Part shown: piece after piece, positions 1-64,000 of the stretch
How the letters are laid out: each line of letters opens with the position of its first letter
How positions within the stretch are numbered: position 1 is the first letter of the stretch
IMG/VR virus record: IMGVR_UViG_3300044530_000622
Span: 51,178-115,177 of that record
Source of the DNA: a virus
Strand: one strand, 5' to 3'
Length of the DNA stretch: 64,000 nucleotides
Made by a program: the position numbers and the translations under genes
The notes under the pieces: generated by a model
The model's database searches: none
What the model was told of the DNA's origin: nothing
The model's input: the letters and a program-made list of their open reading frames with translations, nothing else

Positions 1-2
1 AA

Positions 3-158
3 ACTGTTGATTTAGAAGTTACATACGTTCAATATGATTGGAGCTATGAAGAGGATGGCAGCGGTAAGAGAGTGGAGAAAGAAGACCGAATTGTTACGCA
101 TGAGGGAATCAAAATGGAGTACGTGATGGGTAATTTTAGAAAGACCATCTACAAATAA
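3..158 (+). CDS. C-terminal end of an unknown protein (cut by window start)
   Basis: An open frame enters from the left edge and ends at TAA 156-158, giving the last 51 residues of a protein. The visible part is charged and ends in GNFRKTIYK. No family is recognised. A strong hairpin terminator follows about 30 bases later, so this is probably the last gene of its transcript. The frame choice is supported by the absence of stops in this frame only; the other two forward frames stop within the first 20 bases. Confidence 0.55.
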   Translation, partial: TVDLEVTYVQYDWSYEEDGSGKRVEKEDRIVTHEGIKMEYVMGNFRKTIYK

Positions 159-189
159 GAAACCTTTATTTTCTTTTGATAAAAAGTTT

Positions 190-219
190 GGGGGCCAGTA
201 GGTCCCCTGCTTTTGTTTT
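190..219 (+). terminator. Rho-independent terminator
   Basis: GGGGGCC and GGTCCCC (7 pairs, one G-U) enclose the loop AGTA and are followed by a T-rich run (TGCTTTTGTTTTC). It ends the transcript coming from the left edge and abuts the next promoter. Confidence 0.75.
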
Positions 220-221
220 CG

Positions 222-230
222 TATCTTTAG
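222..230 (+). promoter_or_regulatory. Early-type promoter box TATCTTTAG
   Basis: TATCTTTAG matches the Bacteroidota -7 element TAnnTTTG except at the last base or so. It begins directly after the T-run of the terminator at 190-219. The same string recurs before the next three genes. A clear -33 TTTG at the usual distance was not seen. Confidence 0.6.
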
Positions 231-253
231 GTATCAAAGAAATAAAAAAGGTT

Positions 254-505
254 ATGACAAGAGACAGAATGATTTTAGCACTCCGAGAAAAAGGAGTTCA
301 TGTAGTAGGAACAACAGAAGAGTTCGGCATTGGTGGAGAAGGTATTTGGATATCAGGAGAGTCTCATCCAAGCCTGTTCGACTACTACTCTGAGAGATGG
401 ATGGATACCTTCGGAGTACAGCCTAAATTGAACGACTTCGTTGAAGAGAACGGATGGTACTTTGAGTGGTACGATGCAGGCACAATGATGGTTTGGCTTA
501 GCTAA
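254..505 (+). CDS. Small unknown acidic protein (83 aa)
   Basis: The start is ATG 254, placed after the leader ending AAAGGTT that also precedes the ATGs at 585, 1254 and 1982; a longer frame opening with TTG at 176 would run through the terminator and promoter and is not credible. The protein is aromatic-rich near its C-terminus (WYFEWYDAG) and has no signal peptide or membrane segment. No family is recognised. It has its own promoter (222) and its own terminator (524), so it is a single-gene transcription unit, typical of phage early accessory genes. Function unknown. Confidence 0.65.
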   Translation: MTRDRMILALREKGVHVVGTTEEFGIGGEGIWISGESHPSLFDYYSERWMDTFGVQPKLNDFVEENGWYFEWYDAGTMMVWLS

Positions 506-523
506 ATAATAAAAAAAAGAGTT

Positions 524-544
524 GCCTCTTCGGAGGCTTCTTCT
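524..544 (+). terminator. Rho-independent terminator
   Basis: GCCTC-TTCG-GAGGC, a 5-bp stem with the stable UUCG tetraloop, followed by TTCTTCT. Its T-tract merges with the promoter box at 545. Confidence 0.7.
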
Positions 545-553
545 TATCTTTAG
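545..553 (+). promoter_or_regulatory. Early-type promoter box TATCTTTAG
   Basis: Second copy of TATCTTTAG, starting at the end of the terminator T-tract and 31 bases before the ATG at 585. Confidence 0.6.
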
Positions 554-584
554 GTATAATAAAAAAGAAACAAAAAAATAGGTT

Positions 585-869
585 ATGAACATTCAAACAT
601 TATCTTACAAAGAACTAGTAGCAGAAGCTACTACCAAAGGTCTCCAGAAGGCTAGTCAAACCAAGAAGGAAGACTTGATCAAATTCTTAACCGGGCTAAC
701 AGCTCAGAAGAGAGAGAAGAAGCCGGTTGATCCTCGCATCGTTGAGATGGCAGATGGGTCTTTGACCACCAGAGAGATTGCTAAGGAGCTTGGAGTGAAG
801 TACTCAGATGTTTATTTTGCTTTGAAGAAGGCAGGTCTAACAGCAAAGCCAGTAAAGAAAAAGAATTAA
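585..869 (+). CDS. Small HTH protein with SAP/Rho-N-like N-terminus (94 aa)
   Basis: Residues about 5-36 (LSYKELVAEATTKGL ... KEDLIKFL) resemble the SAP/Rho N-terminal helix-extended-helix fold that binds nucleic acid. Residues about 58-84 (SLTTREIAKELGV ... VYFALKKAGL) read as a helix-turn-helix of the kind seen in small phage and transposase-related DNA-binding proteins. The C-terminus is lysine-rich. A plausible role is a small DNA-binding regulator or nucleoid-type protein expressed early; that is inference from the fold match only. It sits in its own unit between promoter 545 and terminator 880. Confidence 0.7.
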   Translation: MNIQTLSYKELVAEATTKGLQKASQTKKEDLIKFLTGLTAQKREKKPVDPRIVEMADGSLTTREIAKELGVKYSDVYFALKKAGLTAKPVKKKN

Positions 870-879
870 AAAAGATTAG

Positions 880-905
880 GGGAGGGTTGGAAACTCCCTC
901 CCTTA
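880..905 (+). terminator. Rho-independent terminator
   Basis: GGGAGGG (880-886) pairs perfectly with CCCTCCC (896-902) around a 9-base loop, followed by TTATT. Promoter box 910 follows within 8 bases. Confidence 0.75.
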
Positions 906-909
906 TTCG

Positions 910-918
910 TATCTTTAG
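910..918 (+). promoter_or_regulatory. Early-type promoter box TATCTTTAG, 2 nt before an ATG
   Basis: Third copy of the box. Only GT separates it from the ATG at 921, so transcription from it would start at or inside the start codon. Confidence 0.6.
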
Positions 919-920
919 GT

Positions 921-1184
921 ATGGAGAAAAAAATAAACAACCAAACTACTTACTTTAAAAAATCTCAATTACTTTATTCCCTCTACGGTCGCCAAGACGA
1001 CTTTTTAGACACATTTAAAAACGCCCCTTCTATTACCCATAACGACGAAACCTTAATACCAACATCCTATGTATTAAACTTATTCGAAGACAATATCATA
1101 TATCAAAATGGACGCACCGACAACGGTCAGTCTTTATCCGACATACTCATTAACGACCCCACCTTACACCAAATAACTCTTTAA
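921..1184 (+). CDS. Unknown protein (87 aa), probably from a leaderless mRNA
   Basis: ATG 921 is the only methionine in the frame, so the start is forced, yet it lies 2 bases after a promoter box; a leaderless transcript is the simplest reading. The protein is polar, with an Asn/Asp-rich C-terminal half (NGRTDNGQS). No domain is recognised. Its codons use more C at third positions than the neighbours (for example TAC, GAC, CGC), which may mark a separately acquired gene. Terminator 1198 closes the unit. Confidence 0.55.
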   Translation: MEKKINNQTTYFKKSQLLYSLYGRQDDFLDTFKNAPSITHNDETLIPTSYVLNLFEDNIIYQNGRTDNGQSLSDILINDPTLHQITL

Positions 1185-1197
1185 AAAAAAGTTTGAG

Positions 1198-1226
1198 GAA
1201 AGGTTGGATTAACCAGCCTTTCTTCT
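1198..1226 (+). terminator. Rho-independent terminator
   Basis: GAAAGGTTGG pairs with CCAGCCTTTC (10 pairs, one G-U) around ATTAA, followed by TTCT and directly by promoter box 1227. Confidence 0.75.
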
Positions 1227-1235
1227 TATCTTTAG
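1227..1235 (+). promoter_or_regulatory. Early-type promoter box TATCTTTAG
   Basis: Fourth copy of the box at the left end, 18 bases before ATG 1254. Confidence 0.6.
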
Positions 1236-1253
1236 GTATCAAAAGAAAAGGTT

Positions 1254-1460
1254 ATGATAAACAAAACAGAACTAAAACCAAACTACACAATCTTTGGGAA
1301 CAAAGGTAACGTATGGAGCAACACTGCTCACATCTACAAATCAGGAACAGGAAACCTATGTGGTACTCCAGCTCTAAGTTCAAACCATGCTAGTATCTTA
1401 AATGAAGCTGGATGTCCTAAATGTAACGCAATATACTTAGCCGATGAAAAATCTAATTAA
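1254..1460 (+). CDS. Small unknown protein with one CxxC pair (68 aa)
   Basis: ATG 1254 follows the recurring AAAGGTT leader. The protein carries CGTPALSSNHAS and then CPKC near its C-terminus, which could form half of a zinc ribbon together with the upstream cysteine (NLCGT) and a histidine. The layout resembles small phage zinc-finger proteins of unknown role. No family is assigned. The last 17 bases overlap the start of the short membrane ORF at 1444. Confidence 0.6.
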   Translation: MINKTELKPNYTIFGNKGNVWSNTAHIYKSGTGNLCGTPALSSNHASILNEAGCPKCNAIYLADEKSN

Positions 1461-1542
1461 AGAATCAATCATAGGAGGTCTATACCTCTTTGGAGCATCA
1501 ATGATAGGAGCCATAGTAGTGGTTGCTCTATATAACATTTAA
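1444..1542 (+). CDS. Putative 32-aa single-span membrane peptide
   Basis: ATG 1444 overlaps the end of the preceding gene in another frame. The peptide starts MKNLIKES and continues as one hydrophobic stretch (IGGLYLFGASMIGAIVVVAL), a typical single transmembrane helix. Overlapping starts and a clean membrane segment argue for a real gene; the short length argues for caution. Possible roles are membrane regulation or superinfection effects, which cannot be told apart here. Confidence 0.4.
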   Translation: MKNLIKESIIGGLYLFGASMIGAIVVVALYNI

Positions 1543-1958
1543 ACCTTTAGTTTTCATATAGGGGGGAGTCGGCTACGGTCGGCTCTTTCTGTCTTAGGCA
1601 GACGGTAGTAGGTAGGTAGTAGGTACGATGTACGTACTCAATACAAGTGTAGTTAATATCACTATAGTAGGTATACGGTTAGCTCGTAGCCAGACCTACG
1701 CGTATTTTTCCGACAAAATCCTAGTATATAATGTATATATCTATATAATAACATAATAAGTACAAGGTAGGTATCTCCCAAAGTCTTTTTAAAAGACAAT
1801 GTAACTTATAATGAATAGTATGAATATGGTGATAACACTTGGATAACCAAACTACCCCTATGAATTCCAAATTGTAACCTAGGTCAGAAAACCCATAGAC
1901 TCAATTTTTTTTTCCGGAAGATTTTTAGTGCATAGTTGGTTATATAAGTATATCTTCG
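1543..1958 (+). other. Non-coding stretch with small hairpins and AT-rich tract
   Basis: No open frame of note. It contains GTAGGTA-type direct repeats near 1605-1630, a CGTAG/CTACG hairpin (1685-1700) followed by CGTATTTTT that may be a weak terminator, an AT-only tract around 1725-1755, and a perfect inverted repeat GTCTTTT-T-AAAAGAC at 1783-1797. It could hold regulatory RNA or an operator; nothing in it is diagnostic of a replication origin. Confidence 0.4.
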
Positions 1959-1967
1959 TATATTTAC
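1959..1967 (+). promoter_or_regulatory. Promoter box TATATTTAC
   Basis: A variant of the TATCTTTAG box, preceded by TTCG as at other copies and lying 14 bases before the ATG at 1982. Confidence 0.45.
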
Positions 1968-1981
1968 ATACAATAAAGGTT

Positions 1982-2611
1982 ATGAGAAGATCTCACATTA
2001 GTTTGTTTGAATTAGCAATGCTTGAATCCCAAGGGTTCGTTAGGATATATTGCATGTTGAACCCAAGTACGGTACCTAACGTACCCGGTAAACTACCTGA
2101 ATACTATAACAACTTTCAGAAATTACTTTTAAAGTACCCCCGGATACCTTCGGAAAGTGTTTTAGACTTCATAGGATGTGAGTATGTATCCGATATAGAG
2201 GTACGCTCTAATGACGGCGGCGGCTCTATCACTTGGATACTTTTATATGCTAAAGATAAACTTAAGTTACAAGACAGAGAAAGAGCTGAGACTTCAGGTA
2301 AGTATGTCTACGTCTTAACCAATGAGGCATATCCTAACTTATGTAAGGTCGGTAAGGCAGTAAACCCGGAGACAAGGATCAACGGTATCAATTCGGCCGG
2401 TACCGTGTCCGAATGGATCTTAAGGTATGCTCTACCGGTCACCAATGACTATAAGGTTGAAAACCTGGTCCATCGTCACCTGCAGGAATTTCGTAGAGAC
2501 TCTGACCAGGGTCATGCCCGGGAGTTCTTTGAGGTAGACTTTGAGACTGCTGTCAAAGCAGTTGAATACTTTGGTAAAGATTTTTATGCCGGTGAATCAA
2601 TTATTTATTAA
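1982..2611 (+). CDS. T5orf172 / GIY-YIG-like domain protein (209 aa)
   Basis: The start at ATG 1982 follows the AAAGGTT leader; an in-frame GTG at 1928 lies upstream of the promoter box and is rejected. The C-terminal half (residues about 115-205) shows the T5orf172 pattern: KYVYVLTNEAYPNL, then CKVGKAVNPETR, then a His-containing segment (VENLVHRHLQEFRR) and finally AREFFEVDFETAVKAV. This family belongs to the GIY-YIG nuclease superfamily and is common in phages, where its role is mostly unproven. The N-terminal 110 residues are not recognised. It could be a nuclease or a DNA-binding accessory protein. It sits alone between the non-coding stretch and the tRNA cluster. Confidence 0.75.
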   Translation: MRRSHISLFELAMLESQGFVRIYCMLNPSTVPNVPGKLPEYYNNFQKLLLKYPRIPSESVLDFIGCEYVSDIEVRSNDGGGSITWILLYAKDKLKLQDRERAETSGKYVYVLTNEAYPNLCKVGKAVNPETRINGINSAGTVSEWILRYALPVTNDYKVENLVHRHLQEFRRDSDQGHAREFFEVDFETAVKAVEYFGKDFYAGESIIY

Positions 2612-2676
2612 AAAGGCTTGCCCTGTTTATTTGTTATTCGTATATTTATATATATACCTGTAAGGCGAACTAGAAT

Positions 2677-2765
2677 GCTACTGTGGGGGAATAGGTAGAC
2701 CCGCGGGACTTAAAATCCCGTTTGCCGTAAAGCAAGTGCCGGTTCGACCCCGGCCAGTAGTACCA
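2677..2765 (+). tRNA. tRNA-Leu(UAA)
   Basis: Acceptor GCTACTG pairs with CAGTAGT; the anticodon loop CTTAAAA sits in a CGGGA/TCCCG stem; a long variable arm (TTTGC/GCAAG) and a T-arm GCCGG-TTCGACC-CCGGC follow. CCA is encoded at 2763-2765. The long variable arm and UAA anticodon fit leucine. Confidence 0.92.
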
Positions 2766-2769
2766 ACTT

Positions 2770-2952
2770 ATGAAAAAACTAATCTATATCGCCGTGATGG
2801 TCGTTTTAGCAGCTTGCTCGAACGAGACCTCAACCACTTCTACGGATTCAACTTCTGTTGATTCTATCGCTACCGATTCTCTTATTGAGAGTTCAGAAGC
2901 TCATGCTGATTCACTCCACATGGAGGTTGAAAAATTAAAGTCAGATAATTAA
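2770..2952 (+). CDS. Small Ser/Thr/Asp-rich lipoprotein (60 aa)
   Basis: The N-terminus MKKLIYIAVMVVLAAC is a textbook lipoprotein signal with lipobox LAAC (Cys16). The mature 45 residues are rich in Ser, Thr and Asp and end in a short charged helix (MEVEKLKSDN). It would be lipid-anchored in the host envelope. It lies between two tRNA genes, 4 bases after tRNA-Leu and 8 bases before tRNA-Arg, so it shares their transcript. Phage lipoproteins of this size often block superinfection by masking receptors (T5 Llp is the classic case); an o-spanin role is another option but no paired i-spanin is adjacent. Confidence 0.75.
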   Translation: MKKLIYIAVMVVLAACSNETSTTSTDSTSVDSIATDSLIESSEAHADSLHMEVEKLKSDN

Positions 2953-2960
2953 TCTGATCC

Positions 2961-3037
2961 GATCTTGTAGCTCAGCTGGATAGAGCAACTGCCTTCTAAG
3001 CAGTAGGTCACAGGTTCGAATCCTGTCAGGATCACCA
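2961..3037 (+). tRNA. tRNA-Arg(UCU)
   Basis: Acceptor GATCTTG/CAGGATC, anticodon arm ACTGC-CTTCTAA-GCAGT, T-arm with GGTTCGAATCC, CCA encoded at 3035-3037. Reads AGA, a frequent codon in these genes. Confidence 0.93.
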
Positions 3038-3041
3038 AAGT

Positions 3042-3052
3042 AGTTCTTTGAC
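3042..3052 (+). promoter_or_regulatory. boxA-like antitermination site AGTTCTTTGAC
   Basis: AGTTCTTTGAC resembles the boxA element of Bacteroidota rRNA leaders. The identical 11-mer recurs at 3715. It lies 4 bases after tRNA-Arg, in the spacer to tRNA-Met. Confidence 0.45.
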
Positions 3053-3067
3053 GTATAAAAATTAATC

Positions 3068-3136
3068 GCGGATTGGTGTAATGGTAACATATTGGGCTCA
3101 TAACCCAGAGTTGATAGTTCGAGTCTGTCGTCCGCA
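3068..3136 (+). tRNA. tRNA-Met(CAU)
   Basis: GCGGAT pairs with the 3' GTCCGC, the anticodon arm is TGGG-CTCATAA-CCCA, and the T-arm is GATAG-TTCGAGT-CTGTC. CCA is not encoded. Elongator versus initiator (or Ile2 after lysidine modification) is not decided from sequence alone. Confidence 0.85.
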
Positions 3137-3359
3137 ACAAAGGAAAAGTAGTGAAGCTGTAATTGAGAGGTAGAGTGTTTTAAATACTGAAAAAGGGTTA
3201 ATAGTAGGTAGGCGTCACTCATTGCACTTAATCAGAAACCCTGAAAGACCCGAAGCTTTTCTTTTACAAAATCCGGTGTTCGTGAGGGGGAAGCAACAAG
3301 AACGAAAACACTCTCATTAAATATGTTGCACGTGTAAGTAACGGAACCTTACACAAATT
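3137..3359 (+). other. Structured non-coding spacer inside tRNA cluster
   Basis: No gene. The start contains a D-arm-like string (GAGAGGTAGAGTG) followed by an AGTG/TACT hairpin around TTTTAAA, but no TTCGA T-arm follows, so this looks like a broken or highly divergent tRNA. Further on AGGGTT pairs with AACCCT, and TGTAAG pairs with CTTACA (3333-3353). A small structured RNA or a decayed tRNA gene are both possible. Confidence 0.35.
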
Positions 3360-3446
3360 GGAAGATTGGCAGAGTGGCCGATTGCGTTAGTCTTGAAAAC
3401 TAAAGATGTTGAAAAGCATCCGTAGGTTCGAATCCTACATCTTCCG
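3360..3446 (+). tRNA. tRNA-Ser(UGA)
   Basis: Acceptor GGAAGAT/ATCTTCC, anticodon arm TTAGT-CTTGAAA-ACTAA, long variable arm (GATGTTGAAAAGCATC) and T-arm GTAGG-TTCGAAT-CCTAC. CCA not encoded. The long variable arm fits serine; it reads UCA. Confidence 0.92.
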
Positions 3447-3557
3447 CACCTTAATACCAGTTCAGGTTCGTGAACAAAGGAGGCCTGTTCTTCTCGTGCA
3501 AGAAAGAAATCACGTTAAATCTCCTCATGTTAGGTGGAGTTGGTGACCTAACAAAAT

Positions 3558-3628
3558 TACCCTTTCGTCTAACGGCAGGACAACTGGTTTTGGTCCAGTT
3601 AATGGTAGTTCGAATCTATCAGGGGTAA
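3558..3628 (+). tRNA. tRNA-Gln(UUG)
   Basis: Acceptor TACCCTT/AGGGGTA, anticodon arm ACTGG-TTTTGGT-CCAGT, T-arm with GTTCGAATC. CCA not encoded. A GTTAGGT/ACCTAAC hairpin (3529-3552) lies just upstream. Confidence 0.9.
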
Positions 3629-3633
3629 CAATC

Positions 3634-3705
3634 GCTCGGTTCGTCTATCGGTTAGGACACCAGGTTTTCATCCTGGTAAGAGGGGTTCGACTCCCCTACC
3701 GAGTA
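3634..3705 (+). tRNA. tRNA-Glu(UUC)
   Basis: Acceptor GCTCGGT/ACCGAGT (first pair G-U), anticodon arm CCAGG-TTTTCAT-CCTGG, T-arm GGGG-TTCGACT-CCCC. CCA not encoded. Reads GAA. Confidence 0.9.
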
Positions 3706-3714
3706 CAAATTAGA

Positions 3715-3725
3715 AGTTCTTTGAC
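3715..3725 (+). promoter_or_regulatory. boxA-like antitermination site AGTTCTTTGAC
   Basis: Second identical copy of the 11-mer at 3042, here 9 bases after tRNA-Glu and 20 bases before the next protein gene. Confidence 0.45.
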
Positions 3726-3745
3726 TTAAAAAAAAGAAACAAATT

Positions 3746-4048
3746 ATGAATGAAATTATTTTAGCTTATGGTCTAGGAGTTGTCAGTGTTGGTATTTTAA
3801 TACTAATGAGGGTGGTTCTTAGGGCAGACAAAAATGTTACCGAACTCGAACAGGTGATTGAAAATTCAATGCGTGACCATCAAACATCTATACAGGATGT
3901 CTATCGACAGATAGAAACTGTAGAGCGTGAGATCGCTTATCGGAATCAAGAATTAGATCGAAAGATCGACTCTCGGATCGATAAATTAGATTTTCGAATT
4001 ACAGATCAATTAAATTACATTAAGAGCAAATCTGCTCAGGATTATTAA
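3746..4048 (+). CDS. Membrane-anchored coiled-coil protein (100 aa)
   Basis: Residues about 3-25 (EIILAYGLGVVSVGILILM) form one transmembrane helix; the remainder is a charged helix with heptad-like spacing (NVTELEQVIENS ... RNQELDRKIDSRIDKLDF). The topology is that of a small inner-membrane protein with a cytoplasmic or periplasmic coiled coil. No family is recognised. It is the last gene of the tRNA transcript, closed by terminator 4092. An i-spanin role is conceivable but the better spanin candidates are at 34417-35083. Confidence 0.65.
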   Translation: MNEIILAYGLGVVSVGILILMRVVLRADKNVTELEQVIENSMRDHQTSIQDVYRQIETVEREIAYRNQELDRKIDSRIDKLDFRITDQLNYIKSKSAQDY

Positions 4049-4091
4049 TCAAATGTCTAACCCGTCGAGGGATTTCTAATTTACTATTATA

Positions 4092-4123
4092 GACCTATCG
4101 TTAACTCGGTAGGTCTTTTTTTT
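4092..4123 (+). terminator. Rho-independent terminator
   Basis: GACCTATCG and CGGTAGGTC (9 pairs, one U-G) enclose TTAACT and are followed by eight T. It ends the tRNA-cluster transcript. Confidence 0.85.
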
Positions 4124-4128
4124 ATGTC

Positions 4129-4136
4129 TATTTATC
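4129..4136 (+). promoter_or_regulatory. Late promoter-like TATTTATC
   Basis: One mismatch to the recurring TATTTATA; 7 bases before ATG 4144. Confidence 0.45.
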
Positions 4137-4143
4137 AGGGAAT

Positions 4144-4296
4144 ATGGCACCGACTAAAGGAAAATCAAAATCTACCTCTGTTATACTTAAGGTTGCGAAG
4201 AAGCAGGTAAAGAGAAAAGGCATTCATGCTAAGACTAAAATGTCTAAAATTAAAACCTCTAAAAATTACGTAAAAGTTTCTAGAGGACAAGGTTAA
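4144..4296 (+). CDS. Small very basic protein (50 aa)
   Basis: A 50-residue ORF starting MAPTKGKSKS with about 15 Lys/Arg and the C-terminal pattern GIHAKTKMSK ... NYVKVSRGQG. Similar short Lys-rich peptides (KGxHAKTKxSKxKxSKNYxK) occur in Bacteroidota and their phages as unknown proteins; this recollection is not checked. It could bind nucleic acid. It lies between a terminator and late box at 4129 and the next gene, and its codons are clean, so it is likely real despite its size. Confidence 0.65.
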   Translation: MAPTKGKSKSTSVILKVAKKQVKRKGIHAKTKMSKIKTSKNYVKVSRGQG

Positions 4297-4333
4297 TTTG
4301 CTTCTTTTACTTTTATTACTTATATTAACTGTT

Positions 4334-4564
4334 ATGAACAGTTCATGGAGAATTATTGCAATCCAACCTGATGAGTATATTACAGGTGTATTAAGATTAA
4401 AGGATGGTAAGAAATTCTTTCTCGGTGATATAACACCACACGGTCCTATAAATAGCTTCAGTGTTTACCAGGGGTCTATTCAAGTAGAGTTAGGTCTTAG
4501 CAGTGTTCATGGTATTAAGGAGATTCATCGAGCAACCCTCAAGTATTTGGAAGAGTTACCTTAA
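4334..4564 (+). CDS. Unknown small protein (76 aa)
   Basis: The start is taken at ATG 4334 (MNSSWRIIAIQPDEY); the frame is open further up to a TTG at 4298, which would add a hydrophobic segment of 12 residues. The body looks like a small beta-rich domain (GVLRLKDGKKFFLGD, ITPHGPINSF). No family is recognised. It follows the basic peptide gene by 37 bases and precedes a late box at 4587. Confidence 0.5.
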   Translation: MNSSWRIIAIQPDEYITGVLRLKDGKKFFLGDITPHGPINSFSVYQGSIQVELGLSSVHGIKEIHRATLKYLEELP

Positions 4565-4586
4565 GTTCTTTTCTATAATTTGACGC

Positions 4587-4594
4587 TATTTATA
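4587..4594 (+). promoter_or_regulatory. Late promoter-like TATTTATA
   Basis: Exact TATTTATA, 17 bases before ATG 4612. Confidence 0.55.
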
Positions 4595-4611
4595 TAAAAG
4601 CGCTTTTTAAA

Positions 4612-5430
4612 ATGAATAAAGAATTTAATAGAATGTTGAAACTTGCTGGTCTTATGACTGAAGGCTTGTATACTAATCAGATGACTTCTGAAGAGCCTGT
4701 AATGGAAGCTCCTATGAAAAAGATGACTAAGGAGAAATTGAAGGCAAAGATTAAGGAGATGATGCTCCCTGAAGAGACTATTGGTCAAGAAGCTTATGCT
4801 GAGATGGGTAGCATGGATGAGTATGATACTCAAGGTCTTACTAATGCAGCTAGTGTTGTTGATCATTATTTAAAGATGGCTTATGATGCTGGATCTATAG
4901 GTTCAGGATTTGATAATAACCTTGGTTACGATATGATGGATCATCTAAAGCAATTCTCTGGTGAGATGGATGGTATGAATGAGGATGCTTCGGATATCTC
5001 TAACTCTGTTTCTAAGTCTTCTGTTGAGGTTTTGGTTGCAGCTGCAAAAAGAATTATTGGTGCATTAAAGGATGGTGGATTTGAGCAGGAGGATATCTAT
5101 GACTATATTATGGATAAGGTTAAGACTTTGTCTGTAGATGAAGCTCTTTTTGAGGCTAAGAAAGAAGAAGAAGAGGTTCCTGAAGAGGTTAATATTGATG
5201 TTGAGGCTCCTGTAGAAGATACTGCTGATACTACTGTTGATATTAATATGGATGGAACTCCTGATCTCGATACTGGTTCACCGGAGTTTAAAAAGGCATT
5301 TACAACTCTGATTGATGCTTACAATGCTGCTAAAGAAATAGGTGATCCTAAATACACTCAAATGCTTGCTAATGCTGTAACTTATTTTAATAAAAATATG
5401 ATACTTAAACCAGGTCAACCACAAGCATAA
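4612..5430 (+). CDS. Acidic virion-associated candidate with FNRMLKLAGL N-terminus (272 aa)
   Basis: The protein is strongly acidic, with a low-complexity linker (KKEEEEVPEEVNID, residues about 183-200). Its N-terminus EFNRMLKLAGLMTEG is close to the C-terminus of the scaffold protein at 42561 (FERMKKLAGL), and LMTEG resembles a T4-type gp21 cleavage site (hydrophobic-x-Glu). These two traits suggest a component of the prohead core or an internal head protein; this is inference. The middle is helical with repeated Met/Asp/Gly (GSMDEYDTQGL). It is transcribed from late box 4587. Confidence 0.6.
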   Translation: MNKEFNRMLKLAGLMTEGLYTNQMTSEEPVMEAPMKKMTKEKLKAKIKEMMLPEETIGQEAYAEMGSMDEYDTQGLTNAASVVDHYLKMAYDAGSIGSGFDNNLGYDMMDHLKQFSGEMDGMNEDASDISNSVSKSSVEVLVAAAKRIIGALKDGGFEQEDIYDYIMDKVKTLSVDEALFEAKKEEEEVPEEVNIDVEAPVEDTADTTVDINMDGTPDLDTGSPEFKKAFTTLIDAYNAAKEIGDPKYTQMLANAVTYFNKNMILKPGQPQA

Positions 5431-5447
5431 TTAAACTTAAAATATTT

Positions 5448-5476
5448 GGAAAGGATGCCTTATAGTGTCCTTTTCC
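5448..5476 (+). terminator. Terminator-like hairpin before a late box
   Basis: GGAAAGGA pairs with TCCTTTTCC (one bulged T) around a 12-base loop; the T-rich 3' arm runs directly into the TATTTATA at 5477. Confidence 0.45.
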
Positions 5477-5484
5477 TATTTATA
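5477..5484 (+). promoter_or_regulatory. Late promoter-like TATTTATA
   Basis: Exact TATTTATA, 6 bases before ATG 5491, which decides the start of that gene. Confidence 0.55.
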
Positions 5485-5490
5485 ATATAT

Positions 5491-5928
5491 ATGGATCCTA
5501 GTTTAGTATTTGGATTATTTCAAGATCCTGAAGATAAGTCAGGTAAGAAAGTTAAAGAGATTTTAGATTTTTCAGACCACCCGTATGTCTTTATGGGAAT
5601 GTTTACCCGGATTATTTTCAGGGGAGATGTACTTAATGATCAGGTGATTAGGTTTTTTACCGAGATTAATAAAGATTTAGATAAAGTAAATTTAGAACAG
5701 CTCAATAAGAGCTTGATTTTTAATAGAGCTTATTCATATCTTTCTCAATTAAATTTAGAAGATTCATTTCACATAGATACACTCTTAGAGAAGGTAGATG
5801 ATAACTTTTTACAGGCTTGTACTTTAGCTCTAGACCATTTTCTAGAGTTGGAGGAATATGAAAAATGTAGTTTTATAAAAAATATTATAGAATTTATAGA
5901 GTTTTCACAAAATAAGTTGCCTTTGTAG
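5491..5928 (+). CDS. Unknown helical protein (145 aa)
   Basis: The start is set at ATG 5491 (MDPSLVFGLFQDPEDK), because the alternative ATG at 5446 would translate through a hairpin and a late promoter box. The protein is all-helical in appearance, Leu/Asp/Glu-rich, without membrane segment. No family is recognised. Repeated phrases such as LEDSFHIDTLLEKVDD and LDHFLELEEYEK hint at an alpha-solenoid fold. Its place near phage late genes gives no clear job. Confidence 0.6.
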   Translation: MDPSLVFGLFQDPEDKSGKKVKEILDFSDHPYVFMGMFTRIIFRGDVLNDQVIRFFTEINKDLDKVNLEQLNKSLIFNRAYSYLSQLNLEDSFHIDTLLEKVDDNFLQACTLALDHFLELEEYEKCSFIKNIIEFIEFSQNKLPL

Positions 5929-5996
5929 TTTTTAGTTCTTATCATCTATACATGGGGTTTGAGACAGGGGGGAAAAGTTAAAAGGGATATAATAAT

Positions 5997-6206
5997 ATGA
6001 GATATAGAGATCAAGTAATTAACAAAGTAGAGGTATTAGAAAGTACCTTAAAGGTGTTGAGGCAGATTGTTCAAAGACAAGAGCCAATTAAAACATACTT
6101 AGAAACTATTGAAAGAGCGGAAGAACAGCTTAACCAAGTTAGACAGTATGTTGAAATGGAGCCGACAACTACTAATGAAGTAGGTGGCTTTTCCGGACAA
6201 AGGTAA
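5997..6206 (+). CDS. Small coiled-coil protein (69 aa)
   Basis: A short helical protein (VINKVEVLESTLKVLRQIV, IERAEEQLNQVRQYVE) with a polar tail ending GGFSGQR. It has a clean late-gene style, with no membrane segment and no recognised family. The last codons run into the TATCTTTAG promoter box of the next gene. It may be a small structural adaptor or chaperone; nothing shows which. Confidence 0.55.
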   Translation: MRYRDQVINKVEVLESTLKVLRQIVQRQEPIKTYLETIERAEEQLNQVRQYVEMEPTTTNEVGGFSGQR

Positions 6207-6207
6207 T

Positions 6208-6216
6208 TATCTTTAG
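6208..6216 (+). promoter_or_regulatory. Early-type promoter box TATCTTTAG, 3 nt before an ATG
   Basis: The box sits only 3 bases before ATG 6220, the same geometry as at 910/921. Confidence 0.5.
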
Positions 6217-6219
6217 AGT

Positions 6220-7008
6220 ATGAATTTAACAGCAGAACAGATCCAATCTAATTGGGAAGAATTTCTAGGGTATATTGACACCTATATTTCTTCTCCAAGA
6301 AAAGAAGACTTGCGTAAGTTTTATGAAGACCGTGTAGATAGGTTTATCTTAATGCCAGCAGCTCATACTACTAAGTATCACAACTGTTTCCCCGGAGGAT
6401 ACATTGAACATGTTAATCGTGTTATTAAAGCTTCCTTACACTTTGCAAAACTTTGGGAGAAGTTCGGCTGTGATATGTCTACCTTTACAATTGAAGAGTT
6501 AGTCTTTTCTGCTATGAATCATGATTTAGGGAAAGTGGGAGATAGCCAAAACGATTTGTATTTACCCGGAAGAGATGAATGGAGAAAGAAAAACCTAGGT
6601 GAGGTTTACTCCTACAACAATGAGGTTGCTTTTATGACTATCCCGGATAGGTCCTTATTCTTACTTCAGGAAGCTAATATTAAATATTCTATGAATGAGA
6701 TGCTTGCTATTAAAACTCACGATGGACTATATGAAGAAGCTAACAAAGCTTATCTAATTTCCAGAATGCCAGAGAGTAGACCTAAATCAGTGATTATCTA
6801 TATTTTACATCAAGCAGATCTAATGGCTTCAGTAGTTGAGATGACAGTCAATCCTACAGAACAACCCAAGTCAAAACAGTTCTCAATTTCAAAAGAGACT
6901 ACTCAGAAGAATCCAGTAACTCACCAACAACAGGCAAAAAACAAAGCATTATCTAATATTCAGAGTGATGGTTTGAAGAATGCAATGTCTAACTTTTTCA
7001 CAGACTAA
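6220..7008 (+). CDS. HD-domain phosphohydrolase (262 aa)
   Basis: The metal-binding pattern of the HD superfamily is complete: PAAHTTKYHNCFPGGYIEHV (residues about 46-65), NHDLGK (100-105), KTHDGLY (about 168-174) and LHQADLMAS (about 203-211). Such enzymes cleave phosphoester bonds in nucleotides or cyclic nucleotides using a divalent metal. In phages they serve nucleotide metabolism or removal of host signalling nucleotides; the substrate cannot be read from sequence. The tail after residue 215 is Gln/Lys-rich and disordered. It overlaps the next gene by one base (TAATG) and belongs to the same unit as the sigma factor. Confidence 0.82.
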   Translation: MNLTAEQIQSNWEEFLGYIDTYISSPRKEDLRKFYEDRVDRFILMPAAHTTKYHNCFPGGYIEHVNRVIKASLHFAKLWEKFGCDMSTFTIEELVFSAMNHDLGKVGDSQNDLYLPGRDEWRKKNLGEVYSYNNEVAFMTIPDRSLFLLQEANIKYSMNEMLAIKTHDGLYEEANKAYLISRMPESRPKSVIIYILHQADLMASVVEMTVNPTEQPKSKQFSISKETTQKNPVTHQQQAKNKALSNIQSDGLKNAMSNFFTD

Positions 7009-7295
7009 TGACGATATTAATTACTATATTGAGTCTAGCAGTATGTGTATTAGGTTATACGACTTACAACTTACTTCGTAAAAATGAAAAGCAGGAAGAT
7101 GTTTTAACTGCTTATTTACTGTACATGGATAATTTATCTAAGATTATCGAACACAGTGAACAACAACTTCAAAAAATTGATAGCAAAGGCACATTCCAAA
7201 GTGATGATGAGATCGGTTGGTTCTTCGAGCAAATAAAGGTTATTCAAAGTAGATTAAATAACTTTAAATTGACCGATGACCGAGAAGAAAAATAA
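7008..7295 (+). CDS. Single-span membrane protein with coiled coil (95 aa)
   Basis: Residues about 3-22 (ILITILSLAVCVLGYTTYNLL) form a transmembrane helix, followed by a charged helical region (NLSKIIEHSEQQLQKIDS). Its start overlaps the stop of the HD gene (TAATG) and its end overlaps the start of the sigma gene by 20 bases, so the three genes are translationally coupled. No family is recognised. Confidence 0.65.
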   Translation: MTILITILSLAVCVLGYTTYNLLRKNEKQEDVLTAYLLYMDNLSKIIEHSEQQLQKIDSKGTFQSDDEIGWFFEQIKVIQSRLNNFKLTDDREEK

Positions 7296-8010
7296 AAATT
7301 ACTTTACCCACGATACTCAACTTGCAATAGTTAAATATGTGCACACTGAGGATTATGCAGAACGTAATAAGATTTATAGAGAAGAGATTCACTATGCATT
7401 ATATAAGTTAACACAGAACTTAATTCATACTTTTAAATTCTACTACACAGAGGAAACAAACTTAGAAGACCTTCAGCACGAAGTAATTACCTTCCTACTA
7501 ACTAAACTAGATCGCTTCAACCCTGAGAATGGAGCTAAAGCGTATTCTTATTTCGGAACAGTAGCTAAAAGATACCTAATTGCTTCTAATCAAAAGAATT
7601 ATAAGAAGAGGTTAGAGTTACTCTCCTTAGATACCTTAAATACGGAACAGGAAGACGGTGAGGTTGTTTATGGAGACGTATTAGATGTAAATGGGGTACA
7701 GGCTGACACTCAAGTGTACCATCCGGTAGATGAAGTGTCTGAGTTCTTAGATATCTACGTGGAGCATTGTACAGATAACATCTACGAGTTATTCCCTAAA
7801 GATGAAGATGCACAGATTGCAGATGCTATTCTCGAATTATTCAGAAAAAGAGAACATATAACAATCTTTAATAAGAAAGCTCTTTACATTTACATAAGGG
7901 AGATTATCGACGTTAAGACGCCTAGAATCACAAAAGTAGCTAACGAACTAGGGGATCTCTATAAGAAACAGTATGCATTCTATGTAGAGAACGGGTACGC
8001 AGACTTCTAA
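7276..8010 (+). CDS. 55: Late-transcription sigma factor, T4 gp55-like
   Basis: Residues about 61-105 (NLEDLQHEVITFLLTKLDRF, then NGAKAYSYFGTVAKRYLI) match sigma region 2 as found in T4 gp55, where the motif FDPEKSNNPFAYF serves core binding and -10 recognition. The protein lacks a full region 4, as gp55 does. At 244 residues it is somewhat longer than T4 gp55 (185). In T4, gp55 directs host RNA polymerase to TATAAATA late promoters with the sliding clamp. Here the recurring TATTTATA sites before late genes are the obvious targets. A 20-base overlap links it to the preceding membrane gene. Confidence 0.8.
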   Translation: MTEKKNKNYFTHDTQLAIVKYVHTEDYAERNKIYREEIHYALYKLTQNLIHTFKFYYTEETNLEDLQHEVITFLLTKLDRFNPENGAKAYSYFGTVAKRYLIASNQKNYKKRLELLSLDTLNTEQEDGEVVYGDVLDVNGVQADTQVYHPVDEVSEFLDIYVEHCTDNIYELFPKDEDAQIADAILELFRKREHITIFNKKALYIYIREIIDVKTPRITKVANELGDLYKKQYAFYVENGYADF

Positions 8011-8024
8011 ACTGTACTACTTTC

Positions 8025-8032
8025 TATTTATA
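8025..8032 (+). promoter_or_regulatory. Late promoter-like TATTTATA
   Basis: Exact TATTTATA, 15 bases before ATG 8048; heads the baseplate operon. Confidence 0.55.
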
Positions 8033-8047
8033 AAAAATAGATTAACC

Positions 8048-8383
8048 ATGAGTTTAGATAAATTAATTTTTAAAAATAAGAAATTCGCAGACCTTCTAGA
8101 GGAGATTTACGACAATCAGAAGAAGAAAGAAAAGCAGATTTCAACTCTTATCTCTGAGTTACGTCCTTTAATTGAAGATACCGGAGATGCAACTTTGATA
8201 GTACCTCTTATTAAAGAGTACTTAGAGATCGGAGTTAAGAATGATGACCAACTTGTAAAGGTTGCAACAATCATCCAACGTATATTCCAGAATCAAGACT
8301 CCGCTACTGACTCGTTCGGGATTACCGATGAAGAAAGGGAGCAGTTACTAAAAGAGATTAACAATATAAAAGAAGATAAGTAA
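8048..8383 (+). CDS. Unknown helical protein at head of baseplate operon (111 aa)
   Basis: A charged, helical protein (DLLEEIYDNQKKKEKQISTL, then LIVPLIKEYLEIGVKND). No domain is named with confidence. It overlaps the gp5-like gene by one base (TAATG), so the two are co-translated; small proteins at this place in T4-like phages often help baseplate hub assembly (gp26 and gp51 are T4 parallels by position only). Confidence 0.55.
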   Translation: MSLDKLIFKNKKFADLLEEIYDNQKKKEKQISTLISELRPLIEDTGDATLIVPLIKEYLEIGVKNDDQLVKVATIIQRIFQNQDSATDSFGITDEEREQLLKEINNIKEDK

Positions 8384-9621
8384 TGGCAAAATTTGGCTTT
8401 GGAGCTCTAGATGGTAGTTTTAATAATAGCACCTCCGGTACTAGTAAAACCCTTGATGCATTAAAGTTAGCAAACTTAAATTCGACCGGGAGAGTACTTA
8501 GCGTCGTACTTGACGACTCTCACCCAAAGTATAAAGAATTAGGTGGGCCAAAAGCTATCGGTGCAGTTGAGATAATTGACCTCTCTGGAGGTACAGGAGA
8601 CTACTCTACAGTATCTGAAAATCAAAACTATAAAGTTGCTTACCCTTTACAGCCCGGTATTAAGAACTATCCGCTCGTAAATGAGGTTGTCTACTTAGTA
8701 TCACAGCCGACAAAGAAAATAATGCAGAGGAATTCTGCAAAAGCACTATACTACATTAGTGTAGTTAATCTTTGGAATCACCCACATCATAACGCTATCC
8801 CATATTCTGCAGGATCTTTAACCCCTGAGAATTCTAAAAATTACCAGGACTCTGCTTTAGGAAGTACAAATAAATTAACAGATACTTCAGGTACAATTAG
8901 GTTTGGCAAATACTTTAAAGAACGTTCAGATATCTATCCACTACAGCCTTTCGAAGGAGATTTAATTTACGAAGGAAGGTGGGGCAATAGTATTAGGTTG
9001 AGCGGTACAGCTCCTGATAAAAACCCCTGGTCCACTGTGGGCACCCAAGGAGACGCTATAACAATTATTAGGAACGGTCAAACAGATAACCCTACTAAGA
9101 ATGGATGGGATTTTACAGTAGAAGATATCAACACAGATGCATCTTCTATCTACTTAACAACAACTCAAAAAGTACCGCTACTAGCAAATACAAATTACTT
9201 TAGTTATAAATCGAATCCCCCTACCCTACCTGATGAATACACGGGCAAGCAGGTAATTATAAACTCTGGAAGGCTAGTCTTTAATACAACAGAAGATCAC
9301 CTATTATTAAGTTCAGCAAAAAGTATCAGTTTAAGTTCTGCAGGAACAGTTAACATAGATGCTTCTGAAATGATAATTCAAACTAGTAAAATATACTTAG
9401 GATCTAAATCTGCAAAAGAACCTTTACTACTTGGAGATACAACAGTAGAGTTACTAAAGACAATGATTGACGTGCTTAAAGAACTAGTAACAGCCTCTTT
9501 AAAAGCATCTAATTCAGGCGGCCCAATACCAAGTCTAAATAAAAAAGCACCTGCATTATTAAAGAAACTTTTAACATTAAATCCCGACCTTCTTAAATCT
9601 AACTCTAACTTTACAGTATAA
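8383..9621 (+). CDS. 5: Baseplate central spike / hub protein, T4 gp5-like without lysozyme
   Basis: The N-terminal part (residues about 30-130) reads as the OB-fold of gp5/VgrG proteins (GRVLSVVLDDSHP, IGAVEIIDL, VNEVVYLVSQPT). The phrase GRWGNSIRLSG is typical of the segment leading into the spike. Residues about 295-365 are short beta repeats (LLLSSAKSISLSSAGTVNID, IIQTSKIYLGSKSAKEPLLL), which fit the triple-stranded beta-helix needle. No lysozyme domain is present, unlike T4 gp5. It would form the membrane-piercing tip of the tail tube. Overlaps both neighbours by one base. Confidence 0.75.
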   Translation: MAKFGFGALDGSFNNSTSGTSKTLDALKLANLNSTGRVLSVVLDDSHPKYKELGGPKAIGAVEIIDLSGGTGDYSTVSENQNYKVAYPLQPGIKNYPLVNEVVYLVSQPTKKIMQRNSAKALYYISVVNLWNHPHHNAIPYSAGSLTPENSKNYQDSALGSTNKLTDTSGTIRFGKYFKERSDIYPLQPFEGDLIYEGRWGNSIRLSGTAPDKNPWSTVGTQGDAITIIRNGQTDNPTKNGWDFTVEDINTDASSIYLTTTQKVPLLANTNYFSYKSNPPTLPDEYTGKQVIINSGRLVFNTTEDHLLLSSAKSISLSSAGTVNIDASEMIIQTSKIYLGSKSAKEPLLLGDTTVELLKTMIDVLKELVTASLKASNSGGPIPSLNKKAPALLKKLLTLNPDLLKSNSNFTV

Positions 9622-10844
9622 TGGCAAACCCCTCCCCACCATACATTAAATTATCAAACGGTGATGTTATTATCTTTGAAAAATTAGGACCTCAAAAAAG
9701 AGCGGTTTTATTAAACTCTCAAAGCATTAGGTTGAGACAAGGTAGTTATTTAATAGGTGCAACAGAGAGACAACTAGCTGATACTATTATCTTAAGTTAT
9801 CCTGCCCCACCCCCAACAATTATTGAAGAAGTATTATTACCCTCCTCAACAACACCACCCCCCTCCCCACCCCCTGCACCTCCCACCACTCCCCCCATTG
9901 CTCCCCCTGAATTAGAAAAACAGAGAGAACAAGAAGCAGCTAAAAGAGATACTGTTAACAAAAAATTAAAGCTTCAAAGAACTCTGACTGCAGCAACCGT
10001 CGTTGCAACTGCAACACAATTAGCACCTCTGGATAGGATTAACCAAACAATCAATAGTAAGGTTGCAGATTTACAAGATAAAGCAATATCAACTTTACTA
10101 TCTTTAGCGTCCCAACTAGGAATAGAAGGATTAGATACTGCTAACCCGACCCTGCCAAATATATGCCCTCCACAGAGTATCCTAGATAGGGCATTACAGA
10201 TACGTAATTCTTTAGGAACAGATATTGAAAATACTGCAAAATATGTTGATACTATAAATGCATCTTTAACAATACTAACTCCAATTGTAAATGGAACAGT
10301 TACATCTTTAGACGCTTTAACTTTACTAAAGACTGCTACATCAGTAGCTGCTAAGCTAGCTCCAACATTACCCGGAGCAGTTACAGCTTTAATAAGTGAT
10401 TTAGATGACATTAAAACATCAATTACATTCAAATCAGACGGAACACCTAAACTCCCGGAATTAAAAAGAGCTTTAGCACTGGGTAGTGAATACACCTCTG
10501 ATGCAGCAAAAATACTTCAAACAATTTTAATAGTGTTAGACGTAGTTGACCTTGTATTAGTGAAGTGTGGTAAGAAACCTAACGCACTAGGAGCAAACAC
10601 TAGTAAACTTCTAGATACCATAAAATTAGCAGCTACCTCTATTATCGATTTGACCTATAAAGGTTTTACTTTTGAGATCGTAGAGAAACCGTTTAGCCCA
10701 ACTCTAAAGCAAAAAATAGGTCAAGCTAAGAATAGTCAAGGAATCGTTTTACTACAAACAGAACCATCCTTCACAACAGACCCTCAAGTCCTTGTTAATG
10801 AATTAAAACTCATTATAGATAGGGATAACCTAAAAGCCAATTAA
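9621..10844 (+). CDS. Proline-rich baseplate-region protein (407 aa)
   Basis: A compact N-terminal beta domain (IKLSNGDVIIFEKLG, residues about 8-60) is followed by a proline-rich linker (residues about 76-95, TTPPPSPPPAPPTTPPIAPP) and a long, mostly helical and hydrophobic C-terminal region. No family is recognised. It lies between the spike gene and gp25 in a coupled run of genes, so it is most likely a baseplate hub or spike-associated protein. The poly-proline linker and C-rich codon runs (CCC) stand out from the surrounding A/T-rich code. Confidence 0.6.
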   Translation: MANPSPPYIKLSNGDVIIFEKLGPQKRAVLLNSQSIRLRQGSYLIGATERQLADTIILSYPAPPPTIIEEVLLPSSTTPPPSPPPAPPTTPPIAPPELEKQREQEAAKRDTVNKKLKLQRTLTAATVVATATQLAPLDRINQTINSKVADLQDKAISTLLSLASQLGIEGLDTANPTLPNICPPQSILDRALQIRNSLGTDIENTAKYVDTINASLTILTPIVNGTVTSLDALTLLKTATSVAAKLAPTLPGAVTALISDLDDIKTSITFKSDGTPKLPELKRALALGSEYTSDAAKILQTILIVLDVVDLVLVKCGKKPNALGANTSKLLDTIKLAATSIIDLTYKGFTFEIVEKPFSPTLKQKIGQAKNSQGIVLLQTEPSFTTDPQVLVNELKLIIDRDNLKAN

Positions 10845-10848
10845 GAAA

Positions 10849-10856
10849 TATTTATA
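10849..10856 (+). promoter_or_regulatory. Late promoter-like TATTTATA
   Basis: Exact TATTTATA, 4 bases before ATG 10861. Confidence 0.55.
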
Positions 10857-10860
10857 AAAG

Positions 10861-11238
10861 ATGGATACCAAAGTATTTAAAAAACTCATCAAAGAAGCCG
10901 TAAGAGAAGCTATTCAAGAAGAATTAAAGGAAATTCTACTAGAAGCAGTACGTGCCCCTAAAACAATCATTCAGGAGAGCTACTCAGCCCCTGTACCAGT
11001 TTCTACTCAACCAATAGTAGCCAGTATTAATGCAAGAGATAAATACAAAGAACTACTAGGTGAAATGATGGAATCAAAAAATGGAAACATTTCAATGACC
11101 TCAAACGACGCCATGTCTTTCGGAGCACAGCCTGGATACAGACCACCTGCAACAATAAATACTGCCGGTGAAGGATCAGCACTACCTGCAGGAGAAGTTA
11201 ACCTAGACCAAATTATGGGTCTTATTAAGAAGAAGTAA
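10861..11238 (+). CDS. Unknown baseplate-operon protein with amphipathic N-terminus (125 aa)
   Basis: The N-terminal 30 residues are one charged amphipathic helix (FKKLIKEAVREAIQEELKE), followed by a low-complexity middle and a short C-terminal helix (LDQIMGLIKKK). The layout suggests an adaptor or assembly protein. It overlaps the gp25 gene by one base (TAATG), which ties it to baseplate assembly. No family is recognised. Confidence 0.55.
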   Translation: MDTKVFKKLIKEAVREAIQEELKEILLEAVRAPKTIIQESYSAPVPVSTQPIVASINARDKYKELLGEMMESKNGNISMTSNDAMSFGAQPGYRPPATINTAGEGSALPAGEVNLDQIMGLIKKK

Positions 11239-11645
11239 TGGCATTTGATGCAAAGAAGATATTCCCAATAGATAAGAAACCTTCAGTCGCTGTAGGAGTC
11301 GGAATACCCTTTGCTGCACCCGCTGTTTTTACCTCCACCTATACTACTCAACAAGCTATTAAAAACAACCTGATTAACTTCTTTTTAACCGGGACCGGGC
11401 AGAGGTATTTAAATCCAACATTCGGAGCAGGGTTACAAGTTTATATTTTTGAGCAATTAAACAATAATACAGATGCAGCTTTAGAGCAAGACATCCAAAG
11501 TATTATAAGCGAGTTTTTTCCGAGTGTTATTGTTGAAAATTTAACGATAACCGGCAACCCTGATACAAATCAAATTACAGTCGCATTAAAATATTCAATT
11601 AAAGATACAGGTACAATAGATAGCTTACAAATATCATTCAACTAA
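11238..11645 (+). CDS. 25: Baseplate wedge protein gp25
   Basis: The 135-residue length and the core NFFLTGTGQRYLNPTFGAGL (residues about 48-67) match the gp25/GPW family, which is conserved in all contractile injection systems and T6SS (TssE). The family Glu-Pro-Arg-Gly-type turn appears here as GQRYLNP. gp25 joins the sheath initiation site to the wedge. It sits directly before gp6, as in many T4-like phages. Confidence 0.88.
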   Translation: MAFDAKKIFPIDKKPSVAVGVGIPFAAPAVFTSTYTTQQAIKNNLINFFLTGTGQRYLNPTFGAGLQVYIFEQLNNNTDAALEQDIQSIISEFFPSVIVENLTITGNPDTNQITVALKYSIKDTGTIDSLQISFN

Positions 11646-11646
11646 A

Positions 11647-13503
11647 ATGGCAATTAAAAGAGACATAAAATATTTAAATAAAGATTTTAGCACACTAAGG
11701 GCTTCCTTAATTGACTATGCTAAAACTTATTTCCCTACAACCTATAACGATTTCAGTCCGTCATCTCCTGGGATGATGTTTATGGAAATGGCAGCATACG
11801 TAGGGGACGTTATGTCATTTTACTTAGATAACCAAATTCAAGAAACATACTTACAGTATGCTCGTCAGACAGATAACCTATTTGAATTAGCATACATGTT
11901 CGGGTACAAACCAAATGTAACAGGTGTTGCTACTACAACCATTGATTTCTACCAACAAATACCATCTAAATCATCTGCAAGTGTCTACATACCTGATTTT
12001 GACTATACCTTATTAATTGCTGAAAACGCAGTTGTATCTTCAACCTCTAACAGCGAAGTTAAATTTTTAATTCAAGACAGCGTAGACTTTTCAGTATCTT
12101 CATCACAGGATCCAACTGAGGTTACAATCTTCCAAACAGCAGGAGTAAATCCAGTTAGCTACCTTTTGAAAAAAAGCAGACAAGCAATTTCTGCCACAAT
12201 CAATTCCAGCGCCCTAACCTTCACTAGCCCAGTACAATTTGATACACGGTTAATTAACGTAGATAAGATTGTTGGAATTTTAGATGCTACAGATAGTGAT
12301 GGTAATAATTGGTACGAAGTAGATTATTTAGCACAAGATGCGATTTACTCTGGTATTAAAAATACAAACCCCAATGACCCTAACCGGTCAATTGATAATG
12401 CAGATACACCATATATTCTACAGTTAGAACAAGTACAGAGAAGGTTTGCAACTAGATTTCTTGACTCAGGATCTCTACAACTACAATTTGGAGCAGGTAC
12501 TGCAACAGATACAGACGAAACAATTGTACCGAATCCAAACAATGTAGGCCTAGGATTACCCTTCCAACAATCTAAACTAACAACTGCCTACTCACCTACA
12601 AACTTTATCTTTACAAAGACGTACGGTATCGCTCCTTCAAATACAACTATTAACGTCAGGTATTTAACAGGAGGCGGAGTAGCTGCAAACGTTCCTTCAA
12701 ACGACCTAACAGTAATTACAGGAGATATTAGCTTCTTAAACTCAAACCTTAATGCAGCTACAGCTAATACTTACAGAGCGTCTTTAGCAGTAAATAACCC
12801 AGATGCAGCAGTTGGAGGTCAAGATGGTGATAGTATTGAAGAGCTTAGACAAAATACACTATCTAATTATCAAACTCAACTACGTAACGTAACCCAAGAT
12901 GATTACCTAGTAAGATCATTGTCAATGCCTGCTAAATACGGAGTGATCGCTAAAGCATATATTGAACAAACTAAGATTGCTAACTTAGGAATAGGAGAAA
13001 CACCTACTACATTAGATCTATATGTACTTACATATAACAGCAGTAAAAACCTAGTAATAGCTTCGAATGCACTTAAGCAAAACCTAAACACCTATCTAGC
13101 ACAATATAGAGTTATAGGAGATTCGGTTAGAGTTAAAGACGCTTTTGTGATTAACATAGGAGTTAATTTTGATATTACTGTTGCTGCAAACTACAATAGT
13201 AATGAAGTAATTTTTAATGCTATTACAGCAGTTAGAGAGTATTTTAATATAAATAACTGGCAAATTAACCAACCTATTTTACTTAAAAACTTAAGTCTTC
13301 TAATTGATAACATTGACGGAGTACAGACGGTTAAAAATGTTGAGGTTGTTAATTTAACTGGAGAAGCGCTAGGATATTCAAACTATTCATACGATACAAA
13401 AGGAGCAACTATTGACAACGTGGTATACCCTTCTATTGATCCTATGATCTTTGAAGTTAAGTATCCGAATGTAGACATTAAAGGAAGAGTAGTTTCTCTT
13501 TAA
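11647..13503 (+). CDS. 6: Baseplate wedge protein gp6 (J-like)
   Basis: A 618-residue protein with the gp6/baseplate J hallmarks: an N-terminal region with DFSPSSPGMMFMEMAAYVGD (residues about 37-56) and a C-terminal core with GGQDGDSIEELRQNTLSNYQ and VTQDDYLVRSLSMP (about residues 394-432). gp6 forms the iris ring of the baseplate together with gp25 and gp53/gp7. The start overlaps nothing and follows gp25 by one base. The family usually spans 500-700 residues, so it appears complete. Confidence 0.88.
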   Translation: MAIKRDIKYLNKDFSTLRASLIDYAKTYFPTTYNDFSPSSPGMMFMEMAAYVGDVMSFYLDNQIQETYLQYARQTDNLFELAYMFGYKPNVTGVATTTIDFYQQIPSKSSASVYIPDFDYTLLIAENAVVSSTSNSEVKFLIQDSVDFSVSSSQDPTEVTIFQTAGVNPVSYLLKKSRQAISATINSSALTFTSPVQFDTRLINVDKIVGILDATDSDGNNWYEVDYLAQDAIYSGIKNTNPNDPNRSIDNADTPYILQLEQVQRRFATRFLDSGSLQLQFGAGTATDTDETIVPNPNNVGLGLPFQQSKLTTAYSPTNFIFTKTYGIAPSNTTINVRYLTGGGVAANVPSNDLTVITGDISFLNSNLNAATANTYRASLAVNNPDAAVGGQDGDSIEELRQNTLSNYQTQLRNVTQDDYLVRSLSMPAKYGVIAKAYIEQTKIANLGIGETPTTLDLYVLTYNSSKNLVIASNALKQNLNTYLAQYRVIGDSVRVKDAFVINIGVNFDITVAANYNSNEVIFNAITAVREYFNINNWQINQPILLKNLSLLIDNIDGVQTVKNVEVVNLTGEALGYSNYSYDTKGATIDNVVYPSIDPMIFEVKYPNVDIKGRVVSL

Positions 13504-13507
13504 TTCC

Positions 13508-13515
13508 TATTTATA
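13508..13515 (+). promoter_or_regulatory. Late promoter-like TATTTATA
   Basis: Exact TATTTATA, 4 bases before ATG 13520. Confidence 0.55.
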
Positions 13516-13519
13516 ACAA

Positions 13520-14632
13520 ATGGCAGTATATAAAATCTTCCCGGAGAAAGACGCTACCCTGTATAGTGAATACCCGAATATGAATTCTGGTATCGATGAA
13601 ATCATTGAAGCAACCACCGGTACTGCAGTAGATGGAAGTACAGCAACAGTAAGCCGTTTTGTAGTTAAGTACAATCAATCTGAACTTCAAGATGTAATTG
13701 CTAATAAAGCAACCGGGTCAATTGCAGCATATTTAAGAGTTTCCATGGCAAAAGTCGAAGGACTGGGTCAAGAAACAACTTTATTTTGTCACCCAATATC
13801 TGGGTCATGGCAGAATGGAACAGGTAAATACCAAGACAGTCCAGCTACAACTAACGGAGTAAGTTGGAATTCTAGAATAACGTCAGGTTCTGGAAACTGG
13901 CTGACAGCAGGCTTTGGAACATCTGGAGCTACAGCTTCATTCTCAGCATCAAATCCCGGAGGCGGCAACTGGTATACAAGTTCAGTATATGCACAAAGTG
14001 CTTCTTACCAATATAGAAGTGATTTTGATATCCTACTAAACACAACGAACACAGTAGTAGCTTGGTATACAGGTTCACTCACTAACGATGGATTTATTAT
14101 TAAGCAAGCTGATTCTGCAGAATTCTCAACAGACCCTACTAAGAAGGTTGAATTTAAATACTTCTCAGTAGATACAAATACAATATACCCACCACAATTA
14201 GAGATTAGATGGGATGATTACTACTTTAATACTGGATCCTCTACACAGACAATCTTAACAGATCCAGATATAGTTACAACCCTTCCCAATAATACAGGAA
14301 CATACTATTCGGGATCTATACAGAGATTTAGAGTTAACGCAAGACCACAATTCCCACCTAGAACATTTACAACAGGTTCTTTTTATACAGTAAACTACTA
14401 TCTGCCAACAGCTTCTTTCTGGTCTATAAAAGATTTAGATACAAATGAAGTTGTAATTGACTTCGATAGTACCTATACTAAGATTAGTGCTGACTCTAAC
14501 AGTAATTACTTTGATGTGTACATGACTGGTTTAGAACCTGAAAGGTATTATCAAATACTGCTTAAAACACGTATTGACGGTGCTACGAAGATATTAGATG
14601 AAAAGTATTACTTTAAAGTTGTAAATGGATAA
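13520..14632 (+). CDS. Baseplate or tail protein with DNRLRE-like N-terminus (370 aa)
   Basis: Residues about 1-215 resemble the DNRLRE type of beta-sandwich (AVYKIFPEKDATLYSEYPN, an FVVKY strand, then AAYLRVS and late GYFIIKQ-type strands), found in cell-surface and carbohydrate-binding proteins. The rest is beta-rich with many Tyr/Ser/Thr. It is placed between gp6 and a large wedge-like protein, so a peripheral baseplate role (where T4 has gp7/gp8) is likely. The DNRLRE match is by eye and tentative. Confidence 0.6.
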   Translation: MAVYKIFPEKDATLYSEYPNMNSGIDEIIEATTGTAVDGSTATVSRFVVKYNQSELQDVIANKATGSIAAYLRVSMAKVEGLGQETTLFCHPISGSWQNGTGKYQDSPATTNGVSWNSRITSGSGNWLTAGFGTSGATASFSASNPGGGNWYTSSVYAQSASYQYRSDFDILLNTTNTVVAWYTGSLTNDGFIIKQADSAEFSTDPTKKVEFKYFSVDTNTIYPPQLEIRWDDYYFNTGSSTQTILTDPDIVTTLPNNTGTYYSGSIQRFRVNARPQFPPRTFTTGSFYTVNYYLPTASFWSIKDLDTNEVVIDFDSTYTKISADSNSNYFDVYMTGLEPERYYQILLKTRIDGATKILDEKYYFKVVNG

Positions 14633-14988
14633 TGAGTTCGGTAGTTGATTTAAGCAAACAGGTATTTGAAAAACAGCAATACCAGCAAGTTATTGATACT
14701 TCATTTACACAGCTTACGCTAGGAGGTATCTCACCAACAGCCACTACTGCTACACCCATACCTACTGTTCAAGAATTTTTTGATAACTACGCACAGCTAT
14801 TCTACCAAATACCGAAAACAGGTGAGACAAACTCTCATCAATATTTAGTAAATCAGAGTAGTGCATACATAGGTGGGGAAGGTACTAATGAAGAGGTAAC
14901 CGCATTACTTGTAGAAGTTACAGCTTTAAGAGAAGAAAACTTACAATTGCAACAACAACTAGTAGATATAAAGCCGATTAATGGATAA
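14632..14988 (+). CDS. Small baseplate-operon protein with C-terminal coiled coil (118 aa)
   Basis: The N-terminal two thirds are Thr/Gln-rich; the C-terminus (VTALLVEVTALREENLQLQQ) is a clear leucine-type coiled coil, suggesting oligomerisation. The gene overlaps its upstream neighbour by one base and the 1487-residue gene downstream by 8 bases, so all three are coupled and probably meet in one complex. No family is recognised. Confidence 0.6.
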   Translation: MSSVVDLSKQVFEKQQYQQVIDTSFTQLTLGGISPTATTATPIPTVQEFFDNYAQLFYQIPKTGETNSHQYLVNQSSAYIGGEGTNEEVTALLVEVTALREENLQLQQQLVDIKPING

Positions 14989-17900
14989 GCAGATATACAT
15001 ACAGGATGTACCCTTAATTGAACTTGGTGGGCAGACTTATACTCCGTCTGATGATTCGCTTATTGCTTCCTTTAATGCAGACATAACATTTAATAGCTCT
15101 ACAGACTATATTGAGTATTATGTTTACAATGCCAATAAGCAAATAATTGACACTGTAGAGAAATTACCAAGCTTTGCAATCTACGGAGAAGATTTAAGTA
15201 TTAGCCCAGAAAAAGATTTAGAGAGTAGGGCATACCAAGAAGGACAATACTACACAGTTTACAACTTTTTAAGACCGCTACTATCTTCAAGCATATTAGA
15301 AGCATACTATATTTCTGAAATATCAACAGACAGAACTGAAATTAGACTTGCTAGCACAGATGTAATAGCTGGCGATATAGTTGATTCAACTGTAGCGTTA
15401 AAAACTTCAATAGAAACAACTCCATACCAGAGAGATTTTAATTTAAATTTTGGAGCGAACAACTTAATCATAGCAAACAACGTTTTACTTGATGATACTG
15501 ATCCAAACAACGTCACTGTTCTAGTTAAACTTTACGAACCACTTCCCTCTCAGTTTGATATTCAATCAAAATGTTGGGGTGTAGAAAAAATTGCAGAATC
15601 AAAAGCATACCTAATAAACATTAAGACAACTTATAATCCTGAAGATAATACAATTAAATTAAGAGGTCCTAATGTCAGTTTACAAGTAAGTTCTGAATTA
15701 AACAAGACAACAGAATATCAAAACACACAAGGATTAAATGATTCAGATAACTCTGCTTTAACGTATCAATTAAACAGTCTACTCGCTGAATCCGGTATAG
15801 AACTTAACATTGACTACAGTAGTTACGGTAATTTTGTATTTTTCTCTAGTGCACAAACTAGATTAGAAAACTTTTATTATAAGTTAGGTCTAATTGAAGA
15901 ATATACTGTTAGCGGTAGCTACGGAAGTACCTCTAACGCCTATTACAATTCTGCAAGTGTTAGTCACTGGGATTCAAAAATAAAAGAAGTTATAACTAAT
16001 TTCGACGGTTACGAATACTACCTCTACTACGAATCTGGAAGTACAGCATGGCCTAAAACAAACAGTGTACCCCCTTATACAAATACTGGAACAACATCAG
16101 TATTGGGGCTAAATTGGTTTACAGCACAATCAACAATTGCGCAAGATTTTGACGAAAACAATAAAGACGGTCTCGTAAGCTCTATACCACTTTATATTAG
16201 AGAAGACCCTGCTAATACTAGCTTTGAACTTTTTGTTGAAATGGTCGGGCAACATTTTGATAGTATTTGGGTTTATACTCAAGCAGTTACTCAGAAGTAC
16301 AGCTCTGATAACCGAGTAGACTCAGGATTATCAAAAGATTTAGTAGGAACAGCTTTAAAAGATTTCGGTATTAAGCTATATCAGAACAACTTTACATCTG
16401 ATAATTTATACAATACTTACTTAGGGTATACACCTTCAGGAAGTCTATTACCTTATACCGGACAAGAACTTATAACAACCTATGTAACAGCTTCTGCAAC
16501 CGGATCTTTAATTCCATTAGATAATCTTTCATCAGAGGTTTATAAGAGACTTTACCACAACTTACCCTACCTTTTAAAGAAAAAAGGAACAGTTGAGGGA
16601 TTAAATACATTAATTACAACGTTCGGTATTCCAGATACTATACTAAGGGTTTATGAGTACGGAGGAAAAGATAAAGCGTTAAATACTTGGGACCAGTGGC
16701 AGAATGAGTACGATTATGCTTTTGATACAAAAGGTACAAATTACGTAACATCTTCTTTTGTTATAAATTCTAACTGGAATGCAGACAATAACAGACCTCA
16801 AGCTGTAGAGCTTCGATTTCAAACCAGAGGTATTTCAATTGATACTGGGTATTATTCTCAAAGCTTATGGTCTACCGATTCTGGATCTGCCTTAATACTT
16901 AAGTACAGTGGGTCTAATAATACATCAGGGTCATATACCGGTTCAGTAGTTAGTCCTTACAGTCAGTACGGAACATTAGAATTCTACCCAGACACTACCA
17001 ACACTACTGCAACAGCAAGTATATACTTACCATACTTTAACGAAGGTTGGTGGTCTGTATTGATAAACAAATCGGGGAGTAGTGGATTTACGGTATATGC
17101 AAAAAATAACCTTTACCAAGGTCAAGATGGAAATACTTTAGGATTCCAAGGCAGTTCTTCAATAAGCTTATCAAACAACTGGAATATAAGCACAAGATCC
17201 TACTTCGGATCAGCATCATTCAGTGCTAAAGTATTCTCAGGATCTCTACAAGAGGTAAGATACTATAAAGGAGCCTTAAGTGAAAGTTCATTTAACGATT
17301 ACGTAATGAACGCTTCTTCAATAGAAGGTAATAGTATAAACTCAGCACCAGATCAACTAGTCTTTAGAGCAACCCTAGGAGGAGAGCTTTATACTAGTTC
17401 AATCTCAATACATCCTAAAGTTACAGGAAGTCAAGCAACAACATCCTCATTTTCAGGGACAAGCAATTATTACTATATAAACACCCCAGTATTTGTACCG
17501 AATAGAGAAATTACATTTTACGACCAACCAGCAGTTGGAATTAAAAATGCAGTCTCTAATAAAATCAAAGTTGGTACTACAGACGTATACGGAACAGTCT
17601 TATCAGGACTAAATACCATACAGCAGAACTACGTAGTAAGTCAAAGCTACACCAGGGATGTAAATTACTTAGAGGTAGGTTTTTCTCCTCAAAATGAAAT
17701 TAACGAAGATATTAATTCGCAGATTGGATACTTTAACATCGGAGAGTACATTGGAGATCCAAGAAGATTCTCAGATGATAATTACAAATACCCAGCATTA
17801 GATGAGCTAAGCACAGAGTACTTTAAAAAGTATACAGCTTCATATAACTACAATGATTACCTTAGATTAATTAAGTTTTTTGATAATTCGTTATTTAAAT

Positions 17901-19444
17901 TAATAAAAGACTTTATTCCTGCTAGAACAGGAGCTGCGACCGGTGCAATTGTTAAACAGCATTTACTTGAAAGGAACAGACAAAGACCTGCTCAAGTAGA
18001 ATATACTCAACCTGAATATACAGCCTCAGTTACATCTGTAGCAAGAGACTATCAAACAGGGTCTATAGGGGTTTTCACAGGCGGTGCCGGTGGATCAGTT
18101 AACAGCTTAACAACTACAGCACAAGCATGGAGCTCTTCTATTCTAACCAAAGCAGGGATTGTATCCGGAATAAATTCATCACAATATGAATTCTTTAACG
18201 GACAGTATTCCGGTTCAACTTTATACCCACAATTACATTACCAATTAAACACGACACCGTTACTAAATAACGTTAGTGGTAGTAGATTGTCGACCGTTTA
18301 TGAAGACGTAGATTATGGAACAGATGGATCAAATCCAGTTAACCAAGCTCTTATTCTCTCTGGAAGCGCATACCCTGCTTCTGTTCAAGATTCGAACTAC
18401 TCTTCTGGAAGTGCATGGAGTAACACTAGATACGCAGGGGTTAAGTTAAATAGTAAACTATACAACAAATACACACCCGGAGATGTTTCTTACGGACAAA
18501 CAGCTGTTATTGATAACTACTGCAACTACATTGCACAGTTTGACTGGATAGGAGGGTCAGATCCACAATACCCAGGAGGGGGTAACGTTCATATTATTAA
18601 TTTAATTAACATAGACGGAACCGTAATTGGATTAGATGGAAGTAACAGTAACCTAAATACAGTAGAGCAGATCTTTAAGCAAGGTGATCTAGCAACAGCT
18701 TACATTTCATCTTATAGCTCTAACCAGTCTGTAGGTACTGTTGAGATTGAAATAGGAGGAGGTCTTTACCAGACGATATTCTATAATTCAGGATCAAACA
18801 CCGCCCAATATACTATAAAGTGGAAAAACGATCTTCTTGCAACTACTAAAACACCAGTCTACTTCTTTACCGGATCTACAACCGCAACTACGTTAACCGA
18901 CAATAATCAGAATTGGCTATATCCATTCCTTACTAGTAGTGATGTAAATCTAGGAGAAGTAGAATACCTTAAACCAGATTCTGCAGACCAAAACTTCTTT
19001 TTCTTTAATAAGACCACAGGTACATATCCAGTAACAACCGATACTAACCGAGGTGCAACATTATATAAAGATACATTGCTACCGTTAAAGTATGGAGATT
19101 ATATTAGATTTGGCACAACTGGATCTATACAAGATGATAGCGGATCTCTTGACGGTAGTTTCACAGGTCTTGCCTTAACTGCTATTAGAACTTTAACCTA
19201 CACAACCTCCAGTGCTACAAGCAGTCTTGAAATAACACCGACAGTAGTTGGAGGTAGCATGCTATTTGGAGCAACTAGTAATCTAAATCAGAACTACAGA
19301 GTATTCAGGAAGATACCAAACGAAACTTTCGTATTAGTAAAGAACAAACCTATTTATGCAGGAGGCGGTTTACTAATACCTGCAAACTTCAATCCAAACT
19401 ATAATCCACTAGATGTTGCTAGCAAAGCTGGCATAACATTATAA
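14981..19444 (+). CDS. Very large baseplate protein with LamG-like domain (1487 aa)
   Basis: This is the largest baseplate-region protein. A conserved-looking block at residues about 520-565 (VYKRLYHNLPYLLKKKGTVE, then LITTFGIPDTILRVYEYGG) is followed by a LamG/concanavalin-type sandwich (residues about 595-780, with AVELRFQTRG, WWSVLINKSG, SLQEVRYYKGALS). Another charged block (about 945-1010, LIKFFDNSLFKLIKDFIPAR) precedes a Ser/Gly/Thr-rich C-terminal third. By size and place it may take the part of T4 gp7 or gp10 in the outer wedge; no direct homology to those was seen. LamG domains bind glycans, so it may touch the host surface. Confidence 0.65.
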   Translation: MDKQIYIQDVPLIELGGQTYTPSDDSLIASFNADITFNSSTDYIEYYVYNANKQIIDTVEKLPSFAIYGEDLSISPEKDLESRAYQEGQYYTVYNFLRPLLSSSILEAYYISEISTDRTEIRLASTDVIAGDIVDSTVALKTSIETTPYQRDFNLNFGANNLIIANNVLLDDTDPNNVTVLVKLYEPLPSQFDIQSKCWGVEKIAESKAYLINIKTTYNPEDNTIKLRGPNVSLQVSSELNKTTEYQNTQGLNDSDNSALTYQLNSLLAESGIELNIDYSSYGNFVFFSSAQTRLENFYYKLGLIEEYTVSGSYGSTSNAYYNSASVSHWDSKIKEVITNFDGYEYYLYYESGSTAWPKTNSVPPYTNTGTTSVLGLNWFTAQSTIAQDFDENNKDGLVSSIPLYIREDPANTSFELFVEMVGQHFDSIWVYTQAVTQKYSSDNRVDSGLSKDLVGTALKDFGIKLYQNNFTSDNLYNTYLGYTPSGSLLPYTGQELITTYVTASATGSLIPLDNLSSEVYKRLYHNLPYLLKKKGTVEGLNTLITTFGIPDTILRVYEYGGKDKALNTWDQWQNEYDYAFDTKGTNYVTSSFVINSNWNADNNRPQAVELRFQTRGISIDTGYYSQSLWSTDSGSALILKYSGSNNTSGSYTGSVVSPYSQYGTLEFYPDTTNTTATASIYLPYFNEGWWSVLINKSGSSGFTVYAKNNLYQGQDGNTLGFQGSSSISLSNNWNISTRSYFGSASFSAKVFSGSLQEVRYYKGALSESSFNDYVMNASSIEGNSINSAPDQLVFRATLGGELYTSSISIHPKVTGSQATTSSFSGTSNYYYINTPVFVPNREITFYDQPAVGIKNAVSNKIKVGTTDVYGTVLSGLNTIQQNYVVSQSYTRDVNYLEVGFSPQNEINEDINSQIGYFNIGEYIGDPRRFSDDNYKYPALDELSTEYFKKYTASYNYNDYLRLIKFFDNSLFKLIKDFIPARTGAATGAIVKQHLLERNRQRPAQVEYTQPEYTASVTSVARDYQTGSIGVFTGGAGGSVNSLTTTAQAWSSSILTKAGIVSGINSSQYEFFNGQYSGSTLYPQLHYQLNTTPLLNNVSGSRLSTVYEDVDYGTDGSNPVNQALILSGSAYPASVQDSNYSSGSAWSNTRYAGVKLNSKLYNKYTPGDVSYGQTAVIDNYCNYIAQFDWIGGSDPQYPGGGNVHIINLINIDGTVIGLDGSNSNLNTVEQIFKQGDLATAYISSYSSNQSVGTVEIEIGGGLYQTIFYNSGSNTAQYTIKWKNDLLATTKTPVYFFTGSTTATTLTDNNQNWLYPFLTSSDVNLGEVEYLKPDSADQNFFFFNKTTGTYPVTTDTNRGATLYKDTLLPLKYGDYIRFGTTGSIQDDSGSLDGSFTGLALTAIRTLTYTTSSATSSLEITPTVVGGSMLFGATSNLNQNYRVFRKIPNETFVLVKNKPIYAGGGLLIPANFNPNYNPLDVASKAGITL

Positions 19445-19461
19445 AAGTTCATTAAATTACA

Positions 19462-19469
19462 TATTTATA
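19462..19469 (+). promoter_or_regulatory. Late promoter-like TATTTATA
   Basis: Exact TATTTATA, 13 bases before ATG 19483. Confidence 0.55.
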
Positions 19470-19482
19470 ATAAAAATACTAA

Positions 19483-20139
19483 ATGGGATACTTATCTAAT
19501 ACCGTAGTTACAGTTGATGCAATCTTAACTAAAAAGGGAAGAGAGCTTCTTGCAAGAGGAGATGGTTCTTTTAGAATCACACAATTTGCATTATCTGACG
19601 ACGAAATTGACTACACACTGTACAATCCAACACAACCCTCTGGGTCTGCTTTTTACGGAGAAGCTATTGAAAATATGCCTCTGCTTGAAGCATTTCCCGA
19701 CGAGACTCAAATTATGAAATATAAGTTGGTAACTCTACCAAGAGGTACTGCTAAGATGCCTGTTCTAGATATCGGATACTCTGCAATTACTATTAAACAA
19801 GGTGCAGGTTTAGCAATTACTCCTCAGACTTTAAATTACCTATCTCAGACTGCTCTTTACGAGTCTTCTGGATACACGTTCACGATTTCTGATGTTAGAT
19901 TGTTTAATACTTTCAACGGTGTAGGTATCAATACCCCAGACGTTCAAGCTTTAAACCAAACTACTACAATCGGTACCACAGTATCCAAGACAGTGATCGG
20001 AACCACATTAAACTTAAGTGCAACTACAATTAATACATTGTTCGGATCAAATACTTCATTATCAGCTACCTTGCAGGTGATTGGTAGAGATTCTGGTGCA
20101 AGACTTCAAATCCCCGTAACTGTTACCAAAACAAGCTAA
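19483..20139 (+). CDS. Conserved tail/baseplate structural protein (218 aa)
   Basis: The N-terminus VVTVDAILTKKGRELLARGD (residues about 7-26) with the following FRITQFALSDDEIDY is a pattern I recall from T4-like phages of marine bacteria, where it is annotated as structural; this is memory, not a search. The C-terminal half is Thr-rich beta structure with a likely Ig-like fold (SATLQVIGRDSGARLQIPVT). It starts a block of three structural genes up to 22122. Confidence 0.6.
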   Translation: MGYLSNTVVTVDAILTKKGRELLARGDGSFRITQFALSDDEIDYTLYNPTQPSGSAFYGEAIENMPLLEAFPDETQIMKYKLVTLPRGTAKMPVLDIGYSAITIKQGAGLAITPQTLNYLSQTALYESSGYTFTISDVRLFNTFNGVGINTPDVQALNQTTTIGTTVSKTVIGTTLNLSATTINTLFGSNTSLSATLQVIGRDSGARLQIPVTVTKTS

Positions 20140-20149
20140 GATATAAACT

Positions 20150-21145
20150 ATGTCATTTAAAAGATTAGATCCAGAAGATTTCCTAGTTAGTATCGATTCG
20201 GTAACCGCTACTGCATGGTCTACTAACAACCCCACACTTACTACATTTTTCACCTCATCAACCGCTACTACAAACGATAGCTATTATAAAAACGTATACC
20301 AAACCGGATCAACAGCATCAGGTTCTACAGTACAATTTGCAATCGCCTACGGTAATAGTAAAGGTTCCGGAAGTGCTAACTTTAATGATTTAGTACCCGG
20401 TGTATCTCCAACTAGAACTGTTTACGGGCAGTATAGAAACTTGGTTTACGGAGATGAAAATGCTCAATTTATTTTTGGAACAGTAACTGCTTCTGATTTC
20501 TGGGCAATCTCTATTGATAGAGCAAGGTACAAAGAGCATTTATTAAAAGGTACATTTAACATTAAACTATCAGGTTCTACTGTATTACAACTTACAGATA
20601 ACTCTGCAATGGTATCTACAGATACTTATTTAGATTGCGGAAGAGTTTACCAAATCATTTCTGGTTCAAACGGAACTTCTTATAACGGAGGAACAGGTTA
20701 TTCTGCTTCTTCTGGATCTTATGGATTATTCTTACCTGATATTGCTACAATCATTTTAAACCCGTTAGCCCTCTCACAATCAATTAATTTAAACCCTTCA
20801 AGATCATCAGACATTGATGGCGACAATACAGGGACCCTATTCAGAGCAATCTCCGGATCAGTAGCTGCCTCTTTCCAAGTAAATAGTGAAGAAACAGTAT
20901 CATCTGATTACGTATTTGTAAGAGCTAGAAATGCTGAGTTTAACTACTCAGAAAATCCTTCATTTATTTCAGGATCAACAGGGGATGTTATTTACAGCGT
21001 ATTTATTAATTCTCCTCAGACCTACATGACCACTGTAGGATTCTACAACGACACTAACGAATTACTTGCTGTAGCTAAACTATCTAAACCTCTAGTTAAA
21101 GACTTCACAAAAGAGTCTTTAGTAAGAGTTAAGCTTGACTTCTAA
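20150..21145 (+). CDS. Structural protein, paralogous C-terminus with next gene (331 aa)
   Basis: A Ser/Thr/Gly-rich beta protein. Its C-terminal 70 residues (NYSENPSFISGSTGDVIY, then YMTTVGFYNDTNELLAVAKL) are closely repeated in the next gene, so the two share a domain and probably a binding site on the tail. The N-terminal parts differ. No T4 equivalent is evident; gp9/gp11/gp12-like roles at the baseplate rim are possible by position. Confidence 0.6.
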   Translation: MSFKRLDPEDFLVSIDSVTATAWSTNNPTLTTFFTSSTATTNDSYYKNVYQTGSTASGSTVQFAIAYGNSKGSGSANFNDLVPGVSPTRTVYGQYRNLVYGDENAQFIFGTVTASDFWAISIDRARYKEHLLKGTFNIKLSGSTVLQLTDNSAMVSTDTYLDCGRVYQIISGSNGTSYNGGTGYSASSGSYGLFLPDIATIILNPLALSQSINLNPSRSSDIDGDNTGTLFRAISGSVAASFQVNSEETVSSDYVFVRARNAEFNYSENPSFISGSTGDVIYSVFINSPQTYMTTVGFYNDTNELLAVAKLSKPLVKDFTKESLVRVKLDF

Positions 21146-21150
21146 AATGA

Positions 21151-22122
21151 ATGACTGCGTTCAAACAACTACTAGCATCCGACATTATAGTCACGCCCTT
21201 TGAGGTAAACAAGTCTTTCCGATTCGTTGGAGCGGCTGAACTCACTGGTTCTGATGTTGGTATTGACAGGTTGTTAGGACAAAATATTCAAGGGTTATTT
21301 AACTTAAGCGAAAACACTACAGGTAATGTAGGAGTAGAGTATAAGCGATTAATCTACAACTCAATTAAAGAGCTTTACTATTCAAACTACCTAAGCTCTA
21401 TTTATGGTGACCCAGTATCAGTTCCTTTTAACTTTCCAGGTTCAACCCCAGAAGGAAACGTGTTAATTGGTTCTGCTAGTTCTGCAGGAAGATACGAAAA
21501 CTATTTAGAAACAACTTTAACATATGAAAGATACTATCCAACCTCTTCCAGTGCTGTTATAGGGGTAATCTCAATACCTTCTAAATTATTTGGAGACACA
21601 ATTCAACCCGGATCTTTTATAATAACCTCAGATTCTGGAAGTATTACTGATGATAGTAATGGAAACCTGTATTTTTCACTCGATGGAGAGTATTGCGGTA
21701 ATATTATTTACCAACATGGATTAGCTATACTAACGAAAGATAACCAGGGAGGAGGTCCCTATTACGGAAGCGCTATTTACGGAGTCGATGTTTATGGAGG
21801 AGATGCGAATCCATTCATTCAGAATATAATACTATCCAACAATGTAACCTGTTCATTTAGCAGTTCATACACACTTTACGAAACTCAATTTAAATGTACT
21901 TTTGATCCCTCAGAGTTTAACTTCTCACTAAACCCATCACTAATTTCAGGATCCTCTGGAAACGTTTATGGCTTTGCAACAGGATCTTATTTTAACCCAT
22001 ACGTTACAACGGTTGGACTTTATAATGAAAATCAAGATCTAATTGCAGTCGGTAAGTTAGCGAAACCGCTGCCAAGTAATAATGTAACAGATACAACAAT
22101 ATTAATTAACATCGATAGATAA
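21151..22122 (+). CDS. Structural protein, paralogous C-terminus with previous gene (323 aa)
   Basis: The C-terminus (NFSLNPSLISGSSGNVYG, then YVTTVGLYNENQDLIAVGKL) mirrors that of the gene at 20150-21145. The N-terminal half begins TAFKQLLASDIIVTPFEVNK and includes a Gly/Tyr-rich patch (GGPYYGSAIYGVDVYGGDA). It starts 5 bases after its neighbour. The pair probably arose by tandem duplication and divergence. Confidence 0.6.
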   Translation: MTAFKQLLASDIIVTPFEVNKSFRFVGAAELTGSDVGIDRLLGQNIQGLFNLSENTTGNVGVEYKRLIYNSIKELYYSNYLSSIYGDPVSVPFNFPGSTPEGNVLIGSASSAGRYENYLETTLTYERYYPTSSSAVIGVISIPSKLFGDTIQPGSFIITSDSGSITDDSNGNLYFSLDGEYCGNIIYQHGLAILTKDNQGGGPYYGSAIYGVDVYGGDANPFIQNIILSNNVTCSFSSSYTLYETQFKCTFDPSEFNFSLNPSLISGSSGNVYGFATGSYFNPYVTTVGLYNENQDLIAVGKLAKPLPSNNVTDTTILINIDR

Positions 22123-22126
22123 AAAT

Positions 22127-22576
22127 ATGCCCAATTGGTTTTATGAAAATAAAGAAGTTACAGACGAATATCAATTTAACGAAAAAGCAGTCGGATTTGT
22201 TTACAGAATAACAAACATCGAGACTGATAAGTTTTATATTGGTAGAAAAGTATTTACTAATACACTGACTAAAAGACTCACAAAGAAAGAAATTTCTGAA
22301 CAGTCCGGCCCAGGGAGAAAGCCTACTAAAAAGAAAGTTAGTAAGGAATCTAATTGGAGAGAATATTGGGGTTCATGTAAGCCTCTACTTGCCGAAGTTA
22401 AGGAGATTGGCGAAGATAAATTTAAAAGAGAGATTTTAAAGTTGTGTTTCTCTAAAAAACAATTAACTTATTATGAAATTGCTTACCAATGTAAATATGA
22501 TGTACTTGAAACAAACTCATACAACGACAACGTTAATTCCAGATTTTTCCGAAAAGACTTGCTCTTACCCGATTAA
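22127..22576 (+). CDS. GIY-YIG-like endonuclease domain protein (149 aa)
   Basis: The strand pattern GFVYRITNIETDKFYIGRKV (residues about 24-43) is the GIY-YIG signature in a variant form (VYR...FYIG), and NWREYWGSC (about 84-92) fits the following helix. A basic stretch (GRKPTKKKVSK) could contact DNA. Proteins like this recur near structural genes in T4-like phages; some are homing-type or repair nucleases. It follows structural genes by 4 bases and precedes the primase, so it is in the same transcript. Confidence 0.65.
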   Translation: MPNWFYENKEVTDEYQFNEKAVGFVYRITNIETDKFYIGRKVFTNTLTKRLTKKEISEQSGPGRKPTKKKVSKESNWREYWGSCKPLLAEVKEIGEDKFKREILKLCFSKKQLTYYEIAYQCKYDVLETNSYNDNVNSRFFRKDLLLPD

Positions 22577-22593
22577 GTTTATATATTCGGTTA

Positions 22594-23520
22594 ATGGTCA
22601 ATCATCTACTAGTAAACCTAGTAAGTAGTGTTTTAGGAACGGGTAAACCTACATCGGGTACAAACTACTCGTACAACTGTCCATTCTGCAATCACTACAA
22701 GCCAAAATTAGAGATTAACTTTCAAGAAAACGAAGAAGGTGTTAATCACTGGCATTGCTGGGTTTGTAATAAGAAAGGAAAAAAGCTAGTTAGTCTTTTC
22801 AAAGCAGTATCAGCTCCTGATCATAAGATTCAAGAACTTAAGAATTACGTTAAGATTTCCTACCAGGAAGAGCATGGAGTTAAAGTTGAAGCTTTAGCTT
22901 TACCTAAAGAATATAAAACCCTCCACGATGCCAGTAGTTCCGAAGTTACTGTACGTCAGGCATTAAGGTACTTAAAGGAGAGAGGAATAACACCGACGGA
23001 TATAAAAAGATACAGCTTAGGGTACTGTGAATCAGGTCGCTACAAGGATATGATTATTATCCCAAGCTACGATGAAAATGGAGTACTAAACTACTTTGTA
23101 GGACGTAACTTCGGACCTGGCGATATAAAATACAAGAATCCACAAGCATCTAAAAATATTATTGGATTTGATTTACTTATAAACTGGGATAGTCCAATTA
23201 TACTATGTGAAGGTACATTTGATGCAATGGCAATTAAGCGTAATGCAATTCCGCTACTAGGGAAGACATTGCCGGAGAAACTTATGAAGAAGATTGTATC
23301 TTCTAGTGTTAAACAAATATTCATTGCATTAGATAATGATGCATTAAAGCAAGCAATACAGTACTGTGAGACCTTGCTAAACCATGGAAAAGAAGTATTT
23401 TTAGTAGATCTTAACGAAAAGGATCCGTCCGAGTTAGGGTTTGTTAATTTTGCAAAGTTATTACATAAAAGCACTCCCTTAACGCTTAGAACGTTGATGG
23501 AGAAAAAATTTGAATTATGA
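22594..23520 (+). CDS. DNA primase, DnaG/gp61-type (308 aa)
   Basis: An N-terminal zinc-binding domain (CPFC at residues 29-32, HCWVC at 54-58) precedes the catalytic region; the Toprim domain shows LCEGTFDAMA (about 204-213) and ALDNDA (about 245-250), the Glu and Asp-x-Asp metal ligands. The middle contains GYCESGRYKDMIIIPSYDE, typical of the RNA polymerase fold of primases. Length is close to T4 gp61 (342). It makes RNA primers for lagging-strand synthesis together with a helicase that is not in the window. It ends in TGA, overlapping the next ATG by 4 bases. Confidence 0.85.
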   Translation: MVNHLLVNLVSSVLGTGKPTSGTNYSYNCPFCNHYKPKLEINFQENEEGVNHWHCWVCNKKGKKLVSLFKAVSAPDHKIQELKNYVKISYQEEHGVKVEALALPKEYKTLHDASSSEVTVRQALRYLKERGITPTDIKRYSLGYCESGRYKDMIIIPSYDENGVLNYFVGRNFGPGDIKYKNPQASKNIIGFDLLINWDSPIILCEGTFDAMAIKRNAIPLLGKTLPEKLMKKIVSSSVKQIFIALDNDALKQAIQYCETLLNHGKEVFLVDLNEKDPSELGFVNFAKLLHKSTPLTLRTLMEKKFEL

Positions 23521-24311
23521 TAGAAAAAAACAACAACGTAAAGAAGGATAAACGAATTAATCGTATTGTTCAAACCGACCCAACATCAAGGCAGATTACT
23601 ATTCTAGACTCTAGATACTACCAGAGAAACGAAGATACTTACTACCCGTCAGTAACTTACGTACTCTCTTATTTCCCCAAAGATAGGTTCTTTGAAAGCT
23701 GGATTAAAGACGTAGGTCATAACTCCGACATCATTATGCGTAGAGCTGGAGATGAAGGTACTCAAGTACACAATGCTATTGAGGATTACCTAAAAGGAGA
23801 AGAGATTATCTGGATTGACGATAACGGAAACGTAAAGTATAACTTAGAGGTTTGGAAAATGATTTTAAAGTTTGCTGACTTTTGGGAAACACATAAACCT
23901 GAATTAATTGAATCAGAAGTACATTTATTTTCAGACGAATTACAGATTGCAGGGACAGGTGACTTAATTTTAAAAATTGCAGATGAATTATGGTTAATTG
24001 ATATTAAAACCTCCAACGCTCTTCACGATACCTATGACTTACAGCTTGCTTGTTATAGAAAAGCTTGGTCTGAATTATTTGATACTCCCGTACAACGAAC
24101 CGGGATTTTATGGCTAAAAGCATCAACCAGGAGTGCTGATAAAACAGGTAAGAAGATCCAAGGTAAAGGGTGGCAGTTAAAGGAGACAGAATCGGACTAC
24201 GAAGAGAATATAGAGACATTTAAACACCTTTACGAAATTTTTAAGTTTAAAAACCCAGAGCTTAAACCATACTCACAATTATTGCCAACATCTATTAAGT
24301 TACAAGCGTAA
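23517..24311 (+). CDS. PD-(D/E)XK nuclease, RecB/Cas4-like (264 aa)
   Basis: The nuclease core is seen in order: HNAIEDYL (residues about 85-92), AGTGDLILKI (about 141-150, the PD-type Asp), LIDIKTS (about 159-165, the DXK) and YDLQLACYRKAW (about 171-182, the QxxxY motif). The family cleaves DNA with two metals and includes RecB, Cas4 and phage recombination exonucleases. Overlap with the primase (ATGA) suggests joint expression and a role in phage DNA replication, recombination or end processing. No Cas genes are nearby. Confidence 0.8.
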   Translation: MIEKNNNVKKDKRINRIVQTDPTSRQITILDSRYYQRNEDTYYPSVTYVLSYFPKDRFFESWIKDVGHNSDIIMRRAGDEGTQVHNAIEDYLKGEEIIWIDDNGNVKYNLEVWKMILKFADFWETHKPELIESEVHLFSDELQIAGTGDLILKIADELWLIDIKTSNALHDTYDLQLACYRKAWSELFDTPVQRTGILWLKASTRSADKTGKKIQGKGWQLKETESDYEENIETFKHLYEIFKFKNPELKPYSQLLPTSIKLQA

Positions 24312-24312
24312 C

Positions 24313-24320
24313 TATTTATA
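24313..24320 (+). promoter_or_regulatory. Late promoter-like TATTTATA
   Basis: Exact TATTTATA, 4 bases before ATG 24325. Confidence 0.55.
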
Positions 24321-24324
24321 GTAT

Positions 24325-25014
24325 ATGGAGTTGAACGGTCTAGTATACGACATGATAAAAGATCTCCTACCGGAAGGTATGGAGGAAACCTATAAGGGTA
24401 AGAGGACTGACAACGGTGCTCCTGGAACTTTTAAAGCAAAGATTACAAAAGCATATGGCGGAGATGTTACTATCGAGAAAGCCAGAAAGTTTAAAAGTAG
24501 GGAGAATGCTACTCCGTTAGATAAACAACAAGCAAACTGGTTTATTAATTTTCATTCTAAGAATGAGAATCTAGAACCGTCTGATTTAAAAAATAATAGA
24601 AAATCAGCACCTTACGGATCTGAATATACTCCAGTGCAAGAGGTATTAGTAGGATACATTCAGGAACTATCAAACTACATGAAGGAAGAGGGTTTAAATA
24701 TTGAACCTGCACCTGCTGTAAAGATGGAAGATGATGCAGAGAATGCAAAAGATCCTCTAGGTAAAACTGCATATTACGATCCAAATAACAAAGTAATCGT
24801 ATTATACATTACCGGAAGGCACTTAAAAGACATTTTAAGATCGTTTGCTCATGAAATGATTCACCATAACCAAAACCTAGAAGACAGGTTAGGTAAGATT
24901 GAAACAACTGACATTAACGAAGATGATAACCTAAAAGAGATTGAGAGAGAGGCTTACACAGAAGGAAACATGTACTTTAGGGGTTGGGAAAATTCAAAAA
25001 GAAGTAAAGTTTGA
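24325..25014 (+). CDS. Zincin-type metalloprotease candidate (229 aa)
   Basis: AHEMIHHNQ (residues about 175-183) gives the HExxH zinc-protease motif, and EREAYTEGNMYF (about 210-221) supplies a downstream Glu that may be the third ligand. Residues about 145-165 (YDPNNKVIVLYITGRHLKD) resemble the edge strand before the active-site helix. The first 60 residues are basic. The N-terminus ELNGLVYDMIKDLLPEG is an amphipathic helix ending in a possible prohead-protease site (L-P-E-G). It has its own late promoter, so it may be a virion or packaged protease. Substrate unknown. Confidence 0.65.
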   Translation: MELNGLVYDMIKDLLPEGMEETYKGKRTDNGAPGTFKAKITKAYGGDVTIEKARKFKSRENATPLDKQQANWFINFHSKNENLEPSDLKNNRKSAPYGSEYTPVQEVLVGYIQELSNYMKEEGLNIEPAPAVKMEDDAENAKDPLGKTAYYDPNNKVIVLYITGRHLKDILRSFAHEMIHHNQNLEDRLGKIETTDINEDDNLKEIEREAYTEGNMYFRGWENSKRSKV

Positions 25015-25033
25015 TAATAAGAATAAAAATTCG

Positions 25034-25042
25034 TATCTTTAG
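25034..25042 (+). promoter_or_regulatory. Early-type promoter box TATCTTTAG
   Basis: TATCTTTAG with preceding TTCG, 5 bases before ATG 25048. Confidence 0.5.
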
Positions 25043-25047
25043 CAAGA

Positions 25048-25650
25048 ATGAGAACATACAATAATTTACACGAGGATGACGATCAGGACTTTTACCTACT
25101 GCAAGATAGGGATTTAGTAGTAACGATTAAGAAACCACATACTGTTGAAGATGCAGATAAAGCTTTAAACAATAAGGATAACTACGGAAGGTATACCAGC
25201 ACTATGAGAAACTCTAAAGTTTCTGATAAAGATGTGGAAGACTATTTTGGACCTCGAAGTACTAACGTTAAGAATTTGAAGTTACAAGCTCGCTATGAAA
25301 AATTTAAAGAAGCAAATCCAGAATCAAAAATGGAGTATAATGAATGGCTAACAAAAGGACCTGTGGGAACCGATATGGGACCTTATCCAGTTAGAACAAA
25401 AGATAACTACGATGCTTTTATAAATCCATCTATATCTAAACCAAACTTACTACACTGGGGTATTCAAGATAATACTTTAATCTTCCCTAAGGATGCTAAT
25501 CCGGGTAGAAACGAAATTAAATCAATCGTTACTACGGTTTTAAAAAATGCTGGCTTTGACGAAAAGTCTTTTACTTTTAAAACAGACGTAACAGAATCAA
25601 AGCTAAAAGCATTCTTAAAAGAAGAAATTCTTAAAACATACAAAAAATAA
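25048..25650 (+). CDS. Unknown protein (200 aa)
   Basis: A hydrophilic protein without membrane segments. It starts MRTYNNLHEDDDQDFYLL and ends in an amphipathic helix (SKLKAFLKEEILKTYKK) much like the terminal helices of several neighbours. No family is recognised. Unlike most surrounding genes it has an early-type box directly before its ATG, so it may be made earlier than the structural genes. Confidence 0.55.
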   Translation: MRTYNNLHEDDDQDFYLLQDRDLVVTIKKPHTVEDADKALNNKDNYGRYTSTMRNSKVSDKDVEDYFGPRSTNVKNLKLQARYEKFKEANPESKMEYNEWLTKGPVGTDMGPYPVRTKDNYDAFINPSISKPNLLHWGIQDNTLIFPKDANPGRNEIKSIVTTVLKNAGFDEKSFTFKTDVTESKLKAFLKEEILKTYKK

Positions 25651-25653
25651 TTT

Positions 25654-26223
25654 ATGTCTGAATCGGTTTTAAAGAAAGAATTTAGAGGAGCAGATCTTCA
25701 AAGGCTACGTAATTTAGTACAAGGAAAGATGGGGGATAAAACTTCTGTTTCTTCTGGATACGTTAAAGATCATGTTGACCGCAAAGAAGGAGAGATTTGG
25801 GAAGAGGATAGCCGTCAATGGACTATTAAGAACGGAGTTAAACAAACTATCTCAAAACTACAAGCAGTAAGAGATGTTGCTCTAACACCTTTATTCTGCC
25901 CGGACTGTAAAGCCTTAATGAAACATCGATACGATAATCAGTTCTACAAGATCCACCGTCACTGCTTTGACTGCCATGTTAAATTTGAAACAGAATTAAA
26001 AAGAACAGGTAAGTGGGACGAATACCAAAAACAAGTTGAAAACTCTGAAATTGATGGAATGATTAACAATTATGAGATTTGGGTTGACGATTTACTAAAT
26101 GAAACTAACGATGGGTTTGTAACTGAACTTGGAGAAGTCGAAAGCTGGTCCAAAGTTAACAGAGATAAAATTATAAAGCAGAAGGAAGAAGCTATTGAGT
26201 ACTTGAAAAAGTTAAAGAAATAA
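25654..26223 (+). CDS. Zinc-ribbon protein of unknown role (189 aa)
   Basis: CPDCKALMKH (residues about 87-96) and HRHCFDCHVKFE (about 107-118) form a four-cysteine zinc ribbon with nearby histidines. The N-terminal segment (LQRLRNLVQGKMGDKTSVSS) looks like a conserved phage motif. The C-terminus is a charged helix (QKEEAIEYLKKLKK). It follows its neighbour by 3 bases. A nucleic-acid-binding or structural role is possible; no family is assigned. Confidence 0.6.
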   Translation: MSESVLKKEFRGADLQRLRNLVQGKMGDKTSVSSGYVKDHVDRKEGEIWEEDSRQWTIKNGVKQTISKLQAVRDVALTPLFCPDCKALMKHRYDNQFYKIHRHCFDCHVKFETELKRTGKWDEYQKQVENSEIDGMINNYEIWVDDLLNETNDGFVTELGEVESWSKVNRDKIIKQKEEAIEYLKKLKK

Positions 26224-26226
26224 AGC

Positions 26227-26234
26227 TATTTATT
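26227..26234 (+). promoter_or_regulatory. Late promoter-like TATTTATT
   Basis: One mismatch to TATTTATA; 3 bases before ATG 26238. Confidence 0.45.
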
Positions 26235-26237
26235 AAT

Positions 26238-26864
26238 ATGACGAACTCATTTAACATGTCTAATTGGAGACGTAAGCATATTTTAATGGCTGAAAACGAT
26301 AGTGATCCTAAAGCTGCTCGAGAATATGATCAAGCTATCCACGGTAAAATAACTAGTTTTGAGGATGTGCTCTTCGAACCAGAAGAAGCTCCTACAAATA
26401 TTATCTTTAGCGTAGCTACAGAAAAGGATACAGAAAATGCAAAAGACATTACAGTACCTTTTGAAAAATTTGCAAAATGGGCTAACGAAGAGGGTTTTGA
26501 TCTTGAAGATGAAAATATAAGTAGAGATGCTGGTAAAAAGTATTTTGAAGAGTACTACTCCAACTACTTAACCGACGAAGGTAAAAAGTCTTTAAGAGCT
26601 CAAATGCAAGAAGCAGAAGAACCTTCACAAGAAGAAAATCCTATTGATATTATCAGCGTGGATGTACCTTTATTCATTAGAATGCTTGAATTTGCAAGAG
26701 AAGATGCTTCTACAGATATGGACCTACATGACTTAGCTCAAAAAGCAATTAAAATGAGTAGCAAAGGTGAGCCATTAACTATGATACATTACGATGAATT
26801 AACCAGTAAAGAAGCTCCTGTAACTGATGCAATGAGCTTATACGAAAAATACTTTAACGCTTAA
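26238..26864 (+). CDS. Acidic conserved phage protein (208 aa)
   Basis: The C-terminal part (VDVPLFIRMLEFAREDAST, then DMDLHDLAQKAI; residues about 135-170) is a pattern I recall from T4-like phage proteins of unknown function. The middle is acidic and partly low-complexity (QEAEEPSQEENP). It starts 3 bases after a late box. It could belong to the internal head protein set suggested for this region. Confidence 0.55.
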   Translation: MTNSFNMSNWRRKHILMAENDSDPKAAREYDQAIHGKITSFEDVLFEPEEAPTNIIFSVATEKDTENAKDITVPFEKFAKWANEEGFDLEDENISRDAGKKYFEEYYSNYLTDEGKKSLRAQMQEAEEPSQEENPIDIISVDVPLFIRMLEFAREDASTDMDLHDLAQKAIKMSSKGEPLTMIHYDELTSKEAPVTDAMSLYEKYFNA

Positions 26865-26868
26865 CAAT

Positions 26869-28050
26869 ATGCCAATCAGAAAGAATGCACCAATGAGCAC
26901 TTACATTAACGATTTTAGGAAGTCTGATGCTCCTCAATTTCAAGGTAAGTCTGAAGATAAAAGAGATGAAATGGCTATAGCTGCAAAATTACAAGCTATG
27001 GATAAAATGATGGAAGAAGGCACTAATAAATACCAACCTCTTTTTAATGATCTATATACAAAGTATAAAGATACTTTAAATACTTTAGAAGTACATAATG
27101 AATTCGACCTGATGGATAAAGTTAGGAAGAATAATAAATTTATGGATATCTACAAGCTACTTCCTAATCACAGAAAACAAGTAGATGCGTATATAGCCTC
27201 TTTAAAACCAAAGACCGAACTCACTGAAAAGAAAGCTACTTACTGTTACGCATGTAAACACACTCACGTTAAAGGAACTGCATGCCTTAAAGAAGAAGCT
27301 GCAATGACCGATATGTATGATGATGCTCCAGAACTAAAAGGAGGTCAAAAAAGACTTCCTGACATGTTGCAAAAGGCAATCGTCGATAAAGTAGTTGGTA
27401 AAATTAAAGAAGCAGCACTTACCATTAACTATGATAATCCGACACAAACAGACGATATTTTAAATATAAGCACAGCAGCCGATACAACAGCAGCAGCCAA
27501 TACATTTAAGACTAGCCCTAGCTTTAAAGGAACAGTTAAAAATGATAAAGGCAAAGTACTAGTACGTAGGGAAAATCTAGCTGAAGGATTGGAGAGAGAT
27601 TACGAAGGTGAAATGGCTAAATCTCAATTATTCTCTATTGTAAAAAATGCCAAGGAACTTTTTGATATGATAGATAACAGTACACAGCTTGAAGGTTGGG
27701 TACAATCCAAATTAACAAAAGCAGAGGACTACCTTTCAGCAGTTACGAGCTACCTAGAAGGACAAAGCATTACTTCAACCACTCCAGTAATGGTAGCTGA
27801 AGAAGCTATTAAAGATGAAGAAGGTAGCAGCCTGAGTGTAGGAGATGTGGTTAAGGCTGGTGACGGTGGCATCTACCAGATTATTTACTCTCATTCAATG
27901 TCTAAACCTTTTTTAGTACCTTTTGATTTAAAGAAGAAAAGAATCGGTAATTTACGAACTAAAATCGCTTTTGATAGTGATTCAATGATACCTAAAAAAC
28001 TCCACAAAGTAATGTCACATTCAGCCACTAAGGGTGGTTTTACGAAATAA
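26869..28050 (+). CDS. Multi-module unknown virion candidate (393 aa)
   Basis: Several short modules follow one another: DFRKSDAPQFQGKSEDKRD near the N-terminus (residues about 14-32), a CYACKHTHVKGTAC zinc-binding knot (about 125-138), LKGGQKRLPDMLQKAIVDKV (about 157-176) and QLFSIVKNAKELFDMIDNST with LEGWVQSKLTKAEDYLSAV (about 252-290). The last module recurs, from memory, in proteins of large T4-like phages. The modular build suggests an assembled virion or packaged protein. A C-terminal SH3-like region (GDVVKAGDGGIYQIIYSH) is possible. Confidence 0.6.
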   Translation: MPIRKNAPMSTYINDFRKSDAPQFQGKSEDKRDEMAIAAKLQAMDKMMEEGTNKYQPLFNDLYTKYKDTLNTLEVHNEFDLMDKVRKNNKFMDIYKLLPNHRKQVDAYIASLKPKTELTEKKATYCYACKHTHVKGTACLKEEAAMTDMYDDAPELKGGQKRLPDMLQKAIVDKVVGKIKEAALTINYDNPTQTDDILNISTAADTTAAANTFKTSPSFKGTVKNDKGKVLVRRENLAEGLERDYEGEMAKSQLFSIVKNAKELFDMIDNSTQLEGWVQSKLTKAEDYLSAVTSYLEGQSITSTTPVMVAEEAIKDEEGSSLSVGDVVKAGDGGIYQIIYSHSMSKPFLVPFDLKKKRIGNLRTKIAFDSDSMIPKKLHKVMSHSATKGGFTK

Positions 28051-28059
28051 CCACAGTCA

Positions 28060-28572
28060 ATGCTGAACAAACATCAACTTAGGTCATTAATTAAAAAAAC
28101 CATTGTAGGAAAACTACAAAGGCAAGGTATCAACAAATACAAAGAATATAAGGTTTTAAATCACATACCTGATTTGATTTCAATTTTAACAGACTTAATG
28201 TCTCCAAAGTTTGATTTGTTCGTTAAGGATATTGAATGGGTATCACCAAAGCCGCCTACGTTTAGAGTCGTACTTGAAAACGATCAGTATTACTACCTAT
28301 CAGACCTTACTAGGTCTTGGGTTGCAGAAGTACAGGGTAAAAAATTCTACCTACTAAACTTAGGAGAGGAAGAAATGGCAGTCTCTGCTATTTCAAGACT
28401 ACTTCGCTACGGTAAGCCAGTTAACCCCGATATGGGCTTTGCTGAAACAGCTAACAGTGCAGGAGGGGGCGGTGGAATGGAAGCACAGCTTGACCAAGCA
28501 CCCGAAGGGGGAGCAGCAGAAACAGGTACAGAAGAAAGACCAGAAGGAATTCCTGACGAACTATTATACTAA
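28060..28572 (+). CDS. Unknown conserved protein with disordered tail (170 aa)
   Basis: Residues 1-25 form a basic amphipathic helix (LRSLIKKTIVGKLQRQG). The folded part has alternating strands and helices (FDLFVKDIEWVSPKPPTFRV, then YYLSDLTRSWVAEVQGKKFY). The last 40 residues are Gly/Glu-rich and disordered. It overlaps the next gene by one base (TAATG). No family is named. Confidence 0.55.
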   Translation: MLNKHQLRSLIKKTIVGKLQRQGINKYKEYKVLNHIPDLISILTDLMSPKFDLFVKDIEWVSPKPPTFRVVLENDQYYYLSDLTRSWVAEVQGKKFYLLNLGEEEMAVSAISRLLRYGKPVNPDMGFAETANSAGGGGGMEAQLDQAPEGGAAETGTEERPEGIPDELLY

Positions 28573-29279
28573 TGGACGCATTACAGCGCTTTATAGAACT
28601 TAACAGTTATAGGTTTCCGAAAGGATACCCAGACATTAATCTTAAAGAAGACAAGGATCTGCTATTCGCTCTCGTAAGGGAAGCAATAGACGGTATGGAT
28701 GTAGGGTATCACATAGGAGACTTTAAGAACCCCGCAGAAAGCCTTTCTGATAGAAACTGGAACTTTAAGAATAAAACAGGTTACTTAGGTACCGGATTTT
28801 ACTTTTATGGAGATCTAGAGAATGCAAAGCAGGACAGTGATTATCTGAAGGGAATCGGGAAGGGAGAAATTTACGAAATAGATTTATCAAAATACAAACT
28901 TTACCGCAGCTCAAATCCCACTAACTTCTACGATACAATGTCGGAAGTAACCAAGCAGGTAGGTCAAGTAGCTCCTAACATTCAAGAAGAAGACTTACAA
29001 TCTCCGGAAATTAAAGAGGCTATGAAAGAAATAGTGGACGTAATTACTAAGGAGTTAGGACTTCCTATAGAAGAAGGTACTGTCGTAGGAATTGTTTCTA
29101 AATTCATAAAGGATGTTAGAGAGAAAGTGAACGGAGAGATGCTTAGTAATAGACTACTAAAAACATTAGGATACGAAGGTATCGACAATAGAGATACTAA
29201 CCTAGACCACTTTGGAGTAGGTTCAGTACTATTTACTTATAAACCAGGTTCTGCAAAATTAGTTGCAAACACAAAATAA
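28572..29279 (+). CDS. ADP-ribosyltransferase-like protein (235 aa)
   Basis: Three blocks fit the ADP-ribosyltransferase fold of the H-Y-[EQ] type: GYHIGDF (residues about 45-51, candidate His), GYLGTGFYFYGDLENA (about 70-85, the Gly-x-Gly-Phe-Tyr-Phe turn seen in PARP and MuF-type toxins) and the C-terminal TLGYEGIDNR ... GSVLFTYKPGS, which resembles the last two strands of these domains. The middle holds a helical insertion (about 120-185). T4 packages the ADP-ribosyltransferase Alt in its head, so a packaged enzyme that modifies host proteins is a fair hypothesis. The catalytic third residue is not certain. Confidence 0.5.
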   Translation: MDALQRFIELNSYRFPKGYPDINLKEDKDLLFALVREAIDGMDVGYHIGDFKNPAESLSDRNWNFKNKTGYLGTGFYFYGDLENAKQDSDYLKGIGKGEIYEIDLSKYKLYRSSNPTNFYDTMSEVTKQVGQVAPNIQEEDLQSPEIKEAMKEIVDVITKELGLPIEEGTVVGIVSKFIKDVREKVNGEMLSNRLLKTLGYEGIDNRDTNLDHFGVGSVLFTYKPGSAKLVANTK

Positions 29280-29285
29280 AATCGT

Positions 29286-29294
29286 TATATTTAG
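29286..29294 (+). promoter_or_regulatory. Early-type promoter box TATATTTAG
   Basis: TATATTTAG, one base from TATCTTTAG, 5 bases before ATG 29300. Confidence 0.45.
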
Positions 29295-29299
29295 AACAC

Positions 29300-30394
29300 A
29301 TGAATACTGAAAAAGTTATAACCTCTGAGGTGACCAACCGTGTTGTCACTATTGAGAAGTTATTAGAAATCTACAACATCGACTTAGAAATTTGGGAGAT
29401 TGAGAAAAAAGTAGTTAATACATGGGAAGTAGGGGCTAAAGACCCTAACGGAGCAATTGTAACTACACCGTTATTCCAAGTAAAGCTTTGGTTAAAGAAA
29501 AAGCAAGTTGCTTATGATTTAAATGTACTAAGAACACAATTCTTAGAAGACCTTAAAAAACTATCACCATCAGTTAAAGAATACAAAAGAACTTTATCTT
29601 TAGAAACTCCTAAGTTATTAGAGATCAACGTTTTCGATTTACACTTTGGGAAAGTAGCTTGGGATGAAGAAGTGGGTGAAAACTACAGCATCGATATTGC
29701 GACCAAGCGTTTTAACGACTGTATTGAATATTTTATCAATACTTACAGAAACCACAATATTGAAAAGATTCTTCTACCAATTGGAAACGACTTCTTTAAC
29801 TCAGATAGATCTCATCCATTCAATTCTACAACAAGCGGTACTCCTCAAGAAGAAGATGCTCGTTGGCAGAATACATTCAGAAAAGGAAGAGAATTAATTA
29901 TTAGCAACGTACAGAAGCTAACACAGCTTGCCCCTGTTGAAATTAAAATTATACCAGGTAACCACGACTACGAAAGAACTTTCTACTTAGGAGATTCTTT
30001 AGAGGGTTGGTTTTCAAACAATCAGAATGTAGTGGTAGATAACAGTGCAAACCCACGTAAGTACTATATGTTTGGTAAATGTTTAATTGGATATACACAC
30101 GGTAACAATGAAAAAATTACAGACTTACCGATGATTATGGCTCAAGAGAATCCTGTACAGTGGGCTAAGACTTTCTACCGTGAATTTCACTTAGGTCATT
30201 TACACCACAAGAAAGAAACTCAGCTTAAATCTACCAACGAATACCAAGGAGTAATCGTAAGATTTATGAACTCATTATCAGGGACTGATAGCTGGCATCA
30301 TAAGAAAGGATACATCGGAGCTAGAAAATCTGCAGAAGCTTTCCTATGGGATAGCGAAAAAGGATTACAAAACCAGACTTACTTCAATATTTAA
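29300..30394 (+). CDS. Calcineurin-like metallophosphoesterase (364 aa)
   Basis: The metal-ligand motifs are in order: DLHFGKVAWDEE (residues about 113-124), LLPIGNDFFNSD (about 157-168), IPGNHDYERT (about 218-227), YTHGNN (about 265-270) and LGHLHHKKE (about 300-308). The D-x-H, GNxD, GNH[DE], H and GHxH set defines the calcineurin-like family, which includes SbcD/Mre11 nucleases and phage phosphodiesterases. GND in place of GDxxD is a common variant. It likely cuts nucleic acid or nucleotides. An early-type promoter precedes it. Confidence 0.82.
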   Translation: MNTEKVITSEVTNRVVTIEKLLEIYNIDLEIWEIEKKVVNTWEVGAKDPNGAIVTTPLFQVKLWLKKKQVAYDLNVLRTQFLEDLKKLSPSVKEYKRTLSLETPKLLEINVFDLHFGKVAWDEEVGENYSIDIATKRFNDCIEYFINTYRNHNIEKILLPIGNDFFNSDRSHPFNSTTSGTPQEEDARWQNTFRKGRELIISNVQKLTQLAPVEIKIIPGNHDYERTFYLGDSLEGWFSNNQNVVVDNSANPRKYYMFGKCLIGYTHGNNEKITDLPMIMAQENPVQWAKTFYREFHLGHLHHKKETQLKSTNEYQGVIVRFMNSLSGTDSWHHKKGYIGARKSAEAFLWDSEKGLQNQTYFNI

Positions 30395-30399
30395 TATTG

Positions 30400-30972
30400 A
30401 TGGAGGATATCCTTTTTGAAGATTTAATCAATAAAATGTATGCACTTCTGGAAGAAGAAAATCCAGAAGAGCCAGAACCTTTGCCTGGAATTGATACCTT
30501 AAGTAAGGAGCAGTTGCGTTATATTCTAAAAAATAGTAAAGGTAAAATTATGACCGTCGTATATAGAAAAAAAGACGGAAGCATTAGAACCATTAACACG
30601 CGTACCGGAGTTCAGAAAAACATTACCGGAGCAGGATTAAAATACAATCCAGATGAACATGGTTATGTTATTTTATGGGATTTAGGAAAACAAGCTTACA
30701 GAACAGTTAATTTAAACACAGTAACTGCACTAAAAGGCGGTGGAAAAGTATATGCCATAAAAGAAGCTTTGGATAAAATACCGCTATCTTTTAAAAGCGG
30801 GGGTATAAATTTAACCGGAGAAGCTGCTTGGAATAAATGGAAAAGATGGGCTGACCTTAATAGAAGAGATAACTATATCTATAAAGTCTTAGATACCATT
30901 AAAAAGCAGAGCTACTTTGCCACCCCTAGACAGTATCAAGTATTAGTAAATTGGTTTAACCGGAAGAGGTAA
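30400..30972 (+). CDS. SH3-like beta-barrel protein (190 aa)
   Basis: ATG 30400 is chosen over the TTG three bases earlier. Residues about 45-108 (KIMTVVYRKKDGSIRTINTR, then GYVILWDLGKQAYRTVNLNT) form a small beta barrel found in many phages of Bacteroidota as an SH3-fold protein. The N-terminus MEDILFEDLINKMYALLEEE is an amphipathic helix that may be a head-targeting tag. The C-terminal 60 residues are basic and helical (KWKRWADLNRRDNYIYKVL). Function unknown; DNA or protein binding is possible. Confidence 0.65.
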   Translation: MEDILFEDLINKMYALLEEENPEEPEPLPGIDTLSKEQLRYILKNSKGKIMTVVYRKKDGSIRTINTRTGVQKNITGAGLKYNPDEHGYVILWDLGKQAYRTVNLNTVTALKGGGKVYAIKEALDKIPLSFKSGGINLTGEAAWNKWKRWADLNRRDNYIYKVLDTIKKQSYFATPRQYQVLVNWFNRKR

Positions 30973-30973
30973 C

Positions 30974-30981
30974 TATTTATA
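30974..30981 (+). promoter_or_regulatory. Late promoter-like TATTTATA
   Basis: Exact TATTTATA, 4 bases before ATG 30986. Confidence 0.55.
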
Positions 30982-30985
30982 CCAT

Positions 30986-32002
30986 ATGAGTACCGAGACT
31001 AAATCCTGTTCTTGTGGATGCAATTCTTGCGGAAACAAAGCACCTCTGCTTACGGAAGGGATAATTTTTTCACAACGAATTTCAGAAAACCTTTTATACC
31101 ATATCAATAATGAAAAGCCTTTAACAGAGAATACTTTTAGATATGGGTCAACAGCTTTTTTAGATTTGTGGAGAGAGGCTAGAACTTTATATTCTAGAAA
31201 TATTCTGAGTGTAGGAGATGAAGATGAACACATTCTTCTTGAGTCAAATTTAGGAGAATATGGAATGTTCGAAGGAGATAGAGTTGCTTTAGATTTGCCA
31301 ATGCTTGACGAAGGCACCTTCTACTCTAAAGAGCATATTGCAACTTATGGAGATGATGAAGGTAATATGGCAGATGTTTACAAAAACTACAACGGAAAAG
31401 ACTTCTACGTCAATACTAACGAGTATGATTTTGATGCAACTAACCTACATGACCTTCAAGAAAAACTTAAGGGTTATGGCTTTATCCACCACATTAGCGG
31501 TAGACTAGAGGAAGTAAACCTTAAGGAAGTTAATATCAAGTCAAGTAACGTTAAAGATTTACTAAGAAGACTTTACAACGATTCTAAGCTAGTAAATTTT
31601 TTAGAGTTTAAAGACTTTAGGAATGCTTTAAGATTTATTAAAAATGCATCTTTAGAGGAATGGTATGATTTAATGAATGATGTTAGTACATACGAAACTT
31701 CACTAACTGAAGCTAAATACCAAGGAGAAGAAGTAGCTTTAGGAAAACCTAAGAGAGGTGGAGCTAAAAAGTTCTACGTTTACGTAATGAATCCTAAAAC
31801 TAAGAAAGTACAGAAAGTTTCTTTCGGAGGTACAACAGGGTTAAAAGCAAAAATAAACGATTCAGAAGCCAGAACAAACTTTGCAAAAAGACATAACTGT
31901 GCTGAAAAGAAAGATAAAACAAAACCAGGTTACTGGTCTTGTAGACTACCAAGATATGCTTCTCTATTAGGCTTGAAAGGATCTTATTCAGGATTCTGGT
32001 AA
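30986..32002 (+). CDS. Cysteine-tagged unknown virion candidate (338 aa)
   Basis: It begins with a Cys cluster (SCSCGCNSCGN, residues about 7-17). The C-terminal 90 residues contain KFYVYVMNPKTKKVQKVSFG, then FAKRHNCAEKKDKTKPGYW and SCRLPRYA; the pattern KRHNC...YWSCR is familiar from T4-like phages of aquatic bacteria. A middle part repeats Leu/Asp/Glu helices. It starts 4 bases after a late box and leads a run of coupled small genes (32004-33715). Probably a virion or packaged protein; no enzyme motif is seen. Confidence 0.6.
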   Translation: MSTETKSCSCGCNSCGNKAPLLTEGIIFSQRISENLLYHINNEKPLTENTFRYGSTAFLDLWREARTLYSRNILSVGDEDEHILLESNLGEYGMFEGDRVALDLPMLDEGTFYSKEHIATYGDDEGNMADVYKNYNGKDFYVNTNEYDFDATNLHDLQEKLKGYGFIHHISGRLEEVNLKEVNIKSSNVKDLLRRLYNDSKLVNFLEFKDFRNALRFIKNASLEEWYDLMNDVSTYETSLTEAKYQGEEVALGKPKRGGAKKFYVYVMNPKTKKVQKVSFGGTTGLKAKINDSEARTNFAKRHNCAEKKDKTKPGYWSCRLPRYASLLGLKGSYSGFW

Positions 32003-32003
32003 T

Positions 32004-32450
32004 ATGGAAAACTTAGAGCTACTTATAAGAAAAGTACTAGAAGAGCGCAGTCTTAGAGACTGGGTTAAAGAGAAGTGGGTACGTATAGATTCCGACGGTG
32101 ATATTGCAGGTGCTTGTGGGACTTCAAAAAATAAACAAAGGCCTGATCGATGCTTACCTCAAGCCAAAGCACAGTCACTATCTAAATCTGAAAGAGCAGC
32201 AACTGCACAGAAAAAGAAAAAAACATCTGCACAAGTTGTTGCAAACACTAAAAAAGCAAGAGTTACAGAAATACTACAAATCTTAGAATCAGATTATACA
32301 CCAATAAACAAGGAGTTATGGTCTAGAGCTACAGCAGCTGCTAGAGCTAAATTTGATACATATCCATCAGCTTACGCTAATTTATGGGCCTCTAAATGGT
32401 ATAAAAAAAGAGGCGGAAGTTGGAAAAAAAAGAAAAAGAAAAAGAAATGA
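32004..32450 (+). CDS. DUF5872-like basic protein (148 aa)
   Basis: Residues about 18-75 (RDWVKEKWVRIDSDGDIAGA, then CGTSKNKQRPDRCLPQAKA and SLSKSERAATAQKKKK) match what I know as DUF5872 of T4-like phages, including the CGT and RCLP cysteines. The C-terminus is a poly-Lys tail (11 Lys in the last 13 residues), which would bind DNA. The N-terminus MENLELLIRKVLEERSL is an amphipathic helix with an LEE-type end. A small basic DNA-associated head protein is a plausible reading. ATGA overlap with the next gene. Confidence 0.65.
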   Translation: MENLELLIRKVLEERSLRDWVKEKWVRIDSDGDIAGACGTSKNKQRPDRCLPQAKAQSLSKSERAATAQKKKKTSAQVVANTKKARVTEILQILESDYTPINKELWSRATAAARAKFDTYPSAYANLWASKWYKKRGGSWKKKKKKKK

Positions 32451-32764
32451 ACTTATTAGACATATTAAAAGAAGTTAAAGAATCTTTTCAAGAATTTGCA
32501 GAAACCCGAGGAAAAGGTGCTGCTAAAATTTCTAACTCTGCTCATGAAAAAGGAGGGTTATCTCTTTTAACTTGGCATCACTTTAAAGTTAAATTACCAT
32601 ACTACACAAAAGCAGCTGCAGGTAAATTAGATATGGAAGCAACTAAAAAAGAGTTTGACGAAACATATAAAAAAATCTCTTTAGATATGACTCAAATTGA
32701 GTTTCAAAGAGAAATGGGACGTTTAGAAGTTTTAGGTGAACTTATTATTAGAAATAAAAAATGA
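32447..32764 (+). CDS. Small basic protein with NLLDI N-terminal tag (105 aa)
   Basis: The start is ATG 32447 (MNLLDILKEVKE), overlapping the previous stop as ATGA; an ATG 27 bases upstream lies inside the Lys tail of the neighbour and is rejected. The body contains GKGAAKISNSAHEKGGLSLL and TWHHFKVKLPYYTKAAAGKL, a pattern recalled from other T4-like phages (unknown function). The first ten residues are nearly the same as those of the next two genes. Confidence 0.65.
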   Translation: MNLLDILKEVKESFQEFAETRGKGAAKISNSAHEKGGLSLLTWHHFKVKLPYYTKAAAGKLDMEATKKEFDETYKKISLDMTQIEFQREMGRLEVLGELIIRNKK

Positions 32765-33213
32765 TAAACTTATTAGATATAATAAAAGAAATAGGTGATG
32801 CAAGTTCACAACCGTATAAATTTGAATTTTACGGAAGTCCTTATGATGAAGAAAGATACTATGGTTTCGAAACATCCCATTACCCATACTCAGTACATAT
32901 TACCAATTATGAAGATAATGAAATAGAAATTTCATTTTTTGTACCTAATGAAGAAGATCCTGACCAAGAACGTTACGATATAGAAACTAATAGAGGTGAT
33001 TTATTTAAAATTATGGCAACTGTAATTGCTATAGTAAAACAAGATTTAAAAACACACCCAGATGTTGATACATTAGTATTTACTCCTGTTAAAAAAGAAG
33101 GGGCAGTTGATAATAGTTCTAGAGCAAATTTATATTTACGTTATGTTAAGCATAGTTATCCTGGTGCTAAAGTTGAAACTAATGGAGATGAAATAATAGT
33201 TAAAATTAAATAA
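32761..33213 (+). CDS. Acidic protein with NLLDI N-terminal tag (150 aa)
   Basis: Starts MINLLDIIKEIGD, joined to the previous gene by ATGA. The body is beta-rich and acidic (YKFEFYGSPYDEERYYGFET, VHITNYEDNEIEISF, DTLVFTPVKKEG). The change from a conserved-looking tag to an unrelated body fits a detachable targeting peptide. No family is recognised. Confidence 0.6.
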   Translation: MINLLDIIKEIGDASSQPYKFEFYGSPYDEERYYGFETSHYPYSVHITNYEDNEIEISFFVPNEEDPDQERYDIETNRGDLFKIMATVIAIVKQDLKTHPDVDTLVFTPVKKEGAVDNSSRANLYLRYVKHSYPGAKVETNGDEIIVKIK

Positions 33214-33220
33214 TTACATA

Positions 33221-33265
33221 ATGACCCCATACACAGACATAGAAGTTACAGACAAATACATCTAA
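33221..33265 (+). pseudogene. Remnant of a paralogue of the gene at 34157
   Basis: A 14-codon frame reads MTPYTDIEVTDKYI and then stops at TAA 33263. It is close to residues 3-16 of the protein at 34157 (KPYIDLEVTNEYTI). This looks like the leftover start of a duplicated gene. Confidence 0.4.
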
Positions 33266-33280
33266 CGTGAATAAAAGAAA

Positions 33281-33715
33281 ATGATAAACTTATTAGACAT
33301 ATTAAGTGAAGCAGAGATAGCAAAATGCCCTGCACCTACTCAAAATATTGAACTTAACCTTGAAAATAGGCAGAAGGCAATTAATGAGTATGGATACGGA
33401 CCATTAAATCCTAATGAACCTAATAAGAAGTTTTGGCAAGCTAAAGTTGATATGTGGAAGCTTGATTCAGCAGGAGAAGCTAAAAAGTCACTCTGCGGTA
33501 ATTGTGCAGCATTTGATATAACAAAAAAGACTCTAGACTGTATTGCAAAAGGAATAGGTGACGATGAAGGTTCTGAAGATCCTTTTGATGTTATTGAAGC
33601 TGGTGATTTAGGTTACTGTAGGTTCTTAAAGTTCAAATGTGCAGCTGCTAGAACTTGTGATGCTTGGGTTGTTGGTGGGCCAATAACAGACGAAAAGAAT
33701 GATAAGCAAGCTTAA
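33281..33715 (+). CDS. Cysteine-rich conserved phage protein with NLLDI tag (144 aa)
   Basis: After the tag MINLLDILSEAEIA comes a body with CPAPTQNIELN, YGYGPLNPNEPNKKFW, CGNCAAFDITKK, LGYCRFLKFKCAAARTCDAW and GGPITD. The same order of motifs occurs, from memory, in unknown proteins of T4-like cyanophages and pelagiphages. Eight cysteines in CxxC-like spacing suggest a metal or disulfide-bound fold. The tag replaces the shorter N-terminus I recall for this family. It overlaps the next gene by 17 bases. Confidence 0.65.
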   Translation: MINLLDILSEAEIAKCPAPTQNIELNLENRQKAINEYGYGPLNPNEPNKKFWQAKVDMWKLDSAGEAKKSLCGNCAAFDITKKTLDCIAKGIGDDEGSEDPFDVIEAGDLGYCRFLKFKCAAARTCDAWVVGGPITDEKNDKQA

Positions 33716-34181
33716 AGAATGGTTTAACCATTTAATTATACCAAGACCGGAATTAAGTAATATGCCGATCTGTCCATTTGCTAAATCAGCAGTGGCAAAC
33801 CAAGAATACACTGTAGAAGAAACAAACCTCGATGATATTGCATTTCAAATTAGTAATGCAAACGTTCAAGTTTATAAAGTTTGTATTTACTACCTACCTA
33901 ATTACGAACTCTACGAAGTAGAAGCATTAGAAGCTAAAACTAAAATGCTTAATCGTAACTTTAAACATAACAATAAAGTAGTTTTAGATAGCGATCCTAG
34001 AAACCCTTTTGTAATTAACGGAGTAACAACAACCTTTCCAGATTGTTATATTTGGATAGTTCAGGACCTAGCAGACTTGACTTCTAAGTCAAATAGTCTT
34101 AAATTTACTGATTATTATAGTTATTGGACTAAAGAACAATTAGACGAAGTTGTAACATGGAGAAACCTTACATTGACCTAG
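33699..34181 (+). CDS. Unknown conserved phage protein with CPFAK motif (160 aa)
   Basis: The N-terminal motif LKEWFNHLIIPRPELSNMPI followed by CPFAKSAV is characteristic of an unnamed family in T4-like phages. The rest is mixed alpha/beta (VQVYKVCIYYLPNYELYEVE, TFPDCYIWIVQDLADL). A candidate metal or redox cysteine sits in CPFA. The gene overlaps both neighbours (17 and 25 bases). Function unknown. Confidence 0.6.
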   Translation: MISKLKEWFNHLIIPRPELSNMPICPFAKSAVANQEYTVEETNLDDIAFQISNANVQVYKVCIYYLPNYELYEVEALEAKTKMLNRNFKHNNKVVLDSDPRNPFVINGVTTTFPDCYIWIVQDLADLTSKSNSLKFTDYYSYWTKEQLDEVVTWRNLTLT

Positions 34182-34420
34182 AAGTTACTAACGAGTATAC
34201 CATTCGTGAGTTTAACGAAAACATAGACCCCATAGAATTACTATGGCATAGAGATGATGAAGATAGAACCGTGGAGATACTTGGAGAAACAGATTGGAAG
34301 TTACAGCTAGATAACCAGTTGCCAACTTCTTTAAATGAGTCTATATTTATAAAGAGACATGAGTGGCACCGGGTAATAAAAGGAACCGGCACACTGAAGT
34401 TAAAAATACATAAGTCATGA
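34157..34420 (+). CDS. Small cupin-like beta protein (87 aa)
   Basis: The sequence is beta-rich with IELLWHRDDEDRTVEILGE, TDWKLQLDNQLP and IFIKRHEWHRVIKGTG (residues about 22-83). The spaced His/Asp/His residues and GTGTLKLKI ending resemble a small cupin-type barrel found in T4-like phages without known role. It overlaps the upstream gene by 25 bases and the downstream one by 4 (ATGA). Confidence 0.6.
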   Translation: MEKPYIDLEVTNEYTIREFNENIDPIELLWHRDDEDRTVEILGETDWKLQLDNQLPTSLNESIFIKRHEWHRVIKGTGTLKLKIHKS

Positions 34421-34755
34421 AACAAATCATAATTTGGATTATCGTCCTACTATTTGCAGGAGGTATTGCTTACACTCGCTTTATTAAGCCTCAACAAAAA
34501 CTACCAGATACCTCTATTTTTGAAAAAAGGATTGATTCGTTAAATAACGAAATCGAATTACACAATCAAAAAATAATGGAGCTAGATTCTTTAGTTGACG
34601 TACAAAAAGCTAGGGTTTTAAAACTTGAAAATAAACTAGGTAAAACCGCAGCTGAAGCTGCTAAAGAACATAAACAACATGAAGAAGATCTTAAGCGTAT
34701 TAGTGCTATGTCTAATAGCGATGTCGCATCTCTATTCACAGAAAGTTTCAAGTGA
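34417..34755 (+). CDS. Inner-membrane spanin-like protein (112 aa)
   Basis: One N-terminal transmembrane helix (residues about 3-18, IIIWIIVLLFAGGIAY) is followed by a long charged coiled coil (IDSLNNEIELHNQKIMELDS, VDVQKARVLKLENKLG). This is the topology of an i-spanin (Rz type), which spans the periplasm and fuses inner and outer membranes at lysis. The gene's last 77 bases overlap the next gene in a different frame, as Rz/Rz1 pairs do. No holin or endolysin is next to it, which keeps the call tentative. Confidence 0.5.
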   Translation: MKQIIIWIIVLLFAGGIAYTRFIKPQQKLPDTSIFEKRIDSLNNEIELHNQKIMELDSLVDVQKARVLKLENKLGKTAAEAAKEHKQHEEDLKRISAMSNSDVASLFTESFK

Positions 34756-35083
34756 TACTTGCTGTGTACCTTGTAATGCTTTAAGAAAAGCAATTATTGT
34801 AAAAGAGGAAAGAGTGTACTGCGGGAAGCAATTAGGTTTTGCCCGTGATTCTATCACAACAATGAAGGAAATTATCTTTGCAAAAGATACTATTATTCTT
34901 CATAGAGATAGCTCTATTGCTGAATATAAAGCAAACGAAATAAACTATAAGCAGGTTATTAAAGAAAAAGACTCTATCATTGAAACGTATAAGAAAGAAA
35001 ATAAACGTTTGAATGCAGCTAAAATAGTAGCCTACGCTGTCAGTATTGCTTCGATGATCTCAGGTTTACTATTAGGAATATGA
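34679..35083 (+). CDS. Exported coiled-coil protein overlapping the spanin-like gene (134 aa)
   Basis: The N-terminus MKKILSVLVLCLIAMSHLYS is a signal peptide encoded inside the coiled-coil end of the previous gene. Then come cysteines (DTCCVPCNALRKA), a long helix (KDTIILHRDSSIAEYKANEI) and a C-terminal transmembrane segment (IVAYAVSIASMISGLLLGI). Two membrane contacts and a periplasmic rod recall a spanin, but a clear lipobox is missing. An alternative is an inner-membrane protein of unknown role. ATGA overlap with the terminase gene. Confidence 0.5.
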   Translation: MKKILSVLVLCLIAMSHLYSQKVSSDTCCVPCNALRKAIIVKEERVYCGKQLGFARDSITTMKEIIFAKDTIILHRDSSIAEYKANEINYKQVIKEKDSIIETYKKENKRLNAAKIVAYAVSIASMISGLLLGI

Positions 35084-36654
35084 GTCAAGATTTAAAACAA
35101 ATTATTAGACAGGAGTACGTTAAGTGCGTGGTTGATCCCGTACACTTTATGAAGAAATACTGCTACATTCAGCACCCACTAAGAGGGAGGATTCTATTTC
35201 ATTTATACCCTTTTCAGGAAACAGTACTAAAACACTTTCAAGATAACCCATATTCTATTATTTTAAAGTCAAGACAGTTAGGTATTTCGACTTTAGGTGC
35301 AGGATATGCACTATGGTTAATGCTTTTTCACAAAGACAAGAACGTTTTAACCTTAGCGACTACGCAGGCAACTGCACGTAACTTGGTGTCAAAAGTACAG
35401 TTTATGTACGAAAATTTACCTTCTTGGCTGAGAATTGATGCAGAAGAAAAGAACAAATTAAGTTTACGACTCTCAAACGGATCTAAAATCACAGCTAAAT
35501 CATCAAATTCAGATGCTGCTCGTTCAGAAGCTGTATCACTACTGTTAATTGACGAGGCGGCCTTCATCGATAACATCGGAGAGACATGGGCATCAGCTCA
35601 ACAGACCTTAGCAACGGGTGGTGGTGCTATTGTACTATCAACTCCTAACGGAACTGGTAACTGGTTTCACCAAACCTGGGTTAGGGGGGAAGCAAAAGAG
35701 AATGAATTTTTACCAATTAAGTTACCTTGGTACGTTCATCCTGAAAGAGATCAGACTTGGAGAGATGCTCAAGATAATTTACTGGGTGACCCAAGACTTG
35801 CAGCACAAGAATGTGACTGTGACTTCTCAACATCAGGGGATACTGTATTCTATGGCGAGTATTTAGAGTTTTACCAGCAGACCTACATGGCTGACCCAAT
35901 GGAAAGACGTGGTGTAGACCACAACTTATGGATCTGGGAACCTGTTGATTACTCAAGAAGTTACATGGTAGTTGCTGACGTAGCTAGAGGTGATGGAAAA
36001 GACTTTTCAAGCTTCCATGTTATTGATATTGAAAACAATTCTCAAGTTGGAGAATACAAAGGACAACTAGGAACTAAAGAATTTGGATACCTACTAGTAG
36101 GCATAGCCAGTGAGTATAATGAAGCATTATTAGTAATTGAAAACGCATCCATTGGATGGTCAACAATTCAGACTGTCATTGATAGAGGATATCTTAACCT
36201 ATACTACTCACCAAAAGGAGGTAACATGACTGCCGATTCTTACTTCGACCAATACGATTATAACTCAAATATGGTTGCTGGATTCTCTATGAATTCAAGA
36301 ACTAGACCGCTAGTTGTTGGTAAGTTTCAAGAGTACGTTAATGAGAAAGCAGTTACCATACGTTCTAAACGTTTAATCGAAGAGATGAAAGTGTTTATAT
36401 GGAAGAATGGTAAAGCAGAAGCACAGCACGGTTATAATGACGACTTAGTTATGGCTTTTGGTATTGCTATGTACATTAGGGATACTGCATTAAAATTCAG
36501 ACAGCAGGGATTGGACCTAACCCGTAATGCATTAAACAACATATCAGTTACAAGACCTACTTACCAAGGTGTTTACCTACCCTCTCACGTAGCTAATCCC
36601 TATGAGATCGACAATGGTAAAGGAGGAAAAGAAGATATAAGCTGGATTTATTAA
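35080..36654 (+). CDS. 17: Terminase large subunit gp17
   Basis: The ATPase domain has Walker A KSRQLGIST (residues 63-71; the GKS-type loop in the form used by T4-like terminases) and Walker B LLLIDEAA (154-161). A coupling motif follows at about 187 (LSTPNGTGNWF). The C-terminal RNase H-like nuclease shows VVADVARGDGKDFSSFHV (about 296-313) and the later acidic ligand in NDDLVMA (about 455). The 524-residue length is close to the family (T4 gp17 is 610). It packages DNA into the prohead through the portal. No small subunit gp16 is seen next to it. Confidence 0.93.
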   Translation: MSQDLKQIIRQEYVKCVVDPVHFMKKYCYIQHPLRGRILFHLYPFQETVLKHFQDNPYSIILKSRQLGISTLGAGYALWLMLFHKDKNVLTLATTQATARNLVSKVQFMYENLPSWLRIDAEEKNKLSLRLSNGSKITAKSSNSDAARSEAVSLLLIDEAAFIDNIGETWASAQQTLATGGGAIVLSTPNGTGNWFHQTWVRGEAKENEFLPIKLPWYVHPERDQTWRDAQDNLLGDPRLAAQECDCDFSTSGDTVFYGEYLEFYQQTYMADPMERRGVDHNLWIWEPVDYSRSYMVVADVARGDGKDFSSFHVIDIENNSQVGEYKGQLGTKEFGYLLVGIASEYNEALLVIENASIGWSTIQTVIDRGYLNLYYSPKGGNMTADSYFDQYDYNSNMVAGFSMNSRTRPLVVGKFQEYVNEKAVTIRSKRLIEEMKVFIWKNGKAEAQHGYNDDLVMAFGIAMYIRDTALKFRQQGLDLTRNALNNISVTRPTYQGVYLPSHVANPYEIDNGKGGKEDISWIY

Positions 36655-36655
36655 C

Positions 36656-36663
36656 TATTTATA
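36656..36663 (+). promoter_or_regulatory. Late promoter-like TATTTATA
   Basis: Exact TATTTATA, 19 bases before ATG 36683. Confidence 0.55.
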
Positions 36664-36682
36664 CTTATATTAACACTACACA

Positions 36683-38572
36683 ATGGCTGATACTAGTATA
36701 TTTTCAAGATTACGTAGACTTTTTTCTACAGATGTTATTATTCGGAACGTCGGAGGTAATCAGTTATCTGTAGCAGATACAAACCAAATTCAAATGTCAG
36801 GAGAGTTAGAAAATAACTCTTTAATGGCTAGGTACAATAGAATATACACTACATCACCTACATCTCTCTACGGATACCAGTCTTCATTTAACTATCAAAC
36901 ATTAAGAACTCAATTATATTCTGAGTACGATGCAATGGATACAGATGCAATCATTGCTTCTGCTCTTGATATTCTCTCTGAAGAATCTACCCTTAAGAAT
37001 GATATGGGAGAGGTTCTACATATTAGGTCTTCTGATGAGAACATTCAGAAAATCCTTTACAACTTATTCTACGATGTATTAAATATTGAATTTAATTTAA
37101 GTTGGTGGATCAGAAACATGTGTAAGTACGGGGATTTCTTTTTAAAATTAGAAGCTTCAGAAAAGTACGGTGTTTATAATGTTATTCCTTTCTCTGCTTT
37201 TAACATAGAGAGGCAGGAAAACTACGATCCAGAAAATCCAACAGCAGTAAGGTACAGATATGACCCTGATGGATTAGCAGCAGATACTTACGGGTATTTT
37301 AAAACTCCAAACCAGAGTGATGCTAAGTCAATCTACTTTGATAACTATGAAATAGCTCACTTCCGTTTATTAACAGATGTAAACTACCTACCATACGGCC
37401 GTTCTTACATTGAACCTGCTCGTAAATTATTTAAGCAGTATACTTTGATGGAAGATGCTATGTTAATTCACAGGATTGTAAGAGCTCCTGAGAAGAGAGT
37501 ATTCTATATGAACGTAGGTGGTATTCCTCCTGCAGAGGTAGAAAACTTTATGCAGAAGGCTATCTCTAAAATGAAGCGTACTCCTTATATCGACCAACAA
37601 ACAGGTGAATATAACTTAAAGTACAACATGCAGAACTTAATGGAGGATTTTTATATCCCCATGAGAGGTAATGATTCATCAACTAAGATCGAAACATTAG
37701 GTGGTCTACAGTACGATGGTATTACAGACGTAAATTACTTAAGAGATAAGCTATTCGCTGCTTTAAGAATTCCAAAAGCATTCTTAGGGTATGATGAAAA
37801 GTTACAAGGTAAAGCAACACTTGCTGCAGAAGATATTCGCTTCGGTAGAACAGTAGAGAAACTACAAAGAATTATGGTTTCTGAACTATATAAGATTGCA
37901 TTTGTGCACTTATACATTCAGGGATACAGAGATGAATCATTAACTAACTTTGAATTATCGTTAACAACACCTTCTATCATTTATGATCAGGAAAGAGTGA
38001 TGTTGATGAAAGAAAAGATTGAGTTAGCTCAAACAATGATGGATTCTCAATTGATTTCTTCTGATTGGATCTACGATAATATCTTCCACTTAAGTACAGA
38101 TCAGTACGATGAGATGAGAGAGTTAATCCTACAAGATGCTAAGCGTAAATTTAGAATGTCTCAGATTGAAAACGAAGGAAATGATCCTTTGGAGACTGGA
38201 GAATCATACGGTACTCCGCACGATATTGCATCATCTTACGGTAAAGGTAGAGTCTACGATAGACCGGATGCAGTACCTGCTGGATATGATAGAGACCGAC
38301 CAGGAGTGGGTAGACCAGAAGAAAAAGCTTCAAATATTGATACTACAAACGATCCGTTAGGTATGGATAGATTGGGTAGAAAAGCAATGAAGACAGATGA
38401 CCAACAAGGATACGGAAGAGATAATACTTCACCGTTTACAATGGAGACCACTAAGAGACAGTTATCAAAACACTCTAGGTTATTAGATGAGATACCAGTG
38501 CGTAAAAAGATGGTTTTTGAATCTCAAAATAATGCAGAAGGTTTATTAGATGAGAGACAAATTAGGGAATAA
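36683..38572 (+). CDS. 20: Portal protein gp20
   Basis: The 629-residue protein carries typical gp20 blocks: ALDILSEESTLKNDMGEVL (residues about 92-110), IRAPEKRVFY-type motif (IVRAPEKRVFYMNVGGIPP, about 270-290), MEDFYIPMRGNDSSTKIETL (about 317-336) and LRIPKAFLGYDEKLQGKATL (about 359-380). It forms the dodecameric DNA channel and the start point for head assembly. The C-terminal 100 residues are charged and disordered (RPGVGRPEEKAS), longer than in T4 gp20 (524). It directly follows terminase; the sheath and tube genes that lie between them in T4 are absent. Confidence 0.93.
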   Translation: MADTSIFSRLRRLFSTDVIIRNVGGNQLSVADTNQIQMSGELENNSLMARYNRIYTTSPTSLYGYQSSFNYQTLRTQLYSEYDAMDTDAIIASALDILSEESTLKNDMGEVLHIRSSDENIQKILYNLFYDVLNIEFNLSWWIRNMCKYGDFFLKLEASEKYGVYNVIPFSAFNIERQENYDPENPTAVRYRYDPDGLAADTYGYFKTPNQSDAKSIYFDNYEIAHFRLLTDVNYLPYGRSYIEPARKLFKQYTLMEDAMLIHRIVRAPEKRVFYMNVGGIPPAEVENFMQKAISKMKRTPYIDQQTGEYNLKYNMQNLMEDFYIPMRGNDSSTKIETLGGLQYDGITDVNYLRDKLFAALRIPKAFLGYDEKLQGKATLAAEDIRFGRTVEKLQRIMVSELYKIAFVHLYIQGYRDESLTNFELSLTTPSIIYDQERVMLMKEKIELAQTMMDSQLISSDWIYDNIFHLSTDQYDEMRELILQDAKRKFRMSQIENEGNDPLETGESYGTPHDIASSYGKGRVYDRPDAVPAGYDRDRPGVGRPEEKASNIDTTNDPLGMDRLGRKAMKTDDQQGYGRDNTSPFTMETTKRQLSKHSRLLDEIPVRKKMVFESQNNAEGLLDERQIRE

Positions 38573-38583
38573 CATTTAACACA

Positions 38584-38591
38584 TATTTATT
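38584..38591 (+). promoter_or_regulatory. Late promoter-like TATTTATT
   Basis: One mismatch to TATTTATA; 16 bases before ATG 38608. Confidence 0.45.
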
Positions 38592-38607
38592 ATAAAATCA
38601 TCGATAG

Positions 38608-39441
38608 ATGTCAATAAAACATTCAAAGTTTAAAAATACGGGACTTCTTTTTGAACTTCTAGTAAGGCAGATCACCTCTGACACCTTAGAGGGAAAGAAC
38701 TCTATCGCTATTAGTATACTTAAGAAGTATTTTGTTAATACTGAATTAGGAAAAGAATATAAGTTGTACGAACAGTTAGGCGCTTATAAGAACTTAACTG
38801 AAGTTAAAGCTGAGATGGTTATCAACACTCTAGTAGAGACATCTACAAAGTTAAAGAGGACAGAGATTAGAAAGCAAAAGTATAACTTAGTTAGAGAAAT
38901 TAAAGAAAGCTACAACGTAGAAAACTTCTTTAAAGCAAAGGTAACCAATTACAAAGTATTTGCTGCATTAAACAACCTGATTGAAAATCAATCATCAGAA
39001 AAGGTAGCTCCAGAAACAGTAATTAACAATAAAATTACATTATTCGAACACTTAACTAAAGTACCGGTAGTAGTACAATCAGATGAACTCTTAGAGGAAT
39101 ACAAAGGATATAGTAAGGATTTACGTATCTTAACGTACAAAATGTTACTAGAGAAGTTCAATGAGAAGTATGACCACCTAACACCTCAGCAAAAAGAAGT
39201 ACTAAGAGAGGTTGTTACAGCAGTTGATAATACAGACAAGTTAAAGGAGTACTACAATGCTAAAATTACAGAAGTACAAAACTTACTAAGTAAGAAAACA
39301 AGTGTACTTAAAGACGAAGTCTTAAAAATTAAAATTACAGAAATTATAAAATACGTTAAGCCTTTAGAAAAGACTGAAAAAGTAACTAATGACTGTATCA
39401 TTAACTTGTTACAATACTACGAACTTGTTAATGAGCTATAA
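38608..39441 (+). CDS. Unknown helical protein in head module (277 aa)
   Basis: An all-helical, Lys/Glu-rich protein (LLFELLVRQITSDTLEGKNS near the N-terminus, ending INLLQYYELVNEL). It lies between portal and prohead protease, where T4 has the prohead core genes 67 and 68, but the length and composition differ from both. The conserved opening SIKHSKFKNTGLLFELLVRQ is seen, from memory, in other T4-like phages of aquatic bacteria. A prohead core or assembly role is likely by position. Confidence 0.6.
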   Translation: MSIKHSKFKNTGLLFELLVRQITSDTLEGKNSIAISILKKYFVNTELGKEYKLYEQLGAYKNLTEVKAEMVINTLVETSTKLKRTEIRKQKYNLVREIKESYNVENFFKAKVTNYKVFAALNNLIENQSSEKVAPETVINNKITLFEHLTKVPVVVQSDELLEEYKGYSKDLRILTYKMLLEKFNEKYDHLTPQQKEVLREVVTAVDNTDKLKEYYNAKITEVQNLLSKKTSVLKDEVLKIKITEIIKYVKPLEKTEKVTNDCIINLLQYYELVNEL

Positions 39442-39665
39442 TGGCAACCAGAAGACAGCTCAAAGAAAAGCTTAAACAGTGGCTTAGAGAGGAATCAACC
39501 TCTGGAGCAGCTGGCGGCTATATGACCCCCAACGCTTTTAATCCAAATAAAAAAGCTAGCGGTACTTCACGTAACTACTACTTAAAGATGGGTTATAAAC
39601 TCGTCAATAAAAATAAAGTACGTAAAGCAGCTAAGGGGATGGTGTATAAAGATCTTTGGAAATAA
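39441..39665 (+). CDS. Small basic protein in head module (74 aa)
   Basis: Starts with a charged amphipathic helix (TRRQLKEKLKQWLREES), then GAAGGYMTPNAFNPNKKASG and a basic end (VRKAAKGMVYKDLWK). It overlaps the previous gene by one base (TAATG). Size and basic charge recall small prohead-core proteins such as T4 gp67, though that one is acidic. Function unknown. Confidence 0.55.
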   Translation: MATRRQLKEKLKQWLREESTSGAAGGYMTPNAFNPNKKASGTSRNYYLKMGYKLVNKNKVRKAAKGMVYKDLWK

Positions 39666-39673
39666 ACAATACC

Positions 39674-39681
39674 TATTTATA
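39674..39681 (+). promoter_or_regulatory. Late promoter-like TATTTATA
   Basis: Exact TATTTATA, 4 bases before ATG 39686. Confidence 0.55.
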
Positions 39682-39685
39682 ACAT

Positions 39686-40828
39686 ATGAAAAGCCTACAA
39701 AATCGATACAATCTTATTAAAGAAGGTAAAGGCAATAAAGAAATCTTCTTAAAAGAAGTTAGAGCTGAATTCCCTCAGTATATTACCAATGTTCAAACGT
39801 TTGATCAAGTTATTCACTCTCTTGCCGAGAAAGGAATTATCAACGAAGCTATGGTATTAGTATCTGCTAACAGACCTGAAACTCCAAATTGGTTTAAAAT
39901 ATTTCAAGAGAATACCGAAACTGTAAAAGCAGACTTAAAAGATACTGATAAATCAGTAACCGAGAAAGAGACTGCTGGATACAACTACGAAGATAAGAAG
40001 AACAACAACAACATTTCAACTCAAGAAATCCTTAACGGATACTATGCTGAGATGAAAGATCCTAAGAATGCTGATAAAACAGAGGATGAAATCAAAGCAG
40101 TTGTATTTAAGAACTTAGAAAAAGATCCTTTGTTCTATATTAAGAATGCAGCATTCGGAGTTAAAGGTATTGGATACACTCAAGATGCTCCTGGTTTAGG
40201 ACCAACAAAAGAAGTAACAGGTAAATATAAATCTTCAGGAATGGAACCCGTTAACCTAAACGAAGCTAAGAAAAGAGCTATTCAAAAAGAAATCGACCAA
40301 ATTGAAAAAATGGGCGAAGTAGCTGCTTGGGAAAATAGGATTATGAAAACTCAAGAGAAGATTGATGAGTTGGCTAAAAAAATGACTGTAGCAGAAGGCG
40401 ATGATGTTAAAGAATACATTAACGAAAAAGCAGTTAAAGACACACAGAGAGATATTAAGCTACTAGAAAAGAAAAAAGCTCTATACGAAAAGCAGAAAAC
40501 TAAAGCAGCTAAGAAAGTAAACAATAAATCAATGATGGAAGATACGGTTCTCGAAAATAGTCCTGTATTAGAAGTAGATGCTACTGGTATGCCAACCACT
40601 GCAATGATGTTACAGATGGCCGATAACAATCCAAAGAAGTTTAAAGAGTATGTTAAACAAATGGATGCTGATCCTGCTTTTAAAACTCAGTTTATGAAGA
40701 AGCTAAGCCCTGCTGAAAAAGAAGAGCTTACTAAGAAGATAGAAGCACACTCAAAACCTAAGACAGAATCTTGGTCTGGAATGGTTAGAGAGTTGATTAA
40801 CAGAAAGAATTTAAAAGTAGGCAAATGA
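39686..40828 (+). CDS. Large charged helical protein in head module (380 aa)
   Basis: The N-terminal block FLKEVRAEFPQYITNVQTFD ... SLAEKGIINEA (residues about 22-55) looks conserved; the centre is a coiled coil (EIDQIEKMGEVAAWENRIMK, DTQRDIKLLEKKKALYEKQK) and the end is Lys-rich. It is probably part of the prohead core, or an internal protein, given its place just before the protease and the scaffold. It overlaps the protease gene by 4 bases (ATGA), which makes joint translation likely. Confidence 0.6.
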   Translation: MKSLQNRYNLIKEGKGNKEIFLKEVRAEFPQYITNVQTFDQVIHSLAEKGIINEAMVLVSANRPETPNWFKIFQENTETVKADLKDTDKSVTEKETAGYNYEDKKNNNNISTQEILNGYYAEMKDPKNADKTEDEIKAVVFKNLEKDPLFYIKNAAFGVKGIGYTQDAPGLGPTKEVTGKYKSSGMEPVNLNEAKKRAIQKEIDQIEKMGEVAAWENRIMKTQEKIDELAKKMTVAEGDDVKEYINEKAVKDTQRDIKLLEKKKALYEKQKTKAAKKVNNKSMMEDTVLENSPVLEVDATGMPTTAMMLQMADNNPKKFKEYVKQMDADPAFKTQFMKKLSPAEKEELTKKIEAHSKPKTESWSGMVRELINRKNLKVGK

Positions 40829-41427
40829 GTAAGAACTTACTTATTGAAACTATATCTTTTCAACCCCGTGCTTTGAAGTTATCTGAAGCGAAGGGAAGTT
40901 CTGGTCTTCCATTAGTAGAAGGTCCTTTGGCGACTGCTGAAATCAAAAACGGCAATGGTAGATACTACAGTAAAAAGATTTGGGAAAGAGAAATTGATAA
41001 GTACATGGACTCTGTTAGACACAATAGAGCAGTTGGTGAGTTAGATCACCCTGAATCTACTGTTATTAACCTTAAAAATGTATGTCATAACATCAAAGAC
41101 ATTTGGTGGGACGGTAATAACATTATGGGTAAGATTGAAATCCTACCAACTCCTTCTGGAAATATACTACAAGCTCTAATGAACTCAGGCATCACTGTTG
41201 GTGTATCATCTAGAGGAATGGGATCAGTAAAACAAATGGGGGAAACACTAGAAGTTCAAGAAGATTTCGAATTACTATGCTGGGATTTTGTATCTACTCC
41301 ATCAAATCCAGGTTCTTGGATGCACCCATTACATGAGGGTCTATCTAAGACCGTAAGTCAGTTCAGTAAAGCTAATGAGATTATAAGAGAGATCTTATGT
41401 GCTCATGGCAACTGTCCGATATTTTAA
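40825..41427 (+). CDS. 21: Prohead core protease gp21
   Basis: The S80 family signature is present: PLATAEIKNGNGRYYSKKIW (residues about 35-53), GELDHPE (71-77; catalytic His75), VGVSSRGMG (125-133; catalytic Ser128 or 129) and LLCWDFVSTPSNPGSW (150-165). Length (200) is near T4 gp21 (212). It cleaves scaffold, capsid and internal proteins after hydrophobic-x-Glu during head maturation. Candidate sites exist in the capsid protein (VIE, residues 58-60) and in several N-terminal tags in this window. A terminator follows. Confidence 0.9.
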   Translation: MSKNLLIETISFQPRALKLSEAKGSSGLPLVEGPLATAEIKNGNGRYYSKKIWEREIDKYMDSVRHNRAVGELDHPESTVINLKNVCHNIKDIWWDGNNIMGKIEILPTPSGNILQALMNSGITVGVSSRGMGSVKQMGETLEVQEDFELLCWDFVSTPSNPGSWMHPLHEGLSKTVSQFSKANEIIREILCAHGNCPIF

Positions 41428-41455
41428 CCCCTCTTAGGATAGCATCCTTTGACTG

Positions 41456-41488
41456 ACCCTCCCCTAAAAAAGGAGGGTTTCATATTTT
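41456..41488 (+). terminator. Rho-independent terminator
   Basis: ACCCTCC pairs with GGAGGGT around CCTAAAAAA and is followed by TTCATATTTTT. It separates the protease unit from the scaffold-capsid unit. Confidence 0.7.
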
Positions 41489-41503
41489 TACCAGAATAGT
41501 GCA

Positions 41504-41511
41504 TATTTATA
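41504..41511 (+). promoter_or_regulatory. Late promoter-like TATTTATA with 102-nt leader
   Basis: Exact TATTTATA. The next long gene starts only at 41614; the leader between holds a GTACC/GGTAC hairpin, an ACGCT/AGCGT hairpin and a 12-codon frame at 41517. Confidence 0.55.
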
Positions 41512-41516
41512 TTCGT

Positions 41517-41555
41517 ATGTACCACGGTTTAATGCGGTACCACTTATTACTCTAA
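41517..41555 (+). CDS. Possible 12-residue leader peptide
   Basis: ATG 41517 lies 5 bases after the late box, the same spacing as real starts elsewhere, and encodes MYHGLMRYHLLL before TAA. It may be translated from the scaffold-capsid mRNA and tune its expression, or be chance. Confidence 0.25.
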   Translation: MYHGLMRYHLLL

Positions 41556-41613
41556 AAAATTATTACGCTCTTATTAATAAGCGTATTTCCCAAAAAAAAC
41601 TATTATTAGGAAA

Positions 41614-42561
41614 ATGACAAACAGAGAATTGTTAAAAGAAGCTATTGCTGATGCAAAAGCTGTAAAGGAAGTCGCTATCACTAATGCAAAAGCTGCATTA
41701 GAAGAGGCTTTCACACCACATTTGAAATCGATGTTCGAAAAGAAAATGATGGACATGGAAGAAGACGAAATCATCACTGAATCTTTAGACACCACCGACG
41801 CTGAAATTGAAGAGCTTTTAAAAGAGCTTGAAGAAGGCGAAGATCTTATCAATGACGCTGACACTGCTTCAACTGCTCATGATCACATGAAAGAAGAAGA
41901 AGAAAGCGAAAAAGAAGAAGGTAAAGAAGATGAAGACGATGTTGAAATCGATCTTGAAGAAATGACTGAAGAAGACTTAAAGAAATTTATTGAATCTGTG
42001 GTAGATGAAATGATCGAAGCTGGTGAATTAGAGGCTGGTCACGAAGGAATGGAAGATGAAGCTGGTGCTGAAGTAGAGGAGCCTGAAGAGGGCGCTGAAA
42101 AAGAAGTATCTGATGAAGAAGAAATTGCTGAAGTGTCTCACGAAGAAGATCCAATGAAAGAAGCTAAAAAAGACCATCAAGAGAAGGAAACTGAAAAGAT
42201 GAAAGCTATGGAGTCTGAATTAACTGAAGCTATCGAAACTATTAACACATTGAAGTCAGAATTACACGAAATTAACTTGTTGAATTCTAAACTTCTTTAC
42301 ACCAACAAAATTTTCAAGGCTAAAAACCTTACTGAATCACAAAAAGTTAAAGTATTAACTGCTTTTGACAAAGCTGAGACAGTAAAAGAAGTTAAGTTGG
42401 TATTCGAAACTCTACAAGAAGGCTTAGAAAGAGTCGCTAAGAAAGAGTTGGTAAGAGAAAGCAAAGGATTTGCTTCTAAATCAATCGGTACTTCACCAAA
42501 ACAGCCTGTGGTAGAAGTTAATCCGACATTCGAAAGAATGAAAAAACTTGCAGGCTTATAA
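41614..42561 (+). CDS. 22: Prohead scaffold protein gp22
   Basis: A strongly acidic, helical protein of 315 residues (T4 gp22 is 269). It starts with TNRELLKEAIADAKAVKEVA and has long Glu/Asp runs (EEESEKEEGKEDEDDVEIDL, about residues 92-111), then a coiled coil (about 195-235, MESELTEAIETINTLKSEL) and ends NPTFERMKKLAGL. gp22 forms the inner core on which the capsid assembles and is degraded by gp21. Position directly before the major capsid gene confirms the call. The C-terminal motif recurs at the N-terminus of the protein at 4612. Confidence 0.85.
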   Translation: MTNRELLKEAIADAKAVKEVAITNAKAALEEAFTPHLKSMFEKKMMDMEEDEIITESLDTTDAEIEELLKELEEGEDLINDADTASTAHDHMKEEEESEKEEGKEDEDDVEIDLEEMTEEDLKKFIESVVDEMIEAGELEAGHEGMEDEAGAEVEEPEEGAEKEVSDEEEIAEVSHEEDPMKEAKKDHQEKETEKMKAMESELTEAIETINTLKSELHEINLLNSKLLYTNKIFKAKNLTESQKVKVLTAFDKAETVKEVKLVFETLQEGLERVAKKELVRESKGFASKSIGTSPKQPVVEVNPTFERMKKLAGL

Positions 42562-42591
42562 AAAATAAAAAAAATACTATACATTAATACA

Positions 42592-44238
42592 ATGTCTAAC
42601 GTACAATCATTACTCGAATCTGCTAACCCCTGGCAGAGTTTGCAATCTGACGCTGCCAGATTGTCAAAAAAGTGGGGAGCTACAGGTCTTTTAGAAGGCT
42701 TTAGCCACGAAACTGAAAAAAATAACATGTCAATGATCCTTGAGAATCAAGCCAAGCAATTGGTTATTGAGCAATCTCAAACTGGAACAGGTGCTAGCTT
42801 CACAGCCGGTACTGGTGAACAGTGGGCTGGAATCGCTTTACCTTTAGTGCGTAAGGTGTTCGGTCAGATCGCTGCTAAAGAATTTGTTTCAGTTCAACCT
42901 ATGAACTTACCTTCAGGTCTAGTATTCTTCTTGGATTTCCAATACGGAACTAACAAGAATCCTTTTACCTCTGGCGACTCTACGTATGGTGCATCTTCTG
43001 CTAACTTCGGTAACACCTCAACTGGTGGTTTATACGGAGCTGGTCGTTTCACCTACTCTACTAACCAATTCTCTGCTTCTGGAGTTGCTGTAGTACAAGC
43101 TACTACTTTCTCTACTGCATCTTTCGCAGATGTTAACTTTAACTCAGATTTCTCAGCTTCAGCTGCTGCTGGTCAGATTAAGAAATTAACTGTTGCTACT
43201 TCATCAATCTCTGCTGATATCGATATCTTAGGTGTAAGAGGCTTTCTTATCACTTCTGGTTCTATCACATCTGCTAGAAACTTAAATGAATTTACTTACT
43301 TCTCTTCTCCTAACGTAGTATTCTTCGTAACTGCTTCAACTGCTGAAATTCCAACTTCAAGTAGCTTTGTAGTTGAGTACAACAAGTTAACTAAAGACAA
43401 TGCAAGAGGTGATTTCGAAGCTGGTGCTTCTTATGCAGTTCCTAACTCTGAGTCTCCTACTGAAATCGTTATTCCACAGATCAACGTTCAAATGAGATCT
43501 GAAGCCATCGTTGCTAAAACTAAGAAGTTGAAAGCACAGTGGACTCCTGAATTCGCTCAAGATTTGAACGCTTACCATTCTTTGGATGCTGAAGCTGAAT
43601 TGACTGCTGTAATGTCTGAGTACATTTCTTTGGAAATTGACTTGGAAATCTTGGATATGTTGATCGAATCAGCTGCTGCTGGTACTGAGTACTGGTCTGC
43701 TGTTTCTAACGAATTCATCAACGCTTCTAACACTGCCTTCACTGGCTTGTCAGTAGCTGCAGGTGGATACTACAACACTCAAGGTCAGTGGTTCCAAACT
43801 TTGGGAACTAAGATGCAGAAATTGTCTAACATCATTCACCAAAGAACTTTGCGTGGTGGTGCTAACTTCTGCGTTGTATCTCCAACAGTTGCTACTATCT
43901 TGGAAAGTATCCCAGGCTTTGCTTCTACTTCAAACGGTGACGTTTCTGTAGCTAGCTACGCTTTCGGTGTACAGAAGATGGGTCAAATCAACAACAGATA
44001 TACCATCTACAAGAACCCTTACATGAAGGAAAACACAATCTTGATGGGCTTCAAAGGTAGCCAATTCTTGGAAACTGGTGCAGTATTTGCTCCTTACATT
44101 CCATTAATCATGACTCCTTTGGTGTACGATCCTGATACCTTCGTACCAAGAAAAGGTTTATTGACTAGATATGCTAAGAAAATGGTTCGTCCTGAATTCT
44201 ACGGTAAGATCTACGTTAGTGGTTTGAACACTTTGTAA
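42592..44238 (+). CDS. 23: Major capsid protein gp23
   Basis: The 548-residue protein (T4 gp23 is 521) has the gp23 blocks QIAAKEFVSVQPMNLPSGLV (residues about 93-112), KLKAQWTPEFAQDLNAYHSL (about 305-324), LEILDMLIESA and VYDPDTFVPRKGLLTRYAKK (about 508-527). The first 60 residues form the propeptide; VIE at 58-60, just before QSQTGTG, is the best gp21 cleavage site by comparison with T4 (LTE before Ala66). Its codons are more C/G-rich at third positions than neighbours, as expected for a very highly expressed gene. A terminator follows. Confidence 0.95.
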   Translation: MSNVQSLLESANPWQSLQSDAARLSKKWGATGLLEGFSHETEKNNMSMILENQAKQLVIEQSQTGTGASFTAGTGEQWAGIALPLVRKVFGQIAAKEFVSVQPMNLPSGLVFFLDFQYGTNKNPFTSGDSTYGASSANFGNTSTGGLYGAGRFTYSTNQFSASGVAVVQATTFSTASFADVNFNSDFSASAAAGQIKKLTVATSSISADIDILGVRGFLITSGSITSARNLNEFTYFSSPNVVFFVTASTAEIPTSSSFVVEYNKLTKDNARGDFEAGASYAVPNSESPTEIVIPQINVQMRSEAIVAKTKKLKAQWTPEFAQDLNAYHSLDAEAELTAVMSEYISLEIDLEILDMLIESAAAGTEYWSAVSNEFINASNTAFTGLSVAAGGYYNTQGQWFQTLGTKMQKLSNIIHQRTLRGGANFCVVSPTVATILESIPGFASTSNGDVSVASYAFGVQKMGQINNRYTIYKNPYMKENTILMGFKGSQFLETGAVFAPYIPLIMTPLVYDPDTFVPRKGLLTRYAKKMVRPEFYGKIYVSGLNTL

Positions 44239-44265
44239 CCTAACCCCTTTTTAACTTAAGAAAGA

Positions 44266-44292
44266 GCCTGGAGAAATCCAGGCTTTTTTTTT
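44266..44292 (+). terminator. Rho-independent terminator
   Basis: GCCTGG-AGAAAT-CCAGGC with nine T, ending the capsid transcript. Confidence 0.9.
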
Positions 44293-44298
44293 ACTTTC

Positions 44299-44306
44299 TA
44301 TTTATA
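44299..44306 (+). promoter_or_regulatory. Late promoter-like TATTTATA
   Basis: Exact TATTTATA, 13 bases before ATG 44320 and right after the capsid terminator. Confidence 0.55.
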
Positions 44307-44319
44307 AGTAAATACATTT

Positions 44320-45009
44320 ATGTCAAGCGATCCACACACCGCGGAGGTTTTTAAAGAGAAGAGAAGACCTAAAACTCCAATTAAATTTGGAATTAATTTA
44401 AACGAAGAACAGAAGAAAGGAAAAGCACAGATACTACTTAACGACGTTACAGCTATTCAAGGTAAAGCCGGTTCAGGAAAAACCTTATTAGCAGTTCAGG
44501 TAGCTTTAGATATGCTTTTCAACAAAGACGTTGAAAAGATCATTATTGCCCGACCTTACGTAACTGCCGGAGAAGATATTGGACACCTACCGGGAAACGT
44601 AGATGAGAAGCTATCGTACCTTACCTCTCCTATTTATAATATAATGTATGAACTTGTTGGAAAAGAAAAGACAGACAAATTAATAACCGAAGGGGTTGTC
44701 ACAGTGTCTCCCTTTGGCTTTCTAAGAGGTAATACATTCACTAACTGCTTTGTTCTAATTGATGAGGCACAGAATGCCACAATGAGACAGACTGAATTAA
44801 TGATAGGACGATTAGGAATTAATTCTAAGATGGTATTCTGCGGGGATATGTCCCAATGTGACCTTAGAGATAAGAAAGATTCCGGTTTTGATTTCTTTAT
44901 GAAGTTAGAATTGCAGGTTCCTGCTGTTAAAGTTGTACATTTAAAACAGAATCATAGACACGCAGTCGTTGATCCAATCTTAGACGTCTTTACAGCATAC
45001 AGGAATTAA
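44320..45009 (+). CDS. phoH: PhoH-like ATPase (229 aa)
   Basis: Walker A GKAGSGKT (residues 48-55) and Walker B FVLIDEAQNATMRQTE (144-159), with FCGDMSQCDLRDKKDSGFDF (about 173-192) and LKQNHRH (about 211-217), define the PhoH family of RNA-helicase-like P-loop ATPases. PhoH is widespread in large phages of aquatic bacteria; proposed roles are RNA processing or response to phosphate stress, neither shown here. It follows the capsid unit and overlaps the first fibre gene by one base, so it is expressed late with the fibres. Confidence 0.9.
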   Translation: MSSDPHTAEVFKEKRRPKTPIKFGINLNEEQKKGKAQILLNDVTAIQGKAGSGKTLLAVQVALDMLFNKDVEKIIIARPYVTAGEDIGHLPGNVDEKLSYLTSPIYNIMYELVGKEKTDKLITEGVVTVSPFGFLRGNTFTNCFVLIDEAQNATMRQTELMIGRLGINSKMVFCGDMSQCDLRDKKDSGFDFFMKLELQVPAVKVVHLKQNHRHAVVDPILDVFTAYRN

Positions 45010-46892
45010 TGCCACAAATCAGACCCATAGGAGTATCAGGTAGTATACCTTCAGTCAATCAGTTGGCTTTAGGGGATATTGCTATAAACACCTATGACGG
45101 TAAGGCATACATAAAAAAAGCAATAGGTAACAATCAGACTATCCTTGAGCTAGGAACGGGAGGATCATCAGTATCTGCTTCTTTTGCAAGTACAGCCTCA
45201 TACGCATTCTTTGCTGTAACTGCTTCTTTTGCTCAAAACTTTAACCCAGCAGCTACTGCTTCTTATGCATTATTTGCAATAAGTTCTTCTTATGCAAGCT
45301 CTAGTCTCAGTGCATCCTATGCTCTAAGCTCTTCTCATAGCAATACTACAGGTTTTGCCATCAGTTCTTCCTATGCTTTAAGCTCATCTTATAGTTTATT
45401 TGCAGAATCTAGCACTAGCTCTTCCTATGCCTTAAGCTCTTCTTATAGTAGTAATGCAGGATCTAGTATAAGTTCTTCTTACGCCATAAGTGCCTCTTAT
45501 GCAGCTACAGCTTCTTCAGTAGGAATATTAAACCAAAACGTAGTAATTAACGGTAATTTAAATGTTACCGGTACTGCTTCATTTACATATGTAACATCTT
45601 CAATAGTTCAAGTTGGAGCTAGTGTTATTACGTTGAATACAGATTTTCCTGCTGTAAGGTTTGGCGGTATAACCGTAATAGATTCAGGATCCTTCGGTAA
45701 TAGTTCAACAGGATCTATATTTTGGGATTCTTTAAATAATAAATGGATTTATTCAAATCCTTCCGGATCAAATTATGACGGAGGAATGTTTATTTCCGGT
45801 CCAAGAAATACATCTGGATTAGGTAACGAACAAGGAACTACTTTAAATGCTATATTAAAAGGACAGGGTGGAGATCACTTAACCTCCTCTGGAATGTTCG
45901 AAGATTCTGCAGGTAATATAGGGGTAGGATTAACAGGGTCTTCTTTAGCAAAATTACAAGTAGCAGGTAATGTTTACGCTACTTCATTTACAGGTTCTTT
46001 TTTTGGAACTGCATCAAATGCTGAAAGTTCTTCTTATGCTGTAACAGCATCTTATGCGGTATCCTCTTCTTTTGCAAGCACTGCAGCTACTGCATCTTAT
46101 GTTTTAAATGCAGTTTCGGCTAGTTATTCTACAAATGCATTAAGTGCATCTTACGCCGATACGGCAGTCTCTGCATCTTATGCAATTTCTTCTAGTGTAG
46201 TTTTTATTAGCAACCAATCAACAACCAACGTTGATTATCCGTTAATCTTTAAAGGAGATTCAGCTGCATTAGATAGCTACAGAACCTTAGCAGCAGATAC
46301 CGGAGGACCTTATTACAATCCATTAAGAAACACTTTAGGATCAGTATCAGGATTAATTATTTCTGCTAGTTCTTTTTCAGGACCATTAACAGGTTCTCTA
46401 CTAGGAACAGCTTCATATGCTGATAACGCTAAGGTATTTCCTTTTACAGGTTCAGCAATAATCTCCGGATCTTTAACAGTTGAAGGAAACGTTAGTGTAA
46501 CTAGTGCAACTTCAGTTGATTTTAATACAAGTGTCTTAAACATTAATGCACCGTTACTACAAGTTCCTTCTTTTGGATTACCTTATTCTCCTTCAGCAAA
46601 CGTACGGGTAGTAATGTACGATGCAGTCAGTAACGCTTTATTTGTTACTGCTTCTGCTCCATCATCTCCTATAATTACAAATTTTATAGCGACAGGATCA
46701 ATATCTGCTTCTGTTCAGATAGGTCCTGGGGCAGCCGTACCGTACTTCTTTTTAGTACAGTCCGGATCAGTAGAAATGTTAAAAATTAATGCCGAAAGAG
46801 TAGTAGTATTAGAAGCAAGAATAGACATCCCAACCCCAGTAACCGGTGGACTTTACTACTCCGCCTCAGGTGACTTTTTCTTTGGTATGTAA
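45009..46892 (+). CDS. Tail fibre protein with ASYA repeats (627 aa)
   Basis: Two tracts (residues about 58-175 and 335-398) consist of imperfect short repeats around S-A-S-Y-A and S-S-S-Y-A (SASFASTASYAFFAV, SSSYALSSSYSLFAE, TAVSASYAISSS). Such repeats are common in fibres of Bacteroidota phages and probably form a trimeric helical or beta rod. The N-terminus PQIRPIGVSGSIPSVNQLAL resembles tail-attachment ends. The C-terminal 200 residues are globular. It likely joins the tail and carries host-recognition parts together with the next three genes. Confidence 0.75.
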   Translation: MPQIRPIGVSGSIPSVNQLALGDIAINTYDGKAYIKKAIGNNQTILELGTGGSSVSASFASTASYAFFAVTASFAQNFNPAATASYALFAISSSYASSSLSASYALSSSHSNTTGFAISSSYALSSSYSLFAESSTSSSYALSSSYSSNAGSSISSSYAISASYAATASSVGILNQNVVINGNLNVTGTASFTYVTSSIVQVGASVITLNTDFPAVRFGGITVIDSGSFGNSSTGSIFWDSLNNKWIYSNPSGSNYDGGMFISGPRNTSGLGNEQGTTLNAILKGQGGDHLTSSGMFEDSAGNIGVGLTGSSLAKLQVAGNVYATSFTGSFFGTASNAESSSYAVTASYAVSSSFASTAATASYVLNAVSASYSTNALSASYADTAVSASYAISSSVVFISNQSTTNVDYPLIFKGDSAALDSYRTLAADTGGPYYNPLRNTLGSVSGLIISASSFSGPLTGSLLGTASYADNAKVFPFTGSAIISGSLTVEGNVSVTSATSVDFNTSVLNINAPLLQVPSFGLPYSPSANVRVVMYDAVSNALFVTASAPSSPIITNFIATGSISASVQIGPGAAVPYFFLVQSGSVEMLKINAERVVVLEARIDIPTPVTGGLYYSASGDFFFGM

Positions 46893-46893
46893 C

Positions 46894-46901
46894 TATTTAT
46901 A
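46894..46901 (+). promoter_or_regulatory. Late promoter-like TATTTATA
   Basis: Exact TATTTATA, 13 bases before ATG 46915. Confidence 0.55.
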
Positions 46902-46914
46902 AATAATATAAACT

Positions 46915-48186
46915 ATGGCAAGTTGGAAAAAAGTAGTAGTCTCCGGTAGTAGTGCAGCACTTGCTGCTTTACAGGTAGACAACCTGACATCAGGGCAGGT
47001 CGTAATCGGCGGTGGATCCGCTGGAAACTTATCAACTACTGCAATCAACGGTACTGGTAATATCTTAGCGACCACTGGTGCATCCGGTGTATCAATATCA
47101 GGTTCTTTCTCAGGATCGTTCTTCGGTAACGGTGCAGGGTTAACCGGAGTAACCGCAACTGCAATATTCCCAGTAACGCAGCTAACTCCAATCGCTCCAA
47201 CAACGCAGGTTTTTGTAAACGATGGTTCAAATAAGTTCGCTACAGTCTCTCAGTTTACCTCTGCATCTTTTGCAGGGATTTCCGGTGATATTTTAGTTAG
47301 TTCTTTAGGTGTAGCAACGATCCAACCTAACTCTGTTGCAATCAGCACTGATGTTTCCGGATTAGGAACAGGTGTTGCTTCCTCTTTAGCTCTCAATGCA
47401 TCTACTGCCGGTGGTATAGTTACATTTAACGGCGCATTAGGAACACCATCCTCAGGTACTCTAACTAACGCAACTGGTCTACCAATTTCAACCGGTGTAT
47501 CTGGACTAGGTACAGGTGTTGCAACTGCATTAGCGTTTAATGCTGGTTCTGCTGGATCAATATTAATTAATGGCGGAGTATTAGGTACTCCTTCTAGTGG
47601 TACTTTAACTAACGCTACTGGATTACCAATCTCAACTGGTGTGTCCGGCCTAGGAACAGGTATTGCTACCTTTTTAACAACTCCATCATCTGCTAACTTA
47701 GCAGCAGCAGTAACCGATGAAACAGGAACTGGTGCATTAGTATTTGCAGGATCACCAACATTCACAGGTACTGCAAACTTCGGTAGTTTAAGCACTACAG
47801 GAAACGCAGTTATCGGAGGTGACTTAACGGTTGCTGGTACTGCTTCATTTACCAATGTTGATAACTTAACAGTAAGGGATAAGTTTATTCTCATCAACTC
47901 AGGGTCAACAACCTTAGCAGATTCAGGATGGGTTACTCAATATAATGCCGCCGGATCAGGTTCTGCCTTCTACTTAGAAGCTAGTTCAACAGGTACTTAC
48001 GGTCGTTTTGCAATGGCATACGATGTCATCGGAACGGCTACCGCCTTAACTGCCGACGAGTACGTAGTATCTGCTAAAACAGCAGCCGGTGCTCCTGCAG
48101 CAAATCCAACATGGGGTGGAGCTACTAATGGTTTTGGCAACGTATACGTAAACTCGTCAAACGGGGATATTTATATGTACAGTTAA
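46915..48186 (+). CDS. Tail fibre protein with GTPSSGTLTNATGLP repeats (423 aa)
   Basis: The N-terminus MASWKKVVVSGSSAAL matches the start of the giant fibre at 48721 (MPNWRKLIVSGSDASL), so both probably dock to the same site. Residues about 145-250 hold three imperfect copies of a repeat, two of them reading LGTPSSGTLTNATGLPISTG plus VSGLGTGVA; this repeat is frequent in fibres of T4-like phages of aquatic bacteria. The C-terminus (NPTWGGATNGFGNVYVNSSN) is the typical end of such fibres. The region between is beta-rich (LTVAGTASFTNVDNLTVRDK). Confidence 0.78.
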   Translation: MASWKKVVVSGSSAALAALQVDNLTSGQVVIGGGSAGNLSTTAINGTGNILATTGASGVSISGSFSGSFFGNGAGLTGVTATAIFPVTQLTPIAPTTQVFVNDGSNKFATVSQFTSASFAGISGDILVSSLGVATIQPNSVAISTDVSGLGTGVASSLALNASTAGGIVTFNGALGTPSSGTLTNATGLPISTGVSGLGTGVATALAFNAGSAGSILINGGVLGTPSSGTLTNATGLPISTGVSGLGTGIATFLTTPSSANLAAAVTDETGTGALVFAGSPTFTGTANFGSLSTTGNAVIGGDLTVAGTASFTNVDNLTVRDKFILINSGSTTLADSGWVTQYNAAGSGSAFYLEASSTGTYGRFAMAYDVIGTATALTADEYVVSAKTAAGAPAANPTWGGATNGFGNVYVNSSNGDIYMYS

Positions 48187-48195
48187 TAAAAGTTT

Positions 48196-48408
48196 ATGGC
48201 ACTAAAAGCAGACAATCTAGTCGTTGGTTCTGAACAAATCAGTCAACCACAACCCCTATCTCCTGTTACTCAGGATCATTCACTCACAAGAGAAGAACTT
48301 CAGTTCCTACTTTCTATGATCAAACAGTCTACTTTTCAAGGAGAAGCAATTGAAATGTTATATAAGCTTGTAATAAAGCTTCAAAACCATTATATTATTA
48401 GTAAATAA
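48196..48408 (+). CDS. Small fibre-associated protein (70 aa)
   Basis: A short protein with a Pro/Gln-rich first third (QISQPQPLSPVTQ) and a helical remainder (SLTREELQFLLSMIKQSTFQ). It is wedged between two fibre genes, 9 bases after one and 2 bases before the next small gene. Fibre chaperones occupy such places in T4 (gp57A, gp38), so a chaperone or adaptor role is possible. No family is recognised. Confidence 0.6.
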   Translation: MALKADNLVVGSEQISQPQPLSPVTQDHSLTREELQFLLSMIKQSTFQGEAIEMLYKLVIKLQNHYIISK

Positions 48409-48410
48409 TT

Positions 48411-48638
48411 ATGAATTACGAAATTGGACTTTCTCCGGAAGAAATCGCTATTATGAGACAATCTCTAGATATTATTCAGATATCTGGAAAGAGTGCAAGA
48501 GTGATTGCAGGATTACAGGATAAACTTGATGAAGCTATAATGAACATTCAATTCACTATAGAAGCTGAAGAAGCTAAAAAACAAGAGGAGCTTCAAAAAC
48601 TTGTTGAGAAGAATACGACAAGTAAGTTGAAATCTTAA
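48411..48638 (+). CDS. Small helical protein in fibre operon (75 aa)
   Basis: A helical protein (LSPEEIAIMRQSLDIIQISG) with a coiled-coil second half rich in Glu, Ala and Lys (FTIEAEEAKKQEELQKLVEK). It is 2 bases downstream of the preceding small gene, and the two are likely co-translated. A trimerisation chaperone for the huge fibre that follows is an attractive but unproven guess. Confidence 0.6.
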   Translation: MNYEIGLSPEEIAIMRQSLDIIQISGKSARVIAGLQDKLDEAIMNIQFTIEAEEAKKQEELQKLVEKNTTSKLKS

Positions 48639-48639
48639 A

Positions 48640-48647
48640 TATTTATA
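48640..48647 (+). promoter_or_regulatory. Late promoter-like TATTTATA with 73-nt leader
   Basis: Exact TATTTATA. The giant fibre ATG at 48721 follows 73 bases later and has a real Shine-Dalgarno (AAAAGGAG at about 48705-48712), unusual in this genome. Confidence 0.55.
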
Positions 48648-48656
48648 ACAAACCTA

Positions 48657-48701
48657 ATGTTGGCCCGCAAGGGAAGTAGGCAGCAACGTCGCTGTTTCTA
48701 A
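48657..48701 (+). CDS. Possible 14-residue leader peptide before the giant fibre
   Basis: ATG 48657, 9 bases after the late box, encodes MLARKGSRQQRRCF before TAA. Six of 14 residues are basic. It may be a translated leader for the fibre mRNA or chance. Confidence 0.25.
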   Translation: MLARKGSRQQRRCF

Positions 48702-48720
48702 CCGCAAAAGGAGTATATAT

Positions 48721-51700
48721 ATGCCAAATTGGAGAAAACTGATTGTATCGGGGTCTGATGCCTCATTGAATTCACTTAATGTTACTCAAAATGTAACAGC
48801 ACAATCATTTACAGGCTCTTTATTCGGTACAGCCTCGTTTGCCATTTCTGCTTCTTATGCACTAACTGCTTCATTTGTATCAGGATCAGTAAACATTACC
48901 AACAATACAGATAATTTCCTTTTAACAGCAACTGGTACTCCGGCTATTAACGGTGAAGCAAATGCTACCTTTAACGGTTCGACTTTAGCAATTACCGGTA
49001 ATACTACATCTACTTTAGATTCAACATTTAATAGTGTTAGTGTTGGATTAGGAGGAGGAAGTGTTTCTAGTAACACTGCAATAGGTTTTTGTGTATTAAG
49101 AAATAACACAACAGGAACTGGAAATACAGGTATTGGAAACCAAGCTCTTTTTTCAAATACAACAGGAGCAAATAACACAGCTTTAGGTCAAAATGCTTTA
49201 TTATTTAATACAACAGGAGTAAACAACACAGCTGTAGGTCTTAATAGTTTATTATGTAATACAGTAGGAACAAACAACACATCTATAGGTCTTAATAGTT
49301 TAATATGTAACACAATTGGAGGAGGTAATACTTCTGTAGGTTTTGGGGCTATGTCTCAAAACACAATAGGTTACAGTAATACAGCTATTGGTTCTAGTGC
49401 ATTGCAGAATAATACAACAGGTACAAATAACGTATCTATAGGTGTATCTGCTCTTTGCTCTAATATAACTGGTAGAAGTAATGTAGCAGTTGGACAACAA
49501 TCACTCCAACAAAATACAACAGGTATTTGTAACACAGCTTTAGGAGCATTATCACTTCGAAATAATACTACAGGTGCATTTAATACAGCATTAGGTCGGG
49601 CAGCACTTTATGCTAATACAGGCGGTAATAACAACACCGCACTTGGTTATAATGCACTTGTTCAAAATACAGCATCAAATAACGTAGCTGTTGGTAAAGA
49701 AACATTACCTAACAATACTACAGGAACTTTAAATACCGCTGTTGGTACTCAAGCACTTTTTTCTAATAGCGCCGGTAATAATAATACAGCGCTAGGATAT
49801 CAATCATTACTTTGTAACACAGCATCAAACAATACAGCAGTCGGCTTCTGTGCATTAAGAAGTAATACCACAGGAACAAATAACGTAGCGGTAGGTGTAA
49901 TTACACTACGCAACAACACAATAGGTACTAGAAATACAGCTGTAGGTAGAACAGCATTATACGCTAATACAACCGGTGGTTCAAACGTAGCATTAGGTTA
50001 TTACGCAGCTTATAGTAGTACAGGGGCCTCTAGTAATGTTGCTGTTGGTGATAGCGCTTTACGTGCTAACACAGCATCAAACAACACAGCAGTCGGCTTC
50101 TGTGCATTAAGAAGTAATACAACAGGAGATGTAAACACAGCAGTAGGTAGAAGTGCGCTTGTTTCTAATACAGTTGGTAGAAGAAATAATGCATTTGGAT
50201 TTTGTGCTTTAGCATTAAATGTAACTGGGTGTTATAGTACTGCAATTGGAGACTATGCCTTAAGGAATAGCACAGCAGGCTCAAACGTAGCAATAGGTAT
50301 TAATGCTTTAGGAGGTACTACAACAGGTGTAAATAATACGGCCGTTGGTTTTAATACTTTATTTTCTAATACAGTAGGTGCTTCTAATACTGCTCTAGGT
50401 CACCAATCTTTAACTTCTAATACAACAGGTAATAGTAATACAGCAGTTGGTGTTCAATCATTATTATCTAACACAGCTTCAAACAATACAGCAGTAGGTT
50501 TCTATAGTTTAAGAAGTAATACAACCGGTCTTAGAAATGTAGCGATTGGTACTGAATCTTTAAGATTTAATACAATAGGTTCAAATAATGTATCAGTAGG
50601 GATGGATTCTGGTTTTTACAATACCACAGGTAATTGTAATACAGCAGTATGAGACCAATCATTAACTAACAATACAGTCGGTAGTAATAATGTTGCTATT
50701 GGTAAATTAGCTTTATTTTGCAATACAGCATCAAATAATACAGCCGTAGGATTTTGTTCATTAAGAAGTAATACAGTAGGATACTATAATGCAGCTTTAG
50801 GATCATCAGCTTTACAAAACAACACTACAGGAAAAAGAAATACTGCTGTTGGCGCTTTATCATTACAGTGTAACACTGTAGGTTTTTGTAATACTGCATT
50901 AGGAACTCTTTCTTTAAGAAATAACACCACAGGAACATACAATACAGCATTAGGAGCTAGTAGTTTAGCTTTAAATACTATAGGTAGTGGTAATACTGCA
51001 GTAGGTGCTAATGCTTTGTTAGCTAATACCACAGGAGGTTCAAATACAGCAGTTGGTTCAGGTGCACTTTCTAGCAACACAATAGGACAATATAATACTG
51101 CTTTAGGTGGAGGAGCATTATCAAGCAATACAACCGGTAATAATAACATAGGAGTTGGTATATTATCTCAATTAAGAACAACAACAGGTACTTTTAACTT
51201 ATCTATTGGTAACTGTGCTTTATATTGTATAACAACAGCCTCACAAAACATTGCTATAGGTAATAGTGCTTTACGTGTAAGTACTGCCTCTGAAAACATG
51301 GCAGTAGGTCATGGTGCTCTTAATGTTAATACAACAGGTACTAATAACATTGCTGTAGGAAATAGTGCTTTAAGAAATAATACTGTAGGTTCCAATAATA
51401 CCGCTTTAGGTAGATCTACTTTATATAATAATACTCTAGGTAGTCAAAATACAGCTGTAGGTAGGGTATCATTAAGAAATAATACTACTGGTAATTATAA
51501 TACTGCTGTTGGTGATGGTAGTTTATATAGTAACACTATAGGTAAAAGTAATACAGCAGTTGGATTTTATACACTTCTTTCTAACACAGCCTCTAATAAC
51601 ACAGCAGTAGGTTTCTGTGCATTAAGAAATAATACAGCAGGATGCAGAAACGTAGCTCTAGGTTATAAAGCACTAAGATGTAACACAACCGGTAATCAAA

Positions 51701-54700
51701 ACATAGCAATTGGTACTAATTCTTTAACAGCAAATACCGCCGGTACAAACAATATTGCTATTGGTTATAGAGCAGCAGGCTCAGTTACAGGAAATACTGT
51801 TATTGCTATTGGAGAAGCAGCAATGTATGCCAGTCCAGGTATTGGAAATACTATAGGTATAGGTACTGACGCTTTAAGAAATAATACAGGTGCTAATAAT
51901 GTTGGTATAGGTCAATTAGCTCTAGCTTATAACACTTCTGGAGTAAGTAATACCGCTGTAGGTACACAAGCCTTAAAGTTTAACACTACAGGTATTTTAA
52001 ATACAGCCGTAGGTACATATTCTTTACAAAATAATACTGTAGGTGTATGTAATACAGCAATAGGTTTTCAATCTTTATGTGTAAATACAACAGGAACTGA
52101 AAATACAGCTGTTGGTTTAGGATCTCTTAGATTTAATACAGGAGGTGCTTTTAACACAGCAATTGGTAGAGGTTCTATGTTCTGCAATACTACCGGAGCA
52201 AATAATACCGCAGTAGGATTTGGTAGTTTACAGTATAATACTGTAGGAACAAATAATACAGCTCTAGGATTCTTTTCATTATTCTGCAACACAGTATCTA
52301 ACAATACAGCAGTCGGATACTTATCATTAAGAAATAATACAACAGGAGTAAACAATACAGCAGTTGGTGTTAATGCCTTAAGAACTAATACAACAGGAGC
52401 ATATAATACATCATTAGGTGCTAGTGCTTTATTTACCAATACAACAGGTTTTAATAATACTGCTGTTGGTGCTGTAGCTTTACAAAATAATACTATTGGA
52501 TTTAACAATACTGCTTTAGGTAATAGTGCATTAAGATGTAATACAACAGGTGCTAATAACGTAGCTGTTGGTAGAGTAGCTTTAATACTTAATACTACTG
52601 GTTTTAGAAACAATGCTTTAGGTAATGGAGCATTATATTCTAATACAACTGGATTTGATAATAGTGCTTTTGGATATCTTTCTGTATCAAGCAACACCAC
52701 AGGAGCGTACAATGCTGGTTTTGGACACAGAACATTATATGGAACAACAACAGGAGGAAAAAATACAGCTGTTGGTGCTTTTGCTTTAACTTGTAACACA
52801 GCCTCAAACAACACAGCAGTAGGTTTCTGTGCATTGAGAAGTAATACAACAGGATTATATAATGTTGCTTTAGGGTCTCTAGCGTTAAGAAGTAATACAA
52901 CAGGAGCACAGAACACTGCTGTAGGTACTAGTGCTTTACAGTATAATACAGTAGGAATTAAAAATACAGCAATAGGCGGAGGTGCTTTACAGTATAATAC
53001 AACAGGGGTTAATAATACAGCTTTAGGACATTATAGTCTAAACTGCAATACAGCATCCAACAACACAACCATTGGTTTTTGTGCATTAAGAAGTAATACA
53101 ACAGGAACACTTAATACAGCTGTTGGTGTTACATCATTGTCAAACAACACTATTGGTTCATATAATACTTCATTAGGTGCTTTATCTCTTCAAAGTAATA
53201 CTACAGGTGTTTTAAATACAGCAATAGGTATATCAGCCTTAAGATACACTACTGTAGGCTCTTGTAATACATCAGTAGGTAACGATTCTTTAAATAGTAA
53301 TATAAGTGGTAATAATAATACAGCTTTAGGTTCTAGAGCACTTCAAGCAAATACAGCATCAAACAACACAGCAGTAGGTTTCTGTGCATTAAGAAATAAT
53401 ACTACAGGTGTTCAAAATACAGCTTTAGGTTTTCAAGCCCTTCGAGATAATACAACAGGGGGTGCTAATACAGCAGTAGGTTATAATGCCTTAGCTCTTA
53501 ACACTTCCGGAGTAGCAAATACAGCTATAGGGTATAGTTCTATGATTGCTAACTTAACAGGTTGTAGAAACGTAGCCGCAGGCCGTAGTTCCTTACGTTG
53601 TAATTCTACTGGTGTTGGTAACGTAGGTTTAGGTTACTATGCTTTATGTTCAAACACTACAGGTGTACAAAACGTAACTGTTGGTAATCTCTCAATGAGA
53701 TTAAACCAAGGCGGTAGTTATAATATTGCCATGGGTTGCGGTGCTTTATATTCTAATGTTGCCGGAACAAATAATACAGCTCTTGGATTTAGATCTTTAT
53801 TCTCTAACACAGCATCAAACAATACAGCTGTTGGATATAGTGCTTTACGAAGTAATACAACAGGTAAATATAACGTTTCAGTAGGTTCAAATTCTTTAAA
53901 ATGTAACACAACAGGTATTAATAATACTTCAGTTGGTACATTATCATTATTTAACAATACCGGAGGTATAAATAACGTAGCTTTAGGTTATGAAACAGCA
54001 TGTAAAATTACTACAGGTAACCGTAACACTGCTATAGGAACACAAGCTCTTATATGTAACATTACCGGTGATAATAACGTATCGTTAGGTTTTAGGTCTT
54101 TGCTTATTAATACAGCTTCATCTAACACAGCAGTAGGTACTTGCGCGTTATCTAGTAATACAACAGGTGTACATAATACTGCCGTAGGTTTTAGAGTGTT
54201 AGAAAGTAATACAGTCGGAACAGGTAACACCGGTGTTGGTAAATATACCTTAATAGGTAATACAACCGGTATTAATAATACGGCTTTAGGATATAATACT
54301 TTAAGATGTAATACAACCGGAGTTAATAACGTTTCTATAGGTATAAATGCTTTAATAGCTAATACAAACGGTAGCAATAATGTTGGTATTGGTGTAAACT
54401 CTTTAAACTCAGCTACTGCCAACAACTACAACGTGGGTGTAGGTACAAATACATTAAGAAACATTACTGGTAACTACAACACAGCCCTTGGTGGTGCTGC
54501 TTTATGTGCAAACACAGGTGGTGCTAGTAACGTGGCTGTAGGAACTAGTGCAATGCAGGTTGGAAATGCTGGTTCAAACAATACAGCTGTTGGTTTCCAA
54601 TCAATGTTGTATAATACAGCTAATAGTAATACTGCTGTAGGTTTTTATACATTAAGAAGTAATACAACAGGAACAAGTAACACAGCAGTAGGTTTTTGTT

Positions 54701-57402
54701 CACTAAGACAAAATACAACAGGAACAAACAACGTAGCTGTAGGTACTTGTGCTTTAGTTAATACTACAATAGGAGGATGTAATACTGCCCTTGGTGCTTT
54801 TGCTTTACGTAATAATACAACAGGTGTTGATAACACAGCAGTAGGTTTAGGAGCCCTTCAACTTAACACTACAGGATACAATAACACAGCAGTAGGTAGA
54901 CAAGCCTTGTACAGTAATGTCACAGGACGTTCTAATACCGCAATGGGTAGAAGTTCTTTACTGTTCAATACAGCCAACAGCAATACTGCTTTTGGATACT
55001 ATTCTTTACGTAGTAATACAACAGGAACAAAAAACACAGCAGTTGGTGTATTTGCCCTAAGAGCAAACCAAACCGGTATTAATAATACCGCTATAGGTTA
55101 CCAAGCCCTAACAAGCAACACAGCCTCATACAACACAGCAGTAGGCTTTCAGTCTTTACGGTGCAACACTACAGGAACTTATAATGTAGCTCTAGGTCAT
55201 AATGCTTTAAGAGACAACACTACAGGTAAATCAAACATTGCTATTGGCTTAAGTGCTTTATTAACAAATACTGTAGGGTCAAGTAATGTAGGTATTGGAT
55301 ATTATGCTTTAAGAACTAACACAGCCTCAAACAACACAGCTGTAGGTTACAATTCATTAAGAAGTAATACAACCGGAACAACAAACACAGCCGTTGGTGT
55401 TAATGCTCTATGTTCTAACACTATTGGTACCAGAAATGTGGGAATAGGACATTTCTCACTAAGACTGAATACAACAGGAAAACTCAATACAGCTGTTGGA
55501 TATTATACATTAAGAAACAATAGTACAGGAGAAAATAACGTTGCTGTAGGTAACCAGTCACTAGCTTACAACCTTGTTGGTTCAAACAACACAGCATTAG
55601 GAACTAACGCATTACGTTGTAACACAGCATCAAACAACACAGCAGTAGGTTTCTGTGCATTAAGAAGTAATACAACAGGAACAAATAACGTAGCTGTAGG
55701 TATTAATTCATTATCAACAAATACAATTGGTAGTTCAAACACAGCCTTAGGAACTAATGCTTTGCAACTTAACACAATAGGTGATAGAAATACAGCAGTA
55801 GGTTCTAGTGCCTTATTTAATAATACAACAGCAGGTGGAAACACAGCAATTGGTAGAGGTGCTTTAGAAGCTACTACCACAGGATCTAACAATACAGCAG
55901 TAGGTTGGTACTCTCAACTTTGTAACAGTACAGGTCAAGCAAACACAGCTTTAGGTGTTTATTCTTTAAGAAATAATACAACAGGTATTTCTAACGTTGC
56001 TATAGGTTTAAATGCTTTATGTGCTAACACAGCATCAAATAACACAGCAGTAGGTTATGCCGCTTTGAGGGCTAATACAACAGGAACAAATAACGTAGCT
56101 GTAGGCTGTGGTGCCTTGATTTCTAATATTGTAGGTACCCAAAACACAGCTGTAGGTACTCAAGCTCTTATAGACAATACAGCCTCTGGTAATACAGCGG
56201 TTGGTTTCTGTGCCGCTAGGTGTAATGCTGGGGGTTACGGAAACACAGCTATAGGTAGATGCACTTTAAGATTAAACATTTCAGGTACTGGAAATACTGC
56301 TTTAGGGGATCAAGCATTAGAAGCAAATACAGTTAGTGGAAATACAGCTGTTGGTACATATGCTATGGAATCTACCACTACAGGCGCTAATAACACAGCC
56401 ATGGGTTTTGCAGCACTTGTTGCTAATACAACTGGAGCAGAAAACGCAGCTGTAGGACATAGTGCTTTAAGAGCAAATATTATAGGTTCAGGTAATGTAG
56501 GTATTGGATTTTATGCTTTACGAGGTAATACTGCTAATAACAATACAGCAGTTGGTGGAAGTGCTTTAAGATGTAACACAACAGGTACCGCTAACTCAGC
56601 TGTTGGTGCTGGTGCTTTATTTTACAATGTTAACGGTGTAAGAAACTCAGCTTTTGGTCAAAGTGCTTTATTAATCAACACCGGGGGATCAAATAACACA
56701 GCTATAGGTTATAATAACTCAAGAGCTAGTGTCGGTAACAATAATACATCTTTAGGAGCCTATGCTTTAAGGTACAATGCTGTCAGTTATAATACTGCTG
56801 TAGGAAGTAGTGCTTTAAGAAATGTTACTTATGGTAACAGAAATACAGCCATCGGTCTATCATCTGGTATCTGTATTACAACAGGAGCTTGTAACGTAAT
56901 CTTAGGTGGAGCATCAGCTAACGGATTCGGTACTCAAAACTGTAACATCTTCATCTCCGACGGTGCAGGTAACATAAGAATGTTTGTTACCGGTTCAACA
57001 GGATTTGTCGGTGTTAACACTACCTCCCCCCAACAGCAACTCCATATCGGAGGAGCATTATCAATCTCCGGATCAGTAATAGACTACGAAGTAGCACCGG
57101 CATTACTAAGTCCAGGCCCAGGTACTAATATTATTTCATTTGTACCCGGTACAACCTATGCAGCCTTCGTTGATTACGTTATAAAAGACGCATCAACAGG
57201 TGCAAACCAACGTGTTGGAACTATAATGGTATCGGTTTCTCTTGCAGCTACAAGTGCTGTCATCAATGAAGTAGTTACGACAGATATCGGTAACACTTCC
57301 GCAATAAGCTTTGCGATAACCTACGGAGCACCGACCTGGCTATCAGCTGCAAACTCAGGGATAACTCCTTTCGATATTAATTACATGGTTAGGTACTTCT
57401 AA
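48721..57402 (+). CDS. Giant tail fibre of 17-residue repeats, interrupted by one in-frame TGA
   Basis: One reading frame of 2,894 codons runs from ATG 48721 to TAA 57402 except for TGA at 50650-50652 (codon 644). The N-terminus MPNWRKLIVSGSDAS and SFTGSLFGTASFA module match the other fibres. Residues about 119-2720 are roughly 150 copies of NTAVGxxALxxNTTGxx, close to the YadA/Hep_Hag head motif (NSVAIG), which folds as a trimeric left-handed beta-roll. The last 170 residues (from CNVILGGASANGF, through VGVNTTSPQQQLHIGG) form a non-repeat tip or chaperone-like end. If the stop is real, a 643-residue fibre without the tip is made, and the part after it has no good start codon. Confidence 0.8.
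49075..56883 (+). repeat. Tandem 51-bp repeat array (about 150 units) coding for YadA-like rungs
   Basis: Units of 51 bp (17 residues) dominate; units of 48 bp containing TASN (or TVSN, TANN) recur. Neighbouring units differ by many silent and coding changes, while the TASN cassette (ACAGCATCAAACAACACAGC and the following GTAGGTTTCTGTGCATTAAG) stays almost identical at, for example, 49816, 50068, 52795, 53350 and 55621. Each unit is bounded by Asn-Thr and Asn-Thr-Thr-Gly turns. Confidence 0.9.
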
Positions 57403-57403
57403 C

Positions 57404-57411
57404 TATTTATA
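57404..57411 (+). promoter_or_regulatory. Late promoter-like TATTTATA
   Basis: Exact TATTTATA immediately after the stop of the first giant fibre, 36 bases before ATG 57448. Confidence 0.55.
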
Positions 57412-57447
57412 ACAAACACCTGCCCCGGACAGTGAACGGGTATACTT

Positions 57448-60400
57448 ATGGCTAATGAATTTGTAATTAAAAATGGTCTTATTGTCTCCGGATCTACCCG
57501 CGTATCGGGAGGAGTGACAGCACAATCTTTTACAGGGTCTTTTTCAGGATCAATCAGTAATGCAGTCTCTGCATCGTATGCAGCTACGGCCTCCTATGCC
57601 CTCAATGCAGGTGATTCTGTCTGGACCGGTTCGGCAGGTAATATCTACTATTCAGGAGGAAATGTTGGTATTAATACATCATCACCTTCAGCAAAATTTG
57701 AAGTTGCAAGCTGTGATATTTTAGTAAATAGTGTCAGTGTTGGTTTAGGTGGAGGAAGTATTGCTAGTAACACTAGAGTAGGGTGTAATGCTTTATTAAA
57801 TAATACAACAGGAATAGACAACACAGCAGTTGGCTGTAGTGCTTTAGCAGCAAATACTATTGGTGTTTCAAATACAGCTATAGGAAGAAGTGCTTTAGAA
57901 AGTAACACAACAGGAACTAGTAATACAGCAGTAGGTAGAACAGCTTTACTAAATAATACAGTAGGTACTAGAAATACAGCCGTAGGCAGAACAGCTTTAA
58001 GATTTAATATAACAGGTGGTTCAAACGTAGCTGTAGGTTATTATGCAGCTTATAATAGTACAGGTGCTTCTAGTAATGTTGCAATTGGTGATAGTGCTTT
58101 ACGTTCAAATACAGCATCAAATAATACAGCAGTCGGTTCATGTGCATTATGTAGTAATACAACAGGTACCCAAAACGTAGCAGTTGGTAATAGGGTGTTT
58201 AACTATAATAGTGTAGGCAGTTACAATACTGCAGTTGGTTTCCATGCAGCATATACCCTAACCTCAGGAACGTATAACGTAGCAATGGGTAGAACTGCAT
58301 TAAGAAATGTCTTAGCAGGTAGCAATAACGTTGCTTTAGGAGGAAGTGCTTTAAGAAATGTAGGTAATGCTAACAATAACGTAGGTGTAGGCCATTTAGC
58401 TTTATATGTCAATGCAGTTTCTAATAATGTTGCAGTTGGATTCTCAGCTCTAAGATGTAATACTACAGGTGGAGAAAACACTGCTTTAGGAACATATGCT
58501 TTAAGAAATAATACAACAGGAGGAAATAACACAGCTATTGGTAGAAGTGCTTTAGCATGTAATACAATTGGTACTCTTAATACAGCTGTAGGTATTAACG
58601 CTTTATGTGCTAATACAACTGGTCAACAAAATACAGCAGTAGGTGCTACAGCTTTAGCCGCTAATACAACAGGAGTTAATAATACAGCTTTAGGTGATAT
58701 TGCTTTAAGAAGCAATACTACAGGTACATTAAATACAGCTTTAGGTAGAGCAGCTTTGTATGCTAACATAGTAGGTGCTCAAAACGTTGCTGTAGGTCTT
58801 TACGCTTTACTTTGTAATACAGCTTCAAACAATACCGCAGTTGGTACTTGTGCCCTACAATTAAATACAGCATCAAACAACACAGCAGTTGGTTTCTGTG
58901 CATTAAGAAATAATACTACTGGTACAAGAACTACAGCAGTAGGTTTTTGTGCATTAGCAACTAATACAGTAGGTGATAAAAATACAGCAGTAGGATTTTG
59001 TTCTTTACGAGCAAATACATCTGGTTTTAGAAACACGGCTGTAGGAGATTTAGCATTAAAAGACAATACAACCGGAGCAAACAACGATGCTTTTGGGTAT
59101 GCTGCTTTAATAAGTAATACCACAGGAACATTTAATACTGCCGTCGGTACAAATGCTTTAGGCAATAACTTAGTAGGAAGCAATAACGTTGCTGTAGGAT
59201 ACCTATCTCTCTACAAAACCACCGCTTCAAATAATACCTCAGTTGGATTTCAAGCTTTACGAGAAAACACAGCATCAAACAACACAGCAGTAGGTTTCTG
59301 TGCATTACGAAGTAATACAACAGGTATTCAGAATGTCGCTGTAGGAACATGTTCTTTAGTAAATAACACAGTAGGTACATTTAATACATCTGTAGGTGTA
59401 TTTTCATTATGTTCAAATACAGTTGGAACACGAAATTCTGGATTTGGTGTTGCCGCTCTTCGTAATAATACTACAGGTGTAGATAATATTGCTATAGGAT
59501 ATCAGACTTTATATGGAAATGTTGTAGGAAGTAATAATGTAGCTGTAGGTAGAGATGCTTTACTCTGCAACACAGCATCAAACAACACAGCAGTAGGTTT
59601 TTGTGCATTAAGAAGTAATACAGCGGGTAGTTATAATACCGCTTTAGGAAGAACAGCATTACAAAATAATACAACAGGTTTATTAAATACAGCTTTAGGA
59701 GCTAATACTTTACAATCTAATACTACTGGTGTTGGTAATACCGCTGTTGGAACATCAGCTCTAAGTACAAATACTGTAGGTAGTTTCAATACAGCTGTTG
59801 GTAGAAGTTCACTTGCGGTTAATACCGCTTCAAACAACACAGCAGTAGGATATTTTTCATTAAGATATAATACAACAGGTGGAGAAAACACTGCTTTAGG
59901 AACATATGCATTAAGAAGTAATACAACAGGAACATTTAACGTAGCAGTTGGTGTGTCTGCTCTTAACGCAAACACAGTAGGTCAATATAATACAGGTATA
60001 GGATTTCAAGCACTTGTAAACAATACCGCTTCACGAAATACCGCACTCGGAGCTTGTGCTCTACACCAAAATACAACAGGAACAAGAAACACCGCTTTAG
60101 GATATAAGGCCTCAATATTAAATACTACAGGGGTTAATAATACATCTATTGGATATTGTTCTTTAGCGTTAAATACTGTAGGCACTAATAACACAGCAGT
60201 TGGTATTTGTGCATTAAGAAGTAATACAACATCTTCAAATAATACAGCTGTCGGTAATTGTGCATTATTGAGCAATACAACAGGAGCCTTAAACGTTGCT
60301 GTTGGTTCACAAGCATTACAAAATAGTACAGTAGGTGATTGTAACATAGCAGTAGGACACGGTGCTTTACAGTACAACTCTTCAGGTAATAAAAACGTAG

Positions 60401-63400
60401 CTATTGGTCACCAAGCATTAGTATATAATGGTGCTGGATTAAACAACGTAGGTATTGGATATAGAACTTTATTTAACAATACAGCATCAAACAACACAGC
60501 AGTTGGTTTCTGTGCATTAAGAAATAATACGACAGGAACATATAACGTAGCAGTTGGTACTTTATCACTATTAGCCAATACTGTGGGTACACGAAACGTA
60601 GGTATTGGTGTAAATACAATAAGATGTAACACTTCAGGTGCCAATAATGTTGCTTTTGGACATAACGCAATGTACTCTAATATTAGCGGTGTTAATAACG
60701 TAGCTCTTGGTTATAGAGCATTAGTATTTGCAAATGCTGATCGTAACGTTGCAATTGGAACAGGTGTTTTAACCTATGGTGGTAGTAATAACGTTGGTGT
60801 CGGTTTTTGTGCTTTATTCTGCAATTCAGCATCAAACAACACAGCAGTAGGTTATTGTGCATTAAGAACTAACACAACAGGAACTAAAAATGTAGCTATT
60901 GGTAGTTGTGCTTTAAGGGCTAATATAGTAGGTAGTTACAACACAGCAATTGGTTTTAATGCTCTAAGATGTAATACAAATGCAACAAGTAATATAGCTA
61001 TAGGATATGCTGCTGCTGCTTCTAATACAATTGGAACGTCTTTAGTTGCTATAGGTGTTAATGCTCTTGTCTATAATACAACTGGAGCACGAAATGTAGC
61101 TGTAGGTCAATCAGCACTGTATTGCAACATAATTGGAGAAAATAATGTAGCAGTAGGTCATTTTACCCTTCGCGACAATAAAGCCTCAAACAATACAGCA
61201 GTAGGTACTAGTGCTTTAAGATATAATACAACAGGAACTCGAAATGTAGGTGTAGGACATATAGCATTAACATCAAACACAACAGGTATAGATAATACCG
61301 CATTAGGATATAGAGCACTAAAATCTAATACAATTGGTCTTAGAAATACAGCAATTGGCAGTTATGCTCTCGATGTAAATACAACAGGAAATAGTAACAC
61401 TTCTGTTGGTTGGGCTTCTTTATTAAGTAATACTGTAGGTACTTCTAATACTGCTGTAGGTATAGATGCTTTAAGATATAATACAGTATCAGGTAATACA
61501 GCTGTAGGTTTTAATGCTTTATGTAATAATACAACAGGAACTAATAATACAGCACTAGGATTTTGTGCCTTAAGAGCTAATACAACAGGAACTGCTAATA
61601 CTTCAGTAGGTAATCAATCATTAAGAGATAACACAACAGGTATACAGAATACTTCTATAGGTTTTGCTACACTAGCTAAAAATACAGTAGGTTCACGAAA
61701 TAGTGCCTTTGGTGATAATACTCTATTTAATAACACCACAGGTGGATACAATTCAGCTTTTGGTAGAGCATCTATGTATTCAAATGTTTCCGGTGCTAAC
61801 AATACTGCATTAGGTTTTTATAGTTTATTTTCTAACACAGCATCAAACAATACAGCAGTAGGTTTCTGCGCATTAAGAAGTAATACAACAGGAACACAAA
61901 ACACAGCTTTAGGTGTTTTAGCTCTACAAGCAAACACTACCGGAGGATACAACACAGCAGTGGGTAGAAGTGCTTTACAATCCAATACCGTAGGTGCTCT
62001 TAATATTAGTGTAGGTGCTTTTTCACTTTTTAGAAATACTATAGGTATTCGAAATATTGGTATGGGTAATAGCGCACTTGAATTTAATACTTCAGGTAAT
62101 TACAATGTTGCGATAGGAGTTTCAGCTTTATATACTAATAATGCTGGTTCTAATAACGTAGCTATTGGTGAACAAACACTTCGTCAAAACACAGCATCAA
62201 ACAATACAGCAATCGGTTTCTGTACATTAAGAAATAATACGGCGGGTAGTTATAATACTGCTTTAGGTAGAAGTGCATTAAGTGCTAATACAATTGGTAC
62301 GGATAATATAGCTGTAGGCCCTTTTTCTTTAGGGTTAAACACTACAGGTATTCAAAACGTTGCTGTTGGTCCAGCGGCTTTATTCTGTAATACTGTAGGT
62401 ATAAATAACGTTGCTATAGGACATGTAGCTCTTTATAAAAACACAGCCTCAAACAATACAGCCGTAGGCTTCAATGCATTAAGATGTAATACAACAGGAA
62501 CTGAAAATACTTCACTAGGACTTTGTTCAATGAGATTAAATACTACCGGGAGATATAATACCTCTGTAGGTTCTAAATCATCTGCCAACAATACTACAGG
62601 ATGTGCGAATGTATCCTTAGGACAAGGTGCACTATATTCAAATATTGTCGGAAACAATAACACAGCTATAGGCCGTTCATCATTAGGATATAACACAGCC
62701 TCAAACAACACAGCAGTAGGCTTTAGTGCTCTAAGAAATAATACAACAGGAGGAGCTAACACAGCTGTTGGATTTTATGCTCTTTGTGCCAATACTACAG
62801 GAGATAACAACACGGCAGTTGGTAGAGAAGCTTTACGTTTAGGTACAACAGGTAGATTCAATACAGCTCTAGGTAGGTACGCAGGATGTTCTATCAACTC
62901 CAACTACAATACTGCCGTTGGTTTTGCTGCTTTACGTTACACTACCACAGGAAGTTCAAACACCGCTTTAGGTCTTGAGTCTTTAAGAAATAATACACTA
63001 GGTGGTAGTAACGTAGGTGTTGGTGTCCAAGCTTTAAAAAACAATACTACGGGTAATAATAACGTATCAGTTGGTAGAGATTCAATGTACTGTAATACTG
63101 TAGGTGCTTCTAATACTGCTGTAGGTCATTATTCTTTACGCTCAAACACAGCTTCAAACAATACAGCAGTAGGCTTCTGTGCCTTAAGAAATAATACAAC
63201 AGGAGCAAGTAATACAGCGGTAGGTTTCTGTGCTTTATCAACTAATATAACAGGTGTTAGAAATACAGCTGTTGGATATAATGCTTTAACAAGTAATTTA
63301 AGCAGTGATAATGCTGCTTTTGGTAGATTTGCTTTACTTAGTAATACTACCGGTACAAATAACATAGGAATAAATACAAATGCTTTAATATGCAATATAA

Positions 63401-64000
63401 ATGGTTCAAATAACGTAGCCATTGGTAGAGATGCTTTATTTAGTAATTCTGGAGGTAACAACAATGTTGGTATAGGTACAAATGCTTTATTTGGTAATAC
63501 AGCATCAAATAATACAGCAGTTGGTAATAGTGCCTTACAAAACAATACAACAGGGTGTTATAATACAGCTTTAGGACAGTGTGCCTTATCAAGTAATACT
63601 ACTGGAGGATATAATGTTGCTATAGGCAGAATAGCATTAAGAGATAATACAACTGGGGCTAGTAACACAGCAGTTGGTAATTTTACTTTAGGATTTAATA
63701 TAACAGGAACAGGAAATACTGCTGTTGGTTCAGTAGCTCTCCTTGGAGGACAAGGAAACAATAATACAGCAGTAGGAAATCTTGCTTTATGTACAAACTC
63801 AACTTCCTGTAATAACACAGCTTTAGGTGCTGAAGCTCTTCGCTGTAACACAGCCTCAAACAACACAGCAGTTGGTTTCTGTGCATTAAGAAGTAATACA
63901 ACAGGAACCAACAATACATCGGTTGGTATTTGTTCATTACTAGCAAACACATCAGGTGAACAAAACACATCTGTTGGTAACTTCGCATTACTTTCAAACA
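57448..64000 (+). CDS. Second giant tail fibre of 17-residue repeats (cut by window end)
   Basis: The frame from ATG 57448 has no stop up to the window edge: 2,184 codons so far. The N-terminus MANEFVIKNGLIVSGSTRVS and SFTGSFSGSISNAVSASYAA belongs to the same attachment module as the other fibres; NIYYSGGNVGINTSSPSAKF is a linker often found in phage fibres. From residue about 109 on, more than 120 repeats of NTAVGxxALxxNTTGxx follow. The entry into the repeats (SVSVGLGGGSIASNT) is nearly the same as in the first giant fibre (SVSVGLGGGSVSSNT), so the two genes are paralogues. The tip lies outside the window. Confidence 0.85.
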   Translation, partial: MANEFVIKNGLIVSGSTRVSGGVTAQSFTGSFSGSISNAVSASYAATASYALNAGDSVWTGSAGNIYYSGGNVGINTSSPSAKFEVASCDILVNSVSVGLGGGSIASNTRVGCNALLNNTTGIDNTAVGCSALAANTIGVSNTAIGRSALESNTTGTSNTAVGRTALLNNTVGTRNTAVGRTALRFNITGGSNVAVGYYAAYNSTGASSNVAIGDSALRSNTASNNTAVGSCALCSNTTGTQNVAVGNRVFNYNSVGSYNTAVGFHAAYTLTSGTYNVAMGRTALRNVLAGSNNVALGGSALRNVGNANNNVGVGHLALYVNAVSNNVAVGFSALRCNTTGGENTALGTYALRNNTTGGNNTAIGRSALACNTIGTLNTAVGINALCANTTGQQNTAVGATALAANTTGVNNTALGDIALRSNTTGTLNTALGRAALYANIVGAQNVAVGLYALLCNTASNNTAVGTCALQLNTASNNTAVGFCALRNNTTGTRTTAVGFCALATNTVGDKNTAVGFCSLRANTSGFRNTAVGDLALKDNTTGANNDAFGYAALISNTTGTFNTAVGTNALGNNLVGSNNVAVGYLSLYKTTASNNTSVGFQALRENTASNNTAVGFCALRSNTTGIQNVAVGTCSLVNNTVGTFNTSVGVFSLCSNTVGTRNSGFGVAALRNNTTGVDNIAIGYQTLYGNVVGSNNVAVGRDALLCNTASNNTAVGFCALRSNTAGSYNTALGRTALQNNTTGLLNTALGANTLQSNTTGVGNTAVGTSALSTNTVGSFNTAVGRSSLAVNTASNNTAVGYFSLRYNTTGGENTALGTYALRSNTTGTFNVAVGVSALNANTVGQYNTGIGFQALVNNTASRNTALGACALHQNTTGTRNTALGYKASILNTTGVNNTSIGYCSLALNTVGTNNTAVGICALRSNTTSSNNTAVGNCALLSNTTGALNVAVGSQALQNSTVGDCNIAVGHGALQYNSSGNKNVAIGHQALVYNGAGLNNVGIGYRTLFNNTASNNTAVGFCALRNNTTGTYNVAVGTLSLLANTVGTRNVGIGVNTIRCNTSGANNVAFGHNAMYSNISGVNNVALGYRALVFANADRNVAIGTGVLTYGGSNNVGVGFCALFCNSASNNTAVGYCALRTNTTGTKNVAIGSCALRANIVGSYNTAIGFNALRCNTNATSNIAIGYAAAASNTIGTSLVAIGVNALVYNTTGARNVAVGQSALYCNIIGENNVAVGHFTLRDNKASNNTAVGTSALRYNTTGTRNVGVGHIALTSNTTGIDNTALGYRALKSNTIGLRNTAIGSYALDVNTTGNSNTSVGWASLLSNTVGTSNTAVGIDALRYNTVSGNTAVGFNALCNNTTGTNNTALGFCALRANTTGTANTSVGNQSLRDNTTGIQNTSIGFATLAKNTVGSRNSAFGDNTLFNNTTGGYNSAFGRASMYSNVSGANNTALGFYSLFSNTASNNTAVGFCALRSNTTGTQNTALGVLALQANTTGGYNTAVGRSALQSNTVGALNISVGAFSLFRNTIGIRNIGMGNSALEFNTSGNYNVAIGVSALYTNNAGSNNVAIGEQTLRQNTASNNTAIGFCTLRNNTAGSYNTALGRSALSANTIGTDNIAVGPFSLGLNTTGIQNVAVGPAALFCNTVGINNVAIGHVALYKNTASNNTAVGFNALRCNTTGTENTSLGLCSMRLNTTGRYNTSVGSKSSANNTTGCANVSLGQGALYSNIVGNNNTAIGRSSLGYNTASNNTAVGFSALRNNTTGGANTAVGFYALCANTTGDNNTAVGREALRLGTTGRFNTALGRYAGCSINSNYNTAVGFAALRYTTTGSSNTALGLESLRNNTLGGSNVGVGVQALKNNTTGNNNVSVGRDSMYCNTVGASNTAVGHYSLRSNTASNNTAVGFCALRNNTTGASNTAVGFCALSTNITGVRNTAVGYNALTSNLSSDNAAFGRFALLSNTTGTNNIGINTNALICNINGSNNVAIGRDALFSNSGGNNNVGIGTNALFGNTASNNTAVGNSALQNNTTGCYNTALGQCALSSNTTGGYNVAIGRIALRDNTTGASNTAVGNFTLGFNITGTGNTAVGSVALLGGQGNNNTAVGNLALCTNSTSCNNTALGAEALRCNTASNNTAVGFCALRSNTTGTNNTSVGICSLLANTSGEQNTSVGNFALLSN
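57772..64000 (+). repeat. Tandem 51-bp repeat array (more than 120 units), paralogous to 49075-56883
   Basis: Same unit as in the first array. The 48-bp TASN units start at 59266, 59569, 59821, 60022, 60478, 60823, 61177, 61834, 62188, 62440 and 62692 among others (TVSG at 61480); most gaps are 201, 252, 303, 354 or 456 bp, that is 48 + n x 51. The array runs to the window edge. Confidence 0.9.

Follow-up and report, generated by a model that had tools for sequence, protein, structure and literature searches.

We identified three adjacent genes, W1, W2 and W3, that begin with a common N-terminal tag, M(I)NLLDI(L/I)xE, on otherwise unrelated proteins, and we consider it highly probable that this tag is a T4-type capsid-targeting sequence (CTS) with its own consensus and a far wider use than in T4. 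The genes lie in a stretch of 64,000 nucleotides (the window) that corresponds to positions 51178-115177 of a 115-kb (115,177-bp) virus record. The source virus is an aquatic T4-like myovirus and a distant relative of Flavobacterium Immutovirus, with which its terminase shares ~70% nucleotide identity. We infer that the tagged proteins are docked, cut and packaged during head assembly. The tag, as a short amphipathic helix, would dock its protein in the prohead core through hydrophobic residues, and a gp21-type protease would cut after the hydrophobic-x-Glu at residue 10 (residue 9 in W1). The mature body would then stay in the head beside the DNA, and such cargo could be delivered to the host at infection; ejection and a host-directed function of W1-W3 are the most speculative part of the proposal. 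The tag is also modular, in that phages fuse it to new bodies or exchange it for other types. The relevant features of the window are listed in Table 1.

Table 1. Tagged genes and head genes of the window (window coordinates)
Feature	Position	Strand	Description
272-aa protein, type D tag	4612..5430	+	Tag MNKEFNRMLKLAGLMTE; motif common to other ORF N-termini and the scaffold C-terminus
Upstream gene	32004..32450	+	Start differs: MENLELLIRKVLEE; L253 homolog begins MIKLLDILNE
W1, 105 aa, all-helical, type A tag	32447..32764	+	ORF; start MNLLDILKEVK
W1 tag MNLLDILKE	32447..32473	+	Predicted cleavage after LKE
W2, 150 aa, alpha/beta, type A tag	32761..33213	+	ORF; start MINLLDIIKEIG (MINLLDIIKEI)
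W2 tag MINLLDIIKE	32761..32790	+	Conserved in six homologs
W3, 144 aa, Cys-rich, type A tag	33281..33715	+	Start MINLLDILSEAE (MINLLDILSEA); 408 IMG/VR relatives
W3 tag MINLLDILSE	33281..33310	+	Body-anchored homologs
gp21-type prohead protease	40825..41427	+	phrog_207 head maturation protease, E=1e-58
Putative gp22-like scaffold	41614..42561	+	Acidic; between protease and capsid genes; C-terminus ERMKKLAGL
Scaffold C-terminal motif ERMKKLAGL	42532..42558	+	Equals type D N-terminal tag motif
Major capsid protein	42592..44238	+	phrog_138, E=6.5e-69

Direct reading of the window at 32447, 32761 and 33281 confirmed the original prediction that three neighbouring genes carry a common N-terminal tag, and the tags end, as claimed, in hydrophobic-x-Glu (LKE, IKE and LSE). 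Since the Ile is missing from the W1 tag, the Glu of W1 is residue 9 and not residue 10. The near-identity of the tag DNA also held, as AACTTATTAGAYATAWTAA matched exactly three times, all at the starts of W1-W3 (chance expectation with up to 3 mismatches, 0.45 hits), and no copy of the tag DNA was found elsewhere in the 115,177-bp record. Synonymous codons were identical between the tag pairs at 7/7, 6/7 and 5/6 positions, with a chance of full identity of 0.003-0.009 per pair. Because this agreement is above the codon-usage expectation, the three tags probably share a recent DNA ancestry. The bodies were unrelated, again as predicted: they gave no mutual BLASTP match even at E=10, and the predicted folds of W1 and W2 differ. 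In the AF2 models the W1 body had a pLDDT of 94-99 (79 at the last residues) and the first 10 residues 59, while the W2 body was mostly at 76-89 and residues 1-15 were below 50. The tag was modeled in both proteins as a low-confidence helix apart from the body.

The best PDB matches of the W2 model in Foldseek were GNAT acetyltransferases (E 1e-3 to 1e-2, at a low TM of about 0.4), which gives only a hint of a GNAT-like fold. Family, PDB and fold searches returned no function for W1 or W3; none of the three proteins had a PHROGs match, and we do not assign them to the T4 IPI, IPII, IPIII or Alt families. Numerous viral contigs encode homologs of W1 with a matching tag architecture, as does Flavobacterium Immutovirus (start MRLLELLREAK), whose host is Flavobacterium sp. 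LMO8. The Immutovirus homolog (QQO92344.1; L133:13236-13550) is labeled tRNA(Ile2) agmatinyltransferase in GenBank; nothing we found supports this label, which looks like a misannotation. W3 relatives carry the annotation high-potential iron-sulfur protein, and a relative of the W3 body in Actinomycetia phage DSL-LC01 lies within a larger protein that has no tag. The two genes upstream of W1 (32004-32450 and 30986-32002) start differently in the window, and their homologs in L253, L241 and G002 bear tags of the same kind as W1-W3, hereafter type A.

We assessed conservation of the tag in homologs that were chosen by body and not by tag. In the W3 family, tag residues 4, 7, 8 and 10 hardly varied while residues 2, 3, 5, 6, 9 and 11 did. 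Among 21 homologs of W1, the sole invariant tag residues were the Leu and Glu at the positions corresponding to 8 and 10 of the T4 CTS, and in six homologs of W2 residues M1, I2, L4, E10, I11 and G12 were invariant. The Glu of the hydrophobic-x-Glu at residues 8-10 was invariant in the alignments of all three families (W1 itself has it at 9). Body-anchored homologs of W1 and W3 had Leu or Phe at residue 4 and Ile, Leu or Phe at residue 7, an observation on conservation and not on function. In T4, Asp at residue 10 prevents cleavage but leaves targeting intact. T4 genetics assigned residues 4 and 7, which are aromatic in T4, chiefly to targeting and residues 8 and 10 to processing (PMC9026906); the invariant tag columns of the W1 family are these two processing positions.

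The sequence MIKLLDILSEA aligned without gaps with MKTYQEFIAEA of T4 IPII/IPIII and with MAKINELLRES of gp24, from which gp21 removes the first 10 residues (PMC9958956). The original prediction had named T4 IPI-III and Alt as the parallels of the tag. This held for IPII and IPIII. IPI has no Glu10 (MKTFKEFTST), and the cuts in Alt lie at ITE-6 and in its C-terminal part (PMC5694885), so that the nearest counterparts of the tag are IPII, IPIII and gp24. The CTS of IPII/IPIII and type A both occupy ten N-terminal residues on unrelated bodies in genomes with a gp21-type protease, and they share an acidic residue 6, hydrophobic residues 4, 7 and 8, and Glu 10. They differ in that type A has the consensus M-I-(K/N)-L-L-(D/N)-I-L-x-E and is found on dozens of body families, as against a few internal proteins in T4. 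The gp24 propeptide (MAKINELLRE) matches the pattern and is removed after residue 10, but gp24 is a shell vertex protein and not cargo. Alt, an ADP-ribosyltransferase that is packaged in the head and injected, resembles the tagged relatives in its N-terminal prohead-protease site and in that some of their bodies are ADP-ribosyltransferase-like; it differs in where it is cut, and the tagged ADP-ribosyltransferases are candidates rather than established Alt homologs. The giant phages SPN3US and phiKZ, whose head proteins are ejected, also have N-terminal propeptides that are removed after a Glu, as exemplified by the identical N-termini of SPN3US gp53 and gp54 (PMC5694885), but their rule is A-x-E or S-x-E and the propeptides often exceed 100 residues.

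We also applied the loose motif M-x(1-3)-phi-x2-phi-phi-x-E, which was drawn up with the aquatic tags in mind. It matched 5 of 69 T4 ORFs, among them IPII, IPIII, gp24 and Alt; since the T4 sequences had already been seen when the motif was written, this is a consistency check and not a blind test. Matches numbered 13 in G002 against 1.8 in shuffled sequences and 10 in G004 against 2.0, while in G001, a near-identical longer relative, 6 matches against 2.6 (sd 1.7) were not clearly above chance. A hydrophobic-x-Glu at residues 8-13 was weakly enriched in four complete or long relatives (16-21% versus 13-14% internally) and reached 44% versus 14% in the head-region segment of Immutovirus. As the general enrichment is weak, we left it out as evidence.

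The window also encodes head genes, and we propose its gp21-type protease as the candidate enzyme that cuts the tags. The adjoining gene is assigned as a probable gp22-like scaffold from gene order and from resemblance among these phages, relatives being found at the equivalent place in Immutovirus and G002. Alignment by eye placed a hydrophobic-x-Glu site of the major capsid protein, LVIE at residues 57-60, opposite FLTE-65 of T4 gp23. This site and those similarly aligned in the capsid proteins of relatives (IVSE in Immutovirus, LISE in Mel-JY01) resemble the end of the W3 tag, ILSE.

IMG/VR was scanned at the codon level for MI[K/N]LLDIL with the next residues free (Glu unspecified), and three related patterns were run over the collected loci; ORFs were counted if they had at least 60 aa or ran off the contig. 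This identified at least 142 tagged ORFs in at least 37 body clusters (BLASTP with the tag removed). The number of clusters gives the better gauge, since part of the 142 are W1 or W3 homologs that were fetched by body. The figure of 37 is approximate, as distant homologs may have been separated and single linkage may have joined multi-domain bodies. Among the matches listed, residue 10 was Glu in 123/142 tagged ORFs versus 1/19 short chance ORFs, and 32 of the 37 clusters had a member with Glu10. The tagged bodies included a Zeta-toxin-like kinase fused to a HAD phosphatase, a thioesterase, a NUMOD4-HNH protein, leucine-rich repeats, DUF5824 and, in L214, an ADP-ribosyltransferase (PF18760, under its curated cut-off); by eye only, further bodies resemble ADP-ribosyltransferases, protein kinases and metalloproteases. 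The gp21 family was present in 16 of 17 long tagged contigs; it was also present in 3 of 7 contigs with only chance matches, which counts against the association. Most of the computationally testable predictions for a CTS held, those of dozens of bodies, a conserved Glu10 and a gp21-type protease among them, and they support the earlier suggestion of a portable head-targeting peptide. No description of the tag was found in the literature, which was searched in open-licence papers only, so that its absence there is weak evidence.

Two longer proteins of ~540-560 aa (L305:9591-11282 and L132:11876-13486) combine a W2-like domain with HExxH-like stretches (HEMIHH, HEIEH), and hydrophobic-x-Glu stretches sit between their parts. 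These proteins could be cargo polyproteins that are cut by the protease.

Other tags appear in these phages. Four neighbouring genes of G001 (L102, 20-24 kb) start with MDNFDLKKYLVEN on differing bodies; this is type C (MDNFDLKKYLVENK). Tags were also found to be swapped: in L150 and L241 the W3 body is preceded by type C, and a Kyanovirus has MKTFAELQEGVYDPNIFKAIF where IMG/VR relatives show MIKLFDILNEGVYDPGIFKAIF. Type D (RMQKLAGIITE, in its fuller form EFxRMQKLAGIITE) was found near 26 N-termini versus 4 mid-protein places. Its motif recurs at the scaffold C-termini of the window (ERMKKLAGL), Immutovirus (SRWQKLAGIIK), Mel-JY01 (ERMKKLAGIVK) and G002 (TRMQQLAGIITK), and a 429-aa protein of L118 starts with type A and ends in the scaffold motif. 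Relatives with the type D motif also lie in L133, L135, L116 and L118. Type D would copy the C-terminus of the prohead scaffold, so that its cargo would be brought in through imitation of scaffold contacts. We tentatively raise the possibility, without giving it even odds, that types A (MIKLLDILxE), C and D and the cyanophage start MK-x-F-x2-F-L-x-E are interchangeable head-loading labels, with type D acting through scaffold mimicry.

We then compared the loose motif with virion proteomes of cyanophages, S-SCSM1 being the first tried and S-CREM2, published with coordinates (PMC10665884), the second, with the motif unchanged from the T4 check. In S-SCSM1 there was no overall enrichment (1/48 detected versus 4/143 undetected proteins, p=0.77), and ORF30 (MKTFKQFMSES) was absent from the proteins detected by mass spectrometry (MS), while the MS-detected NMNAT starts with MKSFLQFLKEA. 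Six NMNAT relatives start alike (MKSFFQFLSEA etc.; MKSL, MKNF and MRSF occur). In S-CREM2, the motif was present in 5/26 MS-detected proteins that are neither structural nor lysis proteins versus 2/133 undetected ones (p=0.0014) (PMC10665884), among them a SAM hydrolase (MKDFDSFLEE), an APH/ChoK kinase (MKRFDAFLTE) and a cytidylyltransferase (MKNFSSFLTE). The motif is borne by just a part of the unknown proteins that were detected, which counts against the CTS reading. The virion-detected Cas9-like nuclease of S-CREM2 (L328:7704-10313, reverse strand) shows a stretch similar to a CTS, LRFASFMAEA, at residues 17-26. These cyanophage virion enzymes (NMNAT/cytidylyltransferase, APH/ChoK kinase, SAM hydrolase) resemble the tagged proteins in belonging to T4-like aquatic phages and in their CTS-like starts; they differ in the tag, MK-x-F-x2-F-L-x-E, which the available parts of the virion papers do not mention. 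The authors of both papers allow for carry-over of enzymes during purification (for S-CREM2, PMC10665884).

The proteomes bear on the alternative that survives best, namely that the tag docks proteins to the head shell, neck or baseplate as permanent structural parts and not as cargo passed into the host. In its favour, W1 and W3 occur widely and sit beside the terminase gene, in the late structural region, and several of the tagged bodies show no sign of being enzymes. We nevertheless regard this as unlikely, since many tagged bodies are enzyme-like (kinase, phosphatase, ADP-ribosyltransferase, thioesterase, HNH) and since, in S-CREM2, the motif was found in 0/26 structural or lysis proteins as against the 5/26 other detected proteins. 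That the amphipathic helix targets a host membrane or host factor rather than the prohead is considerably less probable; a short hydrophobic helix could do so, but this would leave unexplained the conserved hydrophobic-x-Glu, the match to the T4 propeptides and the S-CREM2 virion data.

We give hardly any credence to the tag being a DNA or RNA feature with no protein role, such as a duplicated translation-initiation leader or a recombination seam. The near-identical tag DNA in the window, with its codon identity above expectation, and the gene overlap at ATGA would fit such a feature, but across contigs the codons differ while the residues persist, Glu10 is conserved though it lies 27 nt inside the gene, and the fixed and variable positions obey helix and cleavage rules. 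Equally slight is the chance that W1-W3 are diverged tandem-duplicate paralogs that retain the N-terminus alone, as their adjacency and tag DNA might suggest, since the bodies have no similarity, W1 and W2 differ in fold, and each body belongs to a separate family in which the tag has changed independently, the type C tag on the W3 body included. A DNA-only repeat, paralogy and chance resemblance were each considered and rejected.

The reading of the tag as a capsid-targeting sequence has consequences for how phage cargo is found. Proteins that are borne in the head and enter the host are known for few phages, and purified virions were needed to find them. Because the tag closely matches the head-loading label of T4, the sequence by itself could suffice to predict which cargo a virus injects. 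Such prediction would be extended to uncultured phages by a short N-terminal rule, one that in a cyanophage also picks out virion enzymes detected by MS. It also offers an explanation for the enzymes that recur in virion preparations of cyanophages; whether these belong to the virion was left open by the authors (PMC10665884). The ADP-ribosyltransferase-like, kinase, phosphatase, hydrolase and nuclease bodies are candidate first-minute effectors or counter-defence proteins. If the several labels are indeed interchangeable, the effectors that many uncultured phages inject could be listed from sequence.
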